Positions 1-42,867 of a stretch of DNA of 42,867 nucleotides are shown here, one piece after another. The stretch covers positions 1 to 42,867 of the forward strand of contig JAGVHQ010000049.1 in NCBI GenBank assembly GCA_020056565.1. The letters are read 5' to 3'. The notes beneath the pieces are model-generated. The model was not told where the DNA came from and ran no database searches. It saw only the letters and a list, made by a program, of their open reading frames with translations. Within the stretch, counting starts at the first letter, position 1; each line of letters opens with the position of its first letter. The stretch is from Candidatus Berkelbacteria bacterium. GTDB lineage: Bacteria; Patescibacteriota; UBA1384; JAGVHQ01. The translations under genes and the position numbers were made by a program.

Positions 1-7
1 CGGCATC

Positions 8-102
8 AAACTTTTCGGCTCACTCGCCCCATCGGCGTGTTCGCAGTAGAAAGTTTGTGTCTCCTCTTTGCGCGAAATGCAAGCATTTCGCGCAAGAAAA
101 TC
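8..102 (-). repeat. Two-hairpin structured element, copy A
   Basis: First of three copies (others at 4808-4903 and 9309-9400). On the plus strand, AAACTTT (8-14) pairs with AAAGTTT (50-56) around a 35-nt middle. Then comes CTCCT (61-65), then a second stem, GCGCGAAA, loop TGCAAGCA, TTTCGCGC, then a short A-rich tail. The other two copies stand just upstream of minus-strand genes. By analogy this copy would be the leader of a minus-strand gene beyond the left edge. I do not recognise it as a known RNA family. Confidence 0.6.
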
Positions 103-135
103 TAGCGGTTTCGAAACGATATTGCTCGATATCTA

Positions 136-164
136 TTGACACCGAGAAAGATATATGCTATTCT
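136..164 (+). promoter_or_regulatory. Promoter of the lytic transglycosylase gene
   Basis: TTGACA at 136-141 and TATTCT at 159-164 with a 17-nt spacer fit a sigma-70 promoter. The start codon is at 303, so the transcript would have a leader of about 130 nt. Confidence 0.65.
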
Positions 165-200
165 CCTGTGTTCTCTTGGATATGTTCTGAGAGAATTTTT

Positions 201-297
201 GATTCGTCTCCGCCAGTCGGCGGATGACGAATCATCCCGCGTAGTCCCGACACGTCGGGACGAAGTGGGATTTCCTTTCAAGAAGGAATAAAGGAAA
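201..297 (+). promoter_or_regulatory. Structured 5' leader with three consecutive hairpins
   Basis: Hairpin 1 is nested: GATTCGTC/GACGAATC outside and TCCGCC/GGCGGA inside (201-233). Hairpin 2 is nested too: TCCCGC/GTGGGA outside and GTCCCGAC/GTCGGGAC inside (235-270). Hairpin 3 pairs TTTCCTTT (271-278) with AAAGGAAA (290-297), which would hide the AAGGA ribosome binding site of the gene starting at 303. This is consistent with translational control. No known riboswitch class was recognised. Confidence 0.5.
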
Positions 298-302
298 CCT
301 TA

Positions 303-998
303 ATGAAAACTACAGCAAAGAAAATCCGCACAATTCGCCACCAGGCCCTTCCCTTCTGGAAAAAGGCCTCATTTTTTGGTAAACGGGCAGCCGGTATTGC
401 GCGCGTTCTCTTTGCCGTACCTGTAATTGCCGCGGGAGTTGTTCCAGTTCAACCTCTTTCACACTCCCCTGCTTGGGTATCGAGCGCGGGTGTAACGTTA
501 GAGAAATCGGCGGTTCCGACCATCCGTTTTGCGCGAGCTGACTTTACACCTCAAATTGCGTATTCGCGCTCTCAAGCGCGGGATGTTACCGTTCGCGAAC
601 GTCCTCCTCAGGCGGAAATCACCCCTGAACCTTCGTTTGAGCAAAAACGGGCCTTGGTACAACAGGCCGCCGCTCATTATGGAATCGACTGGCCCCCTCT
701 TGAAGCTGTCTGGGAGGTTGAATCCGGTAAAAGCTGGGATACCCAGATTACCTCGTACGCCGGGGCGCAGGGGCCGTGGCAGTTTATGCGTGGTACATGG
801 CGCGCACACGCTTTTGTTGACGGTAACGGCGATGGGGTGATTGCAATTACCTCGGCTGCCGATGGTGCTTTTGCTGCGGCTCACCTTTTAGCTAATTCCG
901 GTGCCGACCGGGGCGACTGGGATGCTGCGTTGTTTTCATATAACCACTCACGCGCGTATGTCCAAAAGGTTAAATCGATCGCAGAATCGATTAAGTAA
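303..998 (+). CDS. Lytic transglycosylase (SLT-like), membrane-anchored or secreted
   Basis: This 231-residue protein has a basic N-terminus and one hydrophobic stretch (about residues 31-48) that is a signal or anchor. After a variable linker it carries a soluble lytic transglycosylase fold from about residue 112. The expected catalytic glutamate is E140 in VWEVESGKSWD. GAQGPWQFMRGTW matches the family's GxxGxxQF/MPxTW region, and NHSRAYVQKV matches the C-terminal substrate-groove motif. Family knowledge: these enzymes cleave the MurNAc-GlcNAc bond of peptidoglycan. The start is set by the GGA-containing site in the leader; a terminator hairpin follows at 1028. It is transcribed alone, opposite to the pilin genes. 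The leader structure suggests regulated expression. Family-level assignment is firm; the substrate detail is inferred. Confidence 0.8.
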   Translation: MKTTAKKIRTIRHQALPFWKKASFFGKRAAGIARVLFAVPVIAAGVVPVQPLSHSPAWVSSAGVTLEKSAVPTIRFARADFTPQIAYSRSQARDVTVRERPPQAEITPEPSFEQKRALVQQAAAHYGIDWPPLEAVWEVESGKSWDTQITSYAGAQGPWQFMRGTWRAHAFVDGNGDGVIAITSAADGAFAAAHLLANSGADRGDWDAALFSYNHSRAYVQKVKSIAESIK

Positions 999-1027
999 CA
1001 GCCAACAGCCAACAGTATAAGGAAAAA

Positions 1028-1052
1028 CCCCGACACAGACGTCGGGGCTCTT
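1028..1052 (+). terminator. Rho-independent terminator after the lytic transglycosylase gene
   Basis: CCCCGAC and GTCGGGG (1028-1047) form a 7-bp stem, followed by a modest T-rich tail. The same hairpin could also serve the converging minus-strand pilin gene. Just before it, 999-1017 carries short AGCCAAC tandem repeats like those at 11246-11309. Confidence 0.6.
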
Positions 1053-1070
1053 GTTCGTGCGAGACGCGCG

Positions 1071-1721
1071 CTACTGCTCGATGGCCATGTTTCGCACATG
1101 CCCATCAAGGTAGAGGCGGTTGCACTTGCGGTCGTGGCCGGAAACCAGGATGTTCTCCTGTACATCTGGTAATGGCCAGAGGGCGTCCGAGAGATAGACC
1201 GTTTCACTGAGCTCCTTTGGCCAGCGCGGATGAAGCGAGACGATGTTGAGTCGAAACGTTCCATCCGGCGAACCAAAGAGGTTGGGTGTGAACAAGGGGT
1301 TCAGCATGTAGCTGGTGACTTGCGCTCGGTGGGAACCCGCTGGTTCGCCATAGGCGACAAAGCTTCCGTTTGCGCGATTCGGGTCGAGATGGCACCAGAA
1401 GACTTCGTTGCTTCGGGTTCGCTCGGCAAGTGCATCGCGCCACTTGCGTGGTTCGCCCGCGATCCAGTTTCCACCAACTCCCATGAGCTTCGTGGTGGAC
1501 CACGGGGGGGCAAAGTCGTCGTAGTCTGTGGCGTACAGCGTCAGCCCCGCATAGAGCTGGCGCATGTTACTTCCGCAATCCGAGATGTGCGCCGCCCGTT
1601 TGGCAGCGATAAAACTCGGAAAGATGATCGCCGCGACGATTGCGACGATCGCGACCACGACCATCACCTCGATGATGGTGAAGCCACGCACCGTGCGGTA
1701 CATGGCGTTGGCGCGTTTCAT
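1071..1721 (-). CDS. Prepilin-type protein with C-terminal H-X9-DG motif
   Basis: A 216-residue protein with a type IV prepilin N-terminus: a basic leader ending in RG, then FTIIEVMVVVAIVAIVAAIIF, which should be cut by prepilin peptidase after the glycine. The C-terminus reads HDRKCNRLYLDGHVR: His, nine residues, then Asp-Gly. This is the signature of the prepilin-type processing-associated H-X9-DG family, known mainly from Planctomycetes, Lentisphaerae and Armatimonadetes. Two adjacent ATGs exist. The second (at 1721) has the better distance from GGAG and overlaps the stop codon of the upstream Cys-rich gene, suggesting translational coupling. The protein is probably a pseudopilin at the cell surface; its real partner is unknown. 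Confidence 0.75.
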   Translation of the reverse strand: MKRANAMYRTVRGFTIIEVMVVVAIVAIVAAIIFPSFIAAKRAAHISDCGSNMRQLYAGLTLYATDYDDFAPPWSTTKLMGVGGNWIAGEPRKWRDALAERTRSNEVFWCHLDPNRANGSFVAYGEPAGSHRAQVTSYMLNPLFTPNLFGSPDGTFRLNIVSLHPRWPKELSETVYLSDALWPLPDVQENILVSGHDRKCNRLYLDGHVRNMAIEQ

Positions 1722-2146
1722 CATGATCTCCTGCACCCGCGTTTGGTGACCCAGCTTGCCTCCTTCTCCCCGGTGCAGTCGCCCGTGTAGAACGTCTCGA
1801 CGTAACACTGGACGTCGAAGCACTTCGGGTTGGGATCCTTGACGCAGCCGGGGATTCGGTTGCTGAAGGTCTTTTGGCTCCCGCCAAAGACCCTCCAACA
1901 CCCGGTTTTTCGGCAAGACCCGAATTTTGTGCAGTTGTCGGGGACGGGAACAGGAGGAATAGGCTCCAACTGCTGCATGGTCGTTCGAGCCAGCTTTTGA
2001 CGGCTGGGCAAGGGGTTGGAGTGGACGACTTTGCAGCCCCCACCCTCGGCCAAAGGCGCGTTGCTTGCGAACGCAACAGAGAGGCTGATCACCCACGCCA
2101 GGACGGCGAAGGGAATCAGCATTGCAAGAAGAGTGGTGCGTTTCAT
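1721..2146 (-). CDS. Small secreted cysteine-rich protein
   Basis: A 141-residue protein with a clear signal sequence (MKRTTLLAMLIPFAVLAW, cleavage likely after AFA near residue 27) and about nine cysteines in the mature part, spaced through the C-terminal half. I do not recognise a family. Its stop codon overlaps the start of the H-X9-DG pilin gene, so the two are translated from one message and probably work together outside the cytoplasm. A GAGGTG site lies about 10 nt before the ATG, and a good promoter lies at 2200-2228. The even cysteine spacing suggests disulfide-stabilised or metal-binding structure, but that is inference. Confidence 0.65.
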   Translation of the reverse strand: MKRTTLLAMLIPFAVLAWVISLSVAFASNAPLAEGGGCKVVHSNPLPSRQKLARTTMQQLEPIPPVPVPDNCTKFGSCRKTGCWRVFGGSQKTFSNRIPGCVKDPNPKCFDVQCYVETFYTGDCTGEKEASWVTKRGCRRS

Positions 2147-2199
2147 ACTAGTTGAACACCTCGAATGAGTTGGAAAAGTGCACTCTGACGTGCACCGTC

Positions 2200-2228
2200 A
2201 GTTTAGATGTTCAACCGAAATAAGTCAA
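2200..2228 (-). promoter_or_regulatory. Promoter of the Cys-rich/H-X9-DG pilin pair
   Basis: On the minus strand, TTGACT (2223-2228) and TAAACT (2200-2205) are separated by 17 nt. A short hairpin (TGACG/CGTCA, 2187-2201) and two GTGCAC words sit at the expected transcript start and may be an operator or leader hairpin. Confidence 0.55.
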
Positions 2229-2282
2229 GAAGTAATAAGCCGGACTGCGGAATCAATCGGTAATTGCAATCCGTAATCTGGA

Positions 2283-2368
2283 GCCGGTTGCCCTGTCCTC
2301 GACGGGTTTGCAAGCGCTTTGGAAGCGAAGCGTTCCAATAAAGCGCCCTGAGAGGATAGGTAACCGGC
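2283..2368. repeat. Composite palindrome
   Basis: Outer arms GCCGGTT (2283-2289) and AACCGGC (2362-2368), extended by TCCTC/GAGGA, enclose an inner hairpin GCGCTTTGGAA/TTCCAATAAAGCGC around GCGAAGCG. It lies between two minus-strand transcription units, downstream of the pilin gene ending at 2401, and has no T-tract. It is one of several nested palindromes in this window. Confidence 0.6.
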
Positions 2369-2400
2369 GATGAGTAAGCAACGAACCATTGGCTGCTTAT

Positions 2401-3075
2401 TCAATAATTCCCTGCCGGATTGCCGGGCCAACCCGGGCTGGCAAGCTGCAAGTACTTTTTCGTATTGCGTATAAAATCGTCTGTCAGTGTGACATCATTT
2501 TGATTTTCCAAAAACGTTACAAAGCGGTACGCCCCACCCTTGCACCCCGCTACCCCCGCATTGTTCGGATCGTCAGCATCTATTACGCCGTCCCCTTCGT
2601 TATCTTGTTTACTTTCGTACTCATACGGAAAGTCTGTGGCCAAATCGCGGGAAAACTCGAAAGCCGGATCTTCGGGTAAGGGGTTGATGTATGCGGGCGC
2701 CAGCAGTGTTTTTACAGGGGAGATCCCTCCTTGGACAATTGTATCCGCATTGAGGTAGTACACACTTGAGCCATTATTGGTCCCCGTATTCGGGTAGCAG
2801 CGTTCGTTCGCCCACAATTGCTCAGCGGCTGCTTCAAGCGCCTTGAGATCGCCTTTGCGCGTTGTATCGCGTGCGGCAATGCGCGCATGCCCCACGGAAA
2901 CCATGATCGTGAGCGCCAAGATCGAGATCACCACGATCACTACGAGGAGTTCGATCAAGGTAAATCCTGCGGATTTACCTTGTGACATGTGATATGTGAC
3001 ATGTAACAAGTTTCGGAAGGGATTCTCCCGCCATCTTTCCGTACTTGTCTCTTGTCTCTTGTCTCTTGTCACCAT
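2401..3075 (-). CDS. Type IV prepilin-like protein (minor pilin/pseudopilin)
   Basis: A 224-residue protein with the prepilin signature GFTLIELLVVIVVISILALTI beginning near residue 37, then an alpha-helix with charged RDTTRKGDLKALEAAAEQL, as in GspG/PilE-like proteins. A Cys pair (CYP and GCKGG) and an acidic DNEGDGVIDADDPNN segment, possibly calcium-binding, follow. The start at 3075 abuts the stop of the upstream pilin gene. An internal ATG at 2988 would give a normal short leader peptide but lacks a ribosome site. The 3000-3070 stretch consists of short direct repeats (GACAAGA units and an ACATGT/ATATGT palindromic series), so the N-terminal 29 residues could be repeat-derived. It should be processed at the inner membrane and assembled in a pilus or pseudopilus. 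Confidence 0.75.
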   Translation of the reverse strand: MVTRDKRQETSTERWRENPFRNLLHVTYHMSQGKSAGFTLIELLVVIVVISILALTIMVSVGHARIAARDTTRKGDLKALEAAAEQLWANERCYPNTGTNNGSSVYYLNADTIVQGGISPVKTLLAPAYINPLPEDPAFEFSRDLATDFPYEYESKQDNEGDGVIDADDPNNAGVAGCKGGAYRFVTFLENQNDVTLTDDFIRNTKKYLQLASPGWPGNPAGNY

Positions 3076-3651
3076 TTAAAAGCTCTTCTCTCCCCATAAA
3101 GCATTGTTCCAGAGTGCACCGCCGGTCTGAATCAAAGTCATTTCCACCTCCCCACAGAATGGTGGGTTTTGACTCGTTGAAACAAGAAAACTGCATAATA
3201 CGACGGGTTGGTCTACATCACCCTCGAGTTCCAGGGCGGCAAGCAACCGGTAGCGGCTCGCGCCTGAGCTCGGAGCAATGACATTGTTTGTGCCATCCGT
3301 GGCCTGGTAGGCGTAGAAGCGGCTCACTGTGTCGCTCTGCGGTCGTGGGTCGTCAGGCACGGTGATGAGAAACTGCGGAACTAGGGCGCTCAGGCCATCT
3401 TCGGCCTTCCAACCATCGTGCATTGAGGGGTATTGGCGCGTTGCTTGAAAATACGTTTCCACCCCAGATTGAATCTGGCGCAAGTCTTCTTTGCGGCGCA
3501 CGTCACGGGCCCGAGCGCGGGCCGTTCCTCCACTGACGGCAACGATCGATATCAAAATTCCAATAATTACCACCACGATCATTATTTCCACTAACGTGAA
3601 CCCCAAGTGACTATTTCTTCGTTGTTGGTGTTGCAATTGTCCCTTCTTCAT
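3076..3651 (-). CDS. Type IV prepilin-like protein
   Basis: A 191-residue protein with a 17-residue basic leader ending in HLG, cleaved before FTLVEIMIVVVIIGILISIVAV. An amphipathic helix (ARDVRRKEDLRQIQSGVETYFQ) and a variable C-terminal domain with two cysteines follow. It overlaps the 3' end of the DUF3048 gene by 41 nt and is directly followed by the next pilin gene, so DUF3048, this gene and the next form one operon on the minus strand. Family knowledge: such proteins are minor subunits of type IV pili or competence pseudopili. The motor and secretin genes are not in this window. Confidence 0.8.
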   Translation of the reverse strand: MKKGQLQHQQRRNSHLGFTLVEIMIVVVIIGILISIVAVSGGTARARARDVRRKEDLRQIQSGVETYFQATRQYPSMHDGWKAEDGLSALVPQFLITVPDDPRPQSDTVSRFYAYQATDGTNNVIAPSSGASRYRLLAALELEGDVDQPVVLCSFLVSTSQNPPFCGEVEMTLIQTGGALWNNALWGEKSF

Positions 3652-4786
3652 ACGTAAATGTTGCTCCGGGTGAAATCACCTCAATCCACATCTGGCCCGG
3701 GTTGAATTTTATCTCCTTGCCATTTTCGTCTTGGAACTGAACCCGTTCTTTTTCATCTGTTTTTTTCCATGTGCCTTTCACAGTTAAACCATCTTGAAAA
3801 ATTGTTGATTTTCCGGAACCGATCGTCTGAAAACTCCACCCCGCTTCGTTGATGCGGGTTGTAATCGGATTTCCATTGAGCTCCACAACAGCCACGACCA
3901 CGGGGGCAATTTGTTTTCCATTGAGCGCATCTTTATGAGCTAGACCAGCCAAAGCGCGTTTATAGGTGTTCGTTTTCACGTCATATGTGTACACGACTTT
4001 GTAGGCAGGGGCAGAGAAATCAATCGTCACGGTTCCCCCACTCGGCCGTTTTTGGGGAGCAAGCGGTTCCTTGAATGTGTAGGCGGTAAAGTTCTGCTGT
4101 GCGCCATATTTGTCTTCTCCTAATGCAAACAGCGTTTTCGTATCCGAAAACATCGTATGTTCAGTCGCCACCCCGGCGCGCGGCTCGCGGTGGTAAGATT
4201 TACCGTTGGCGAATTGATCGAGGTCTAAAACGTTGTCAGAGCGAATTTGGTCCAGGGCGTCAATGTTCCCCCCCACATGCGCAAGATATGCTCCCAACCC
4301 CAAGGCCCAGTCCACAAAATAGGTCCGGGCGCTACGCACTGGCCCGATTTTTTCGGCATCTTGCGGGCCGTACACAGCGAGGAATCGGGTGATGCCACCT
4401 TCCGCGATTGCTTCAAATACTATGCTTGCGGCAGTGAGTCCGCTTTGCGCTCGGGCATCGGTGTGGTTTTCGATTATAACCGCGAGTGGATTACGGGCCG
4501 CCAAAGCCGGTTCAGCCAGCGTGCCGTCCAGCGGCGCGACAACTCGCGTATCTTTCTTTTTATCCTTTCTTTGCAGGATTGATGAAATCGAAGGCGTTTC
4601 TCCCTTAAAATAACGGGTATATACAGCCCACCCGCCCGCAAGTACAACAACCGCAATCAGCCCGATTGCGATCCAGCGCACGGCGCGCTTGGCATTGATG
4701 TTTGATCCCACCCGGATAACGTCTTTTTTGGGTGGAACTACAGGTTGATGATCTTCTCGATCAAACTCGACAAGTTCTTCTGACAT
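3611..4786 (-). CDS. DUF3048 (YerB-like) membrane-anchored protein
   Basis: A 391-residue protein with one transmembrane helix (about residues 36-58, WIAIGLIAVVVLAGGWAVY) and an extracytoplasmic domain. PLAVIIENHTDARAQSGL, ASIVFEAIAEGGITRFLAVY and IGPVRSARTYFVDWA are hallmarks of the DUF3048 family, whose Bacillus member is YerB. The biochemical role of the family is not settled. It heads the pilin operon with an AGGAGGG site seven nucleotides before the ATG. A copy of the two-hairpin repeat element lies 22 bp upstream, in the probable leader, so the operon may be regulated there. Confidence 0.8.
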   Translation of the reverse strand: MSEELVEFDREDHQPVVPPKKDVIRVGSNINAKRAVRWIAIGLIAVVVLAGGWAVYTRYFKGETPSISSILQRKDKKKDTRVVAPLDGTLAEPALAARNPLAVIIENHTDARAQSGLTAASIVFEAIAEGGITRFLAVYGPQDAEKIGPVRSARTYFVDWALGLGAYLAHVGGNIDALDQIRSDNVLDLDQFANGKSYHREPRAGVATEHTMFSDTKTLFALGEDKYGAQQNFTAYTFKEPLAPQKRPSGGTVTIDFSAPAYKVVYTYDVKTNTYKRALAGLAHKDALNGKQIAPVVVAVVELNGNPITTRINEAGWSFQTIGSGKSTIFQDGLTVKGTWKKTDEKERVQFQDENGKEIKFNPGQMWIEVISPGATFTYEEGTIATPTTKK

Positions 4787-4807
4787 ATTCCCTCCTACGT
4801 CACAACT

Positions 4808-4903
4808 AAACTTTTAGGTTCCCCGCCTCATCGGCGGGTTCACGGTAAAAGTTTGTTGCTCCTTTTCACAACAAACGCGGACATTTGTTGTGGGTAAAAC
4901 ATC
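4808..4903 (-). repeat. Two-hairpin structured element, copy B
   Basis: On the plus strand, AAACTTT (4808-4814) pairs with AAAGTTT (4848-4854); inside is CCCGCC/GGCGGG. CTCCT (4859-4863) follows, then CACAACAAA (4867-4875), loop CGCGGACA, TTTGTTGTG (4884-4892) and GGTAAAACATC. Stem sequences differ from the other copies but remain perfectly paired, while the YGCRRRCA loop and flanks are kept. In the minus orientation it ends 22 nt before the DUF3048 start codon. Confidence 0.65.
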
Positions 4904-4974
4904 TGCATCTTGTGCGGGAAAACAAACTACATTTTCAGAATACAGGATTGTAGGCATTCATAATCCATAATTAT

Positions 4975-5184
4975 TTATAATTGACCCTGCATCCACGCCA
5001 AAACAGTACTTAACAGGTTCTTGATAATCGGTACCGAGGCAGGCACGAACAGTACTAAAAGCACGATAAAAAAGATGCTTTTGCGGATAAAATGCACAAA
5101 TACAAGAAGAAACGCGAGTAACAAGAAAAGTGAAACCGCCCAATGGTACTGGGTCGGAAAAAATCCAAGGATTAAATCGTACAC
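4975..5184 (-). CDS. Small hydrophobic membrane protein
   Basis: From the GTG at 5184 this is a 69-residue protein of mostly hydrophobic residues with two to three membrane helices (HWAVSLFLLLAFLLVFVHFI; SIFFIVLLVLFVPASVP). The frame stays open to a GTG at 5244 (89 residues), but TATAGT at about 5209-5214 looks like a -10 box and AAAGGTGG at about 5199-5206 like the ribosome site, which favours a start downstream of them. The spacing to GTG 5184 is long, so the exact start is uncertain. It may share a transcript with the DUF3048 operon downstream. No family recognised. Confidence 0.5.
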   Translation of the reverse strand: MYDLILGFFPTQYHWAVSLFLLLAFLLVFVHFIRKSIFFIVLLVLFVPASVPIIKNLLSTVLAWMQGQL

Positions 5185-5244
5185 TCGCGTTAAGATATCC
5201 ACCTTTCTACTATAGCAAATGTCAGTTATCGAGATATGGGACAC

Positions 5245-5389
5245 AGAACGAGAGCAACGCGTTTCGAAACCGCTCTGTCGGTCTTCCAGCGAGACCTTCT
5301 CGCTACGCGCTCGTCCCGCGGCTCCGACTATGTCGGAGCCTCAGCCCGTCGGGACTGCGCGGGTTTTCTCAACGCATTGCTCTCGTTCT
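5245..5389. repeat. 145-bp composite palindrome
   Basis: Arms at 5245-5263 and 5371-5389 match in inverted orientation at 18 of 19 positions (AGAACGAGAGCAACGCGTT in the left arm). Inside are AGCGAG/CTCGCT, GTCCCG/CGGGAC and a perfect 9-bp stem GGCTCCGAC-tat-GTCGGAGCC (5320-5340). It lies between the divergent small membrane protein and the first LuxR-type gene, just before the promoter of the latter. Confidence 0.7.
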
Positions 5390-5397
5390 TCTGGGGG

Positions 5398-5426
5398 TTG
5401 ACGGTTTAGGGGAAATCAGCTATCAT
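5398..5426 (+). promoter_or_regulatory. Promoter of the first LuxR-type gene
   Basis: TTGACG (5398-5403), a 17-nt spacer and TATCAT (5421-5426). The second LuxR-type gene has the same -10 hexamer and spacer length, which suggests co-regulation. Confidence 0.6.
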
Positions 5427-5477
5427 AATTGGGCGTGTGCTTTTTTGCGCATAGCTTGCCTTCAGGGGGAATTACGG

Positions 5478-5903
5478 ATGAGTTTTGAAAGCAACGGACT
5501 CGTGGGGTTGAGCCCGCGTCAACAAGAGATTCTCGATCTCGCCAAAAGGGGGAAAAAGCCTGCCGATATCATGGCAGCGCTTGAGATTTCGGAAGCTGAT
5601 TTTGAGCGCGATGTGGCAGCGCTGCAAATGTATTCCGCGAGGAAGTCGGCCCTGCAAGGGGCGCGCCGCCTCACCAAGCGTGAGATCGAGGTCTTGAGCC
5701 TGATCGCGCAAGGTCACAGCAGCAAGGAAGCAGCGGAGACTCTGTACGTCTCGAAAAGAACGGTGGATTTTCACCTCGCCAACGTCTACGACAAGTTGCA
5801 GGTGAAAAACCGGGTCCAGGCATTCCGCGCTGCTACGAGATTCGGGTTGATCCCGTTCGAACCAACGTTCGGTGCCGTTTTGGCATCGGTCGGTGAGCGC
5901 TAA
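5478..5903 (+). CDS. Small LuxR/GerE-type HTH protein with two HTH-like halves
   Basis: A 141-residue cytoplasmic protein. The C-terminal half (about residues 65-130) is a canonical LuxR-type helix-turn-helix: RLTKREIEVLSLIAQGHSS with KEAAETLYVSKRTVDFHL as recognition region. The N-terminal half (GLSPRQQEILDLAKRG...) looks like a second, degenerate HTH of the same type. There is no receiver, autoinducer or sensor domain, so it probably binds DNA constitutively or through a partner. An AGGGGGA site precedes the ATG. Its C-terminal half is very similar to the gene at 6661, including the shared PFEPTFGAV tail. The stop codon lies inside a ~130-bp structured element that is repeated after that second gene. 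Confidence 0.8.
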   Translation: MSFESNGLVGLSPRQQEILDLAKRGKKPADIMAALEISEADFERDVAALQMYSARKSALQGARRLTKREIEVLSLIAQGHSSKEAAETLYVSKRTVDFHLANVYDKLQVKNRVQAFRAATRFGLIPFEPTFGAVLASVGER

Positions 5904-6024
5904 CGTCCGTACCTCGGCAAGGCCGCCTCGGCCGAGACGGGCGCTCTCACCCCGCCATCTTGGGAAAACCAAGACTGGCACGCCCCGCTCTCCTTCGGGA
6001 GGGCGGGGTTCATTTTATTTGATT
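5892..6024 (+). repeat. LuxR-gene 3' structured element, copy 1
   Basis: Predicted folds: P1, GGTGAGCGC with GCGCTCTCACC (2-nt bulge); P2, CCGT/ACGG, CTC/GAG and GGCC/GGCC around GCCTC; P3, CTTGG/CCAAG; P4, a long CCCCGC...GCGGGG hairpin with TTCG loop and a T-rich tail, probably a terminator. It starts within the coding region; TAA at 5901-5903 is part of the element. It matches 6908-7039 at all but about eight positions. It may be a 3' UTR-derived small RNA. Confidence 0.65.
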
Positions 6025-6045
6025 TTAACCCCTTGCTCTTTACGC

Positions 6046-6074
6046 TTGAATTGAAGGGGTGTTTGCAGTATCAT
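6046..6074 (+). promoter_or_regulatory. Promoter of the second LuxR-type gene
   Basis: TTGAAT (6046-6051), 17-nt spacer, TATCAT (6069-6074). Same spacer and -10 as the promoter at 5398-5426. Confidence 0.55.
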
Positions 6075-6135
6075 TATCGCAACACAGATCGCGCCTCGGC
6101 GCGTACCTGAAAAAATCGAATCGGAGGGTTTTGCA

Positions 6136-6600
6136 ATGAGCACTGATGCCCCTGGAATTCGTTTCACTACTCTAGAACTGGAGGTTTTGGAGCAACTGCG
6201 CAAGGGCTTTTCGGACAAGGATATCGCCTCGGCGCTTGGGATAACCTCAAGAATCGCTACTTTTCATCTGGCTAGTATGCGCAAAAAAGCAGGTGTGCGT
6301 ACCCGCGACGCGCTTGTGGTGGCCGCGATCAAAGTCGGAATCATTACAACGGACTTCGACGTTAAACCGCGTTTGTTCGTCAAGATCAGGCCCCGCGAAA
6401 TCCAAGCCCTGCAACTGATCGCGGAAGGTAAGTCCCCCAAGGAAACGGCTTGCGCGATGGGGATTGCCAAACGCACCGTGGATACCTACTTGGGAGCAAT
6501 CTACGAGATCTATGGAGTGTGCAATCGCACCCAAGCGCTCGTAAAGGCGCTTCAGCTCGGCCATATCACGCTCCCCGGAGCCGCTGATCCCCCGCAATAG
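6136..6600 (+). CDS. Double LuxR/GerE-type HTH protein
   Basis: A 154-residue protein made of two LuxR-type HTH units. The first (about residues 10-72) includes FTTLELEVLEQLRKGFSDKDIA and RIATFHLASMRKKAGV. The second (about residues 80-145) includes IRPREIQALQLIAEGKSPKETA and KRTVDTYLGAIYEIYGVCNRTQA. There is no sensory domain. A GGAGGG site lies 8 nt before the ATG. It is followed by a perfect hairpin (6601-6626) and then a third LuxR-type gene, possibly on the same transcript. Unlike its neighbours it lacks the repeated 3' element. Role: transcription regulator, target unknown. Confidence 0.75.
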   Translation: MSTDAPGIRFTTLELEVLEQLRKGFSDKDIASALGITSRIATFHLASMRKKAGVRTRDALVVAAIKVGIITTDFDVKPRLFVKIRPREIQALQLIAEGKSPKETACAMGIAKRTVDTYLGAIYEIYGVCNRTQALVKALQLGHITLPGAADPPQ

Positions 6601-6626
6601 GTTCGGCTCGCCCCGGCGAGCTGAAC
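6601..6626 (+). other. Perfect intergenic hairpin
   Basis: GTTCGGCTCGCC and GGCGAGCTGAAC form a 12-bp stem (one G·U pair) with a 2-nt loop directly after the TAG of the second LuxR-type gene. No T-run follows, so it is more likely an mRNA-stability or attenuating hairpin than a full terminator. Confidence 0.55.
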
Positions 6627-6660
6627 ATTTCGACTATTCGATTATAGGAGGGTTACACAC

Positions 6661-6906
6661 ATGTCATCCGCAGAGAAAGGTATCCGTCTCACCAAGCGTC
6701 AAATCGAAGTGTTGACGCTCATCGCTCAGGGCTACAGCAACAAGGAAGCAGCTGACCTGCTGCGCGTTTCCAAGCGAACCATTGAGTGCCATTTGGCCAA
6801 CATCTATGACAAGCTCCAAGTCAACAACCGGACGCAGGCCTTTCGGGCCGCGACCCACTTGGGCTTGTTCCCGTTCGAACCGACTTTCGGTGCCGTTTCG
6901 ATCTAG
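6661..6906 (+). CDS. Single-domain LuxR/GerE-type HTH protein
   Basis: An 81-residue protein that is just one LuxR-type HTH (RLTKRQIEVLTLIAQGYSN, KEAADLLRVSKRTIECHLANIYDKLQVNNRTQA). It is close to the C-terminal half of the gene at 5478 and keeps the same PFEPTFGAV ending, so the two are recent paralogues; this one lacks the N-terminal half. GGAGGG lies 10 nt before the ATG. Its TAG is followed within 2 nt by the second copy of the structured 3' element. It is probably a DNA-binding regulator or a competitor of its longer paralogue; that is inference. Confidence 0.8.
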   Translation: MSSAEKGIRLTKRQIEVLTLIAQGYSNKEAADLLRVSKRTIECHLANIYDKLQVNNRTQAFRAATHLGLFPFEPTFGAVSI

Positions 6907-6907
6907 T

Positions 6908-7039
6908 GGTGAGCGCTAACGTCCGTACCTCGGCAAGGACGCCTCGTCCGAGACGGGCGCTCCCACCACGCCATCTTGGGAAACCAAGACCGGCACGCCC
7001 CGCCTTCCTTCGGGAGGGCGGGGTTCATTTTATTTGATT
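6908..7039 (+). repeat. LuxR-gene 3' structured element, copy 2
   Basis: Nearly identical to 5892-6024. Differences keep pairing: the P2 stem is GGAC/GTCC here and GGCC/GGCC in copy 1, a compensatory change. P1 is extended by GT/AC. The terminal GC-rich hairpin has an inner CT-to-TT change. It overlaps the 3' end of the converging nfo gene (stop at 7030). Confidence 0.65.
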
Positions 7040-7899
7040 CCAAGCTGAGTGCGGATTGTATCGAGCCAGGCCGTATCTGGCGGCGCGGTTTTGAGCGCGG
7101 GTGTTTCTAAAATGAAGTTAAAATCTCGAAAGCGTGGATGATGTACAAAACGCGTCAAGGCATCTAAGCCGATCTCCCCTTTACCGATGTCCTCGTGCCG
7201 GTCCGCGCCCGAGCCAAAGGGGGCCTTGCTGTCGTTTAAGTGGATAAACTCCACCCTCTCAAACCCGATTGTTTTTTCGATCGTTACTACCAGTTCTTCG
7301 AGAGCCGCTTGAGTGCGCAACTCCACGCCCGAAGTAAACATATGGGCCGTATCGAGCGTCACGCCGAAATTATATTTTTCAAACGGGTCCAAAATGGTTG
7401 TAAGCTCCTCAAATGTTTTGCCGATGTGACTGCCCGTGCCGGCCGAAAACTCAAGGCACAAACGGACACTGTCAGGTTCGTAACGGTCAAGGGTGGCGCA
7501 GAGGCGCCGCAGGGCCTCATGCACCCGTTCCAGCCCGACTTTGAACCCCTCATCTTTGGGCGAGCCGACGTGGGTTACGACTGCCCGAGCGCCAATTTCG
7601 CGCCCCAGAAGCAGCGCATCTACGAGGGCCTGGATCGAGAGCTCCCAAAATTGGGGCGTGGACGAAGCCAGATTGATCAGATAAATCGTATGGATAAACG
7701 CCGGGCCGACCCCGAGTTTTTTTGTGCGCGCGCGGAATTGTTCTTTTTCGAAATCGCTCACTTTAGTTTGGCGCCAGTTACGCGGGTTTGTATTGAAAAT
7801 TTGAAATCCTTCACACCCCATTTGGCGCGCACGTTCAGGCGCATTGGAGAGTGTTCCGGCAATCGAAACGTGCGCCCCGAGTTTAATTGGGTGTTGCAT
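7030..7899 (-). CDS. nfo: Endonuclease IV (apurinic/apyrimidinic endonuclease)
   Basis: A 289-residue protein, the usual length for Nfo. It hydrolyses the phosphodiester 5' of abasic sites in base excision repair. Metal-site motifs are visible: GAHVS near the N-terminus, FIHTIYLIN, VTHVGS, LEFSAG (normally LENTAG), LDTAHMF, FIHLNDSK, DRHEDIGKGEIG and the C-terminal LETP. The TIM-barrel order is complete. The ATG at 7899 is immediately preceded by the end of a 273-bp inverted-repeat element. There is no clear ribosome binding site, so translation initiation may depend on that junction. It converges with the LuxR-type gene and shares its 3' end with the structured element. Confidence 0.92.
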   Translation of the reverse strand: MQHPIKLGAHVSIAGTLSNAPERARQMGCEGFQIFNTNPRNWRQTKVSDFEKEQFRARTKKLGVGPAFIHTIYLINLASSTPQFWELSIQALVDALLLGREIGARAVVTHVGSPKDEGFKVGLERVHEALRRLCATLDRYEPDSVRLCLEFSAGTGSHIGKTFEELTTILDPFEKYNFGVTLDTAHMFTSGVELRTQAALEELVVTIEKTIGFERVEFIHLNDSKAPFGSGADRHEDIGKGEIGLDALTRFVHHPRFRDFNFILETPALKTAPPDTAWLDTIRTQLGIK

Positions 7900-8172
7900 A
7901 AGAGTGCAGGATTCAAACCAAAGCCAGTTGAGCGGAGCGTATGGAAGTTAGATTCAAGGCGTAAGGAGCGCTGCGTACCTTTAGGTACGTAAGCGACGCG
8001 CAACGCAGAAGATGACCTACATACGCTCCGCCCGCAGCGGGAAGTTCAAAAATGGTTGATTTCTTCGTTACTCCTCCTCACTGTGCCACAAGGCACACCT
8101 TCGTCGTCGCGCCTTGAAATTATCTCATTTTTTAACTTCTCAATCTGATTCTGGTTTGAATCCTGCACTCTT
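7900..8172. repeat. 273-bp element with 21-bp perfect terminal inverted repeats
   Basis: Positions 7900-7920 and 8152-8172 are exact inverted copies (left end AAGAGTGCAGGATTCAAACC). A second, inner inverted match is TTCAAGGCG (about 7953) with CGCCTTGAA (about 8110). Inner hairpins CGTACC/GGTACG and TGTGCC/GGCACA sit in each half. A degenerate direct copy of the terminal motif (TTTGAATCCTGGACTCT) follows at 8172-8188. It has no ORF and fills the whole gap between nfo and the protease gene. It resembles a non-autonomous mobile element. Confidence 0.7.
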
Positions 8173-8186
8173 TTGAATCCTGGACT

Positions 8187-8990
8187 CTACGCCCTTTTCT
8201 TGATAAATCTGCGGCCGCTGTACAGTGCTCCGGCAACCATAAGCGAGAGGACAATCATACCAAGACTGAGCAACGTTGCCATCAGGAGCACTTCCCGCCC
8301 GACTGAAGGATCAATTGCTTGGGCGGCAAAGTATCCCCCGCCCCCCAAAAGAAGCGCGTCTACAAATACATAGCTGAGGTTTTCGTGCTGTTTCATGAGC
8401 TCCACCAGCGCAATAAAGAGGAAAACCACGAACCAAAGATTCGTGAGCGTCGCGATAACGGCGATCAGGATTCCGATTCCGGCCGATCGCAAATCCACCA
8501 TACTCGGCGCAAGCGAGGCCGAAACCGTGAGAATAACAACGAGCATCACCCAACTTTCGATTGAGAGCGGGTTGAACACTTGGATAAATGTCCCAAGCCA
8601 AGCGCCATAGATTTGAGTAAGGGGCTGAGCGAGATCGGTTGCCAGGAGCGCCTCGAACAGTTCGGGGGTTAAGAAGCTCAGGGTCGCAACAATCACAAAT
8701 AAGCCACCTACGATCGGTGCGAGCGCCACGATCGCGTTGCCGATATAGGGCACCCGCGGCTGCGTATGTTTTACGTGCCCGCCGGTGGGCGAAAGAAGTG
8801 CGAGCTCCTCCACACGCGCGCCAACAATAAAACAGGCCACTGCGTGCGAGAGCTCATGCACGATAATCCCCGGGGACAAGCTCCAGCGATACCATTTGTA
8901 TGGAAGTGCGCGTACCAGGAGCCAATTGAGCGCTTCTCCGCCTAAAACTACAAACGTCAGCCAACCGAGAAAAATTACAATTTCAGTCAT
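8187..8990 (-). CDS. M50-like membrane metalloprotease-type protein
   Basis: A 267-residue multi-pass membrane protein. SPGIIVHELSHAVACFIVGA contains the HExxH-type zinc motif (HELSH) near residue 45, as in M50 site-2 proteases and related 'peptidase M50B-like' proteins. Further helices follow (IGNAIVALAPIVGGLFVIVATL, SWVMLVVILTVSASLAPSMVDL); the asparagine-rich NPDG-type third ligand is not obvious, but MVDLRSAG may take that place. The ATG at 8990 is preferred over one at 9053. AGTGTA (minus TACACT) lies 7 nt upstream, suggesting a nearly leaderless transcript. Activity and substrate are unknown. Confidence 0.65.
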   Translation of the reverse strand: MTEIVIFLGWLTFVVLGGEALNWLLVRALPYKWYRWSLSPGIIVHELSHAVACFIVGARVEELALLSPTGGHVKHTQPRVPYIGNAIVALAPIVGGLFVIVATLSFLTPELFEALLATDLAQPLTQIYGAWLGTFIQVFNPLSIESWVMLVVILTVSASLAPSMVDLRSAGIGILIAVIATLTNLWFVVFLFIALVELMKQHENLSYVFVDALLLGGGGYFAAQAIDPSVGREVLLMATLLSLGMIVLSLMVAGALYSGRRFIKKRA

Positions 8991-9029
8991 TAGTTTAAGT
9001 GTACATCTTCTCTCTTCGTTCGAAGTAAA

Positions 9030-9046
9030 TGGCGCTCTCGGCGGGA
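9030..9046. repeat. Duplicate of the tRNA-Arg 3' end (att-like site)
   Basis: TGGCGCTCTCGGCGGGA is an exact 17-bp direct repeat of 9222-9238, the 3' end of tRNA-Arg including CCA. Such duplications mark tRNA-targeted integration. The 175 bp between the copies hold only hairpins (CTGAGAACC/GGTTCTCAG, CGGGAAAA/TTTTCCCG, AACCCAC/GTGGGTT) and no credible ORF, so any element is now only a remnant. Confidence 0.6.
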
Positions 9047-9221
9047 ATCTCACGCGTCCCTCGACTTCACTCGGGACTTTCTGAGAACCCCTCGGTTCTC
9101 AGCGCATCGGAATGCTACTTTCCGCAACGGGAAAACTCCCGTTTTCCCGACCCCTTTCCCCGTTCGAATCCCCCTAAACAAACAAGTTACAAACAACCCA
9201 CAAAAGTGGGTTATTCGTAAC

Positions 9222-9297
9222 TGGCGCTCTCGGCGGGATTCGAACCCACGGCCTCTACCTCCGGAGGGTAGCGCTCTATCCGCTGAGCTACGAGAGC
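9222..9297 (-). tRNA. tRNA-Arg (anticodon CCG)
   Basis: A 76-nt tRNA on the minus strand with CCA encoded. The acceptor stem is GCTCTCG/CGAGAGC (7 bp) and the D stem GCTC/GAGC. The anticodon stem CTACC/GGTAG holds loop CTCCGGA, so the anticodon is CCG (reads CGG, Arg). The T stem GTGGG/CCCGC has loop TTCGAAT. All arms are intact. Structured element copy C lies 11 bp upstream of its 5' end. Confidence 0.95.
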
Positions 9298-9308
9298 ACG
9301 TCGGCGCT

Positions 9309-9400
9309 AAAGTTTCCGGCTCGTTACTGCGTAACGTGCGCAGGGAAACTTTGCGCCTCCTCTTCGCAGCAAACGCAAGCATTTGCTGCGGTAAAACACC
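9309..9400 (-). repeat. Two-hairpin structured element, copy C
   Basis: On the plus strand, AAAGTTT (9309-9315) pairs with AAACTTT (9346-9352). This is the reverse combination of copies A and B, so the base pair flipped while pairing was kept. CTCCT (9357-9361) follows, then CGCAGCAAA (9365-9373), loop CGCAAGCA, TTTGCTGCG (9382-9390) and GTAAAACACC. On the minus strand it is directly upstream of tRNA-Arg. Confidence 0.65.
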
Positions 9401-9421
9401 GGATAATCAAACGGGTTTATT

Positions 9422-10375
9422 TTAGTCTAAATGCGGCAATATGTCGACCGAGAGCTGAACAATTTCCGACAAGCGCCCCTCGATTTTTTTCAGGTCGCGT
9501 TCGTCCACTGCCACGCGGCGGAAAAAATTGGTGTATTTCGCGTCGAATGCTTCCCGAAATAACACCAAAAAAACATCACCCCGAATTAAAAGTTTGTACC
9601 TGCCGCATTGGCGCCAAAATGCGACGAGTTTTTCTTGCACAATCGGATTAAGGGCGCTTAAGACATTCACGTCATCCGCCGTCCCCGGGGCATTTTTGTA
9701 GTGAATCGAGAAGATGCGGTTGAAATCATTCCATTCGGTCGTGAGTTCGTGCCGAAACAGGTTGCCGATTTTTGTGCCTATGTCATGTGGAATAAGCTGA
9801 AAATCGGTTAAGCGTTTTTTGGGGAGCCGGAAGGCGTAGGTGGAAGTGATATAGGTCGTACTGCTATCGCCGCTTTGGACTGAATACGTGAAATGCCCCA
9901 TCCAAAATGGCGTGTTCTCAAGTGTTCCCCAAAATTGGTCGCTCACCGACTGGCCATGATCGCCCTCGGCAAAGATTTCCGGATAGATAACTTTGAGCGT
10001 CCGCCATCGCCCATTATCTCCTTTGGCGCGATACAGCCAGCCCCGTTTCCTTGCAATCGCAAGCAAAGCCAGCTGTTTCTCGAGTGTTTGAACTGATAAA
10101 AAGTACACAAACGCCGGAACCAGGCCGAATACAAACGCGTGGACTGTCGCCTCCGGAAATACCCTTGATGCAGCAAATGCGGCTCCGAACGCTGCCATGC
10201 ACAAAAGAATGAGATTCAAGCGCGTTCTACCCGGATTGTTGCTGAAATGCTCCAGCTTACGATTCAGTTTTTCCTGTTCGATTTGGGCATCAACAATAGG
10301 AACAGGGCTCCCTGCCGGATCCCAATATAACTTAGCGCTCGAGTGTGGCAACTTTTCGCTCAAGTTTAACGACAC
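9422..10375 (-). CDS. Membrane protein resembling DUF3137 family
   Basis: A 317-residue protein with two close transmembrane helices (about residues 53-70 and 76-95: LNLILLCMAAFGAAFAASRVF; VHAFVFGLVPAFVYFLSV). A soluble C-terminal domain of about 220 residues follows, with YAFRLPKKRLTDFQLIPHD and FNRIFSIHYKN. This layout, an N-terminal helix pair then an alpha/beta domain, resembles DUF3137 proteins; I am only moderately sure. The start overlaps the end of the upstream coiled-coil gene by 44 nt, so both belong to one operon with the LytR_C gene. Function unknown. Confidence 0.5.
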   Translation of the reverse strand: MSLNLSEKLPHSSAKLYWDPAGSPVPIVDAQIEQEKLNRKLEHFSNNPGRTRLNLILLCMAAFGAAFAASRVFPEATVHAFVFGLVPAFVYFLSVQTLEKQLALLAIARKRGWLYRAKGDNGRWRTLKVIYPEIFAEGDHGQSVSDQFWGTLENTPFWMGHFTYSVQSGDSSTTYITSTYAFRLPKKRLTDFQLIPHDIGTKIGNLFRHELTTEWNDFNRIFSIHYKNAPGTADDVNVLSALNPIVQEKLVAFWRQCGRYKLLIRGDVFLVLFREAFDAKYTNFFRRVAVDERDLKKIEGRLSEIVQLSVDILPHLD

Positions 10376-10598
10376 GCTTTTTTACGCTCTCAATTTCGCC
10401 ATATGAGGCTTGAACGTCCTCAGTTTCCATCTCGAAAAGGAGATCTAGTCGCCGCTCTATATGCGTGATTCGCAGTTTAATGTCGGAGATTTCTTGTTTA
10501 ATGTACAGTATTTCGTCTTGAATCGGTTGTAGTTTTTGATCAAGCTTTTGATCAAGTAAATTCCCGAGTTGTTTCAAATCATCTTTTGTGAGTGCCAT
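10332..10598 (-). CDS. Small coiled-coil protein (MALTKxDL type)
   Basis: An 88-residue, highly charged protein predicted to be nearly all coiled coil: heptads run through LGNLLDQKLDQKLQPIQDEILYIKQEISDIKLRITHIERRL and again near the C-terminus. It begins MALTKDDLKQL, like the genes at 13010 (MALTKKDLEEI) and 32303 (NITLDDLATM). The three look like members of one family of short coiled-coil proteins whose function I do not know. It is seven nucleotides downstream of the LytR_C gene and overlaps the DUF3137-like gene. Confidence 0.65.
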   Translation of the reverse strand: MALTKDDLKQLGNLLDQKLDQKLQPIQDEILYIKQEISDIKLRITHIERRLDLLFEMETEDVQASYGEIESVKKRVVKLERKVATLER

Positions 10599-10605
10599 TG
10601 CTTTC

Positions 10606-11229
10606 CTACTTTACACCCACGACCACTAAGACGTCGTTGGTACCGACGATCGAAGATTGCTGGAGCGTGCTTTGCAGTACCTCTTTGCCCACTGTTTGCA
10701 CGAGTTGGGCTTCCTTGAGCTTACCCGCTTTGTAGTAGATCACGGTCGCGTTATAGAAATTGACAGCATTGCCGGTGGAATCCACTTTGAACCCCGCCTT
10801 GGTGAGGGTGTCAGTGGCGCTCGTTAAGCGTTCGGGTTTACGCGAGCCATTGATGACCCGCACAAGAATCTTTTGTTTTTCAGTGTCAGGGGTGGGCGTT
10901 CCAACAGCTGGCGGAGGCGGGGCAGGCGTTGGAGATGGCGTATTCAAGACAGTCGGCGTCAACAGGCGCGGGAGTTGGTCTTTATTGGTTTGAAGGGCGG
11001 GTGTGGGGACAGGCGCAGGTGGCGTTGAACCTTGTGATGTGTAGAGGGCAACCAGAAATAGCAAGAGTGCCACCAGCCCAAGGTAATATAAACCAGTTTC
11101 GTTACGCCTTCCCCGGCCGGGTCGCTTGGGTTCAGGCGCACGAACGGGCGGTTCGTGGAAGATCTGTTCTGCTTTTGGTGCGGGGCGGGGCCGCCGGCGG
11201 GGGCGGCCAAGATCAAAATAACGAGTCAT
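10606..11229 (-). CDS. LytR_C domain membrane protein
   Basis: A 207-residue protein. A basic, Pro-rich cytoplasmic N-terminus (1-44) precedes one membrane helix (LYYLGLVALLLFLVALYTS, about 47-65), a Pro/Thr-rich extracytoplasmic linker (66-115), and a LytR cell-envelope C-terminal domain (ILVRVINGSRKPERLTSATDTLTKAGFKV...; about 121-207). In other bacteria this domain accompanies LCP (LytR-CpsA-Psr) enzymes that attach glycopolymers to peptidoglycan; here it stands without the catalytic domain. TATAAT ends 11 nt before the ATG, with a GAGGTC site between. Its upstream -35-like TTGGCT comes from the AGCCAAC repeat. Confidence 0.75.
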   Translation of the reverse strand: MTRYFDLGRPRRRPRPAPKAEQIFHEPPVRAPEPKRPGRGRRNETGLYYLGLVALLLFLVALYTSQGSTPPAPVPTPALQTNKDQLPRLLTPTVLNTPSPTPAPPPPAVGTPTPDTEKQKILVRVINGSRKPERLTSATDTLTKAGFKVDSTGNAVNFYNATVIYYKAGKLKEAQLVQTVGKEVLQSTLQQSSIVGTNDVLVVVGVK

Positions 11230-11245
11230 GACCTCACATTATACC

Positions 11246-11309
11246 AGCCAACAGTAAGTAGCCAACAGCCAACAGTGCGGAGCCTTCTGCTGTTGGCAGT
11301 TGGCTGTTT
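11246..11309. repeat. AGCCAACAG short repeat cluster
   Basis: Several copies of AGCCAACAG on one side face CTGTTGGC/TTGGCTGTT on the other, forming an imperfect hairpin between the LytR_C gene and the AbrB-like gene. The same unit occurs at 999-1017 after the transglycosylase gene, so it is a dispersed intergenic repeat. Confidence 0.6.
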
Positions 11310-11565
11310 AGAGCTCCGGAATCGGTTGGATGTCATCGGAATCGCGTGTGGTGGGAGAAGGGCGGGCCGGGTTGGCGGTTGGCGTGCGCTCGGGGTCCTT
11401 TGCTGAGTTCATTTTTGTGACAATCAGGCGCTTCTTTTTCGGGTCGCTTGTTACACGGATCACATCGGCGGCGTTCCAGCCGAAGTCCTTCAGGATTTTT
11501 TTAGGGAGCACGAGTGCCAAGCTATACCCTGAGAACTTAATCAAGTTGCGTTTTACTGATCGCAT
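11308..11565 (-). CDS. AbrB/SpoVT-type DNA-binding protein
   Basis: An 85-residue protein. The N-terminal 48 residues form a swapped-hairpin AbrB domain: RNLIKFSGYSLALVLPKKILKDFGW with VIRVTSDPKKKRLIVTKM. The rest is a disordered Pro/Thr/Asp-rich tail. Such proteins act as dimeric transition-state regulators or antitoxins; no toxin gene is adjacent, so a regulator is more likely. TAGTAT lies exactly 6 nt before the ATG, so the mRNA is probably leaderless. The C-terminal tail ends in the AGCCAAC repeat region. Confidence 0.75.
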   Translation of the reverse strand: MRSVKRNLIKFSGYSLALVLPKKILKDFGWNAADVIRVTSDPKKKRLIVTKMNSAKDPERTPTANPARPSPTTRDSDDIQPIPEL

Positions 11566-11616
11566 AAGTATATACTAGACGGAAAATAGAAAAATAGAAA
11601 ATGGACGATAGAGCAA

Positions 11617-11970
11617 CTACTTTATCTTAATGGTTTCAAAGCGGACTTTGCGCTCTTCAATTAACTCGCGTACGCGCCGCTGGGCAGGGCTGAGAGCCCC
11701 ACCGGCGGTCTTAAACTCTAAAAATACAATCTCCTCCTCTCCAAACTGTACGCCGTCAATCGGGGTGCCCAGAAAGCGAAACAGTTGCGGGTCATACGGA
11801 TAATGTTCTAAAAACGGCATAAACTGTTCCGAGAGTTTGCCATATTTTGTGGAAAGCGAGCGTTTCTCAAAATGCACGCGTGCCAAACGTTCATAGGCGT
11901 TTTTGAGCAACAGAAATAAGGTGACGACGAATGCGATCAGTCCCAAAATGATCCAAGACGTTGTTTCCAT
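11617..11970 (-). CDS. Membrane-anchored Holliday-junction-resolvase-like endonuclease
   Basis: A 117-residue protein with an N-terminal membrane helix (SWIILGLIAFVVTLFLLL) and a domain resembling the predicted endonucleases related to archaeal Holliday junction resolvase (Endonuc_Holl, COG4741). KYGKLSEQFMPFLEHYPYDP and PIDGVQFGEEEIVFLEFKTAGG give the conserved D...(E)xExK catalytic pattern, and LSPAQRRVRELIEERKV matches the family C-terminus. The ATG at 11970 has an ideal AGGAGG seven nt upstream and is preferred over an earlier in-frame start at 12030. Activity unproven. Confidence 0.7.
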   Translation of the reverse strand: METTSWIILGLIAFVVTLFLLLKNAYERLARVHFEKRSLSTKYGKLSEQFMPFLEHYPYDPQLFRFLGTPIDGVQFGEEEIVFLEFKTAGGALSPAQRRVRELIEERKVRFETIKIK

Positions 11971-11988
11971 AAATCCTCCTTTTATATC

Positions 11989-12017
11989 TTGACACGAACC
12001 GCGGCACTTGCTAATCT
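11989..12017 (+). promoter_or_regulatory. Promoter of the IMP cyclohydrolase operon
   Basis: TTGACA (11989-11994), 17-nt spacer, TAATCT (12012-12017). It lies in the short gap to the divergent resolvase-like gene. Confidence 0.65.
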
Positions 12018-12079
12018 TGTGCCATTGCAAAGCCCATCCCTAGGGGGAGCAGCTGAACAACTTGAGGAGGATCAACGAG

Positions 12080-12697
12080 ATGATTCGACGCGCACTTGTT
12101 TCGACGACAAACATGAAGGGTTTAGTGGATTTTTGCACGGGGTTGCACAAGCTCTGTCAGACCGAATTCGTTGCCACCGATTCTGCGGGCAGGCTTCTGA
12201 TCGAGGCCGGTCTGCCGACCCAACTGACCCATGAGTTGACCGGCTTACCCAAAGGGTTTTTGGGTGGGCTTGTCAAAACGCTGCACCCATCGGTCCACGG
12301 TGGGATTCTCGGACCTGGTTCCGAGCACGAGCACGAACTTGCGGAGCAAGGGGTCAAGCCGTTCACGATGGTGATCGTGAACTTTTACGACTTCCCGGGC
12401 GCGGTCGCCGGACAAGACTCTCTGGTAGCGGCAAAGGCCGCAACCGATATCGGCGGACCCGCAATGTTGCGGGCAGCGGCCAAGAACTGGGAACACGTCG
12501 TACCTGTGTTCAACCCTATCGATTACCCCGAGATTCTCGATGCGCTGCGTCGCGAAAAGGATATCTCGCGCTGTTTGCGGCTTCGGCTTGCGATTGACGC
12601 CTTCGCGCATACGAGCGCGTATGACTCCGCCATCAGTGCGTATCTCTTGGGGCAGTACCACCTGATCGACGCTCAGGACTGCTGCGGCCGAATGTAG
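12080..12697 (+). CDS. Free-standing IMP cyclohydrolase domain (N-terminal half of PurH)
   Basis: A 205-residue protein matching only the N-terminal MGS-like IMP cyclohydrolase domain of PurH: RALVSTTNMKGLVDF, KGFLGGLVKTLHPSVHGGIL, TMVIVNFYDF and TDIGGPAMLRAAAKNWEHVVPVFNP. The AICAR formyltransferase half (~300 residues) is absent, and the ORF ends cleanly at TAG. The expected reaction is ring closure of FAICAR to IMP, the last step of de novo purine synthesis. The family's usual STGGTA is replaced by TDSAGR, so activity needs care. AGGAGG lies 9 nt before the ATG. It is followed 11 nt downstream by a small membrane protein gene. The formylating step would need PurP or another enzyme elsewhere. 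Confidence 0.8.
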   Translation: MIRRALVSTTNMKGLVDFCTGLHKLCQTEFVATDSAGRLLIEAGLPTQLTHELTGLPKGFLGGLVKTLHPSVHGGILGPGSEHEHELAEQGVKPFTMVIVNFYDFPGAVAGQDSLVAAKAATDIGGPAMLRAAAKNWEHVVPVFNPIDYPEILDALRREKDISRCLRLRLAIDAFAHTSAYDSAISAYLLGQYHLIDAQDCCGRM

Positions 12698-12708
12698 GAG
12701 GCACAGAC

Positions 12709-12909
12709 ATGAATCAATTCCAATCGAAAGATGAAAAAGCACGAGACGCCCGCATCATGACGGTCGTAGTGCTTTTACTCCTTGCCCTCGCGGGGCTCAT
12801 CTGGTGGGGCATCACGCGGCCGCCAGACACATCTCTCCTAAAGGAGCCGGCACCGCTCAAATCGAGCGATGCTCCCCAAGCCAATTCTCACCCGTTTGGA
12901 TATGGGTGA
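12709..12909 (+). CDS. Small single-helix membrane protein
   Basis: A 66-residue protein with one membrane helix (IMTVVVLLLLALAGLIWWGI, about 16-35) and a Pro-rich tail. AGGAGG precedes the ATG, and the gene follows the IMP cyclohydrolase gene by 11 nt with a terminator after it, so the two form an operon. No family recognised; the context gives no clear role. Confidence 0.6.
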   Translation: MNQFQSKDEKARDARIMTVVVLLLLALAGLIWWGITRPPDTSLLKEPAPLKSSDAPQANSHPFGYG

Positions 12910-12929
12910 TACTTCACCGAGACGCCTTC

Positions 12930-12979
12930 AGGCCTTGCTTTCTGCCTTGCGCAGCGAGTAAGGCCTCTCTTATTTTTTT
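12930..12979 (+). terminator. Terminator of the IMP cyclohydrolase operon
   Basis: AGGCCTT (12930-12936) pairs with AAGGCCT (12960-12966) around an inner GC hairpin, followed by a T-rich tract (TTATTTTTTT). Confidence 0.75.
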
Positions 12980-13009
12980 GGGGATAATTTTGAAACGTGT
13001 AGTTCTAAA

Positions 13010-13249
13010 CTACGTTGTAGTTTGTTTTTCGAGCGTGCCGATGCGGTCTTCGTGGTTATCGAGACGTTCCATTGCTTTCATGACCCAGCGTCGCGTTGTC
13101 TCGTGTTGCTGATCATTTTTTTCGAAACGATCATTAATCTCATCCATCATTTTCCCGAGCACAGGCAGAATAACCTGATCAACTCCATTCAGAAAAACGC
13201 GAGTGGAGACTTTCTCAATTTCTTCTAAATCTTTTTTAGTTAGTGCCAT
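13010..13249 (-). CDS. Small coiled-coil protein (MALTKxDL type)
   Basis: A 79-residue charged helical protein, second member of the family described at 10332: MALTKKDLEEIEKVSTRVF, then VILPVLGKMMDEINDRFEKNDQQHETTRRWVMKAMERLDNHEDRIGTLEKQ. GGAG precedes the ATG by 7 nt. It stands alone between the converging IMP cyclohydrolase operon and dinB. Function unknown. Confidence 0.6.
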   Translation of the reverse strand: MALTKKDLEEIEKVSTRVFLNGVDQVILPVLGKMMDEINDRFEKNDQQHETTRRWVMKAMERLDNHEDRIGTLEKQTTT

Positions 13250-13280
13250 TCAAACTCCTTTTTTACAGTACTCTTTACTA

Positions 13281-14600
13281 TTATTTAAGCGCAATTCTTT
13301 TATTCATCGCGTACCCCGGACTCTGCTTGTGCCACCCTTCGTCCCGACTCGTCGGGACTTCGGGTGACCTTCGGCCATCCTTCGCTCTTGGTTCTAATCC
13401 GTGATGAAGTGATGCCCGTCGCACAATGAACTCTCCATAACGGTCGTTTACCTCGTCCACAGCGGTATCCAGTTGGCGCTGCGAGCGCTCCCCTACCCAA
13501 AGCGGTAGTTGCACCTGCTTTCCGAATGCTAAGCGGTGTAGGGTTACGGTGAGGAGACGCACTGGCGTCTTGCCAATAAACGGCAGAATCAGTTTTTCGC
13601 ACGCTCGGTATAAAACCCGGGCGTTGTTTGTAAATGAGTCAAGGCGTTCATGATTATACGCAAACCTCATATTCCCGAAGCGCACCCCGGCGCTTACCTG
13701 CTCCCCTACCATCCCATCATCGCGCGCGCGGCGGGCAACCTGTTCGCACAAGCGCATCAGTACCCCCAAAACTTTTTTCGGATCAGTGCTGTTGAACGGT
13801 AAGGTATAAGCGTGCCCGATCGATTTGCGCGGCGGCACCTTGTTATATGGCACTACCGGTGCGTAATCTTGCCCACGCGCGATTGCCTGCAGTTCTACTC
13901 CCCGCACGCCGAACTCTTTTTTTAATGCTCCTGTTGGGTAGGCCGCTAACTCGGCAAATGTGGTGATACCAACAGCGCGCATGTGCGCGGCGGTATGGTG
14001 CGCAATGCCACACAGGTCGGTTAACGGTACTTTCGCAAGGGTCTGGGCGACATCTTTATCCTGTAAAACAACTAAGCCATCTGGTTTCTTGAGTTCTGAA
14101 GCAAGTTTGGCCAGTATCTTTCCCGAAGCGATCCCAATTGAGCAACGTACCCAGTTTCCTACCTCACAGCGCAAGTCAGCTTTAATGCGTTGCGCAACCG
14201 CAACCGCACCTCCGAAATATTGTTGTGTATCAGTAATATCTAAAAATGCCTCATCCATCGAAAAGATTTCCATAAGTGGGCTATAGCGCTCAAAAATCCG
14301 TAAAAATCGTTGGGTGACGTCGTGGTAGCGCTCGGGGTGGCAGACGACAAAAATCAGTTCCGGGCAGATTTGTTTTGCCATGAAATACGGCATTGCGGTT
14401 TTTACTCCGCGCGCTTTGGCTTCGATCGAAGCAGCGGCCACAACCGAACGCGGGCTCGGGTTACCAGGGGTTGATCCGGGCAAGCGTAACGCTCCCGGGC
14501 CGCTCACCGCAATTGCTTTGCCGCGCAATAAAGGGTTTGCCTGTTGCTCAACTGAGGCAAAGTAACTGTTCATATCAACATGGAGAATGGTGCGATTCAC
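13281..14600 (-). CDS. dinB: Y-family DNA polymerase IV, SOS-controlled
   Basis: A 439-residue translesion polymerase. Catalytic palm motifs are HVDMNSYFASVEQ at the N-terminus and FSMDEAFLDIT (SxDE). IGIASGKILAKLASELKKPDG and LCGIAHHTAAHMRAVGITTFAEL (helix-hairpin-helix region) follow, then a little-finger domain. It inserts nucleotides opposite damaged DNA with low fidelity. The start is GTG at 14600 with GGAGGA upstream, one nt after the stop of the preceding gene; both lie behind a LexA-type box. The last ~30 residues (after HHGLEP) are encoded by a hairpin-repeat sequence (13333-13366, GTCCCGAC/GTCGGGAC), suggesting a repeat insertion that extended the protein and may have replaced the usual clamp-binding tail. 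Confidence 0.9.
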   Translation of the reverse strand: MNRTILHVDMNSYFASVEQQANPLLRGKAIAVSGPGALRLPGSTPGNPSPRSVVAAASIEAKARGVKTAMPYFMAKQICPELIFVVCHPERYHDVTQRFLRIFERYSPLMEIFSMDEAFLDITDTQQYFGGAVAVAQRIKADLRCEVGNWVRCSIGIASGKILAKLASELKKPDGLVVLQDKDVAQTLAKVPLTDLCGIAHHTAAHMRAVGITTFAELAAYPTGALKKEFGVRGVELQAIARGQDYAPVVPYNKVPPRKSIGHAYTLPFNSTDPKKVLGVLMRLCEQVARRARDDGMVGEQVSAGVRFGNMRFAYNHERLDSFTNNARVLYRACEKLILPFIGKTPVRLLTVTLHRLAFGKQVQLPLWVGERSQRQLDTAVDEVNDRYGEFIVRRASLHHGLEPRAKDGRRSPEVPTSRDEGWHKQSPGYAMNKRIALK

Positions 14601-14601
14601 C

Positions 14602-14850
14602 TTATTCCTCCGGATACACGGACTCTAGGAGCCAGGAGAGGTCTAAAGGGTCAAAGCGTAACAGATACGTTCCTCCAGGGGCAGATACGGAAAAATAGCG
14701 ATAGGTCGCTCCCCCGTTTTTTACCCGGTATGTCAGGTTAAGGGTTTTAACGGTGAGCACTCTCCCCTGCCAGCGAAATCGGCGTGGCGTAACTACCCGT
14801 TCTTTGAATGTGGCGATGACATCAACAGGTTCGCTCAAAAGTTCTTCCAT
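14602..14850 (-). CDS. Small SOS-operon protein upstream of dinB
   Basis: An 82-residue soluble protein rich in beta-strand patterns (RRFRWQGRVLTVKTLNLTYRVKNGGATYRYFSVSA, YLLRFDP). It is first in the operon with dinB. Small proteins of this size next to Y-family polymerases occur in other bacteria (for example DUF6504-type), and the RFxWxGR pattern fits, but I am not certain of the family. The -10 box (TATTGT on the minus strand) is exactly 6 nt from the ATG, so the message is probably leaderless. A damage-response role is inferred from the LexA-type box and the partner gene. Confidence 0.65.
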   Translation of the reverse strand: MEELLSEPVDVIATFKERVVTPRRFRWQGRVLTVKTLNLTYRVKNGGATYRYFSVSAPGGTYLLRFDPLDLSWLLESVYPEE

Positions 14851-14856
14851 GACTTT

Positions 14857-14878
14857 ACAATACCGAACAAAAACCGAA
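14857..14878 (-). promoter_or_regulatory. SOS (LexA) box and promoter of the dinB operon
   Basis: The plus-strand TACCGAACAAAAACCGAA (14861-14878) is identical to 17544-17561 in front of lexA. On the minus strand it reads TTCGG-N6-TTCGG, a direct repeat with 11-bp period. It covers the spacer next to TATTGT (14857-14862), where a repressor would block RNA polymerase. Confidence 0.75.
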
Positions 14879-14960
14879 AGTTAAAGATGGGGATAAGTAG
14901 AGCCGATAGAGTCCCTCTTTGGAACCATTCACTCGCCCTCCAGCGGTGGCTCGGGACTGA

Positions 14961-15018
14961 CTCACTCGCTTGTTGACCCGCCTCATCGGCGGGACCAAGC
15001 TCAACTGCGCTCCGTGAG
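14961..15018. repeat. Nested hairpin in the 14.88-15.13 kb gap
   Basis: CTCAC/GTGAG encloses GTTGA/TCAAC, which encloses CCCGCC/GGCGGG with loop TCATC. The same inner CCCGCC-tcatc-GGCGGG occurs in element copy B. The rest of the gap before the lectin promoter holds no ORF I can support; one DnaA-box-like 9-mer lies at 15056-15064. Confidence 0.5.
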
Positions 15019-15100
15019 CTTCCTCAGAGGAATTTCGTACACTAAGAGAAAAGACTGTGGATAACATTCTTTCTCAAACTGATTTTTCGATGTTAGTGTC

Positions 15101-15129
15101 TTGACTTTTCGATTAAAAAGTTAGATACT
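15101..15129 (+). promoter_or_regulatory. Promoter of the PEP-CTERM lectin gene
   Basis: TTGACT (15101-15106), 17-nt spacer, GATACT (15124-15129). The expected start near 15136 excludes the GTG at 15131 and supports the TTG start at 15167. Confidence 0.6.
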
Positions 15130-15166
15130 AGTGCCGCTGAAATTACTTCAGCAAGGGGTGAATCTT

Positions 15167-15667
15167 TTGAGGTTCCTTTCAATTCTAATAGCACTCGCGG
15201 CTTTGGCCACTTCATCACTCGCCCAAACTTGGTATTCCAATCCAGCAAACGGGCATCAGTACACTTTCACTTCGACAACGGATTTCTCTTGGGCACAAGC
15301 GGAGCAAGAGGCAGTGTCGTACGGCGGTCACCTGACTGCGATTGGTGACGCAGGTGAGAACAACTGGCTTGATGCTACATTTGGCATAACAAGTTGGTTC
15401 TGGATCGGTTTCACCGATCAAGCGAGCGAGGGCGACTGGCTCTGGACCACCGGCGAGCCAGTGACTTATACAAACTGGAACCCAGGGGAGCCCAATAACG
15501 AAGGGGGATCCGAGAATTGGGCTGGCATGGTTTGGCCGCAAAATCCTGGTTGGAACGACTTTCCTGAATTGTATCGAATGTATGGGGTTGTTGAAGTCGT
15601 TCCTGAGCCAGCAACGATTGCGGTTCTCGGGTTCGGATTACTGGCGATCGCCAAACGTCGGCGTTGA
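15167..15667 (+). CDS. Secreted C-type lectin-domain protein with PEP-CTERM anchor
   Basis: A 166-residue protein. Signal peptide MRFLSILIALAALATSSLA is cut before QTWYSN. A C-type lectin-like domain (about 24-140) has WAQAEQEAVSYGGHLTAI, WFWIGFTDQASEGDWLWTTGEPVTYTNWNPGEPNN (EPN-type calcium/sugar loop) and ENWAGM. The C-terminus is VPEPATIAVLGFGLLAIAKRRR, a typical PEP-CTERM sorting signal: PEP, hydrophobic helix, basic end. Family knowledge: PEP-CTERM proteins are processed by exosortase and are linked to exopolysaccharide. AAGGGGTG precedes the TTG start. No exosortase gene is in the window. It is a monocistronic unit with its own promoter and terminator, unusual for the presumed host group, and may be acquired. 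Confidence 0.8.
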   Translation: MRFLSILIALAALATSSLAQTWYSNPANGHQYTFTSTTDFSWAQAEQEAVSYGGHLTAIGDAGENNWLDATFGITSWFWIGFTDQASEGDWLWTTGEPVTYTNWNPGEPNNEGGSENWAGMVWPQNPGWNDFPELYRMYGVVEVVPEPATIAVLGFGLLAIAKRRR

Positions 15668-15705
15668 GTCGCCATTCAATAGACTACGAGACTACTTTCG
15701 CTTTG

Positions 15706-15742
15706 ATGCGGCGGGGACCCTTCCCGCCGCATTTATTTATTT
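15706..15742 (+). terminator. Terminator of the lectin gene
   Basis: ATGCGGCGGG and CCCGCCGCAT form a perfect 10-bp stem with a 7-nt loop, followed by TTATTTATTT. Confidence 0.85.
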
Positions 15743-15759
15743 CTATACAACTATTCTGA

Positions 15760-15818
15760 TTGACTTTCTGGTTGCGTGCAGTATACTGAGCGTACAAAAA
15801 TTTGCGCCAGTGGCGCAG
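15760..15818 (+). promoter_or_regulatory. Promoter and leader hairpin of plsX
   Basis: TTGACT (15760-15765), 16-nt spacer, TATACT (15782-15787). A short hairpin TGCGCC-agt-GGCGCA follows near 15804-15818 in the leader. Confidence 0.6.
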
Positions 15819-15846
15819 AGATTTTGCAAGCACGGTACCAGAACAA

Positions 15847-16845
15847 ATGAATATAGTAAACAGACTTGTTTTTTCGCTCCCTGTGGTGGCAATCGACAGC
15901 AGCGGTGGCGACGACCCTCGTGAAGTTCTGCTCGGCCTTGCCGAGTGGAGTTTCAAGGAAATTCCCTATCTTGAAGTTGAAAGCGCGGCTGAAGGTGTGC
16001 GTGCGCTTCTCGATGGCAGGGCCCAAGCGTTCGTTTCGGCTGGCAATACCAAAGAGGTGGTGCGCGCCGCGACCCGCCTCGGTCGGATTAAGTTCCAGCC
16101 GCCCGGTTTTGATAGGCCGCGCGGGATCAAACTGCCGATCGCGCTCGAGCTTCCGACCGAGATGGACGAAAAGCACTTCGTCCTCTGTGATGCGGGCGGG
16201 AGCGTGGATGTGGACGAGTATGACCTGGTCACTTTTGCCCACGCCGGCGCAACATACTTTCGGGAGCTTGAGTTCAATCCTCACTTACGGGTGCGAGTCG
16301 GGATCCTGGCAATCGGGGAAGGAGAAGAAAAGCTACGGCGCATAGATCGGGAGTGTCTTGAGCTTCTAAAGAACGTGGATTCCTTTGAGCTCGTGGGTGG
16401 CGTCGAGTCCTACCAGGTTCTTGCGGGTGAGGTGGACGTCTTGATCGGCTCTGGCCGCGAAGGCAATTTGGCTCTCAAGGGCGTGGAAGCCGGCGTGGTA
16501 ATGGAGCATACCATTCTTCGTCAGGAGTTCGCCCGAGGGTTTGGCAGCCGCCTTACCGGCTTTGCAGTCAAGCTCATCGGGCACCGGGCGTTTGCGAGGG
16601 CGAAAGCGCGTCTGAACGAATCGCGCTTTGCGGGCGGGATCCTCTGTGGATTCGAGCACGAGAATGCCGCGATTTTCATCTGCCATGGTCGAAGCTCGGC
16701 CGACGATATCTATGACGCGCTTGACCGTGCGTACCGCTGGGGAGATGCGGCGGCACGTATGCAGGCAACCCTCAAGGAGGAACTGCACAAATACCATCCG
16801 GACTGGTTTTCCAGCCTTGCCACGGGTGCACCGCACGCGCCCTAA
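15847..16845 (+). CDS. plsX: PlsX-like phosphate acyltransferase
   Basis: A 332-residue protein. PlsX makes acyl-phosphate from acyl-ACP for membrane phospholipid synthesis. Matching motifs are VVAIDSSGGDDPREVLLG (usually DAMGGDxxP; here Ser-Ser), AFVSAGNTKEVV, FVLCDAGGSVDVDEYDLVTFAHAGATYF, RVRVGILAIGEGEEKL, FELVGGVESYQVLAGEVDVLIGSGREGNLALKGVEAG and the Gly-rich C-terminus. The family usually lacks such changes in DAMGGD and GAN, so this is a divergent copy. No ribosome site is evident before the ATG at 15847; the frame stays open upstream to 15802. It is a single-gene unit ended by the terminator at 16900. It converges with lexA. Confidence 0.75.
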   Translation: MNIVNRLVFSLPVVAIDSSGGDDPREVLLGLAEWSFKEIPYLEVESAAEGVRALLDGRAQAFVSAGNTKEVVRAATRLGRIKFQPPGFDRPRGIKLPIALELPTEMDEKHFVLCDAGGSVDVDEYDLVTFAHAGATYFRELEFNPHLRVRVGILAIGEGEEKLRRIDRECLELLKNVDSFELVGGVESYQVLAGEVDVLIGSGREGNLALKGVEAGVVMEHTILRQEFARGFGSRLTGFAVKLIGHRAFARAKARLNESRFAGGILCGFEHENAAIFICHGRSSADDIYDALDRAYRWGDAAARMQATLKEELHKYHPDWFSSLATGAPHAP

Positions 16846-16855
16846 GGAGAGTTTC

Positions 16856-16938
16856 TGCCTGCATCGAGCGCAGGCAGTCGAGATGGAACCGTCCGATTTG
16901 CCCTGATCCGCTCACCTGCGGGTCGGGGCTCTTTTATT
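16856..16938 (+). terminator. Tandem hairpins and terminator after plsX
   Basis: CTGCCTGC/GCGCAGGCAG forms a first hairpin (about 16857-16879). GCCCTGATCCGC (16900-16911) with GCGGGTCGGGGC (16918-16929) and the TCTTTTATT tail form the terminator, adjoining the lexA stop codon at 16937. Confidence 0.75.
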
Positions 16939-17533
16939 ACCGAAACTTACGAATCACGCCCCGGACTTTGCCTTGGACCGTGAGGGATTTTACTTTGATC
17001 GGTCCGTAGGCGCGGTTTGAAGGCTGCAAGCGTACATGGTCTGCTTCGCGGTAAAAACGTTTCAGGGTAACATTCTCGTTATCCAGTAGTGCGATGACGA
17101 TGTCGCCGTTGCGCGGTTCAGGGGCGCGTTCCACAATAATATAGTCGCCGTCTAAAATACCGTCTTCAATCATGGAATCCCCTTTTACGCGCAGGGCGAA
17201 TACGCGCGGCCCGGCCATGTCGCGCGGGATATCAATCGCTTCTCGGGTACGGATCGCTTCAATCGGGGCGCCGGCCGCCACGACCCCTAAAAGCGGGATC
17301 TCGTAGGTGTCTTTTTCCGCCTCGGGGGTCAGCTGTAGCGAGCGAGCCGTATTTGTTTCTTTCGTGAGATACCCTTTGTGCGCCAAATTCGCGATATGCT
17401 CGGCAACAGTTGCCACGGAGCTGAGATGAAAATGGTGTGTGATCTCTTCGTAGCTGGGGGCGTAGCCGTTTTCTTCAACCCCAACTCGCACGAACTCGAG
17501 AATCTGTTTTTGACGTTTGGTGAGTTGATCCAT
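16937..17533 (-). CDS. lexA: LexA repressor
   Basis: A 198-residue SOS repressor. The N-terminal winged helix (LTKRQKQILEFVRVGVEENGYAPSYEEITHHFHLSSVATVAEHIANLAHKGY) binds DNA. The self-cleavage site is Ala-Gly in VVAAGAPIEA. The catalytic serine is in VKGDSMIEDGI and the lysine in VIALLDNENVTLKRF. RecA filaments trigger autocleavage, which relieves repression of itself and dinB. Its own promoter contains the same 18-bp box as the dinB operon. The -10 box TAATGT is exactly 6 nt from the ATG, so the mRNA should be leaderless. Assignment is firm; box use is inferred from the shared motif. Confidence 0.95.
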   Translation of the reverse strand: MDQLTKRQKQILEFVRVGVEENGYAPSYEEITHHFHLSSVATVAEHIANLAHKGYLTKETNTARSLQLTPEAEKDTYEIPLLGVVAAGAPIEAIRTREAIDIPRDMAGPRVFALRVKGDSMIEDGILDGDYIIVERAPEPRNGDIVIALLDNENVTLKRFYREADHVRLQPSNRAYGPIKVKSLTVQGKVRGVIRKFR

Positions 17534-17539
17534 GATTCT

Positions 17540-17569
17540 ACATTACCGAACAAAAACCGAAGATGTCAA
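17540..17569 (-). promoter_or_regulatory. lexA promoter with SOS box
   Basis: On the minus strand: TTGACA (17564-17569), 18-nt spacer, TAATGT (17540-17545). The box (plus TACCGAACAAAAACCGAA, 17544-17561) fills the spacer. Binding would exclude RNA polymerase, giving autoregulation. Confidence 0.8.
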
Positions 17570-17632
17570 GAGGACAAAAAAAGAGGTCTACCCTTACACC
17601 ACAGACGATGTAAGGGTAGACCCATGCGCTTT

Positions 17633-20600
17633 TTAAGCGCTCTCGCACCAGTGGCGTGCGTTTTGAAAGAGTTGTAGCCAGGGGCTGGCTGCGAGCCCTT
17701 TCATAGAGTCTGGCAACCAGGGCCAGTTCCACAGTTCAGTGGTGCGTTCGGGGTGGGGCATGATCGCCAGGTGGCGACCATTTGGTGAACATAGAGCAGC
17801 GATGCCAGCAGGGCTTCCGTTCGGGTTGAACGGATAATTCTCTACCGTACCATCGGCTATGCCACCTTCCGGAAATGCGAATCTGACAGGGGCAAGCCCC
17901 TCGTCAAGAATCCGCGTGAGCGTAGCAGGGTTCGGGACGCGCAGACATCCTTCACTGTGCGCCCCCCAGATGCCTAGGCGAGACCCTTCCATGCCCTTGA
18001 GCATGATTGCTGGACTGGGCATGATCTCCACGGTTGGGAACCGTGACTCGAACTGGCGCGAAGCTCCGGCAGAGGCGTTACGGATGAAACGCGGTTGCTC
18101 CTCATCCTTTAGCCCGTATTCCGGGCCAGGCACCCACCCGAGCAAGGCCATCAGTTGGCAGCCGTTGCAGACTCCTAGCGAGAAGGTATCGGACTGGTTG
18201 TAGAACCGCTCAAACTCTGCGGCAAGTCGCGGGTTAAAACGGATCACACCTGCCCAACCCTTGCCTGCATCAAGGACGTCTCCGAATGAGAACCCTCCCA
18301 CAAAGGCAACTCCCTTGTACCCTTTGAGCGAGACGCGATCTTCCAGAAGGTCATTCATCATCATGTCATGCGGTTCAAATCCTGCTTTGAAAAAGCCTGC
18401 AGCCATCTCGCGATCGCTATTGCAGCCCTGTTCTCGCAGAATTGCCACCCGCGGCTTTTGGCCATTGGCGTAACTTGCAGGAAGACCAAGCGTTGGCTCG
18501 AATGAGAGCTTGTACGCCGGCCGTGTCACCTTTGTTGCAAGCACTCGATGCTCGGCTTCGGCATGCTCCGGATTGGCCTGGAGCTTTTCGATCTCCGTAC
18601 TAGTGCGCTCCCACTGCCCCCGAAGAGTCAGCATGTCGCTTACAAGTACCGGTTCTCCGTTGCAGCAGATCCTCACGTCTAGCCCCGCCGTTGCGCGCCC
18701 GATTACTTGGGTCGTGATACCTGCATACCAGAAGAGGGTATCAACCGATTCCTGCATGTCGGGCTTACACGCCACAACCAGTCCAGGCTCTTCGTTGAAC
18801 AGAAGAGCCAGAGGATCAGCATCACCCTTGATGTTGATGTCCAGACCGGTGCATCCGGCAAACGCCATCTCCAAGAGCGTTACGATCAATCCCCCGTCGC
18901 TGCGATCGTGGATGGCTAAGAGGCGACCGAGTTCGACGAGCCACTGCACTGTGTCGAATGTCCACTCCAGAAGCGCGGAATTAACATCAGGCGATTCATC
19001 CCCTACCTGTCCGAAGACCTGCGCGAGTGCTGAACCGCCTAAGCGGTTTTTGCCTTCGCCTAAGTCAATGTAGAGCAGAAGTGAATCAGCCGGGACGGCG
19101 GGTGTTATCTTGCACGTGATATCGGGCATGGGCGCGTAGGCCGCAATGACCAACTCGCCCGGGGCCTTAACCACGTGCTCTGATCCGTCGGGCGCAATCT
19201 GCTTTGCTGCCATTGTGAGACTGTCCTTACCGCCATCGATCGCGATTCCCAGCTCGCAGAGGATGTCTCGAAGAGCGATGGCCGCATCGTAGAGGTGCGC
19301 GCCTTCGCCGGGTAGCTTGGCTGCCCACATCCAGTTCGCTGAACAGCGAATATCCTTTCGGTCAGTGATCTTTGCTCCTGCCATGTTTAAGAGCGCTTCA
19401 GATACCGCGAGGCGTGCCATCGCAGCCGGAGAGATCAATCCCTTTAGGGGCTGTTCTCCAAGACTTAAGGCAACACCCTGCGTTCCGAAGTGGCTTTGAG
19501 CCATTACCGCAAAATCCGCGACTGGAGTGTGCATGGGGCCGATACATTGCTGTTGAGCAACGAGACCGGTAACGCACCGATCAACTTTGGTCGTGAGGTA
19601 TCGCTTTGAGGCCACTGCAGGAAGCAGCAGCACCCGCATCAATGCCTCTTGGACAGTCAGACCCTCCGGCAGATTGAGCGGCTGCAGGTTTGTCTGAACC
19701 CGTGAAATCTCAAAGGTCTTTTGCGGCAGATTCTCGAGAATGAGGTCCAGCGGCAGATTAACGGGAGTGCTCCCATCGCTCTCATCGTGAAGTACCAAGT
19801 AGCCGTCTCCGGTCACTTGCCCCACGATTGCCATCGGAACACCCTCGCGCTTGCTGATCGACTCAAGCTCATCAAGACCCTCTTCGCCAACCAATAGCGC
19901 TTCCCGCTCCTGACTCTCGTTCACCCAAATCTCGGCAACCGACAGGCTCGTATCCCCGACTGGGATAGCACGAAGATTGATTCGTGCACCTGCTGGAACA
20001 ACGAGTTCCGGCAAGGCGCTGCAATCGCCGCCCGCTCCCAAATCGTGAATCGAAATAATCGGATTGCGCTCACCAAGCTCGCTGCAGGTCTGAATAACCC
20101 GCCACATTCGCTGCTCCATCTCGGGGTTACCGCGCTGAACAGCATTGAAATCGAGCTCGGATACATTCTCGCCCTGGATCATCGAGCTTGCTGCTCCGCC
20201 GCCGATACCGATTCGGTAGGCAGGGCCGCCAAGCTGGACCAGGAACATGCCCTTCTCAGAAGCACCTTTCTCAATGTGCAGTTCATCGATCTGCCCCACG
20301 CCTACGGTATACATAATGGGCTTGGTAAAGCTTCGCTGCTCACCACTCACCATGAGGCCTACTGTTCGAGTGAATCCGTAGATCACCGGCTCACCAAAGC
20401 AGTTGCCGTAGTCGGAGGCGCCGTCTGAGGCGCGTATCAGAATCTCGAGCGGTGAAGCCCAGTTATCTGGATGCGCCCAACTTCCCTCTTCCCAGGGCCG
20501 TATGAAGCCCGGGATCTGAAGGTTGCCAACGCAGTATGCTGCACCTGCACCGCCCATGATGCCTGCACGCCCAACAGACAGATTGTCGCGAATGCGACCG

Positions 20601-21571
20601 CCTGTCCCGGTTGCAGCTCCCGGATAGGGAGCCTTACCAGAGGGCATGTTATGGGTTTCGGCAGTTTGGGTGGGATGCAACGCTCGCTCAATGACCTTGA
20701 AGGCTGCAGGCATTCCTGGATGAGACGAAACGAGCGCCCTGACCTTCCAAGGAGCTTTGATCGCTGAACTATCGTCGTGAAAGGCAATGAGAGAGTTCCC
20801 AGGATTGCGTTTCCAGGGATCCTTCACGATATCCATGAGGCACTCCGGCATTTCCTGATTGTCGATTACGAGCAGCCCTTTGAAGAACGGGTGTCGGGAG
20901 TGCTCCGAGTTGAGCGTTGCGTTCCCTGTAAGTTCCACGTCGGTCGGGTCACGCTTGAGCACCTCCACAAAGATGTACATGCACAGCGCGAGGTCCTGTT
21001 CGTCCATTCCCCAGCCGTGCCGCTTGTTTTCCGCGCGCAGTACCTCAATCCCCCCTGCACGCAAGGGAATAATGCGCACTGGTTCGGGGACCAAGTCGTG
21101 ATCAAGACTCATGAGTGGTTGTGGGTAGATCTGCTCGGTCATTTGGTCGTGGAGCAGGGCAGCGAGGTTGACAACGTCTTTTTCAAGCAGGCGAAAGCCC
21201 ATTCCCATTTCAAGACAGAATCGGCGTGACCGCTCAAGCCGCACAACCTGTTTTAGGCCGCACTTGTGGCAAATCTCGACTGCCGAGGTGGAAAATGGCG
21301 TTTCGAAATTAAGCCGAGGCCCGACTTCGATTATTTTGCCGTAGTTGAGGAAGGGCTCTTTACCGAACAATTCCGGTTCAAAAGTCTGAGCGAGTAGCCA
21401 CGTGAGTCGCCCCTTCTCTATGGAAGAAAGAGGGTTGCTGAGCTCCACGTAAAAACAGAACTCACTTCGCATGCCAGTGAGGTTAAGTCCGAGATTCGCT
21501 CGAACATGATTGACAAGGGTAGCTGTCGCCTGTGCCGTGAGCGCAGGGGTTCGAAAAAATCTACGTAACAT
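17633..21571 (-). CDS. purL: Phosphoribosylformylglycinamidine synthase, long single-chain type
   Basis: A 1312-residue enzyme of the long proteobacterial/eukaryotic type. It converts FGAR, glutamine and ATP to FGAM in de novo purine synthesis. An N-terminal PurS-like domain, linker, two AIRS-like halves (GGAGAAYCVGNLQIPGFIRPWE; HDLGAGGDCSALPELV; GGKDSLTMAAK; IHDRSDGGLIVTLLEMAFAG) and a C-terminal class I glutaminase (LREQGCNSDREMAAGF; LGVCNGCQLMALLG with the nucleophile Cys; MPHPERTTELWNWPWLP) are all present. The closest match I can recall is the gamma-proteobacterial PurL. The ATG at 21571 with AGGTGCGG upstream is preferred over a 51-residue longer frame. The gene has its own leader hairpin; no neighbouring purine genes. 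Confidence 0.95.
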   Translation of the reverse strand: MLRRFFRTPALTAQATATLVNHVRANLGLNLTGMRSEFCFYVELSNPLSSIEKGRLTWLLAQTFEPELFGKEPFLNYGKIIEVGPRLNFETPFSTSAVEICHKCGLKQVVRLERSRRFCLEMGMGFRLLEKDVVNLAALLHDQMTEQIYPQPLMSLDHDLVPEPVRIIPLRAGGIEVLRAENKRHGWGMDEQDLALCMYIFVEVLKRDPTDVELTGNATLNSEHSRHPFFKGLLVIDNQEMPECLMDIVKDPWKRNPGNSLIAFHDDSSAIKAPWKVRALVSSHPGMPAAFKVIERALHPTQTAETHNMPSGKAPYPGAATGTGGRIRDNLSVGRAGIMGGAGAAYCVGNLQIPGFIRPWEEGSWAHPDNWASPLEILIRASDGASDYGNCFGEPVIYGFTRTVGLMVSGEQRSFTKPIMYTVGVGQIDELHIEKGASEKGMFLVQLGGPAYRIGIGGGAASSMIQGENVSELDFNAVQRGNPEMEQRMWRVIQTCSELGERNPIISIHDLGAGGDCSALPELVVPAGARINLRAIPVGDTSLSVAEIWVNESQEREALLVGEEGLDELESISKREGVPMAIVGQVTGDGYLVLHDESDGSTPVNLPLDLILENLPQKTFEISRVQTNLQPLNLPEGLTVQEALMRVLLLPAVASKRYLTTKVDRCVTGLVAQQQCIGPMHTPVADFAVMAQSHFGTQGVALSLGEQPLKGLISPAAMARLAVSEALLNMAGAKITDRKDIRCSANWMWAAKLPGEGAHLYDAAIALRDILCELGIAIDGGKDSLTMAAKQIAPDGSEHVVKAPGELVIAAYAPMPDITCKITPAVPADSLLLYIDLGEGKNRLGGSALAQVFGQVGDESPDVNSALLEWTFDTVQWLVELGRLLAIHDRSDGGLIVTLLEMAFAGCTGLDINIKGDADPLALLFNEEPGLVVACKPDMQESVDTLFWYAGITTQVIGRATAGLDVRICCNGEPVLVSDMLTLRGQWERTSTEIEKLQANPEHAEAEHRVLATKVTRPAYKLSFEPTLGLPASYANGQKPRVAILREQGCNSDREMAAGFFKAGFEPHDMMMNDLLEDRVSLKGYKGVAFVGGFSFGDVLDAGKGWAGVIRFNPRLAAEFERFYNQSDTFSLGVCNGCQLMALLGWVPGPEYGLKDEEQPRFIRNASAGASRQFESRFPTVEIMPSPAIMLKGMEGSRLGIWGAHSEGCLRVPNPATLTRILDEGLAPVRFAFPEGGIADGTVENYPFNPNGSPAGIAALCSPNGRHLAIMPHPERTTELWNWPWLPDSMKGLAASPWLQLFQNARHWCESA

Positions 21572-21602
21572 TCCGCACCTATTCCTTTTTTCAGATTCGA
21601 GA

Positions 21603-21644
21603 GCCCAAACGTTAGGCGCCTTTAGGGCACTTTTTATTTTGGGC
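21603..21644 (-). promoter_or_regulatory. Candidate structured leader of purL
   Basis: On the minus strand GCCCAAA (21638-21644) pairs with TTTGGGC (21603-21609), enclosing a short GCC/GGC inner hairpin, about 32 nt before the purL start. It does not match the purine or PRPP riboswitch sequences I know. Confidence 0.35.
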
Positions 21645-21694
21645 TTATGCGATAAAGGTAACAGAATATACTTTTTATTCAATGAGATCGGGAT

Positions 21695-21725
21695 AAAAAA
21701 GCCCCTCTGCCTTGCGGCGAGGGGC
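21695..21725 (-). terminator. Terminator after the L,D-transpeptidase gene
   Basis: On the minus strand GCCCCT/AGGGGC with loop CGCCGCAAGGC, then TTTTTT (21695-21700). Confidence 0.85.
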
Positions 21726-21783
21726 ACGTACAGTGCCTGAACCCAAATGGCTCAGATTTCAGGTGGTGTTTGGGATACAAACC

Positions 21784-22668
21784 CTATGGGTGGTCGACGA
21801 CCCAGGTAGGAACGCGCTGGGGAAGCGCGAACCGGATCAGGCTCAAGAGTGTCTTCTGCTCGCTTTGATGGCCTCGAATGCAGCCAAGTGAGGCTTCTTT
21901 GCCTAACTTGCCGTAGTTTCCGGTCGGTGTGCCGTGTAAGCCGTAGACGTTGCTCGGTTCCAAAGCGACGAACTGGTACATCATAGAGCCGTGCTCTTGT
22001 GATTTGACAGTTCCCTCGTACGAGGCCGGCGTGAGCCATCCAGCTTCATATAGTTTGCCGTTGCGAGCCTTGATCATTGCACCCGGATAAATGAGGGGGG
22101 TTTCATGTCCCTTCTTTCCGGTTGAAACAACCCAGCTCCAGATTGGCTGGCGAGTTGCGTCGAGCACAAATCCCCGCTGATGCGTGCGGCAGACCACAAC
22201 CGCGCGTTCGTATTCACGCAATTCTCCATCGTCGTTGTGCCATTTGACGGCCTTCTCAATGCAGCCGGGCTGAAAAGAGAAGTTACCGATCCGCATGGCA
22301 CCCAGGAGCTTTCCGTCTGAGCCAAAGTGTTTGGCCCAGAGCGTCGTAGCGGTGCAGTCGAGCCACGGGACTGGCACAGACTGCTTGAAAAGCGCACCGG
22401 TATCCGGGTCGGATTGCGGTGTTCCCCGGAACAGCACCTGCGTTTTGCGCTGCACGTTCCAGGCGCCGTTTGTTCCAAACTGGCATGGCGTCTCGAATGA
22501 GGCGACAACAATGATCGTCTGCGTCCCCTCGGGAGGAGCCAGCTTGAGTGCGATCGGCTCGCCTTCGACGAGCCGGCCGGAAAGGATTTGCGTCTCGTCC
22601 TGTGACGAGATGAAGTTGGAAAAGAGCAGCGGCCCGAAAGCCGCCAGAAGTGCCAGTGTCGTACGCAT
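21784..22668 (-). CDS. Secreted L,D-transpeptidase-like protein (YkuD family)
   Basis: A 294-residue protein with signal sequence MRTTLALLAAFGPLLFSNFISS. A middle region carries four cysteines. The C-terminal catalytic domain has VYGLHGTPTGNYGKLGKEASLGCIRG, matching the family pattern His-Gly-x...Ser-x-Gly-Cys-x-Arg, with the Cys as nucleophile. Family members form 3-3 crosslinks or attach proteins in peptidoglycan. The start is supported by a GGGGG-containing site. The promoter at 22758-22786 leaves a ~85-nt leader with two hairpins (GTACC/GGGTATAC type and CCCCGA/TCGGGG), so control at the leader is possible. Confidence 0.8.
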   Translation of the reverse strand: MRTTLALLAAFGPLLFSNFISSQDETQILSGRLVEGEPIALKLAPPEGTQTIIVVASFETPCQFGTNGAWNVQRKTQVLFRGTPQSDPDTGALFKQSVPVPWLDCTATTLWAKHFGSDGKLLGAMRIGNFSFQPGCIEKAVKWHNDDGELREYERAVVVCRTHQRGFVLDATRQPIWSWVVSTGKKGHETPLIYPGAMIKARNGKLYEAGWLTPASYEGTVKSQEHGSMMYQFVALEPSNVYGLHGTPTGNYGKLGKEASLGCIRGHQSEQKTLLSLIRFALPQRVPTWVVDHP

Positions 22669-22757
22669 TTTCTGCGCCCCCTTTTACCCCGACTTCGCTC
22701 ATGCGAACATCGGGGATCGTCCGTGATTTCGTATACCCCTAAAGGTACACGACAGCA

Positions 22758-22786
22758 AGCATACGCGCTTTTACCGCTTGTGTCAA
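22758..22786 (-). promoter_or_regulatory. Promoter of the L,D-transpeptidase gene
   Basis: TTGACA (22781-22786) and TATGCT (22758-22763) on the minus strand, 17 nt apart: one of the best promoter matches in the window. Confidence 0.75.
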
Positions 22787-22802
22787 CCTCGTTAGCTGAC
22801 AA

Positions 22803-22915
22803 ATTTTCAATTTACAATTTCTAATTTTCATTAAATGTTCAATGTTTCAATGTTTGAAAATTAATGGATTGAGAATTAATTGAAAATTGTAAAATTGAGA
22901 ACTTAAAATTAATCC
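22803..22915. repeat. AT-rich inverted repeat
   Basis: Left half words such as TTTTCAATTTACAATTTC face GAAAATTGTAAAATTGA on the right, giving an imperfect ~45-bp inverted repeat with many TTGAAAATT units between hisS and the L,D-transpeptidase promoter. Similar AT-rich words are, in my experience, common between genes in Patescibacteria. No coding potential. Confidence 0.55.
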
Positions 22916-22955
22916 GTCGAGATCAAATAACCCGCGAGATAGAGAGCGTACCCGA

Positions 22956-24278
22956 TTATTTTTGCGAAAGGCGTTTGCGGATGGTTTCTAAGATTGCGCT
23001 CTGCGCAACGGTTTCTTGACTGCCGTCATCCATTTCGCGCACGATTGCGGTCGCGTCAAACGCTTCCCGCTGCCCGATGATCAGGGAAATAGGGGCTTTC
23101 GAGCGATCGGCTGAGCGTAATTGTGCTTTGAGCGATCCTTTAGTCATGCCCGAAGAAACCTGAATATCGTTCTTCGTCAGGGTACGCGCGACTCGCAGTG
23201 CGGCCTTGCGTGCCCCTTCTGAAAGTTGAATCAGGAATACCTGGGGGGTTAAAGGTTGCACGGAAGGCATCTTTTTCGTTTTAATGAGCTCCACAACCCG
23301 TTCCACCCCAATCGCGAATCCACTGGCGGGAGTGGGTCTTCCGCCGTACTCCTCGATCAAGGTGTCGTAGCGCCCTCCGCCCAAAAGTGAGGATTGGCGC
23401 GCTTCATCATTTAAGGCGCCGATTTCAAATACGGTACGGGTGTAATAATCGAGGCCGCGCACTAAACGTTGCGAAAGTTCATAAGGGAGGCCGAGCTCAT
23501 CAAGATATTCGAGCGTCATGCGAAAATGGGCGCGACAATCCTCGCATAAAAGGTCAATCAGCTCTGGCGCGCTTTCCGCTATTTTTCGGCACGAATCTTG
23601 CTTGCAGTCCAGAATCCGTAAAGGATTGGTTTTCAAGCGTTCTTGACAATCTTCACATAAGGCATCGGCGTGTTTTTCAAAATGCGCCGCGAGCTGTTTG
23701 CGAATGCGGGGGCGGCAGGCCTTGTCGCCCACCGAATTGACCGAAATCACAAGCTGCTCCCCCAACCCTAATTTTTCGAGTGTTTGCCACCCTACAAGCA
23801 TCGTCAGCGCGTCAATTGAGGCATCGCCTTCCCCGATAATTTCCACGCCGGCTTGCCAGAATTGGCGGTAGCGGCCGGCTTGGGGGCGTTCATAGCGAAA
23901 CATTGGCCCGATGTAGGAGAGTTTTACTGGTTGGGGCCAGGTGTGCATCCCATGTTCAATGTACGCTCGGACAACCGAAGCAGTTGCCTCCGGGCGTAAG
24001 ACAAGTTCCCCTTTTTCATCATCGGTTCCCTTGGTGCGGGCCTGCCTCGGTGAGTCTGCGAGACGGGAAACAGCAAACATCTGTTTGGTGACAATGTCGG
24101 AACCTTCCCCAATCGCGCGCGCAAACAACCCCGCTTCTTCCACAAGCGGGGTTTCGATCTGTTCAAACCCGAAAGCGCGCGCAGTCACGCGAAATGCTTG
24201 AAAAACGCGTTCAAAAAACACCTGCTGGCGGGGCAGAATATCGGTCATGCCGCGGACAGTTTGAATCTTTTTGGGCAT
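22956..24278 (-). CDS. hisS: Histidyl-tRNA synthetase
   Basis: A 440-residue class II synthetase that charges tRNA-His. Seen: RGMTDILP at the N-terminus, KGELVLRPEATASVVRAYIEHG (motif 2), GLDYYTRTVFEIG (histidine-binding region), LLGGGRYDTLIEEYGG and GFAIGVERV (motif 3), then the anticodon-binding domain. An insertion with six cysteines (CEDC, CKQDSC, CEDC) may hold zinc, as in some bacterial HisRS. The ATG at 24278 overlaps the clpC stop (TGATG); a GTG at 24281 is possible. It is the last gene of the nusA-clpC-hisS operon. Confidence 0.96.
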   Translation of the reverse strand: MPKKIQTVRGMTDILPRQQVFFERVFQAFRVTARAFGFEQIETPLVEEAGLFARAIGEGSDIVTKQMFAVSRLADSPRQARTKGTDDEKGELVLRPEATASVVRAYIEHGMHTWPQPVKLSYIGPMFRYERPQAGRYRQFWQAGVEIIGEGDASIDALTMLVGWQTLEKLGLGEQLVISVNSVGDKACRPRIRKQLAAHFEKHADALCEDCQERLKTNPLRILDCKQDSCRKIAESAPELIDLLCEDCRAHFRMTLEYLDELGLPYELSQRLVRGLDYYTRTVFEIGALNDEARQSSLLGGGRYDTLIEEYGGRPTPASGFAIGVERVVELIKTKKMPSVQPLTPQVFLIQLSEGARKAALRVARTLTKNDIQVSSGMTKGSLKAQLRSADRSKAPISLIIGQREAFDATAIVREMDDGSQETVAQSAILETIRKRLSQK

Positions 24279-26824
24279 CACTTTCTCGAGGCCGTTCGTT
24301 TTACGCTGCGGCGTTTTACCTGAGCGATAACTTTTTCACGAAGGTACTCAAGCGTGACCGTCAGATGAGTTGGATCGGCTTCGCTCAGCAGTGTTTCCGA
24401 AAGAGGGTTTTCTACTAATTCCATAATCGCGCGCCGCACGGGCCGGGCGCCGAATTCAGGGTCAAGACTGCTTTTCGTGATTGCGGCCTTCAGCCGAGGG
24501 GTAATGATCAGTCGCACCCCCTGCAGCTTGGCGCGCTCTTCGACTTCCCGCAGGTGCGCTGAGACGATCGTGCGAATGTGAGATTCGCGCAAAGGGCGGA
24601 ACACGATCACTTGGTCAAGGCGGTTTAAGAATTCGGCGCGGAGCATCTCGCGCACATCGGCGATGATCCGTTCTTTCAGTTCTTCAAACTGGTGTTCGGC
24701 GTGTTCGCGCTCGCGATCGGTTTCGGCGGAAAAGCCGATTACCGCAGCGCGGGTAAGGTCGGACACGCCAATGTTTGAGGTAAGGATGATAATTGCGTTG
24801 CGAAAACTCACCTTTCGGCCTTTGGCGTCGGTTAAGTACCCGTCTTCGAGTACCTGCAGAAGCAGGTTAAAGACTTCGGGGTGCGCTTTTTCGATTTCAT
24901 CCAAAAGCACCACGGAATAGGGCGAACGGCGCAAGGCCTCGGTCAACTTGCCGGATTCTTCATACCCGACATATCCGGGCGGCGCGCCCACCAGCCGTGA
25001 TGTGGCGTGGCGCTCCATGAACTCCGACATGTCGATTTTAATGAGCGCGTCCTCACGCCCAAAAACCTCGCGGGCCAAAACGCGTGCCAGCTCTGTTTTG
25101 CCGACTCCCGTGGGACCGAGAAACAAAAACGAACCAAGTGGCCGATTGGGCGAAGAAAGGCCGGTTTTGGAACGGCGCATTGCCGCCGCCACGAGCTTAG
25201 TCGCCTCTTCTTGGCCAACGATATATTCACGCAAATTACGCTCTAAGTTGAGCAGCTTGACACGGTCTTCTTTTAGCAGAGCATCCAACGGAATCCCACT
25301 CCATTGCGATACAATCGCGGCGACATCTTTTTCGGTAATGACTTCTTTTTTGCGGCGCGCTTGGCTGGACTCTTTTGCGCGTTGAATTGATTGGACAAGC
25401 AGGCGTTCTTGGTCGCGCAAGGCCGCCGCTTCTTCAAAATTCTGGGCCGCAATTTGGTCGGCTTTTTGGCGTGAAACGCGATTGCGCTCCTCGATCAGGC
25501 GCGCGAGTTTAAAGTGGCGGACGCGCTGGTCCTGCTCCCCTTCGGCCTGGATTGTGCGAGCGGCCGCGGCCTCATCAATCAGGTCAATCGCTTTGTCCGG
25601 CAAGAAGCGGTCGGCAATGTAGCGGCTGGAAAGCTCGGCCGCCGCTCTCAACGCGGAGCGTGTAATTTTGACTTTGTGGTGGGCTTCGTAACGGTCGTTC
25701 ACCCCCAGGAGCATTTGGTATGTCTCTTCGATGGTCGGTTCTTTGACGAGTACGGTTTGCAATCGGCGCTCCAGTGCGGCATCTTTTTCAATGTATTTAC
25801 GATATTCGTCCAGTGTCGTGGCGCCCACGAGGCGGATTTTGCCTTTGGCAAGCGCCGGTTTCAAGATATTGGCGATATCAAGCGAGCCCTCGGCCGAACC
25901 AGCCCCAACCACCATGTGCAGTTCATCCACGAATAAGATTACGTCGTCGGTTTTCTCGAGCTCTTGAATCAGTTTTTTGGCGCGTTCTTCAAATTGCCCA
26001 CGGTACATCGTGCCCGCAACTAAAAGCGCCAAGTCGAGCGATAACACGCGTTTGTCTGAGAGCGCGATGGGGGCCTGGCCTTTGCTGATTCGTTCCGCCA
26101 GCCCTTCGGCAATTGCGGTTTTCCCCACCCCTGGTTCACCGATTAAAACCGGATTATTTTTTGTACGACGGGAGAGGATTTGCAGGCAACGCTGAATCTC
26201 GAGTTCGCGGCCGATCACCGGGTCGAGTTTGCCTTCGCGGGCACGCTTTGTGAGGTCAACCGTAAAGTAATTCAAGGCAGGTGTGGTACCGCGTTTGGTG
26301 CTGCGCTCGGTCGCGCCGGTGAGGGCTGCTTCCGGAGCGGGGCGGTTGATGGTGCGCGCTTGCTCTTCGATTGCTTCATCCAGTTGAGCCACCTGCTGAA
26401 ATATCCGTTCCAGGTGTTTTGCGACGGCCTGCGGATCAACCCCGATCCGCTGGAGCGCCAAAAATCCAAACGATTGCGAGTCAGTCGCGATGACGTATAA
26501 GAGGTGTTCGGGGTCGACGCTTTGGTGCGAAAACTCGGCTGCCAGAACGACCGCTTCTTTCAAAACGCGTTTGGCTTCCTCGCTGATACCCGGAAACACG
26601 GCCGTGTGGTCGTGCTCTTGTAAGCTCACAACTAGGCGGAGTTGGTCCAGGTTGGCGACGTGCTCTTTGAGCACTTCATACGAAAGCGTCCCCGGGTTAA
26701 GTGCCAACGCCAGTAAGACATGGTGCGAACCCACAGGCGAACGCATCCCCTCCGAAATCTTTTGAGATGCTTCGAGGATTTTTTTGGTAAGCGATGAAAA
26801 TCGGTCGAATGAGGCGTTATCCAC
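24278..26824 (-). CDS. clpC: ClpC-type AAA+ protease ATPase
   Basis: An 848-residue class I Clp unfoldase. N-terminal Clp-N repeats (residues 1-150; [14 protein letters not shown] and [11 protein letters not shown]); first AAA+ module with [13 protein letters not shown] and [15 protein letters not shown]; a middle coiled coil with UVR-like [16 protein letters not shown]; second module with [11 protein letters not shown] and [15 protein letters not shown]-terminal Clp D2 small domain. It feeds substrates to ClpP. The start is GTG at 26824 with GGAGG just upstream, 9 nt after the nusA stop. Complete and ordinary. Confidence 0.95.
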
Positions 26825-26833
26825 GTTCCTCCG

Positions 26834-28141
26834 TCATTCTTCCTTTTTTGATTGGGGGGTAGACTTTTCTTCTACGCTGTTTTCCGTTCTCGGTTCTATG
26901 TTCTCAGTTCTCAGTTCTTCCTCCGGGGTTTCGGGGACTTGGGCAATCGGGGGCGGGGGTGTTTCGTCGATCGGTTGCTCTTGTGCGACAGATTCAACGG
27001 GTTCTGGTGTTGTTTCTTCTGGCTCACTGGATACTTCTTTTACCTTCTCTTGCTTAGTGTCTGCTTTGTTCTTTTCATCTTTTCTGCCGCGCGTGTCTTC
27101 ACCACCTTCGCGCACAATGTCCAAACCCCAACCAGTCATCTTCGAGGCCAGCCGTACGTTCTGGCCGCCCTTGCCGATTGCCAGTGACAACTGGTCTTCA
27201 CCGACGTGCACGCGCGCGCGGCGTTCTTTCAAATCAAGTTCGATTTTATCGACTTTCGCGGGCGAGAGTGAATTAGTGATGAACTTTTTGATGTCGTCAT
27301 CCCACAAGACGATGTCGATTTTTTCTTCAGAGAGTTCGCTTAAGACGGCCTGTACCCGCGTACCGCGCTGCCCGACGCAAGAGCCGACTGGGTCAAGACC
27401 CATTTGCAGGGCCTGAACCGCCATTTTGGTGCGGCTGCCGGCCTCGCGCGCGATCGCTTTTGTAACTACCGTGCCTGCCGCGATTTCCGGAACTTCCAAC
27501 ATAAAGAGGCCTGCCACAAGGTTGGGGTGGGCGCGCGAAACCACGATCCGCGGCCCGCGGCCGGTTTCTTCAACTGAGGTGACGAACACTTTGAGGCGCT
27601 GGCCGGTGAAGTGGCGCTCTGAGGGGATGCGCTCTGGCGGGGGCATAATCGCGTTAATTTTACCGAGGTTCAATGTAACCGTATCCCCTTCCACCTGTTG
27701 GACAACGCCGTTTACAACCTGGTTTTCTTTAGTTTTGAATTCTTCATAGAGCATCTGGCGCTCCGCTTCCCGCAGACGTTGGATTACAACTTGCTTGGCG
27801 GTTTGAGCAGCGATTCGGCCAAAATCTTTGTGATACTCTAATTCGATTTCAACGGTCTCCCCCACCTTGGCTTTTTTGTTGATTTTTTTGGCGTCCGCTA
27901 AAAGCTTCTGGTGGTTTTCGTCTTCGAATTCTTCTTTGGGGACAATCGTGAATACCTGATAAATCTGAGCGTCATCAGTTGATTCCCCGATTTGCGCGCG
28001 CAGGTTCTGGTGTGGATTGCCATATTCCTTGCGGTACGCGGCGGCAATTGCCGCTTCCACGGTTTCGAGCACGGCTTCTTTGGTGAGCCCTTTTTCATCG
28101 GCAATTTGTTCGATCGCGGCTAGAAATGGTGATTGAGACAT
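26834..28141 (-). CDS. nusA: Transcription termination/antitermination factor NusA
   Basis: A 435-residue protein: N-terminal RNA-polymerase-binding domain (SPFLAAIEQIADEKGLTKEAVLETVEAAIAAAYRKEYG), S1 domain (NGVVQQVEGDTVTLNLGKINAIMPPPERIP) and KH domains (MGLDPVGSCVGQRGTRVQAV and LSLAIGKGGQNVRLASKM). It pauses and releases RNA polymerase. The last ~85 residues are an acidic, Pro/Glu-rich tail. Its DNA from about 26876 to 26925 is built of TTCTCAGTTC-type units (encoding EELRTENIEPRTENS), probably an in-frame intergenic repeat. AAAGGA lies 5 nt before the ATG. It heads the nusA-clpC-hisS operon. Confidence 0.95.
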   Translation of the reverse strand: MSQSPFLAAIEQIADEKGLTKEAVLETVEAAIAAAYRKEYGNPHQNLRAQIGESTDDAQIYQVFTIVPKEEFEDENHQKLLADAKKINKKAKVGETVEIELEYHKDFGRIAAQTAKQVVIQRLREAERQMLYEEFKTKENQVVNGVVQQVEGDTVTLNLGKINAIMPPPERIPSERHFTGQRLKVFVTSVEETGRGPRIVVSRAHPNLVAGLFMLEVPEIAAGTVVTKAIAREAGSRTKMAVQALQMGLDPVGSCVGQRGTRVQAVLSELSEEKIDIVLWDDDIKKFITNSLSPAKVDKIELDLKERRARVHVGEDQLSLAIGKGGQNVRLASKMTGWGLDIVREGGEDTRGRKDEKNKADTKQEKVKEVSSEPEETTPEPVESVAQEQPIDETPPPPIAQVPETPEEELRTENIEPRTENSVEEKSTPQSKKEE

Positions 28142-28200
28142 AGATTCCTTTAGTTCGAGCGAAGTGAGAACTTCGCAACTTTCATTTTTGTGACGATCTC

Positions 28201-28257
28201 ATTATAGTCGACTTTTAAGTTGTGTGGGAAAAAAAGAACAGGCTATTCATAGCCTGT
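28201..28257 (-). promoter_or_regulatory. nusA promoter -10 and upstream terminator
   Basis: On the minus strand TATAAT (28201-28206) lies about 60 nt before the nusA ATG; its -35 is weak. Upstream, ACAGGCTA (28238-28245) with TAGCCTGT (28250-28257) and a T-run (28228-28237) form a strong terminator that insulates nusA from the gene at 28378. Confidence 0.6.
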
Positions 28258-28321
28258 CAGTTTTCATACTGTACCAGAACCAAAATGGCGTGTAAAGCAT
28301 TTGGTAGCATAATGTCACAAT

Positions 28322-28353
28322 AGAAAACGGAAGAAGTTTGCTGTCCTTCTTCC
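28322..28353 (-). terminator. Terminator after the unknown gene at 28378
   Basis: On the minus strand GGAAGAAG (28346-28353) and CTTCTTCC (28329-28336) with a 9-nt loop, then GTTTTCTA. A second terminator lies at 28228-28257. Confidence 0.7.
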
Positions 28354-28377
28354 GCATAACCCTTGAGGGTTGCTCAT

Positions 28378-28863
28378 TCAGGCCGGGGCCTTTTCGCCGA
28401 ATACGATGGCGTTGAACTCGTCCTTGATGGACGTGGGCTTGATGTCGTGTACGGCGAAGTAAGTCGAGATATAGCACCTCGGGGAGTTCACGGGTACAAT
28501 TTCCGTGACCTCCGTGGTCCATCCCAATCCTTCGCTGTAGACGAACGGTTCGCCCACCTGAAGTGCGAGCGCGCTGAGCGCCCCCTCCCCAAAGGTGTAA
28601 ACCTCGGCGCCGTCACCTTTACCCGCGTTTGCGCGTGCGTTTGTGAGCACGAAATCCTCGCCCCGTGTCCCGAATTCGGTCTGGGGGCGGTGGATGTGGT
28701 AGATGTTCCTGCGGGTCCGGAAATAGACCTCGCTGAAAGAGTCGCCGCCCATCATCGCATGAGGAGCTGCTATGTTATGCAACCCGAACTCATGCCCTTG
28801 ATCCGTATATGAATGGGCCAGATGCCGCCCATCCACGCTGACGAATGCGAAATTCTTGTTCAT
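28378..28863 (-). CDS. Unrecognised soluble protein
   Basis: A 161-residue protein from the ATG at 28863 (GGGGAAGAG upstream). No signal peptide or membrane segment. It begins FAFVSVDGRHLAHSYTDQGHEFGLHNIAAPHAMMGGDSFSEVYFRTRRNIYHIHR and has seven or more histidines in its N-terminal half, suggesting a metal or nucleotide site, then mostly beta-like segments. I do not recognise a family. It has a strong promoter and two terminators, so it is a well-defined single-gene unit and probably well expressed. Confidence 0.65.
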   Translation of the reverse strand: MNKNFAFVSVDGRHLAHSYTDQGHEFGLHNIAAPHAMMGGDSFSEVYFRTRRNIYHIHRPQTEFGTRGEDFVLTNARANAGKGDGAEVYTFGEGALSALALQVGEPFVYSEGLGWTTEVTEIVPVNSPRCYISTYFAVHDIKPTSIKDEFNAIVFGEKAPA

Positions 28864-28899
28864 GATCTCTTCCCCTTCCATCCGATTGATGGTTTTGCT

Positions 28900-28928
28900 A
28901 CTTTAGCATATTTCTTGGCTAATGTCAA
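28900..28928 (-). promoter_or_regulatory. Promoter of the unknown gene
   Basis: TTGACA (28923-28928) and TAAAGT (28900-28905), spacer 17 nt, on the minus strand. Confidence 0.7.
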
Positions 28929-29024
28929 GAAACCAGGGAGTGAACGATTTCCAATTGTCCGGATTGTAAGGTTCAATAGAAATACGGCTAGAAAAGTTAC
29001 AATAAAGGTATATACTTTCTCAAT

Positions 29025-30017
29025 ATGAGCATGAGAACAATTATCCCGCCAAAACTTAAATCAGGCGATGTCGTGCGCGTGGTGGCGCCTTCAAGATCAC
29101 TTAAGATTCTTTCTAAAGAAATTTGCGAGTTGGCAAACGAACGGTTGCGCGCGCTGGGGCTTACGGTGGAGTTTGGAGAGCACGCTCGGGAGTGCGACGC
29201 GCTTAACTCAAGCTCGGTTGAAGCGCGCGTTGCCGATTTGCACGCCGCTTTTTCTGACACTAAGGTAAAAGCGATTTTAACCGTAATCGGCGGATTCAAC
29301 TCAAACCAACTTCTATCGCACCTCGATTACGATTTAATCCGTGCCAACCCAAAAATCCTGTGTGGGTACTCTGATATTACTGCGCTTGAGAACGCAATCT
29401 TTGCCAAGACCGGCCTGGTCACCTATTCCGGTTTGTTTTATTCCACCTTTGGGCGTCGTAAAGATTTTGAATACTGCCCGGAGTACTTCCAGAAGTGTCT
29501 TTTTTCCGATGCACTATTTGCTGTTGAACCCTCCAAAGAATGGAGCGATGACGAATGGTGGCTTGATCAGCAGAATCGGGAGTTTATTGACAACCCTGGA
29601 TGGACGGTCGTCAACACAGGTGAAGCACAGGGAATAATTGTGGGTGGCAACTTGTGCACTTTCAATCTGTTGCAAGGTACGCCCTATTTTCCGGATTTGA
29701 CCGATTCGATTTTGTTTTTGGAGGACGATGAAGAAAGCCAGCATCACCATTTTGACCGCGATTTACAGTCGCTTACACACCTGCCGCAATTCAAAGGAGT
29801 GCGGGGTTTAGTGCTCGGCCGGTTCCAAAAAGTAAGCGGGATGACAGACGAAAAGATATATTCAATGATTCAGACAAAACCGGAATTACGCAATCTGCCC
29901 GTGATCGCCAATGTTGATTTTGGCCACACCGAACCTCTGATTACTTTTCCGATTGGCGGGCAGGTAAAAATTATTGCTGATAAGAGTTCTCCGAAAATTA
30001 CAATAACGGAGCATTGA
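29025..30017 (+). CDS. LD-carboxypeptidase/MccF-like serine peptidase (S66)
   Basis: A 330-residue cytoplasmic protein. The S66 fold is visible: SGDVVRVVAPSRSL at the N-terminus, AILTVIGGFNSNQLL, the nucleophile Ser in CGYSDITAL (about residue 115), GIIVGGNLCTFNLLQGTPYFPD, ILFLEDDEE with the catalytic Glu, and NVDFGHTEP with the His. Family members are LdcA (murein recycling, removes D-Ala from tetrapeptide) or MccF (microcin C7 immunity). The VGGNL and FLEDDEE forms resemble MccF-like proteins. TATACT is 8 nt before the ATG, so the transcript has almost no leader. An alternative start exists two codons later. Confidence 0.85.
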   Translation: MSMRTIIPPKLKSGDVVRVVAPSRSLKILSKEICELANERLRALGLTVEFGEHARECDALNSSSVEARVADLHAAFSDTKVKAILTVIGGFNSNQLLSHLDYDLIRANPKILCGYSDITALENAIFAKTGLVTYSGLFYSTFGRRKDFEYCPEYFQKCLFSDALFAVEPSKEWSDDEWWLDQQNREFIDNPGWTVVNTGEAQGIIVGGNLCTFNLLQGTPYFPDLTDSILFLEDDEESQHHHFDRDLQSLTHLPQFKGVRGLVLGRFQKVSGMTDEKIYSMIQTKPELRNLPVIANVDFGHTEPLITFPIGGQVKIIADKSSPKITITEH

Positions 30018-30049
30018 GAGGATAGTGATTTTCCAGTACTGTTAGTGCG

Positions 30050-30622
30050 ATGAATCCGAAAGCTACTGTAATCGTAATTCACGGCTATCAAGGCCATCCA
30101 GACACGGGTTGGAAGCTGTGGCTTAAACAAGAGCTGGAAAAGTTAGGTGTGCAGACTTTTTTGCCACCAATGCCTACTCCGAACACTCCCAAAGAAGATG
30201 AGTGGGTTGCAACGATCGCAGAGCAGGTGAAGAACGCATCCGAGCCGATCATCTTGGTTGGACATAGTTTGGGCGGTTCAGCCCTCCTGCGGTATTTAGA
30301 ACACGAGCCCGAAAAAAAGATTAAAGGCGCCATTTTTGTGGCAGCCGCAGTTGATTTTACAACTCACGCAGATTATCCTGACATAGCGCTATTCCTGGAG
30401 CAGCCGATTGATTTTAATGCGATTAAAAAACACTCCGTACAATTTTTAGTTATTAATTCAACAAACGACGATGCTATCGCTCCTCTTGAGGGAGAAATAC
30501 TTGCCAAAGAACTAAATTGTCGCCGGTTACTGCTACATAACCGCGGGCACTTTAGCGCCTCAGAGGGAACGACTGAAATTCCTGAACTCCTGAAAGAAAT
30601 TAGAGAACTTCTGTTTGTATAA
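30050..30622 (+). CDS. RBBP9/YdeN-like alpha/beta serine hydrolase
   Basis: A 190-residue protein with a compact alpha/beta-hydrolase fold. ATVIVIHGYQGHPDTGW at the N-terminus, the nucleophile in ILVGHSLGGSALLRYL (near residue 73), an Asp in FLVINSTNDDAIAP and a His in LLLHNRGHFSASEGTTEIPEL give a complete catalytic triad. Homologues are esterase-like with poorly known substrates. It follows the S66 gene by 32 nt on the same strand and probably shares its transcript. No other operon clue. Confidence 0.8.
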   Translation: MNPKATVIVIHGYQGHPDTGWKLWLKQELEKLGVQTFLPPMPTPNTPKEDEWVATIAEQVKNASEPIILVGHSLGGSALLRYLEHEPEKKIKGAIFVAAAVDFTTHADYPDIALFLEQPIDFNAIKKHSVQFLVINSTNDDAIAPLEGEILAKELNCRRLLLHNRGHFSASEGTTEIPELLKEIRELLFV

Positions 30623-30665
30623 AAAAACGGTTCCTGCGACTCCCTTGTGAGGAGAGCAGGAACCG
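30621..30665 (-). terminator. Terminator between convergent genes
   Basis: CGGTTCCTGC (30628-30637) and GCAGGAACCG (30656-30665) form a 10-bp stem. On the minus strand a run of seven T (30621-30627) follows, terminating the acyl-CoA dehydrogenase gene; it may also stop the plus-strand transcript. Confidence 0.85.
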
Positions 30666-30698
30666 ATCATTGAGGTTTCGATAGACCCCGATTGGGCT

Positions 30699-31874
30699 TC
30701 AATCGCGATCGTAGAGACCCATGCGGCGCGCGATTACCAGGAGCTGCATCTCGTCCGTGCCTTCGCCAATTCTGAGCAACTGCGCGTCGCGGAACATGCG
30801 CCAGATCAGAGATTCCTCCATCAACCCACTCCCGCCGAATATCTGCGTACCCTCGCGGGTGCAAAATTCGGCAAGGCGAGAGCACATGAACTTGGATTCC
30901 GCTGCCTTCTTTTCGAACGGCATGTTGTTCTGGCAGAGCCAGCATGCTTCGTAGAGGAGGAGCTCGGTAGCTGCGATCCGTGCGCTCATTTCGGCCAACT
31001 TGAACGCTGTGGCTTGATGTTCGGAAATCGGGCGGCCGAAAGTCCATCGGAGTTTCGCGTATCCGAGGGCAAGCTCAAGCGCTCTTTTGGAAATCCCTAA
31101 TCCCATCGCGGCGATCGAAAGGCGCCCCCGATCGAGTGTGGACATCATGATTTTGAACCCTTGCCCGCGTTCGCCCAGCACATGGTCTTCAGGGACCCGC
31201 ACATTGTCGAAGAATAGCTCAGCCGTGTCCGAGCTTCGCCACACTCCTTTACGATGCATCGCCCGCGCCTCGAGGCCTTTTGCATCAGCGGGGATAAGGA
31301 AAGTGGTGAACTCTTTTCGCCCCTCCCCTTTTTCTCCGGTTACCGCGAGCACAGTGATTCCGTGGGTCATGGGCGAGGAGCCATTGGTGATGAATTGTTT
31401 GGATCCGTTGATCACCCACTCTCTTTTGCGTCCATCGAACACCCCTTTTGTCTTGATGCCTTGGACATCACTGCCCGCATCAGGTTCAGTTTGGCCGAAT
31501 GCCCAGAGACCCCCCTGGCCCGTGCATAGAGCAGGAAGAAACCGTTTCTTCTGTGCCTGAGTGCCGAAGTACCCGATCGGAGCAACTCCTAATGAATTGT
31601 GCGCCGCTACCGTTGCCGCTTGAGAGCTGTCGAAGCCGGCCAGAGTTTCAACGAGCATGATGTAGGACAGGTAATCCAACCCAAGCCCACCATAATCCGC
31701 TCCGACCATCGCCCCAAGATAACCCTGTTGGGCCATTTTACGCGTGAGTTCCACCGAGAACTCCCCCTTTTCGTCGAGAGCTAACGCACGTGGTTCGATT
31801 TCGGCCCTTGCGAACGCGTGTACGCTTTCGCGCAGCAGAGTTTGCTCCGCTGTTTCTTGAGAGCTATAAGACAT
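30699..31874 (-). CDS. Acyl-CoA dehydrogenase
   Basis: A 391-residue FAD flavoprotein of the acyl-CoA dehydrogenase family. GADYGGLGLDYLSYIMLVETLAG, GLWAFGQTEPDAGSDVQGIKTKG and the C-terminal QIFGGSGLMEESLIWRMFRDAQLLRIGEGTDEMQ are typical; the catalytic base is expected to be the Glu in IGEGT. It oxidises acyl-CoA to 2-enoyl-CoA and passes electrons to ETF. The start at 31874 has a GGGGG-type site, and a good promoter lies at 31927. No ETF, thiolase or acyl-CoA ligase is nearby, so substrate and pathway are unclear. Rare in reduced Patescibacteria; possibly acquired. Confidence 0.9.
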   Translation of the reverse strand: MSYSSQETAEQTLLRESVHAFARAEIEPRALALDEKGEFSVELTRKMAQQGYLGAMVGADYGGLGLDYLSYIMLVETLAGFDSSQAATVAAHNSLGVAPIGYFGTQAQKKRFLPALCTGQGGLWAFGQTEPDAGSDVQGIKTKGVFDGRKREWVINGSKQFITNGSSPMTHGITVLAVTGEKGEGRKEFTTFLIPADAKGLEARAMHRKGVWRSSDTAELFFDNVRVPEDHVLGERGQGFKIMMSTLDRGRLSIAAMGLGISKRALELALGYAKLRWTFGRPISEHQATAFKLAEMSARIAATELLLYEACWLCQNNMPFEKKAAESKFMCSRLAEFCTREGTQIFGGSGLMEESLIWRMFRDAQLLRIGEGTDEMQLLVIARRMGLYDRD

Positions 31875-31926
31875 TGCGATCCCCCTTGTCTGTTTATTCA
31901 GACTGCTCCTAAATCTGGATAGCGAA

Positions 31927-31955
31927 AGTGTAGCTGTTTGAAGCAGAAATGTCAA
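31927..31955 (-). promoter_or_regulatory. Promoter of the acyl-CoA dehydrogenase gene
   Basis: TTGACA (31950-31955), 17-nt spacer, TACACT (31927-31932) on the minus strand. Confidence 0.7.
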
Positions 31956-32291
31956 TTAACAATAAGGGCACTGTGCTCCGAGTTTTTTTTGCTCTCTAAG
32001 CCGAAAAATGGTTTTGTAAAGCTCCGCAGACGCGTCAAGCTTGGTCTCCGACCGTAGCGTCGGAGTTGACGCGTCGAGGCAGCAGTGAGGAGCGCTCGCT
32101 GGAGGCGCGACAGAATGGTTGGAAAAATCGTTTTTCGGCGTTTTGGGTAGGGTCGGCTTCTTTTCCTTTTGTTTTACCCAATACCCCGCTCCCGTAGAAA
32201 CGGCCGCAGCGCCAAATACGGCAACAAGGAGTATGACGATCGGTACGAACCCTGACCCCTGTGATTCTTCATTATTTTTAGTGCAGCAAAT
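31956..32291 (-). pseudogene. Possible small membrane protein without a canonical start
   Basis: A reading frame on the minus strand encodes NNEESQGSGFVPIVILLVAV, then FGAAAVSTGAGYWVKQKEKK, a charged start plus one membrane helix plus basic stop. It has the look of many small Patescibacteria membrane proteins. No ATG, GTG or TTG precedes it in frame after the stop of the upstream coiled-coil gene; only ATT (32289-32291) is available. Its C-terminal half reads through the palindrome at 32000-32139. Either the start is non-standard, a frameshift removed it, or the gene is decaying. Confidence 0.35.
32000..32139. repeat. 140-bp composite palindrome
   Basis: Outer arms GCCGAAAAA (32000-32008) and TTTTTCGGC (32131-32139). 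Inside, GACGCGTCAA (32029-32038) pairs with TTGACGCGTC (32066-32075) and CTCCGAC (32046-32052) with GTCGGAG (32059-32065). It shares CTCCTCACTG-type wording (minus strand) with the 7900-8172 element. Confidence 0.65.
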
Positions 32292-32302
32292 CCTTGCTGA
32301 TA

Positions 32303-32569
32303 TTATGCAATCCCGAATTTCTTTTCGGCTCGATCAAAACGTTCCGTTAATGTACGCACCTCATCTTTGCGGGCGAGTTCGGTAAGTGCGAAACGAATCA
32401 TTTCGAACTCTTTGTCGTGTTCGTGGAGCTTATCTTCGATTTGGTCAAATCTCTTATCAATCCCGATGAATCTCTTATCAATCCCGATGAATTGCTTTTG
32501 TACATCATGAAACCCGTTCATAACCATCGTCGCGAGATCGTCAAGCGTTATGTTATTTTTCTTTGGCAT
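32303..32569 (-). CDS. Small coiled-coil protein with internal 7-residue repeat
   Basis: An 88-residue charged helical protein, third member of the short coiled-coil group (see 10332, 13010): NITLDDLATMVMNGFHDVQKQFIGIDKRFIGIDKRFDQIEDKLHEHDKEFEMIRFALTEL. A 21-bp direct repeat (32450-32470 and 32471-32491) duplicates one heptad (GIDKRFI), direct evidence of recent lengthening of the coil by slippage. It follows the WecG-like gene in the same direction. Function unknown. Confidence 0.65.
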   Translation of the reverse strand: MPKKNNITLDDLATMVMNGFHDVQKQFIGIDKRFIGIDKRFDQIEDKLHEHDKEFEMIRFALTELARKDEVRTLTERFDRAEKKFGIA

Positions 32570-32584
32570 AACTCAACAATAAAC

Positions 32585-33310
32585 TTATTTACGCGTCAAC
32601 ACCAACCACGGGAAAACGATCACGGCGTCAATGATCCGCTTAATCCTCCATGGTTGAAGGATTAAGCGCCAGAGCCATTCGAGCCCGATTGCGCGGAGGA
32701 ATCGCGGGGCGCGTGAAACCGTACCGGAGATGAAATCAAACGCTCCTCCAACTCCAAGCGCAACCGGTACCCCAAGCTCTTTTTGATGGAGGGTAATCCA
32801 CATATCTTGTGCGGGTGAGCCATACGCTACGAGCAGGATATCAGGTTTTGCTTTATGGATTAGTTTTTTGATTTTTTCAAAATCTATATCTTTGGGCGAG
32901 CCGCTGTGGGTTCCGGCAACAAACAGATCCGGATTCTTCTTAATAAGAACAGCTTTTGTTCTCTCCGCTATCTCCTCCCCTGCCCCCAGCAGGAACAGTG
33001 ATAATCCTTCTTTTGCGGTAAAGCGCGCGAGTGTTTCGATAAAATCTACGCCGGTAGTGCGCGAAACCCGCACTCCGCGCAAGCGAAGCGCAAACGCTAA
33101 CCCGGTCCCGTCAATCAGAACCGCATCCGCATCTTCGATAACTTTACGAAACGCTGGTAGCCGATGAGCTTGCACAATGTACTCTGGATTGACTGTCACA
33201 AGATGGGTTGAAGTACGTGTTCGGCATGCCTGTGTAATCAGAGCAAGAACAGCGTGCGTGTTCGCTGGACGGAGTGTCACAGCCGCAATTTTTATGTTTG
33301 GTTGCTGCAT
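32585..33310 (-). CDS. WecG/TagA/CpsF-family glycosyltransferase (GT26)
   Basis: A 241-residue enzyme. HLVTVNPEYIVQAHRLPAFRKVIEDADAVLIDGTGLAFALRLRG, GVDFIETL, LSLFLLGAGEEIAERTKAVL, GSPAQDMWI and GVGGAFDFISGTVSRAPRFLRAIGLEWLWRL are all family hallmarks. Members add ManNAc/ManNAcA-type sugars to lipid-linked precursors (enterobacterial common antigen, teichoic acid linkage unit). The ATG at 33310 overlaps the upstream membrane gene by 19 nt, so it is the terminal gene of a glycan-assembly operon. Confidence 0.92.
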   Translation of the reverse strand: MQQPNIKIAAVTLRPANTHAVLALITQACRTRTSTHLVTVNPEYIVQAHRLPAFRKVIEDADAVLIDGTGLAFALRLRGVRVSRTTGVDFIETLARFTAKEGLSLFLLGAGEEIAERTKAVLIKKNPDLFVAGTHSGSPKDIDFEKIKKLIHKAKPDILLVAYGSPAQDMWITLHQKELGVPVALGVGGAFDFISGTVSRAPRFLRAIGLEWLWRLILQPWRIKRIIDAVIVFPWLVLTRK

Positions 33311-35139
33311 ATGTCGATTGTTCTGTAAAAAGTATATATCTTATCTCCATCCGAAATACTGGTTCGCGCTGTAGCTTCCTCAAGTGCGGGGCTGGCGAGC
33401 AGAAAACTATCTATCCCCTTTTCCTTTACGACGTAATCTATTTTGCCCCTTGTTAAGAATGTGCACAATTGTGGCTTTTGGGCTTCAGCGATTTTATCGA
33501 TTGCAAGCTGGCGCGTCGCGGTGTTATAGCCCAGTGACCAAGAGAAGTACGGCCACCCCAGATAGATCTTTCGCCCTGCAAGCGTTACTGGGTGGTATGA
33601 ATCCCAAGACGTGAGAAATACGTCTTGTTTGTCAGTATATACTTTCACCCAGTCTATTACTGGGTCGTTTACACGCGCTACAGCTAAACGGCCATCATTT
33701 TTGAGCACCATAAGATCCATTATTCCTGAAAACATAAGCATAATTGAAAAGATAACGGTCAGTGCTTTAAGGTATATATTTTTTTTCCATAGCAGCACAA
33801 GCGCGGTGGCGGTAAAGATATTGATGATCAAAACGCCTTGGTTGAGTAGTTTATGGCTTCCGGCAATTTCTGGGCTTAGTTGCACAAGATTCGGAATGAG
33901 CAAAAGTAGGAAGGCCCCGATCATCAGTGGCCACCAACGTCGAATCTGGGGAACAAGTAAGGTAAGAGGGGCAAATAGTGTTAGTCCCAGATTCGCAACC
34001 CAAAACTTGAAAAGACCTAGGGCGCTTTTATCTTCGGCAAGGTATCCGAGATGCCAGGTAATTCCGGCTGTAGATGCAGGCCCGTTTAAGCAAAGAAATT
34101 GCGGGAAAGCGATGAGCGCGGCTGGAGCGAGCACGAAGAAAAAGAATCGATAATTAGTTATCGCGAGCACCCCCATCACAAGCATTGCCCCGATAAAAAT
34201 TTGGGCGTGTAGAAGGTAGCTGAGTCCAAACAGCGCTCCAAGCAGCAGCAGGCCACTGCGTGATTTTCGCTCCCCTAACTCAAACCCCAGCGCGAGTGTT
34301 GTTAAAAATAAACCGAGAGCAAGTACCAGGTGCCGCTGGTTGGTGAGGATATTCTGTGACCAAAAAGCAGTCACAAGGCCGTCTTTGTATGGCGCGAATC
34401 CGACAAATTCGGTAAGGGAAAAGAGAGCGCGCCAACTTTCAAAGTTGAAGGCCTGGTGCTCGCGAAAGAAGTCAACGAACGCAAGTGAACTATTAAACGT
34501 GAAAAGCGCGAAGGCAACAAGCGCAATTGGAAGTGCGTGTTTTTTGAATAAATGATTAGTCAGCCCCGCCATCGCTAAAAAGATTCCCGTGAAACCTGCG
34601 ATTGAGGGCAGGTTGATTGCGAAATCAAGCCGTAATCCTGCCCGTTCTAGCCCCCCGGCAAGCAAATCAAAAAGATAGTGATAGCGGATCGGCTCTCCGG
34701 CAAATAATGGAAATTCCGGGGGAAAGTTTTGGCCCACGGAAAATGAGCGAATTAAAGCAATGTGCGCTCCGAAGTCACTCAGTGACCAGCTTCCAATGAG
34801 AAGTTTTCCTCCCTGTAGCGCGACTGAATCAAAAAAAAGCCAGGTCGCAAAAAGGGTCACGACCACAACGGCGATTATTGCACTCGCAGGTAGTGTGTGT
34901 GCGGGAACTCTTTTTTTGATAAGCACGAAGCCGATTAAATACTGTGCAAGTGCTACAAAAACAAGAACGGGAATAAAAGGTAACGTGGGGAGTGCAAGCA
35001 ATACCCAAAAAATCCATGCGGTGATAAGCGTTCCGAAAGTAAGGGTGGCAGCGCCCGCGAGGATTGTCGAGTGTGTAAATCGGCGCGCAAGAGCGTAGCT
35101 AAAAAACCATCCACTCAGCAGTGCGAATAATCCAACCAT
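33292..35139 (-). CDS. Large multi-pass membrane protein, GT-C-like
   Basis: A 615-residue protein with ten or more hydrophobic helices and a soluble C-terminus of about 90 residues. The segment FPPEFPLFAGEPIRYHYLFDLLAGGLERAGL resembles the loop of GT-C/DUF2298 ('YYY') membrane glycosyltransferases that use lipid-linked sugars. I infer a polyprenyl-phosphate-sugar transferase or glycan polymerase, but not a specific sugar. The start at 35139 is one nt from the end of the PAP2-like gene. It is operon-linked with two glycosyltransferases. Confidence 0.6.
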   Translation of the reverse strand: MVGLFALLSGWFFSYALARRFTHSTILAGAATLTFGTLITAWIFWVLLALPTLPFIPVLVFVALAQYLIGFVLIKKRVPAHTLPASAIIAVVVVTLFATWLFFDSVALQGGKLLIGSWSLSDFGAHIALIRSFSVGQNFPPEFPLFAGEPIRYHYLFDLLAGGLERAGLRLDFAINLPSIAGFTGIFLAMAGLTNHLFKKHALPIALVAFALFTFNSSLAFVDFFREHQAFNFESWRALFSLTEFVGFAPYKDGLVTAFWSQNILTNQRHLVLALGLFLTTLALGFELGERKSRSGLLLLGALFGLSYLLHAQIFIGAMLVMGVLAITNYRFFFFVLAPAALIAFPQFLCLNGPASTAGITWHLGYLAEDKSALGLFKFWVANLGLTLFAPLTLLVPQIRRWWPLMIGAFLLLLIPNLVQLSPEIAGSHKLLNQGVLIINIFTATALVLLWKKNIYLKALTVIFSIMLMFSGIMDLMVLKNDGRLAVARVNDPVIDWVKVYTDKQDVFLTSWDSYHPVTLAGRKIYLGWPYFSWSLGYNTATRQLAIDKIAEAQKPQLCTFLTRGKIDYVVKEKGIDSFLLASPALEEATARTSISDGDKIYTFYRTIDICSNQT

Positions 35140-35140
35140 T

Positions 35141-35734
35141 TCAGCTACCCGTAAGAATCTGCGCGCTCCACCACACCAGCGCGCTCCCACCAAATGCAAT
35201 CAGCGCGCCGAGCATTACTTGTGCAAGCGTATGTCGCCCCCGAAAGATCCGCGCCCATCCAACAATCGGTACAAGTATGAGTGCCGCAAAGAAGATCGGG
35301 TTGACGGCAAACCCAAGCATCGAGGCCGCCCAGGTAATTGTCGCGGTATGTAGACTTACTTTTGTAAATTGATTTACGACTCCGAGCGCCGCGCAGATTA
35401 ACGCACTCGCCGCACTTACCGTGATTACTTCTGGAGCGGCATCGATCCCCGCTAAGACAATCGCAGAGAGGGTGATACTAATCGTCGTCACAACATAGAG
35501 TTCGCGCCGGTCGGCTTTGTCCAGGAGGCGCAGGTCTGGAATCCGTTTATAGCGATAGCCGGCAAACAGATCGATTGCACTTGGGAAAAAAGCAAGGCCG
35601 AAAATTACCGCGGCCCAGACAATTACATCTCCGGTTGTCGGGGCGTACGCAAGAATCGAAATCAGCGCCGCCAGAGGCGCGATGAGATAGGGGCTCAAGA
35701 CTCCAGAAATAATAATCGCAATACGTTTTGTCAT
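35141..35734 (-). CDS. PAP2-like integral membrane protein
   Basis: A 197-residue protein with about six membrane helices. Remnants of the PAP2 phosphatase pattern are KRIPDLRLLDKADRR, KVSLHTATITW and WARIFRGRHTLAQVMLGA (R...H). The usual PSGH is replaced by SLHT. Family role: dephosphorylating polyprenyl pyrophosphate or related lipids, which suits the operon. The start codon at 35734 overlaps the stop of the upstream glycosyltransferase (ATGA), implying coupled translation. Confidence 0.55.
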   Translation of the reverse strand: MTKRIAIIISGVLSPYLIAPLAALISILAYAPTTGDVIVWAAVIFGLAFFPSAIDLFAGYRYKRIPDLRLLDKADRRELYVVTTISITLSAIVLAGIDAAPEVITVSAASALICAALGVVNQFTKVSLHTATITWAASMLGFAVNPIFFAALILVPIVGWARIFRGRHTLAQVMLGALIAFGGSALVWWSAQILTGS

Positions 35735-36807
35735 TGGGGGATATGTTTTTTGATGAAAGAGCGCCACGTTCGCACAAAGCGTGCGGTTGAGAAATCTTTA
35801 GCCCGTTCTCGTAAGACGTCTGGTTTAAACTCACGCTCCCTCTGATGAAATGTTTTAAGCGCGTGGGCAAGAGACGCCGAAGTTGGTTGATCGAAAAAGA
35901 TGCCGGTTTCGTCGGTTAGGGTTTCCAGCGCACCACCTTTAGCATATGCAATTACCGGTGTGCCGGCTGCAAGCGCTTCTACTGGGACGATCCCGAAATC
36001 GTCATCCGAGGGGAAGATCACGGCCCGTGCTTGGGTATATAAGCACGCCAGCTCTTCGTCATTCACGCGACCGCGGAACACTGTTTTTGTTCCCTGCGCT
36101 TTACGCCGCAGCTCCTGCTCGGCTTTCCCCTCGCCGACAATTACAAGCGGTTCTCTCGTGATCCGACATGCCTCAATCGCCAAATCCGCGCGTTTGTATG
36201 CGGAAAGGCGTCCGACAAATAGGTAAAAGTTTTCCTTGTGGACCTGTTCGGGTGCTGTGAGCGGTTCAACCGGCGGATAGATTACGCTCGCGTGTGCGCG
36301 GTAGTATTTTTTGATACGAGCGGCGATGTATTCGGAATTGGCGATCCAGAAATCAGGACGTGCTGCGGACGTTTGATCCCACGTGCGCATGAAATGGATT
36401 ATCCACGAGACGATTGCTCGACGCAGAGGACCTAATTTTTGTTCCTTCAAATATTCGTGCGTCCAGTCCCACAGATAGCGGGCAGGCGTGTGGCAATAAC
36501 AGATATGGATTGTTCCGGGGTTCGTCAGGATGCTTTTGGAAAATGCGCTGGAGGAGGAGATTACTAAATCGTAGCGAGAAAAATCAAAACTCTCAATCGC
36601 CATCGGAAAGCGCCAGAGTGCCGCACGCTTGAGTGGGCCGGTCTTCCATGGCCGAATATCCCATGCTGAAAAAGCCCCTCGGGTCCCCTGTTCGTCGTAC
36701 CAGAGGGTATAAACCGGCGCTTCCGGGTACAGTGAATGAAGCGCGGTTAGTACGCGCTCTGCTCCCCCTTGGGTTGTAAGAAAATCATGCACAAATGCGA
36801 CTTTCAT
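35731..36807 (-). CDS. GT4-type glycosyltransferase
   Basis: A 358-residue GT-B enzyme. N-terminal MKVAFVHDFLTTQGGAERVL, HICYCHTPARYLWD, YLFVGRLSAYKRADLAIEA (C-terminal domain start), LACLYTQARAVIFPSDDDFGIVPVEALAAGTPVIAYAKGGALETL with an E-type nucleotide-sugar motif. It transfers a sugar to a lipid or glycan in envelope polysaccharide synthesis. The frame is open 119 codons upstream, but that part overlaps hairpin DNA; the ATG at 36807 gives the family start. First gene of the operon running to 32585. Confidence 0.88.
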   Translation of the reverse strand: MKVAFVHDFLTTQGGAERVLTALHSLYPEAPVYTLWYDEQGTRGAFSAWDIRPWKTGPLKRAALWRFPMAIESFDFSRYDLVISSSSAFSKSILTNPGTIHICYCHTPARYLWDWTHEYLKEQKLGPLRRAIVSWIIHFMRTWDQTSAARPDFWIANSEYIAARIKKYYRAHASVIYPPVEPLTAPEQVHKENFYLFVGRLSAYKRADLAIEACRITREPLVIVGEGKAEQELRRKAQGTKTVFRGRVNDEELACLYTQARAVIFPSDDDFGIVPVEALAAGTPVIAYAKGGALETLTDETGIFFDQPTSASLAHALKTFHQREREFKPDVLRERAKDFSTARFVRTWRSFIKKHIPQ

Positions 36808-37272
36808 CAGAAGCCTTATTGTTATCGTAACGTGTAGCGTGCTAAATACAAAGCAAACCGAGGACTCTGCCCTTGACCCCCACTGCGTTAAAGCTTTGCG
36901 GGGTCTGCGCCCTGTCCCATATCCCACATCGGATGTGGGATATGGGAGCTTGACAGCGTTCGAAGATGGAGTAATACTACCTTTGTTCGTAGTGCGATGC
37001 CCCCATCCCTTGTGGGCAAAGCAGGATCTGAACAACTCGAGCCGTTTCCTCCCAAACGTAACCCTTTGGGGTTCACAAGAGGATTGAGGGAACGATTGAG
37101 AGGTGTGCCGAAAGGCACTGTGGTTTCGTGTCACCTCCGGAGCCAAAAAGTGCACGAAGGTCAAACCAGTTTATTCATAACGCTGGTGCGACAAAGGGGT
37201 TTCGGCGGGTCGTTACTCATCGTTTCGTCTCCGCCGATCCCCTTTCCATCAACTCCGTCTTTTATCGAGCTA
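36808..37272. other. Hairpin-rich intergenic region
   Basis: No ORF I can support. It holds a perfect 14-bp palindrome (36916-36929 with 36933-36946; CCCATATCCCACAT arm), AACCC/GGGTT, GTGTGCC-gaaa-GGCAC near 37108, and GCCCC/GTGGGC near 37001. It separates the GT4 operon from a plus-strand group of small ORFs and may encode structured RNA. Confidence 0.5.
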
Positions 37273-37727
37273 TGAACGGTCTACCTTACACCTCCAATTG
37301 TATCGGGTATGACCGTGAAGGGTACTGCGCTTTGGCAAGCCATGCATCGCGCAGACCCTTCGATTTCCAGAAAGTTTGGGCGGACTCCTCCCTCGAACTC
37401 TTCTGGATCGCTGACGCGGAAGGTAAACCTGGCCTTTTTGCGACAGCATCGGGCCTTCGGCGCTGGCTTGAGCCTCCTCGCGCCGAGGTCCGTGATTCCA
37501 ACACCCCCTTCATCGGGGGACAAATCGAGTCTGTGCGTCTTCGGACCAGTAGGCGCGCATCCATATTCGGAACTTCCCCTTCCCAGAAGGGCCCGAATGA
37601 CTCGAACGTGAGCATCTGGGGTGGGCTTGCCTCGGCAAGCCTCAGTGAGACGGGCCCGCTCGGCGTTCTGCCGGGCGCGGCCCTCTTTTTTTTGCGCGAG
37701 GACGGGTTTATACTTGGGAAGATGTGA
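37273..37727 (+). CDS. Possible protein of unknown function, running into a terminator
   Basis: A 151-residue frame. Codon pattern from about 37380 to 37510 looks coding (GAC, GAA, CTC, TTC, ATC, GCT, GCG); SSLELFWIADAEGKPGLFATASGLRRWLEPPRAEV reads like a folded domain. No strong ribosome site precedes the ATG. The frame passes through a strong terminator (37652-37693), so the message would end before the stop at 37725. Either the gene is truncated or frameshifted, or the real frame is another one. An alternative is 37309-37611 (100 residues), which ends before the terminator. No family recognised. Confidence 0.3.
37624..37693 (+). terminator. Hairpin plus strong terminator
   Basis: GGCTTGCC/GGCAAGCC (37624-37641) is followed by GGGCC...CGGC-gttct-GCCG...GGCCC (37652-37683) and a TCTTTTTTTT tract. 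It proves that a plus-strand transcript ends here. Confidence 0.8.
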
Positions 37728-37909
37728 ATCATTTGCTTCGGCATTTGGTTTACAGAACCCTTGATAATTGAGGTGAAACTATTGAATGTCGCTTAGTGCG
37801 CTCGGCCCGCGGGTCAAACGGAATTGTCCCGCACTATGCGCTGCTTGGCACAGCACGCCGCAGAACCTTCGTCCATTCTTCTCGCGTTCATAAGGGAGGG
37901 TAGTGACAC

Positions 37910-38221
37910 TTGTATAGATTAGGACGCGCCCCGCGGAGGGCAGTTCGACACCCGTGGTGGGTGATGTCTTTGGTTGGTCTTTCGGCGATGATCTGGCGTT
38001 TCCTGCGATGCTGGGGACGCTCGATTCAAGCGCCTAAAACAGCGGTAAGGCCTGAAGGTTCGCGCTTTGAGATTTCAAAGTCTTCAGGGACCTCCGCGAC
38101 CCCGATCGATCCACTACCACGAAGGCAGAGCCGAATCGTGGCAGGTCACTCCGCACTGGAGTGCCTTTGCCGCCGGCTTTGCCCTATCAAGCGGCGAACC
38201 CACCGTTACTCGTGCGGATGA
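37910..38221 (+). CDS. Possible small Arg-rich protein with one hydrophobic segment
   Basis: A 103-residue frame starting TTG at 37910 with GGGAGGG about 8 nt upstream. It is rich in Arg, Ser and Pro and has one hydrophobic stretch (WWVMSLVGLSAMIW). No family recognised. A plausible leader (37790-37905) with AGTGCG/CGCACT pairing precedes it. It may be on one transcript with the next small ORF. Confidence 0.4.
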   Translation: MYRLGRAPRRAVRHPWWVMSLVGLSAMIWRFLRCWGRSIQAPKTAVRPEGSRFEISKSSGTSATPIDPLPRRQSRIVAGHSALECLCRRLCPIKRRTHRYSCG

Positions 38222-38244
38222 GATACGGTGTGAACCTTCTCATT

Positions 38245-38276
38245 GACAAGTGCAGTGTCGCACCACTGCGCTTGTC
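38245..38276 (+). other. Hairpin between small ORFs
   Basis: GACAAGTGCAGTG and CACTGCGCTTGTC form a 13-bp stem with one G·U pair and a 6-nt loop, 30 nt before the start of the 54-residue ORF. No T-run; likely an mRNA processing or regulatory hairpin. Confidence 0.5.
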
Positions 38277-38305
38277 CCGACCTTGGGAAAAGGAGCTTTC
38301 TGTCT

Positions 38306-38470
38306 ATGAAACGTTTCCGAAGCAACGGATTGGACCCGCCGCAGACGATAGCGCTAGGGACCAACCTCGAATACGGTCAAGGCAATACCGGGCCGCCGAT
38401 GGGAAAGAACTCCCAGCTCGGCGCGCTCGACAACAAGGTCAACGGAACGATCTCCGGTCAGACCAGGTGA
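38306..38470 (+). CDS. Small 54-residue protein
   Basis: Begins ATG at 38306 with AAAAGGAGC upstream at good distance. Sequence is MKRFRSNGLDPPQTIALGTN, then LEYGQGNTGPPMGKNSQLGA and a Gly/Asn-rich tail. It is hydrophilic, Asn/Gly-rich, without a membrane segment. No family recognised. The clean ribosome site and low-complexity hydrophilic character make it a credible small protein. Hairpins lie on both sides, and a terminator lies at 38653. Confidence 0.45.
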   Translation: MKRFRSNGLDPPQTIALGTNLEYGQGNTGPPMGKNSQLGALDNKVNGTISGQTR

Positions 38471-38542
38471 ACGGCACGGGCCACTAAGTTCACCGGTTTG
38501 AAACCGGAAAAACGCCTGAGGTAATCAGATACCAAGGGCAGA

Positions 38543-38575
38543 GGGCCCAATTCGCAGCACGGCTGCATTGGGTCC
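38543..38575 (+). other. Hairpin downstream of the 54-residue ORF
   Basis: GGGCCCAAT and ATTGGGTCC enclose GCAG/CTGC. No T-run. An ATG with GGGGGA upstream follows at 38601, but its frame runs into the terminator at 38653. Confidence 0.5.
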
Positions 38576-38652
38576 TTCAGACTGATAAGGGGGAAACCTG
38601 ATGAGTTCGACTCGTTTGGCGCATGCATTCGGCGCATGTCTGCCGCCTCGAA

Positions 38653-38690
38653 AGGGTCCGCGCCTCCCCGGCGTGGGCCCTCTTTCTTTC
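38653..38690 (+). terminator. Terminator of the plus-strand small-ORF region
   Basis: AGGGTCCGCGCC and GGCGTGGGCCCT around TCCCC form a GC-rich hairpin, followed by CTTTCTTTC. It ends at the stop codon of the converging response regulator gene. Confidence 0.7.
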
Positions 38691-39052
38691 TACATCGTCA
38701 ATTTCTGCGCCGTTTGGACTAAGTCGAATGGCGTGATCTCTGTTTTATGCAGGATGGCCTCTGCCCCGAGTCCTTTAGCCGCATCAATCTCCTCGTGGGA
38801 GAGCCGGCCGCTCACCACAATCACGGGGATTTTTTTATAGCGTGGGTTACTTTTCATTTCACTTAATACTTCGATCCCATGTCCACGGGGTAAAAAGAGG
38901 TCAAGCACCACGACTGTCGGCGTGCTCTCTGCCAGCATCTTGAGCGCTTCAGCACCGCTTTCAGCGCACTCCACATCCCATCCGCGCGCTTTAAACGCTT
39001 CGGTATAGAGTGCCGAAATCTCAGGATGATCTTCGACAATTAAGACCTTCAT
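38690..39052 (-). CDS. Single-domain response regulator (receiver)
   Basis: A 120-residue CheY-like protein with no output domain. Acidic pocket VEDH, phospho-acceptor Asp in VVVLDLFLP (about residue 51), Ser in VIVVSG and Lys in ILHKTEI are all present. It is translated with the upstream kinase (ATGA overlap at 39049). It must act by protein contact or as a phosphorelay step. Confidence 0.92.
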   Translation of the reverse strand: MKVLIVEDHPEISALYTEAFKARGWDVECAESGAEALKMLAESTPTVVVLDLFLPRGHGIEVLSEMKSNPRYKKIPVIVVSGRLSHEEIDAAKGLGAEAILHKTEITPFDLVQTAQKLTM

Positions 39053-40353
39053 TTCCCGTCCTGGGCCAAGGGAAAGAAAAGCGTAAAGCGTGTCCCGCCT
39101 TTATACTCGGCAACCTCAATTGTGCCTTTAGTAAGCTTCATAATCTCTTTGGCGATATAAAGCCCAAGTCCACTCCCCTGTTGTTCCCACCGCGAGCGAT
39201 CGATTTGGGAAAAACGCTCGAAAATCTTGCGCCGATCACGTGCGGCAATTCCGGGGCCTTGGTCGTCCACGTGCACGAGAATATGCTCCGCCGAGGTGCT
39301 ATAGCGGATCGTTACGGTGCCCCGCTTTCCGTCAGAATGATGTGCGGTAAACTTAACTGCGTTTTCGATTACCTTTTCCAAAACTTCGGTTGCCTTGGAC
39401 GCATCTAGCTCGGCTTTGGGCAATTCGCGCGTAGGGGCTTCATGTACAACCCGTACACGGATATCAGCGGGGATTTTTTTGAGTGCCGTTTTTACAATCT
39501 GTTCTACCGGATATGCGCCGGTTACCAAACGAACAAGGCCAGCATCCAACCGGCTGACTGTTAGAATATCGCGCACCAACGCGCCCAGACGATTAATACT
39601 GGTCGTGACTGCGTCAAAATAATGCCGGTCTTTCTCCGACAGCTTAATCTTGCCCTCGTCCAACGCCATTGAAAGCCGCCCTTTCGCGATCGTAATTGGT
39701 GTTGAAAGTTCGTGCGTGGCAACGGCGATAAAATCGTTTTTGAGTGCATTCAGGTCGCGTAGCTTGTCGGCTACTGATTCTGCCAGGCGCTGCGCGCGTT
39801 CCGCCTCTTCTTTTGCACGCCAGTTCTCCTCGAGATTATAGAGGACGCTCGTGACGATTCCCGCAATCAGAAATAGCGCGCCGATATTAATGAAGGCAAG
39901 TAAGGTATTGGAAAGAATGTCAGTCAGTACAGTGGTATCGAAGGCCATTACCGTAAGTAGCATTAATTCCGTTCCGACTACCCACCAGGGTGATACGCGC
40001 CCGAGTCCGCGGTGTAGGAGGGCGGAAAATAAGATTGGGAAAAAGTACAAAAAGAAAAACGGGCTCGTCCAAGCGCCGGTTAGAAAGATTATTACACTGA
40101 TTAAGATGAGCCCCATGAGCTCATCCACAATTGTGGCGAGATGGGGTTGATATTTAAGCAGCGTGCTCATAAAACGTCGGTGAAAGACAGGAATATAGAG
40201 CGTATACACTGCTCCAAAGATAACCGTGTCCCACCCTGCTACAAAACCGGGCCACCAGCTCACAATCGCAACATAGCCAATCAACAGCGCCCAATAAAAG
40301 AGTTCAACTTTAGTCGCAATCTCGAGTCGCCACTGCGTTTCCGCTCCGCGCAT
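39049..40353 (-). CDS. Membrane sensor histidine kinase
   Basis: A 434-residue kinase. N-terminal ~190 residues form about six membrane helices with no periplasmic sensor domain; HisKA with phospho-His in FIAVATHELSTPI; HATPase motifs N-box ENAVKF, G1 VDDQGPGIA, F-box and G2 GSGLGLYI. It phosphorylates itself and passes phosphate to the receiver protein encoded just downstream. GGGGGAG precedes the ATG. The 6-helix input suggests sensing of membrane state or a small lipophilic signal. Confidence 0.92.
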   Translation of the reverse strand: MRGAETQWRLEIATKVELFYWALLIGYVAIVSWWPGFVAGWDTVIFGAVYTLYIPVFHRRFMSTLLKYQPHLATIVDELMGLILISVIIFLTGAWTSPFFFLYFFPILFSALLHRGLGRVSPWWVVGTELMLLTVMAFDTTVLTDILSNTLLAFINIGALFLIAGIVTSVLYNLEENWRAKEEAERAQRLAESVADKLRDLNALKNDFIAVATHELSTPITIAKGRLSMALDEGKIKLSEKDRHYFDAVTTSINRLGALVRDILTVSRLDAGLVRLVTGAYPVEQIVKTALKKIPADIRVRVVHEAPTRELPKAELDASKATEVLEKVIENAVKFTAHHSDGKRGTVTIRYSTSAEHILVHVDDQGPGIAARDRRKIFERFSQIDRSRWEQQGSGLGLYIAKEIMKLTKGTIEVAEYKGGTRFTLFFPLAQDGK

Positions 40354-40453
40354 TCTCCCCCTCCCTATTTAAGAATACAGAATAAAGGGCAGGGAAAGAA
40401 GAACGATCTTTTTGAGCGGATAGAATTCTTTTGAGAAAGTTTGGGTTTCTATT

Positions 40454-40599
40454 TCAGAACTTTGCCGTTGAAGACCACCCACAGGCCGACCGCGACCATG
40501 GTTCCCGATGCGCCAGAGGCGCTTCGAGATCGCAGGCCGAGGACCGAGCGAGGATGTCCGGTGGGACAGCCGAGCGTGTCTGAGGCGGTAAAGTTCTGA
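40454..40599. repeat. 146-bp composite palindrome
   Basis: TCAGAACTTT (40454-40463) pairs with AAAGTTCTGA (40590-40599). Inside are GCGCC/GGCGC and GTCC/GGAC hairpins. It fills the gap between the kinase gene and the downstream end of the GT4 gene. The AACTTT/AAAGTT outer arms recall the two-hairpin element but the rest differs. Confidence 0.55.
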
Positions 40600-40609
40600 T
40601 AACTGAACT

Positions 40610-41740
40610 CTACTTTTTTATTTTTTCTGCTGTCTGTTCCAGAACCGCAAGCGTCTCTTTTGCTGCTTTGCGCCAAGAGAACTGTTTTACGCGCCGCTCC
40701 CCGAGTTTCACTAATTTGTTTCTCACTTCCGGTCTGACGACTTCGCCAAACGCATGTACAAGCGCTTTAGTATCGCGGGGCCCGACTTGCAACGCGGCAT
40801 CCCCCGCGATTTCTGGAAGTGAAGTCGTATCCGAGCAGATTACTGGTGTGTGGGCCGCCATTGCTTCCAAAAGTGGCATCCCGAACCCTTCGAACAAGCT
40901 TGGGAAAACAAATGCCGCGGCATGTTGCATCAAAAGCGCGACATGCTCTTCGGAGGCGTATCCCAAAAAGAAAATTCGAGAGCGGATCGCAAAAGGGTAC
41001 TCCATAATTTGAGATCGAAAGCGCTCGTAACCGTAACCGGGTTTTCCCGCCAAGACCAAGCTGTATTCAGGATGAGCGCGGCTGAACTGCTCAAATGCCG
41101 TAAGGGTACGGCTGATGTTTTTCTTTTCCTCAATTCGACCGACAAAAAAGAAGTACGGCGCTTCAATTATGCGGTACCCAACCGCGATCTTTTTCAGTGG
41201 TTTTTGAGCCGGTTTGTACACCTTGTTGTGATAGCCGTGGTAGATTACCGTGATTTTTTCAGGGGGTGTGGCGGGCGCAAAATGGAGGATATCTTTTTTT
41301 GTCGCTTCAGATACCGCAATAATGTGGGCGCTGTGTTTTGCGCTGAAACGAAAGCTATAGCCATGGTAGTAGCGTTCGAGTGAGGTGTAGAGTTCCGGAA
41401 AGCGAAAAAATCCGAGGTCGTGGATAGTCGTAACCATGCCTCGTGGGTGGAAAAGCGGTACCGTGTGCGCGGGTTCGAACACGACCTCACTTGACGGTCG
41501 TCTACTAAGGAACTCGGCCGAAAGGCGTACTTGGCTCCAGAGACGTGGGAATGGGATTACCTTCCAACGGAAATTGTTCGGAAGCGCGGCTAACTCGCCT
41601 GTCGGTTCAACGGGTGAGTACAGAATAAATTCGTGCTTTGTGTTGAGCTCGGCAAGGGCTTTAATGATTTCGGCGGAATAATATTCCGTGCCGGTTGGCT
41701 GCGGTTTTGTCGCGCGCGAAGCATCAATTCCAAATTGCAT
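40610..41740 (-). CDS. GT4-type glycosyltransferase
   Basis: A 376-residue GT-B enzyme. GTEYYSAEIIKALAEL at the N-terminus, VTTIHDLGFFRFPE, HIIAVSEATKKDIL, YFFFVGRIEEKKNISRTLTAF, and FVFPSLFEGFGMPLLEAMAAHTPVICSDTTSLPEIAGDAAL with the EX7E nucleotide-sugar motif (E...E). It probably uses a UDP- or GDP-sugar in exopolysaccharide or O-antigen-like synthesis. It stands alone between the two-component pair and mreB. Confidence 0.92.
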   Translation of the reverse strand: MQFGIDASRATKPQPTGTEYYSAEIIKALAELNTKHEFILYSPVEPTGELAALPNNFRWKVIPFPRLWSQVRLSAEFLSRRPSSEVVFEPAHTVPLFHPRGMVTTIHDLGFFRFPELYTSLERYYHGYSFRFSAKHSAHIIAVSEATKKDILHFAPATPPEKITVIYHGYHNKVYKPAQKPLKKIAVGYRIIEAPYFFFVGRIEEKKNISRTLTAFEQFSRAHPEYSLVLAGKPGYGYERFRSQIMEYPFAIRSRIFFLGYASEEHVALLMQHAAAFVFPSLFEGFGMPLLEAMAAHTPVICSDTTSLPEIAGDAALQVGPRDTKALVHAFGEVVRPEVRNKLVKLGERRVKQFSWRKAAKETLAVLEQTAEKIKK

Positions 41741-41817
41741 AGTTCTATTATCCCTTATTTTTATCTTTCCGTTAAAGACGGACCTTGTCTTTCCGGCGTT
41801 CTTCTTTTCTGGAAGTT

Positions 41818-41911
41818 AGCGGTGAGCTGCGCTTCTACAAAAACCGCTGTTTGAGGATCCGCCAGCTGGCGGAGACGAGTTCGGATTTTTGAAGAAAGCA
41901 GCGTGACCGCT
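41818..41911. repeat. 94-bp composite palindrome
   Basis: AGCGGT plus CTGCGCTTCT on the left and AGAAAGCAGCG plus ACCGCT on the right form the outer arms. The centre is a perfect 16-bp palindrome, TCCGCCAGCTGGCGGA (41858-41873). The same core (TCCGCC-agtc-GGCGGA) occurs in the leader at 209-224. Confidence 0.65.
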
Positions 41912-41949
41912 GACGCTCCAAGAGAAGTCGTGTCGGGGGAGGAAGGTGC

Positions 41950-41997
41950 TGGAAGGAGGGGGCTGACTTCGAAATGAAGCCCCTTCCTTCCAGCTGC
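41950..41997 (-). terminator. Long hairpin after mreB
   Basis: On the minus strand GCTGGAAGGA and TCCTTCCAGC enclose GGGGCT/AGCCCC around a 15-nt loop. There is no strong T-run, so it may act as a 3' stability hairpin as well as a terminator. Confidence 0.6.
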
Positions 41998-42000
41998 AGA

Positions 42001-42867
42001 TCATTTGGCCCAGAGGACTGATTTTTTGTAGGCGCTAAGGTTTTCAACCGCGATCCCGGCGCCTTTGACGACACACAATAAGGGGTCCTCCGCCACTTGG
42101 CATGGAACACCCGTTACCTTTGATAAGAGAGCGTCAAACTCGCGCAGCATCGAACCCCCGCCTGTCATCACAATCCCTTTGTCCATCACATCTGAGGCCA
42201 ACTCCGGCGGCGTTTTTTGCAGCACTGATTTAACAGCATTGATGATTTCAGCCAGTTCGGCTTTGATGCCCGCCACAACGTCGGTGGTGTGCACAAGCAT
42301 TGATTCCGGTAGGCCCGTAATGGTATTTGAGCCCGAAACCTCGAGCGAGAGATCCTTTTTTAAGGGCATTGCCGCGCCAACTTTGATTTTGATTTGTTCG
42401 GCGGTTTGTTCGCCCACGATCAAGTTGTATTTCTTACGGATGTAGTTGCCGATCGCTTGGTCGATTTTGATTCCACCGATTCGAACCGATGTGGCCGCGA
42501 CAATATCACCGAGCGCGATTACCGCTACTTCGGTTGTGCCGCCGCCCACATCAATAATCATATGCCCTTCCGGGGTTGCGATCGGGATCCCTGCCCCCAA
42601 TGCCGCGGCAATCGGTTCTTTAATAATGTAGGCGTGCTTCGCGCCCGCCTGAATGCATGCATCGACGACTGCTCGCCGCTCGGTTGAAGTAACACCGGCT
42701 GGTACCGCGACCATAATGTCGGGCTTCACAAGCCGAATTCGACCGCCAATGCGGTTAATAAAATATCTGAGCATTGCCTCGGTAATCCGGTAACTTGCGA
42801 TGACGCCATCTTTAAGGGGGTGGGCCGCGACAATTGAATCGGGCGTGCGGCCAAGCATGCGGCGGGC
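42001..42867 (-). CDS. mreB: Rod-shape protein MreB (5' end cut by window edge)
   Basis: At least 288 residues of an actin-like protein; the start lies beyond the right edge. AKLGRTP-type MLGRTPDSI region, VPAGVTSTERRAVVDACIQAGAKHAYIIKEPIAAALGAG, phosphate-2 loop IIDVGGGTTEVAVIAL, and GIVMTGGGSMLREFDALLSKVTGVP are all typical of MreB. It polymerises under the inner membrane and directs lateral cell-wall synthesis, so the cell is likely a rod or controls its shape actively. mreC/mreD are not visible downstream; the gene ends at a hairpin. Confidence 0.95.
   Translation of the reverse strand, partial: ARRMLGRTPDSIVAAHPLKDGVIASYRITEAMLRYFINRIGGRIRLVKPDIMVAVPAGVTSTERRAVVDACIQAGAKHAYIIKEPIAAALGAGIPIATPEGHMIIDVGGGTTEVAVIALGDIVAATSVRIGGIKIDQAIGNYIRKKYNLIVGEQTAEQIKIKVGAAMPLKKDLSLEVSGSNTITGLPESMLVHTTDVVAGIKAELAEIINAVKSVLQKTPPELASDVMDKGIVMTGGGSMLREFDALLSKVTGVPCQVAEDPLLCVVKGAGIAVENLSAYKKSVLWAK

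Follow-up and report, generated by a model that had tools for sequence, protein, structure and literature searches.

The three repeats of the window, by which we mean the whole 42,867-nucleotide stretch that was analysed and which is an entire contig (contig 2 of 64) of the 0.8-Mb home genome, are members of a previously unlisted folded-RNA family that is present in many small-genome bacteria of one phylum, probably Patescibacteria as judged from genome size and gene content. The fold is conserved, its 3' end is placed exactly with respect to genes, and copies occur across classes of the phylum. The family probably sets the start of a mature RNA or protein. All three copies reported in the initial annotation are present, and their parts are listed in Table 1.

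Table 1. Copies of the element in the window, the genes next to them, and arrays of truncated units at other loci of the home genome
Feature	Position	Strand	Basis or remark
Copy A, whole element	1–103	-	Model R1, 93.4 bits; 3' end lost at contig end
Copy A, P1 hairpin	69–94	-	Fold and covariation
Copy A, AAGAGGAG linker, Shine-Dalgarno-like	61–68	-	Near-invariant in alignments
Copy A, P2 long-range stem with inner hairpin P3	3–60	-	Fold and covariation
Copy B, whole element, putative DUF3048 gene leader	4794–4901	-	R1, 95 bits; independent R3, 28.6 bits
Copy B, P1 hairpin, UCCG loop	4867–4892	-	Fold and covariation
Copy B, AAAAGGAG linker	4859–4866	-	Sequence and alignment
Copy B, P2 stem with inner hairpin	4803–4858	-	Fold and covariation
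Copy B, conserved 3' end TGACG	4798–4802	-	Alignment and placement
DUF3048 gene	3611–4786	-	Pfam PF11258 and PF17479
Copy C, whole element	9295–9399	-	R1, 106 bits; independent R3, 35.4 bits
Copy C, P1 hairpin	9365–9390	-	Fold and covariation
Copy C, AAGAGGAG linker	9357–9364	-	Sequence and alignment
Copy C, P2 stem with inner hairpin, GCA loop	9304–9356	-	Fold and covariation
Copy C, conserved 3' end CGACG	9299–9303	-	1 nt ahead of tRNA
tRNA-Arg(CCG)	9222–9297	-	ARAGORN, Rfam RF00005; 5' end 1 nt past copy C CGACG
Complete copy preceded by tandem truncated P1-AGGAG units	L046 7030–7258; L048 6590–6931; L052 3985–4178; L070 3737–3900		

Read as RNA, the element begins with a U-rich, weakly conserved 5' start, which the initial annotation had taken for an A-rich tail. 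This start is followed by the P1 hairpin, the linker AAGAGGAG, the long-range stem P2, which encloses a variable hairpin P3, and a terminal CGACG. The outer pairs of P1 vary freely with compensation and the inner AAAUG/CAUUU pairs are mostly conserved; the supposedly fixed 8-nt loop is closed by U-G and G-C pairs of the sense strand, leaving 3–4 nt. P2 consists of 4 + 7 pairs with covariation in both arms, then two more pairs beside a purine-rich internal loop. The AAACTTT/AAAGTTT stem described earlier does exist, but it is longer than had been drawn and runs on into pairs of the GGCAC/GTGCC type before the element ends in CGACG. The internal loop (GNAGC/GCGAAG) is conserved beside the covarying stems, as would be expected if a ligand were bound there by a metabolite- or protein-sensing riboswitch or operator of translation genes. 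We consider such a sensor very improbable, as no alternative terminator or sequestering fold was seen, the element stands before tRNAs and many unlike genes, and its outer sequences are free to vary.

Across the model match, the minus strand of the three window copies folds with energies of -39.5 to -47.4 kcal/mol, and slightly shorter stretches give fold z-scores of -3.2 to -4.8 against shuffles. Both strands of these copies beat their shuffles, the minus strand somewhat better for copies B and C. The covariation of the stems noticed in the initial annotation is strong in two alignments. When 12 copies are aligned freely with MAFFT, 97.6% of stem cells pair (shuffles: 83.7 ± 1.3) and 41 changes are two-sided (shuffles: 11.6 ± 2.8). 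In a model-fitted alignment of 39 rows, which is biased toward structure, the values are 98.2% against 75.4 ± 0.9 and 201 against 52 ± 6.

The window copies most likely function from their minus strand, here taken as the sense strand, because CGACG directly precedes genes on that strand and because the pairing exceptions in the home genome are G-U rather than A-C (22 versus 7). These exceptions are even in the relatives (29 G-U versus 27 A-C), and therefore the wobble argument is weak when taken alone. An intrinsic terminator was rejected since a U tract is absent (P1 is followed by the linker and P2 by CGACG), and an integron attC site was rejected because R boxes are absent on inspection.

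A 34-base pattern derived from the window copies has 15 matches in the home genome and none when reversed. The covariance model R1, built from 12 of these 15 matches, finds about 38 full copies in the home genome, plus fragments. The family at first appeared to be restricted to the home lineage. This was overturned when R1, run on a sample of the phylum, gave one match in a genome of another class (G361), flush with a tRNA 5' end. R2 gives 12 copies in 7 genomes around G361, and a third model, R3, was made from those 12 distant copies only; its alignment is 92.8% paired against 73.5%, with 57 two-sided cells against 17. R3 has matches in 22 of 380 genomes of the phylum, belonging to nine families, at E ≤ 1e-4, these E-values being rough. 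Used in reverse, it recovers 30 of the home genome's 38 copies (E ≤ 0.01). Outside the home genome the family has about 58 copies, a lower bound since scoring was limited to nine candidates in each genome. The 60 nearest of the genomes searched, and 54 others of the home class, gave no copy, and a pattern scan of 84,980 species genomes gave two matches, both rejected by the model.

No Rfam 15 family matches the element above its gathering threshold, at home or in the relatives, so that the earlier remark that no RNA family fits holds for this release. Elsewhere in the searched DNA, Rfam 15 matches are confined to tRNA, tmRNA, rRNA, group I intron and cobalamin; among these is a group I intron match (RF00028) at 2359–2581 in a 23S rRNA gene (L071 347–3652). 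The element is undescribed in the open-access literature that was searched. A phage or plasmid origin was rejected, there being no blastn match and no viral match.

Placement in the relatives varies little. Twenty-seven copies are flush with the 5' end of a tRNA or tmRNA, mostly starting exactly 1 nt past CGACG, and in about 19 a start codon lies -1 to +2 nt from CGACG; two are flush with a tRNA 3' end, and the remainder are weak or have no assigned neighbour. A 100-aa ORF starts at 19 of 61 element ends, compared with 2.5% for the remaining GACG occurrences in these loci. The neighbouring genes, called unrelated in the initial annotation, are indeed so within the window, but in the relatives they are mostly tRNAs, tmRNA and translation genes. 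They include the ribosomal-protein genes for L10, L7/L12, L17, L36, S3, S11 (in two genomes) and S12, as well as EF-P, HisRS-like, NrdR, ClpC, thymidylate synthase and CorA. The same gene can carry the element in different families, as tRNA-Arg(GCG) does in f66, f42, f154 and the home genome, and clpC has it in three f66 genomes.

Strong sigma-70-like promoters end at the 5' edge of the element in the clpC copies (L094, L097 and L098). On the other side, the upstream co-directional gene ends within 60 nt in 29 of 58 relatives' copies. The module therefore often makes up the whole intercistronic gap, and acts locally, beyond the vicinity of promoters too. The adjacent genes for L10 and L7/L12 each have a copy of their own. 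These observations bear on a reading in which the nascent RNA signals to RNA polymerase, by antitermination or attenuation when stable RNAs and ribosomal-protein genes are transcribed. The put and EAR RNAs, structured cis-acting leaders of roughly 70–120 nt, are known for such RNA-based processive antitermination. Many copies do lie in leader position near promoters, and the gene set is typical of growth-rate control. However, the module is promoter-proximal in some copies and intercistronic in half of the relatives' copies, as in the L10 and L7/L12 pair, and its intercistronic and flush positions differ from those of put and EAR. A polymerase signal would not need such strict 3' spacing to an AUG or a tRNA. 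We therefore regard a signal to the polymerase as improbable.

The home genome shows a more mixed picture. In every placeable case it is the CGACG end, never the P1 end, that sits at the gene. Six copies directly adjoin the 5' end of a tRNA, and 11 lie on the strand opposite a tRNA and adjoin its 3' end; of the 45 tRNA genes, 16 have the element. One copy lies about 10 nt beyond the 3' end of the 5S rRNA. Home tRNA genes that lack the element (L079, L090, L046 7341) often have ordinary terminator hairpins 0–3 nt past the encoded CCA. About nine copies precede start codons, usually with a Shine-Dalgarno shortly past CGACG; the genes include those for RecA, a PilT-like ATPase, PilM and DUF3048. 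In the window, copies B and C had been described as ending 22 and 11 nt before their genes. The distances are in fact 11 nt to the DUF3048 start codon, with a Shine-Dalgarno of its own in between, and 1 nt to tRNA-Arg, whose 5' end is overlapped by the last model positions of copy C. The window also holds, at 5478–6906 of the plus strand, a series of small ORFs resembling LuxR-type helix-turn-helix proteins, with a near-identical stretch (TAACGTCCGTACCTCGGCAAGG...GGGAGGGCGGGGTTCATTTTATTTGATT) downstream of two of them.

The initial annotation had asked for further homologues, significant covariation and a non-random orientation in other genomes. Homologues are abundant, covariation is strong, and nearly all placed copies of the relatives are in leader position, but orientation is mixed at home, with about 22 leader-type copies and about 16 that lie antisense and face gene 3' ends. 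A -10-like box occurs 25–40 nt upstream of P1 in many leader-type home copies and is mostly absent in the antisense type. A link of orientation to replication was rejected, the sign of the GC skew being inconsistent.

It is possible, though we think rather unlikely, that the family is at heart a structured mobile repeat whose CGACG end inserts at gene boundaries, which brings along a usable leader, and whose leader positions are kept by selection. The mixed home orientation, together with a CGACG end that is invariably next to the gene, would fit such a repeat. So would the layered arrays seen at several home sites (Table 1), and also at L133, where one or more P1-AGGAG units, presumably older, are cut just past the P2 5' arm and stand behind a complete copy; these tandem units suggest repeated replacement at the same gene boundary. 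A likeness of 83–87% is seen among the copies close to tRNA-Asp, to tRNA-Pro and to the 3' end of an ORF, and beyond the genus level copies are often closer within a genome than are same-gene copies between genomes. On the other hand, recent near-identical copies are absent, the stems are near-perfect even in diverged copies, and exact spacings of 1 nt or 0–2 nt are atypical of insertion. The clpC leader is also kept between species: its copies in two genomes of the same genus are 94% alike, and the likeness to a third genome, from a different genus, is 84%. This pattern of similarity fits a leader that is functional and is also spreading, or being homogenised, within genomes. At two loci (L049 3564–3790 and L061 3836–4070), the element is framed by a longer shared repeat (CATCTTCGCTCG...GATGTTCTTCGA) that is inverted in part, which may point to an outer helix or to duplication of a larger unit.

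The nearest known mobile parallel is that of REP/BIME elements and their RAYT transposases, which likewise are palindromes present between genes in many copies, with a conserved foot and a covarying stem. However, the module is two-stemmed, keeps its 3' edge fixed at gene starts and is conserved across classes. The home genome has a single Y1 (RAYT-like) transposase gene (L091 1297–1980, home contig 34), with the palindrome AAGGACACTTCCGAAGTGTCCTT on both sides. As this is a different palindrome and the module is absent there, an REP/RAYT element was rejected, and a mobile repeat would be left without a linked transposase.

Two constraints bear on mechanism, namely that the 3' edge is fixed relative to a tRNA or an AUG and that the module occurs both behind promoters and between genes. 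In addition, the conservation of AGGAG is about the same ahead of tRNAs and ahead of ORFs; translation alone is therefore insufficient, and AGGAG must also serve structure or another factor. On these grounds we propose, with slightly better than even confidence, a cis-acting RNA module that marks the 5' boundary of genes, its folded form setting the 5' edge through 5'-end processing and a helix-bridged translation start. The element would be transcribed either as the complete leader or, where genes are co-transcribed, as all of the spacer between them, and would fold as P1, the linker, P2(P3) and CGACG, its 3' edge being the hand-over point. Before a tRNA or tmRNA, RNase P or a structure-specific nuclease would cut the folded leader to give the 5' end. 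In mRNAs, ribosomes would read the folded module directly, with the invariant AGGAG serving as Shine-Dalgarno at the AUG-flush genes. In the window, copies B and C would be the leaders of the DUF3048 gene and tRNA-Arg, and copy A would face a gene past the contig end.

The geometry of such a split ribosome-binding site (AGGAG, P2, CGACG plus 0–2 nt, AUG) is seen, as geometry, in about 19 relatives' copies. These AUG-flush copies leave no space for a second Shine-Dalgarno, and AGGAG lies at the base of P2. In T4 genes 38 and 25, folded RNA between the Shine-Dalgarno and the AUG shortens their distance from 22 to 5 and from 27 to 11 nt (PMC3014915). In our model, the P2 helix would similarly bring AGGAG from about 63–70 nt to 5–7 nt from the AUG. 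However, the T4 cases are single-gene hairpins, whereas here a large covarying module is reused, also before untranslated tRNAs. The module likewise resembles the cis-regulatory and ribosomal-protein leaders of Rfam, structured 5' leaders of which many precede ribosomal-protein genes. It differs in that one fold stands before L10, L7/L12, S3, S11, S12, L17, L36 and tRNAs, and it is therefore not a mimic specific to one protein.

Some observations count against the boundary module. Leader use is not obvious for the roughly 16 of 38 home copies that run antisense into gene 3' ends; they are the main point that this reading leaves unaccounted for, and spread as a repeat may be their source. A separate downstream Shine-Dalgarno is present at most home mRNA copies, and the wobble evidence for the strand is mixed. 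The interpretation in the initial annotation is thus partly supported: of its options, a regulatory leader or processing signal is favoured, and a structured mobile repeat may describe the mode of spread at home.

A tentative extension of the boundary module, which we hold to be possible rather than probable, is that it is the general 5'-boundary RNA of one phylum, releasing the 5' ends of tRNAs and tmRNA and starting translation of ribosomal-protein and other mRNAs. It would then be a single gene-delimiting device for compact genomes, unmatched in known bacteria. Gene expression in these bacteria with tiny genomes is almost unexplored. If the proposal is true, a module reused before tRNAs, tmRNA and ribosomal-protein genes would show how compact genomes separate and start their genes, would provide a covariance model for annotating such genomes, and would offer a portable, testable folded translation start.

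Follow-up and report, generated by a model that had tools for sequence, protein, structure and literature searches.

A candidate locus for a large structured noncoding RNA in a reduced genome of Candidatus Berkelbacteria

Results and Discussion

A gap of ~1.7–1.9 kb without a recognisable gene in a Candidatus Berkelbacteria genome is best explained, with moderate confidence, as a plus-strand locus for a large structured noncoding RNA with predicted transcripts of ~0.7 and ~1.7 kb. A coding signal is absent, the predicted folding far exceeds that of shuffled sequence and is stronger on the plus strand, two intrinsic terminators are present, and the promoter is supported by other genomes of the class. 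Lack of coding potential and plus-strand folding beyond that given by composition are two of the marks of a large structured noncoding RNA, and both are found here. Among the options raised in the first-pass annotation, the folding, the promoter and the terminators support that of a structured-RNA locus.

Genomic setting

The window is the whole stretch analysed, a contig of 42,867 nt (contig C2) from an incomplete 0.8-Mb draft genome in 64 contigs; genomes of the phylum are about 0.5–1.4 Mb. As first proposed, the region lies between two minus-strand gene blocks, with the glycosyltransferase gene on one side and a response-regulator/histidine-kinase pair on the other. Its neighbours are cell-envelope and signalling genes, namely glycosyltransferases, the two-component pair and MreB. 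The G+C content of the segment is somewhat above that of its flanks. The features are listed below.

35731–36807, minus: glycosyltransferase gene, one flank of the gap
36870–36955, plus: upstream promoter element (GACCCC...GGGGTC hairpin, TGCGCCC, 33-nt palindrome), ending at the -35 box
36915–36947, plus: perfect 16-bp inverted repeat with a 1-nt gap (the 33-nt palindrome)
36950–36978, plus: sigma-70-type promoter, TTGACA-17-AATACT
36983..37691, plus: unit 1, predicted structured RNA of ~0.7 kb (fold z, helices, no coding signal)
37272–37727, plus: 151-aa ORF, ATG start
37629..37656, plus: copy of the interspersed repeat GCCTCGGCAAGCCTCAGTGAGACGGGCC
37647–37692, plus: intrinsic terminator 1
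37717..38690, plus: unit 2, predicted structured RNA domain of ~1.0 kb (fold z, pair probabilities)
37910–38221, plus: 103-aa ORF, TTG start
38245–38257/38264–38276, plus: 13-bp hairpin in unit 2
38306–38470, plus: 54-aa ORF, ATG start
38653–38690, plus: intrinsic terminator 2
38690–40353, minus: response-regulator/histidine-kinase pair, other flank; response-regulator gene convergent with the locus

Elsewhere, several features appear by eye to be unusual for a reduced genome: a purH-like fragment (12062–12697) and genes for a PEP-CTERM-type lectin-like protein (15131–16845), a 1364-aa purL-like protein (17633–21727) and an acyl-CoA dehydrogenase-like protein (30699–31955). These are possible lateral acquisitions. 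A cobalamin-riboswitch-like sequence was also seen by eye at about 1040–1230 of L004, after a cobalamin-adenosyltransferase-like gene and before a small exported protein.

Folding and predicted architecture

With terminators included, the two halves of the region fold with z-scores of -10.7 and -5.9 (20 shuffles each). A stricter test used 60 shuffles and left out the upstream palindrome as well as the two terminators; it gave z -7.96 on the plus strand and -5.25 on the minus strand for unit 1 (36983–37645), and -5.36 and -3.54, respectively, for unit 2 (37700–38650). The plus strand is the more stable in both units. Yardsticks from the same genome were RNase P RNA (z -5.75), tmRNA (z -2.22) and 28 coding windows, for which the mean z is -0.52 (sd 1.14, lowest -4.45).

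Scanning in 150-nt windows gave ordinary z values up to ~36800 and from 38700 and strongly negative values between, except at ~37725–38025; the zone of structure has limits that match the ends of the flanking genes. The excepted stretch is not locally stable, and z is about 0 for 37700–38073, which counts against the RNA-locus reading. Another gap in the contig, of 625 nt, has a z of only -1.3. Thus, strong folding is not a feature of every gap.

In single-sequence prediction, unit 1 folds as a chain of ~17 tightly packed hairpins. Unit 2, predicted in the same manner, has long-range helices at 37759–37774/38364–38382 and 37792–37799/38351–38358 (probability about 0.8), which enclose a multibranched core. 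The 13-bp stem noted earlier at 38245 is real, with a pair probability of 0.97. A paralogous origin of the two units was considered and rejected; the terminator motif is the only thing that they have in common. Counts of UUCG and GNRA loops were dropped as evidence for the strand, because the loops are too few.

Promoter, terminators and predicted transcripts

The sigma-70-type promoter is the only consensus match in the region. One such match is expected by chance alone, and only 4 of the 6 bases of the -10 box AATACT agree with the consensus, a weakness that counts against the RNA-locus reading. Comparative support for the promoter comes from the upstream GGGGTCTGCGCCCTG core and hairpin, which recur 11 times before promoter-like sites. 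The 11 copies of the core (at most 1 mismatch) are spread over four other class genomes, and after each come a hairpin-like spacer, TTGACA (TTGACT in one copy), 16–17 nt of spacer and a hexamer resembling a -10 box. As judged by eye, ordinary genes (secG-, greA- and mscS-like) lie downstream of most copies, and one copy precedes a c-di-GMP-I-GGC riboswitch. The upstream element has no match in Rfam. Its palindrome, first described as 14 bp, is indeed perfect, but the arms are 16 bp with a 1-nt gap.

In five genomes of the class, the pattern CTTGACCCC...GGGGTCTGCGCCC-hairpin-GGGCTTGACA lies immediately before promoter-like sequences. Additionally, two CTTGAC words bracket most copies of the element, an arrangement that would fit a palindromic element which inserted at the -35 box or brought that box with it.

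Both of the terminators reported at first pass were confirmed, as a G+C-rich hairpin with T8 (37652–37691) and a 12-bp stem ending at ~38690. The stem of terminator 1, GGGCC-CGCTCGGC / GCCGGGCG-GGCCC, has a pair probability of about 1.0, and part of its arm is supplied by the GCCTCGGCAAGCCTCAGTGAGACGGGCC copy, which belongs to a repeat seen within genes of this genome as well. Terminator 2 has a T-rich tail and lies right against the 3′ end of the response-regulator gene, which runs towards it.

Transcription of the locus would start near 36985, and the RNA would run through the dense hairpin chain of unit 1 to terminator 1, giving an RNA of ~0.7 kb. Partial read-through of terminator 1 would carry transcription into unit 2 and on to terminator 2, giving an RNA of ~1.7 kb. 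A consensus search of the region found no promoter belonging to unit 2 itself, and we infer that unit 2 arises by read-through. By analogy with OLE, ROOL and GOLLD, the product would act as a folded RNA, alone or in an RNA–protein particle, and not as an mRNA.

Palindromic repeats and spacer DNA

The strongest competing explanation is a functionless spacer rich in palindromes, made of nested or decayed REP/MITE-like elements whose hairpins have no RNA role. This is unlikely, but several observations speak for it. The genome has interspersed palindromic repeats, and copies resembling GCCTCGGCAAGCCTCAGTGAGACGGGCC occur in its contigs C4 and C52. In addition, the gap at 41741–42000, from a glycosyltransferase gene to mreB, holds a long imperfect MITE/REP-like hairpin (z -7.1) capped by a CCGCCAGCTGGCGG palindrome. 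The minus strand of the locus folds well too, and no conservation was seen. However, blastn of the region against its own genome returned just two short fragments elsewhere; only the 28-nt repeat and the 33-nt palindrome recur. The pairing consists of many different short hairpins together with long-range helices, unlike one long inverted repeat, and a 1.9-kb spacer in a 0.8-Mb genome would probably be unusual. A structured-RNA locus is favoured over spacer DNA by the strand bias in both units, by the scarcity of repeated sequence and by the terminators.

The repeat CTCGGCAAGCCTCNGNGAGACGGGCC was observed inside or at the start of ORFs in two other contigs of the genome (L003, 1495–1540; L004, 1500–1530), which may mean that palindromic repeats insert into its genes.

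Searches for relatives

At the gathering threshold, Rfam 15 matched no family in the region, including OLE, GOLLD, ROOL, raiA and group I/II introns; its one match in the window is the tRNA at 9225–9297. Permissive Rfam scans of the region returned either nothing or matches far under the family cut-offs, six in number with E-values of 2.5 to 9.8. Pfam and NCBIfam searches of the products of the region likewise gave zero matches. RNase P RNA and tmRNA (RF00010 and RF00023) were considered as identities for the locus and rejected, as it matches neither model and the copies of this genome sit on contigs C5 and C37.

A diverged member of a described RNA family or of a known type (leader, intron or phage-type large RNA), beyond the reach of the Rfam models, is improbable. 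Very remote members can escape the Rfam models of large RNAs, and candidate phyla are thinly sampled. Against this stand the permissive matches, so far below the cut-offs, and the presence of RNase P RNA and tmRNA elsewhere in the genome. Additionally, no same-strand gene lies downstream and the locus is therefore not a leader.

Nucleotide searches covered three partly overlapping sets, of 55 genomes of the class (all of other orders), 380 of the phylum and 353 of another class. Only short chance or repeat matches were returned by blastn, and those in G088 and G144 fall within coding frames. Three covariance models, each built from one sequence and its predicted pairs, were searched against the 380 phylum genomes (R1 and R3) or the 55 class genomes (R2). 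They found only themselves, apart from two marginal matches (E 0.06 and 0.08) set aside as chance. Given single-sequence models on predicted pairs and the strict filters of many-genome searches, a relative at the distance of an order could be missed, and an empty result with no positive control carries little weight. No homologue means no covariation, which counts against the RNA-locus reading. The first-pass annotation had named lack of conservation in close relatives as evidence against its proposal; no relative was found, but with comparison genomes all of other orders this is established only weakly.

Synteny was followed through both flanks. Glycosyltransferase orthologues are present in 49 of the 55 class genomes, and 18 of 19 loci examined have an ORF on the same strand, 357 aa or longer, directly upstream; the contig of the 19th ends too early. 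A comparable noncoding gap is thus absent beside the gene in 18 of the 19, which counts against the RNA-locus reading and suggests that the locus is specific to its lineage or placed elsewhere in others. The histidine kinase gave only generic kinases of 25–39 % identity in searches of genome contigs and of the class; its best named relatives are from Candidatus Colwellbacteria and Dojkabacteria, in keeping with a place in the Patescibacteria.

Coding potential

The 1.7-kb gap does not code for protein. ORFs of 151, 103 and 54 aa are present as first reported, and their lengths are what this composition would give: in 500 dinucleotide shuffles the longest ORF here, of 199 aa, has P=0.09, and with ATG starts only the longest-ORF P is 0.21. 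A codon-usage score was trained on the 21 clear genes of the window, with genes scored leave-one-out. These genes score 0.00 to 0.29 bits per codon, in contrast to -0.09 to -0.32 for eight ORFs of the region. G+C at the second codon position is 0.49–0.63 in the ORFs of the region and 0.42 in the genes.

A messenger for small proteins, of these three lengths or others, with the hairpins as regulators or terminators, would fit the purine-rich sites that precede the 103- and 54-aa ORFs. It is very improbable, given negative codon scores in every frame tested, second positions too rich in G+C and shuffle-like lengths. The 151-aa ORF also passes through terminator 1, no protein family is matched, and a translated-frame search of viral contigs found no relative of the region. 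The small-protein cluster entertained at first pass is contradicted by the codon usage and the empty Pfam and NCBIfam searches. An anti-phage-type or mobile cassette, also suggested there, has no support; the region encodes neither a recombinase nor a defence-type product, and searches of phages and plasmids found no similar DNA.

An assembly error or the joining of foreign DNA might be thought of for a somewhat G+C-richer segment of an incomplete draft, but is hardly credible: one repeat in the segment also occurs in two further contigs of the genome, and its promoter element is shared with other genomes of the class.

Comparison with known large RNAs

RNA classes longer than 600 nt with elaborate folds are few in bacteria, and the majority have no known function. 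A non-exhaustive literature search turned up no account of an RNA of this type in these bacteria. More tentatively than the RNA-locus reading itself, the region may represent an undescribed class of ornate large RNA, with two tandem units of ~0.7 and 1.0 kb behind a promoter of the usual type, peculiar to an isolated lineage with a reduced genome and working as an RNA-only or RNA–protein particle. The locus takes up ~0.2 % of the genome, a cost which suggests that such an RNA would probably be useful. If the reading is true, large ornate RNAs also occur in candidate phyla with reduced genomes, and a locus with predicted ends could seed a family search once relatives are sequenced.

OLE RNA is about 600 nt and has the Oap proteins as partners (PMC9723947, PMC12286853). 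The locus resembles OLE in being large, noncoding, predicted to fold elaborately and at a single chromosomal site, but does not match the OLE model of Rfam. OLE, ROOL and GOLLD are ornate RNAs that assemble as RNA-only oligomers; many GOLLD members exceed 800 nt, and GOLLD and ROOL belong to phages and prophages and frequently lie close to tRNA islands (PMC12286853). The locus shares with GOLLD and ROOL the size class, an ornate predicted structure and the lack of an assigned function. It differs in matching neither of their models and in its setting among cell-envelope and signalling genes, outside any phage or prophage context near tRNAs; the sole tRNA of the window (9225–9297, Rfam 15 scan) is 28 kb away. 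In excess stability the two units are comparable to RNase P RNA, and tmRNA is weaker than either.
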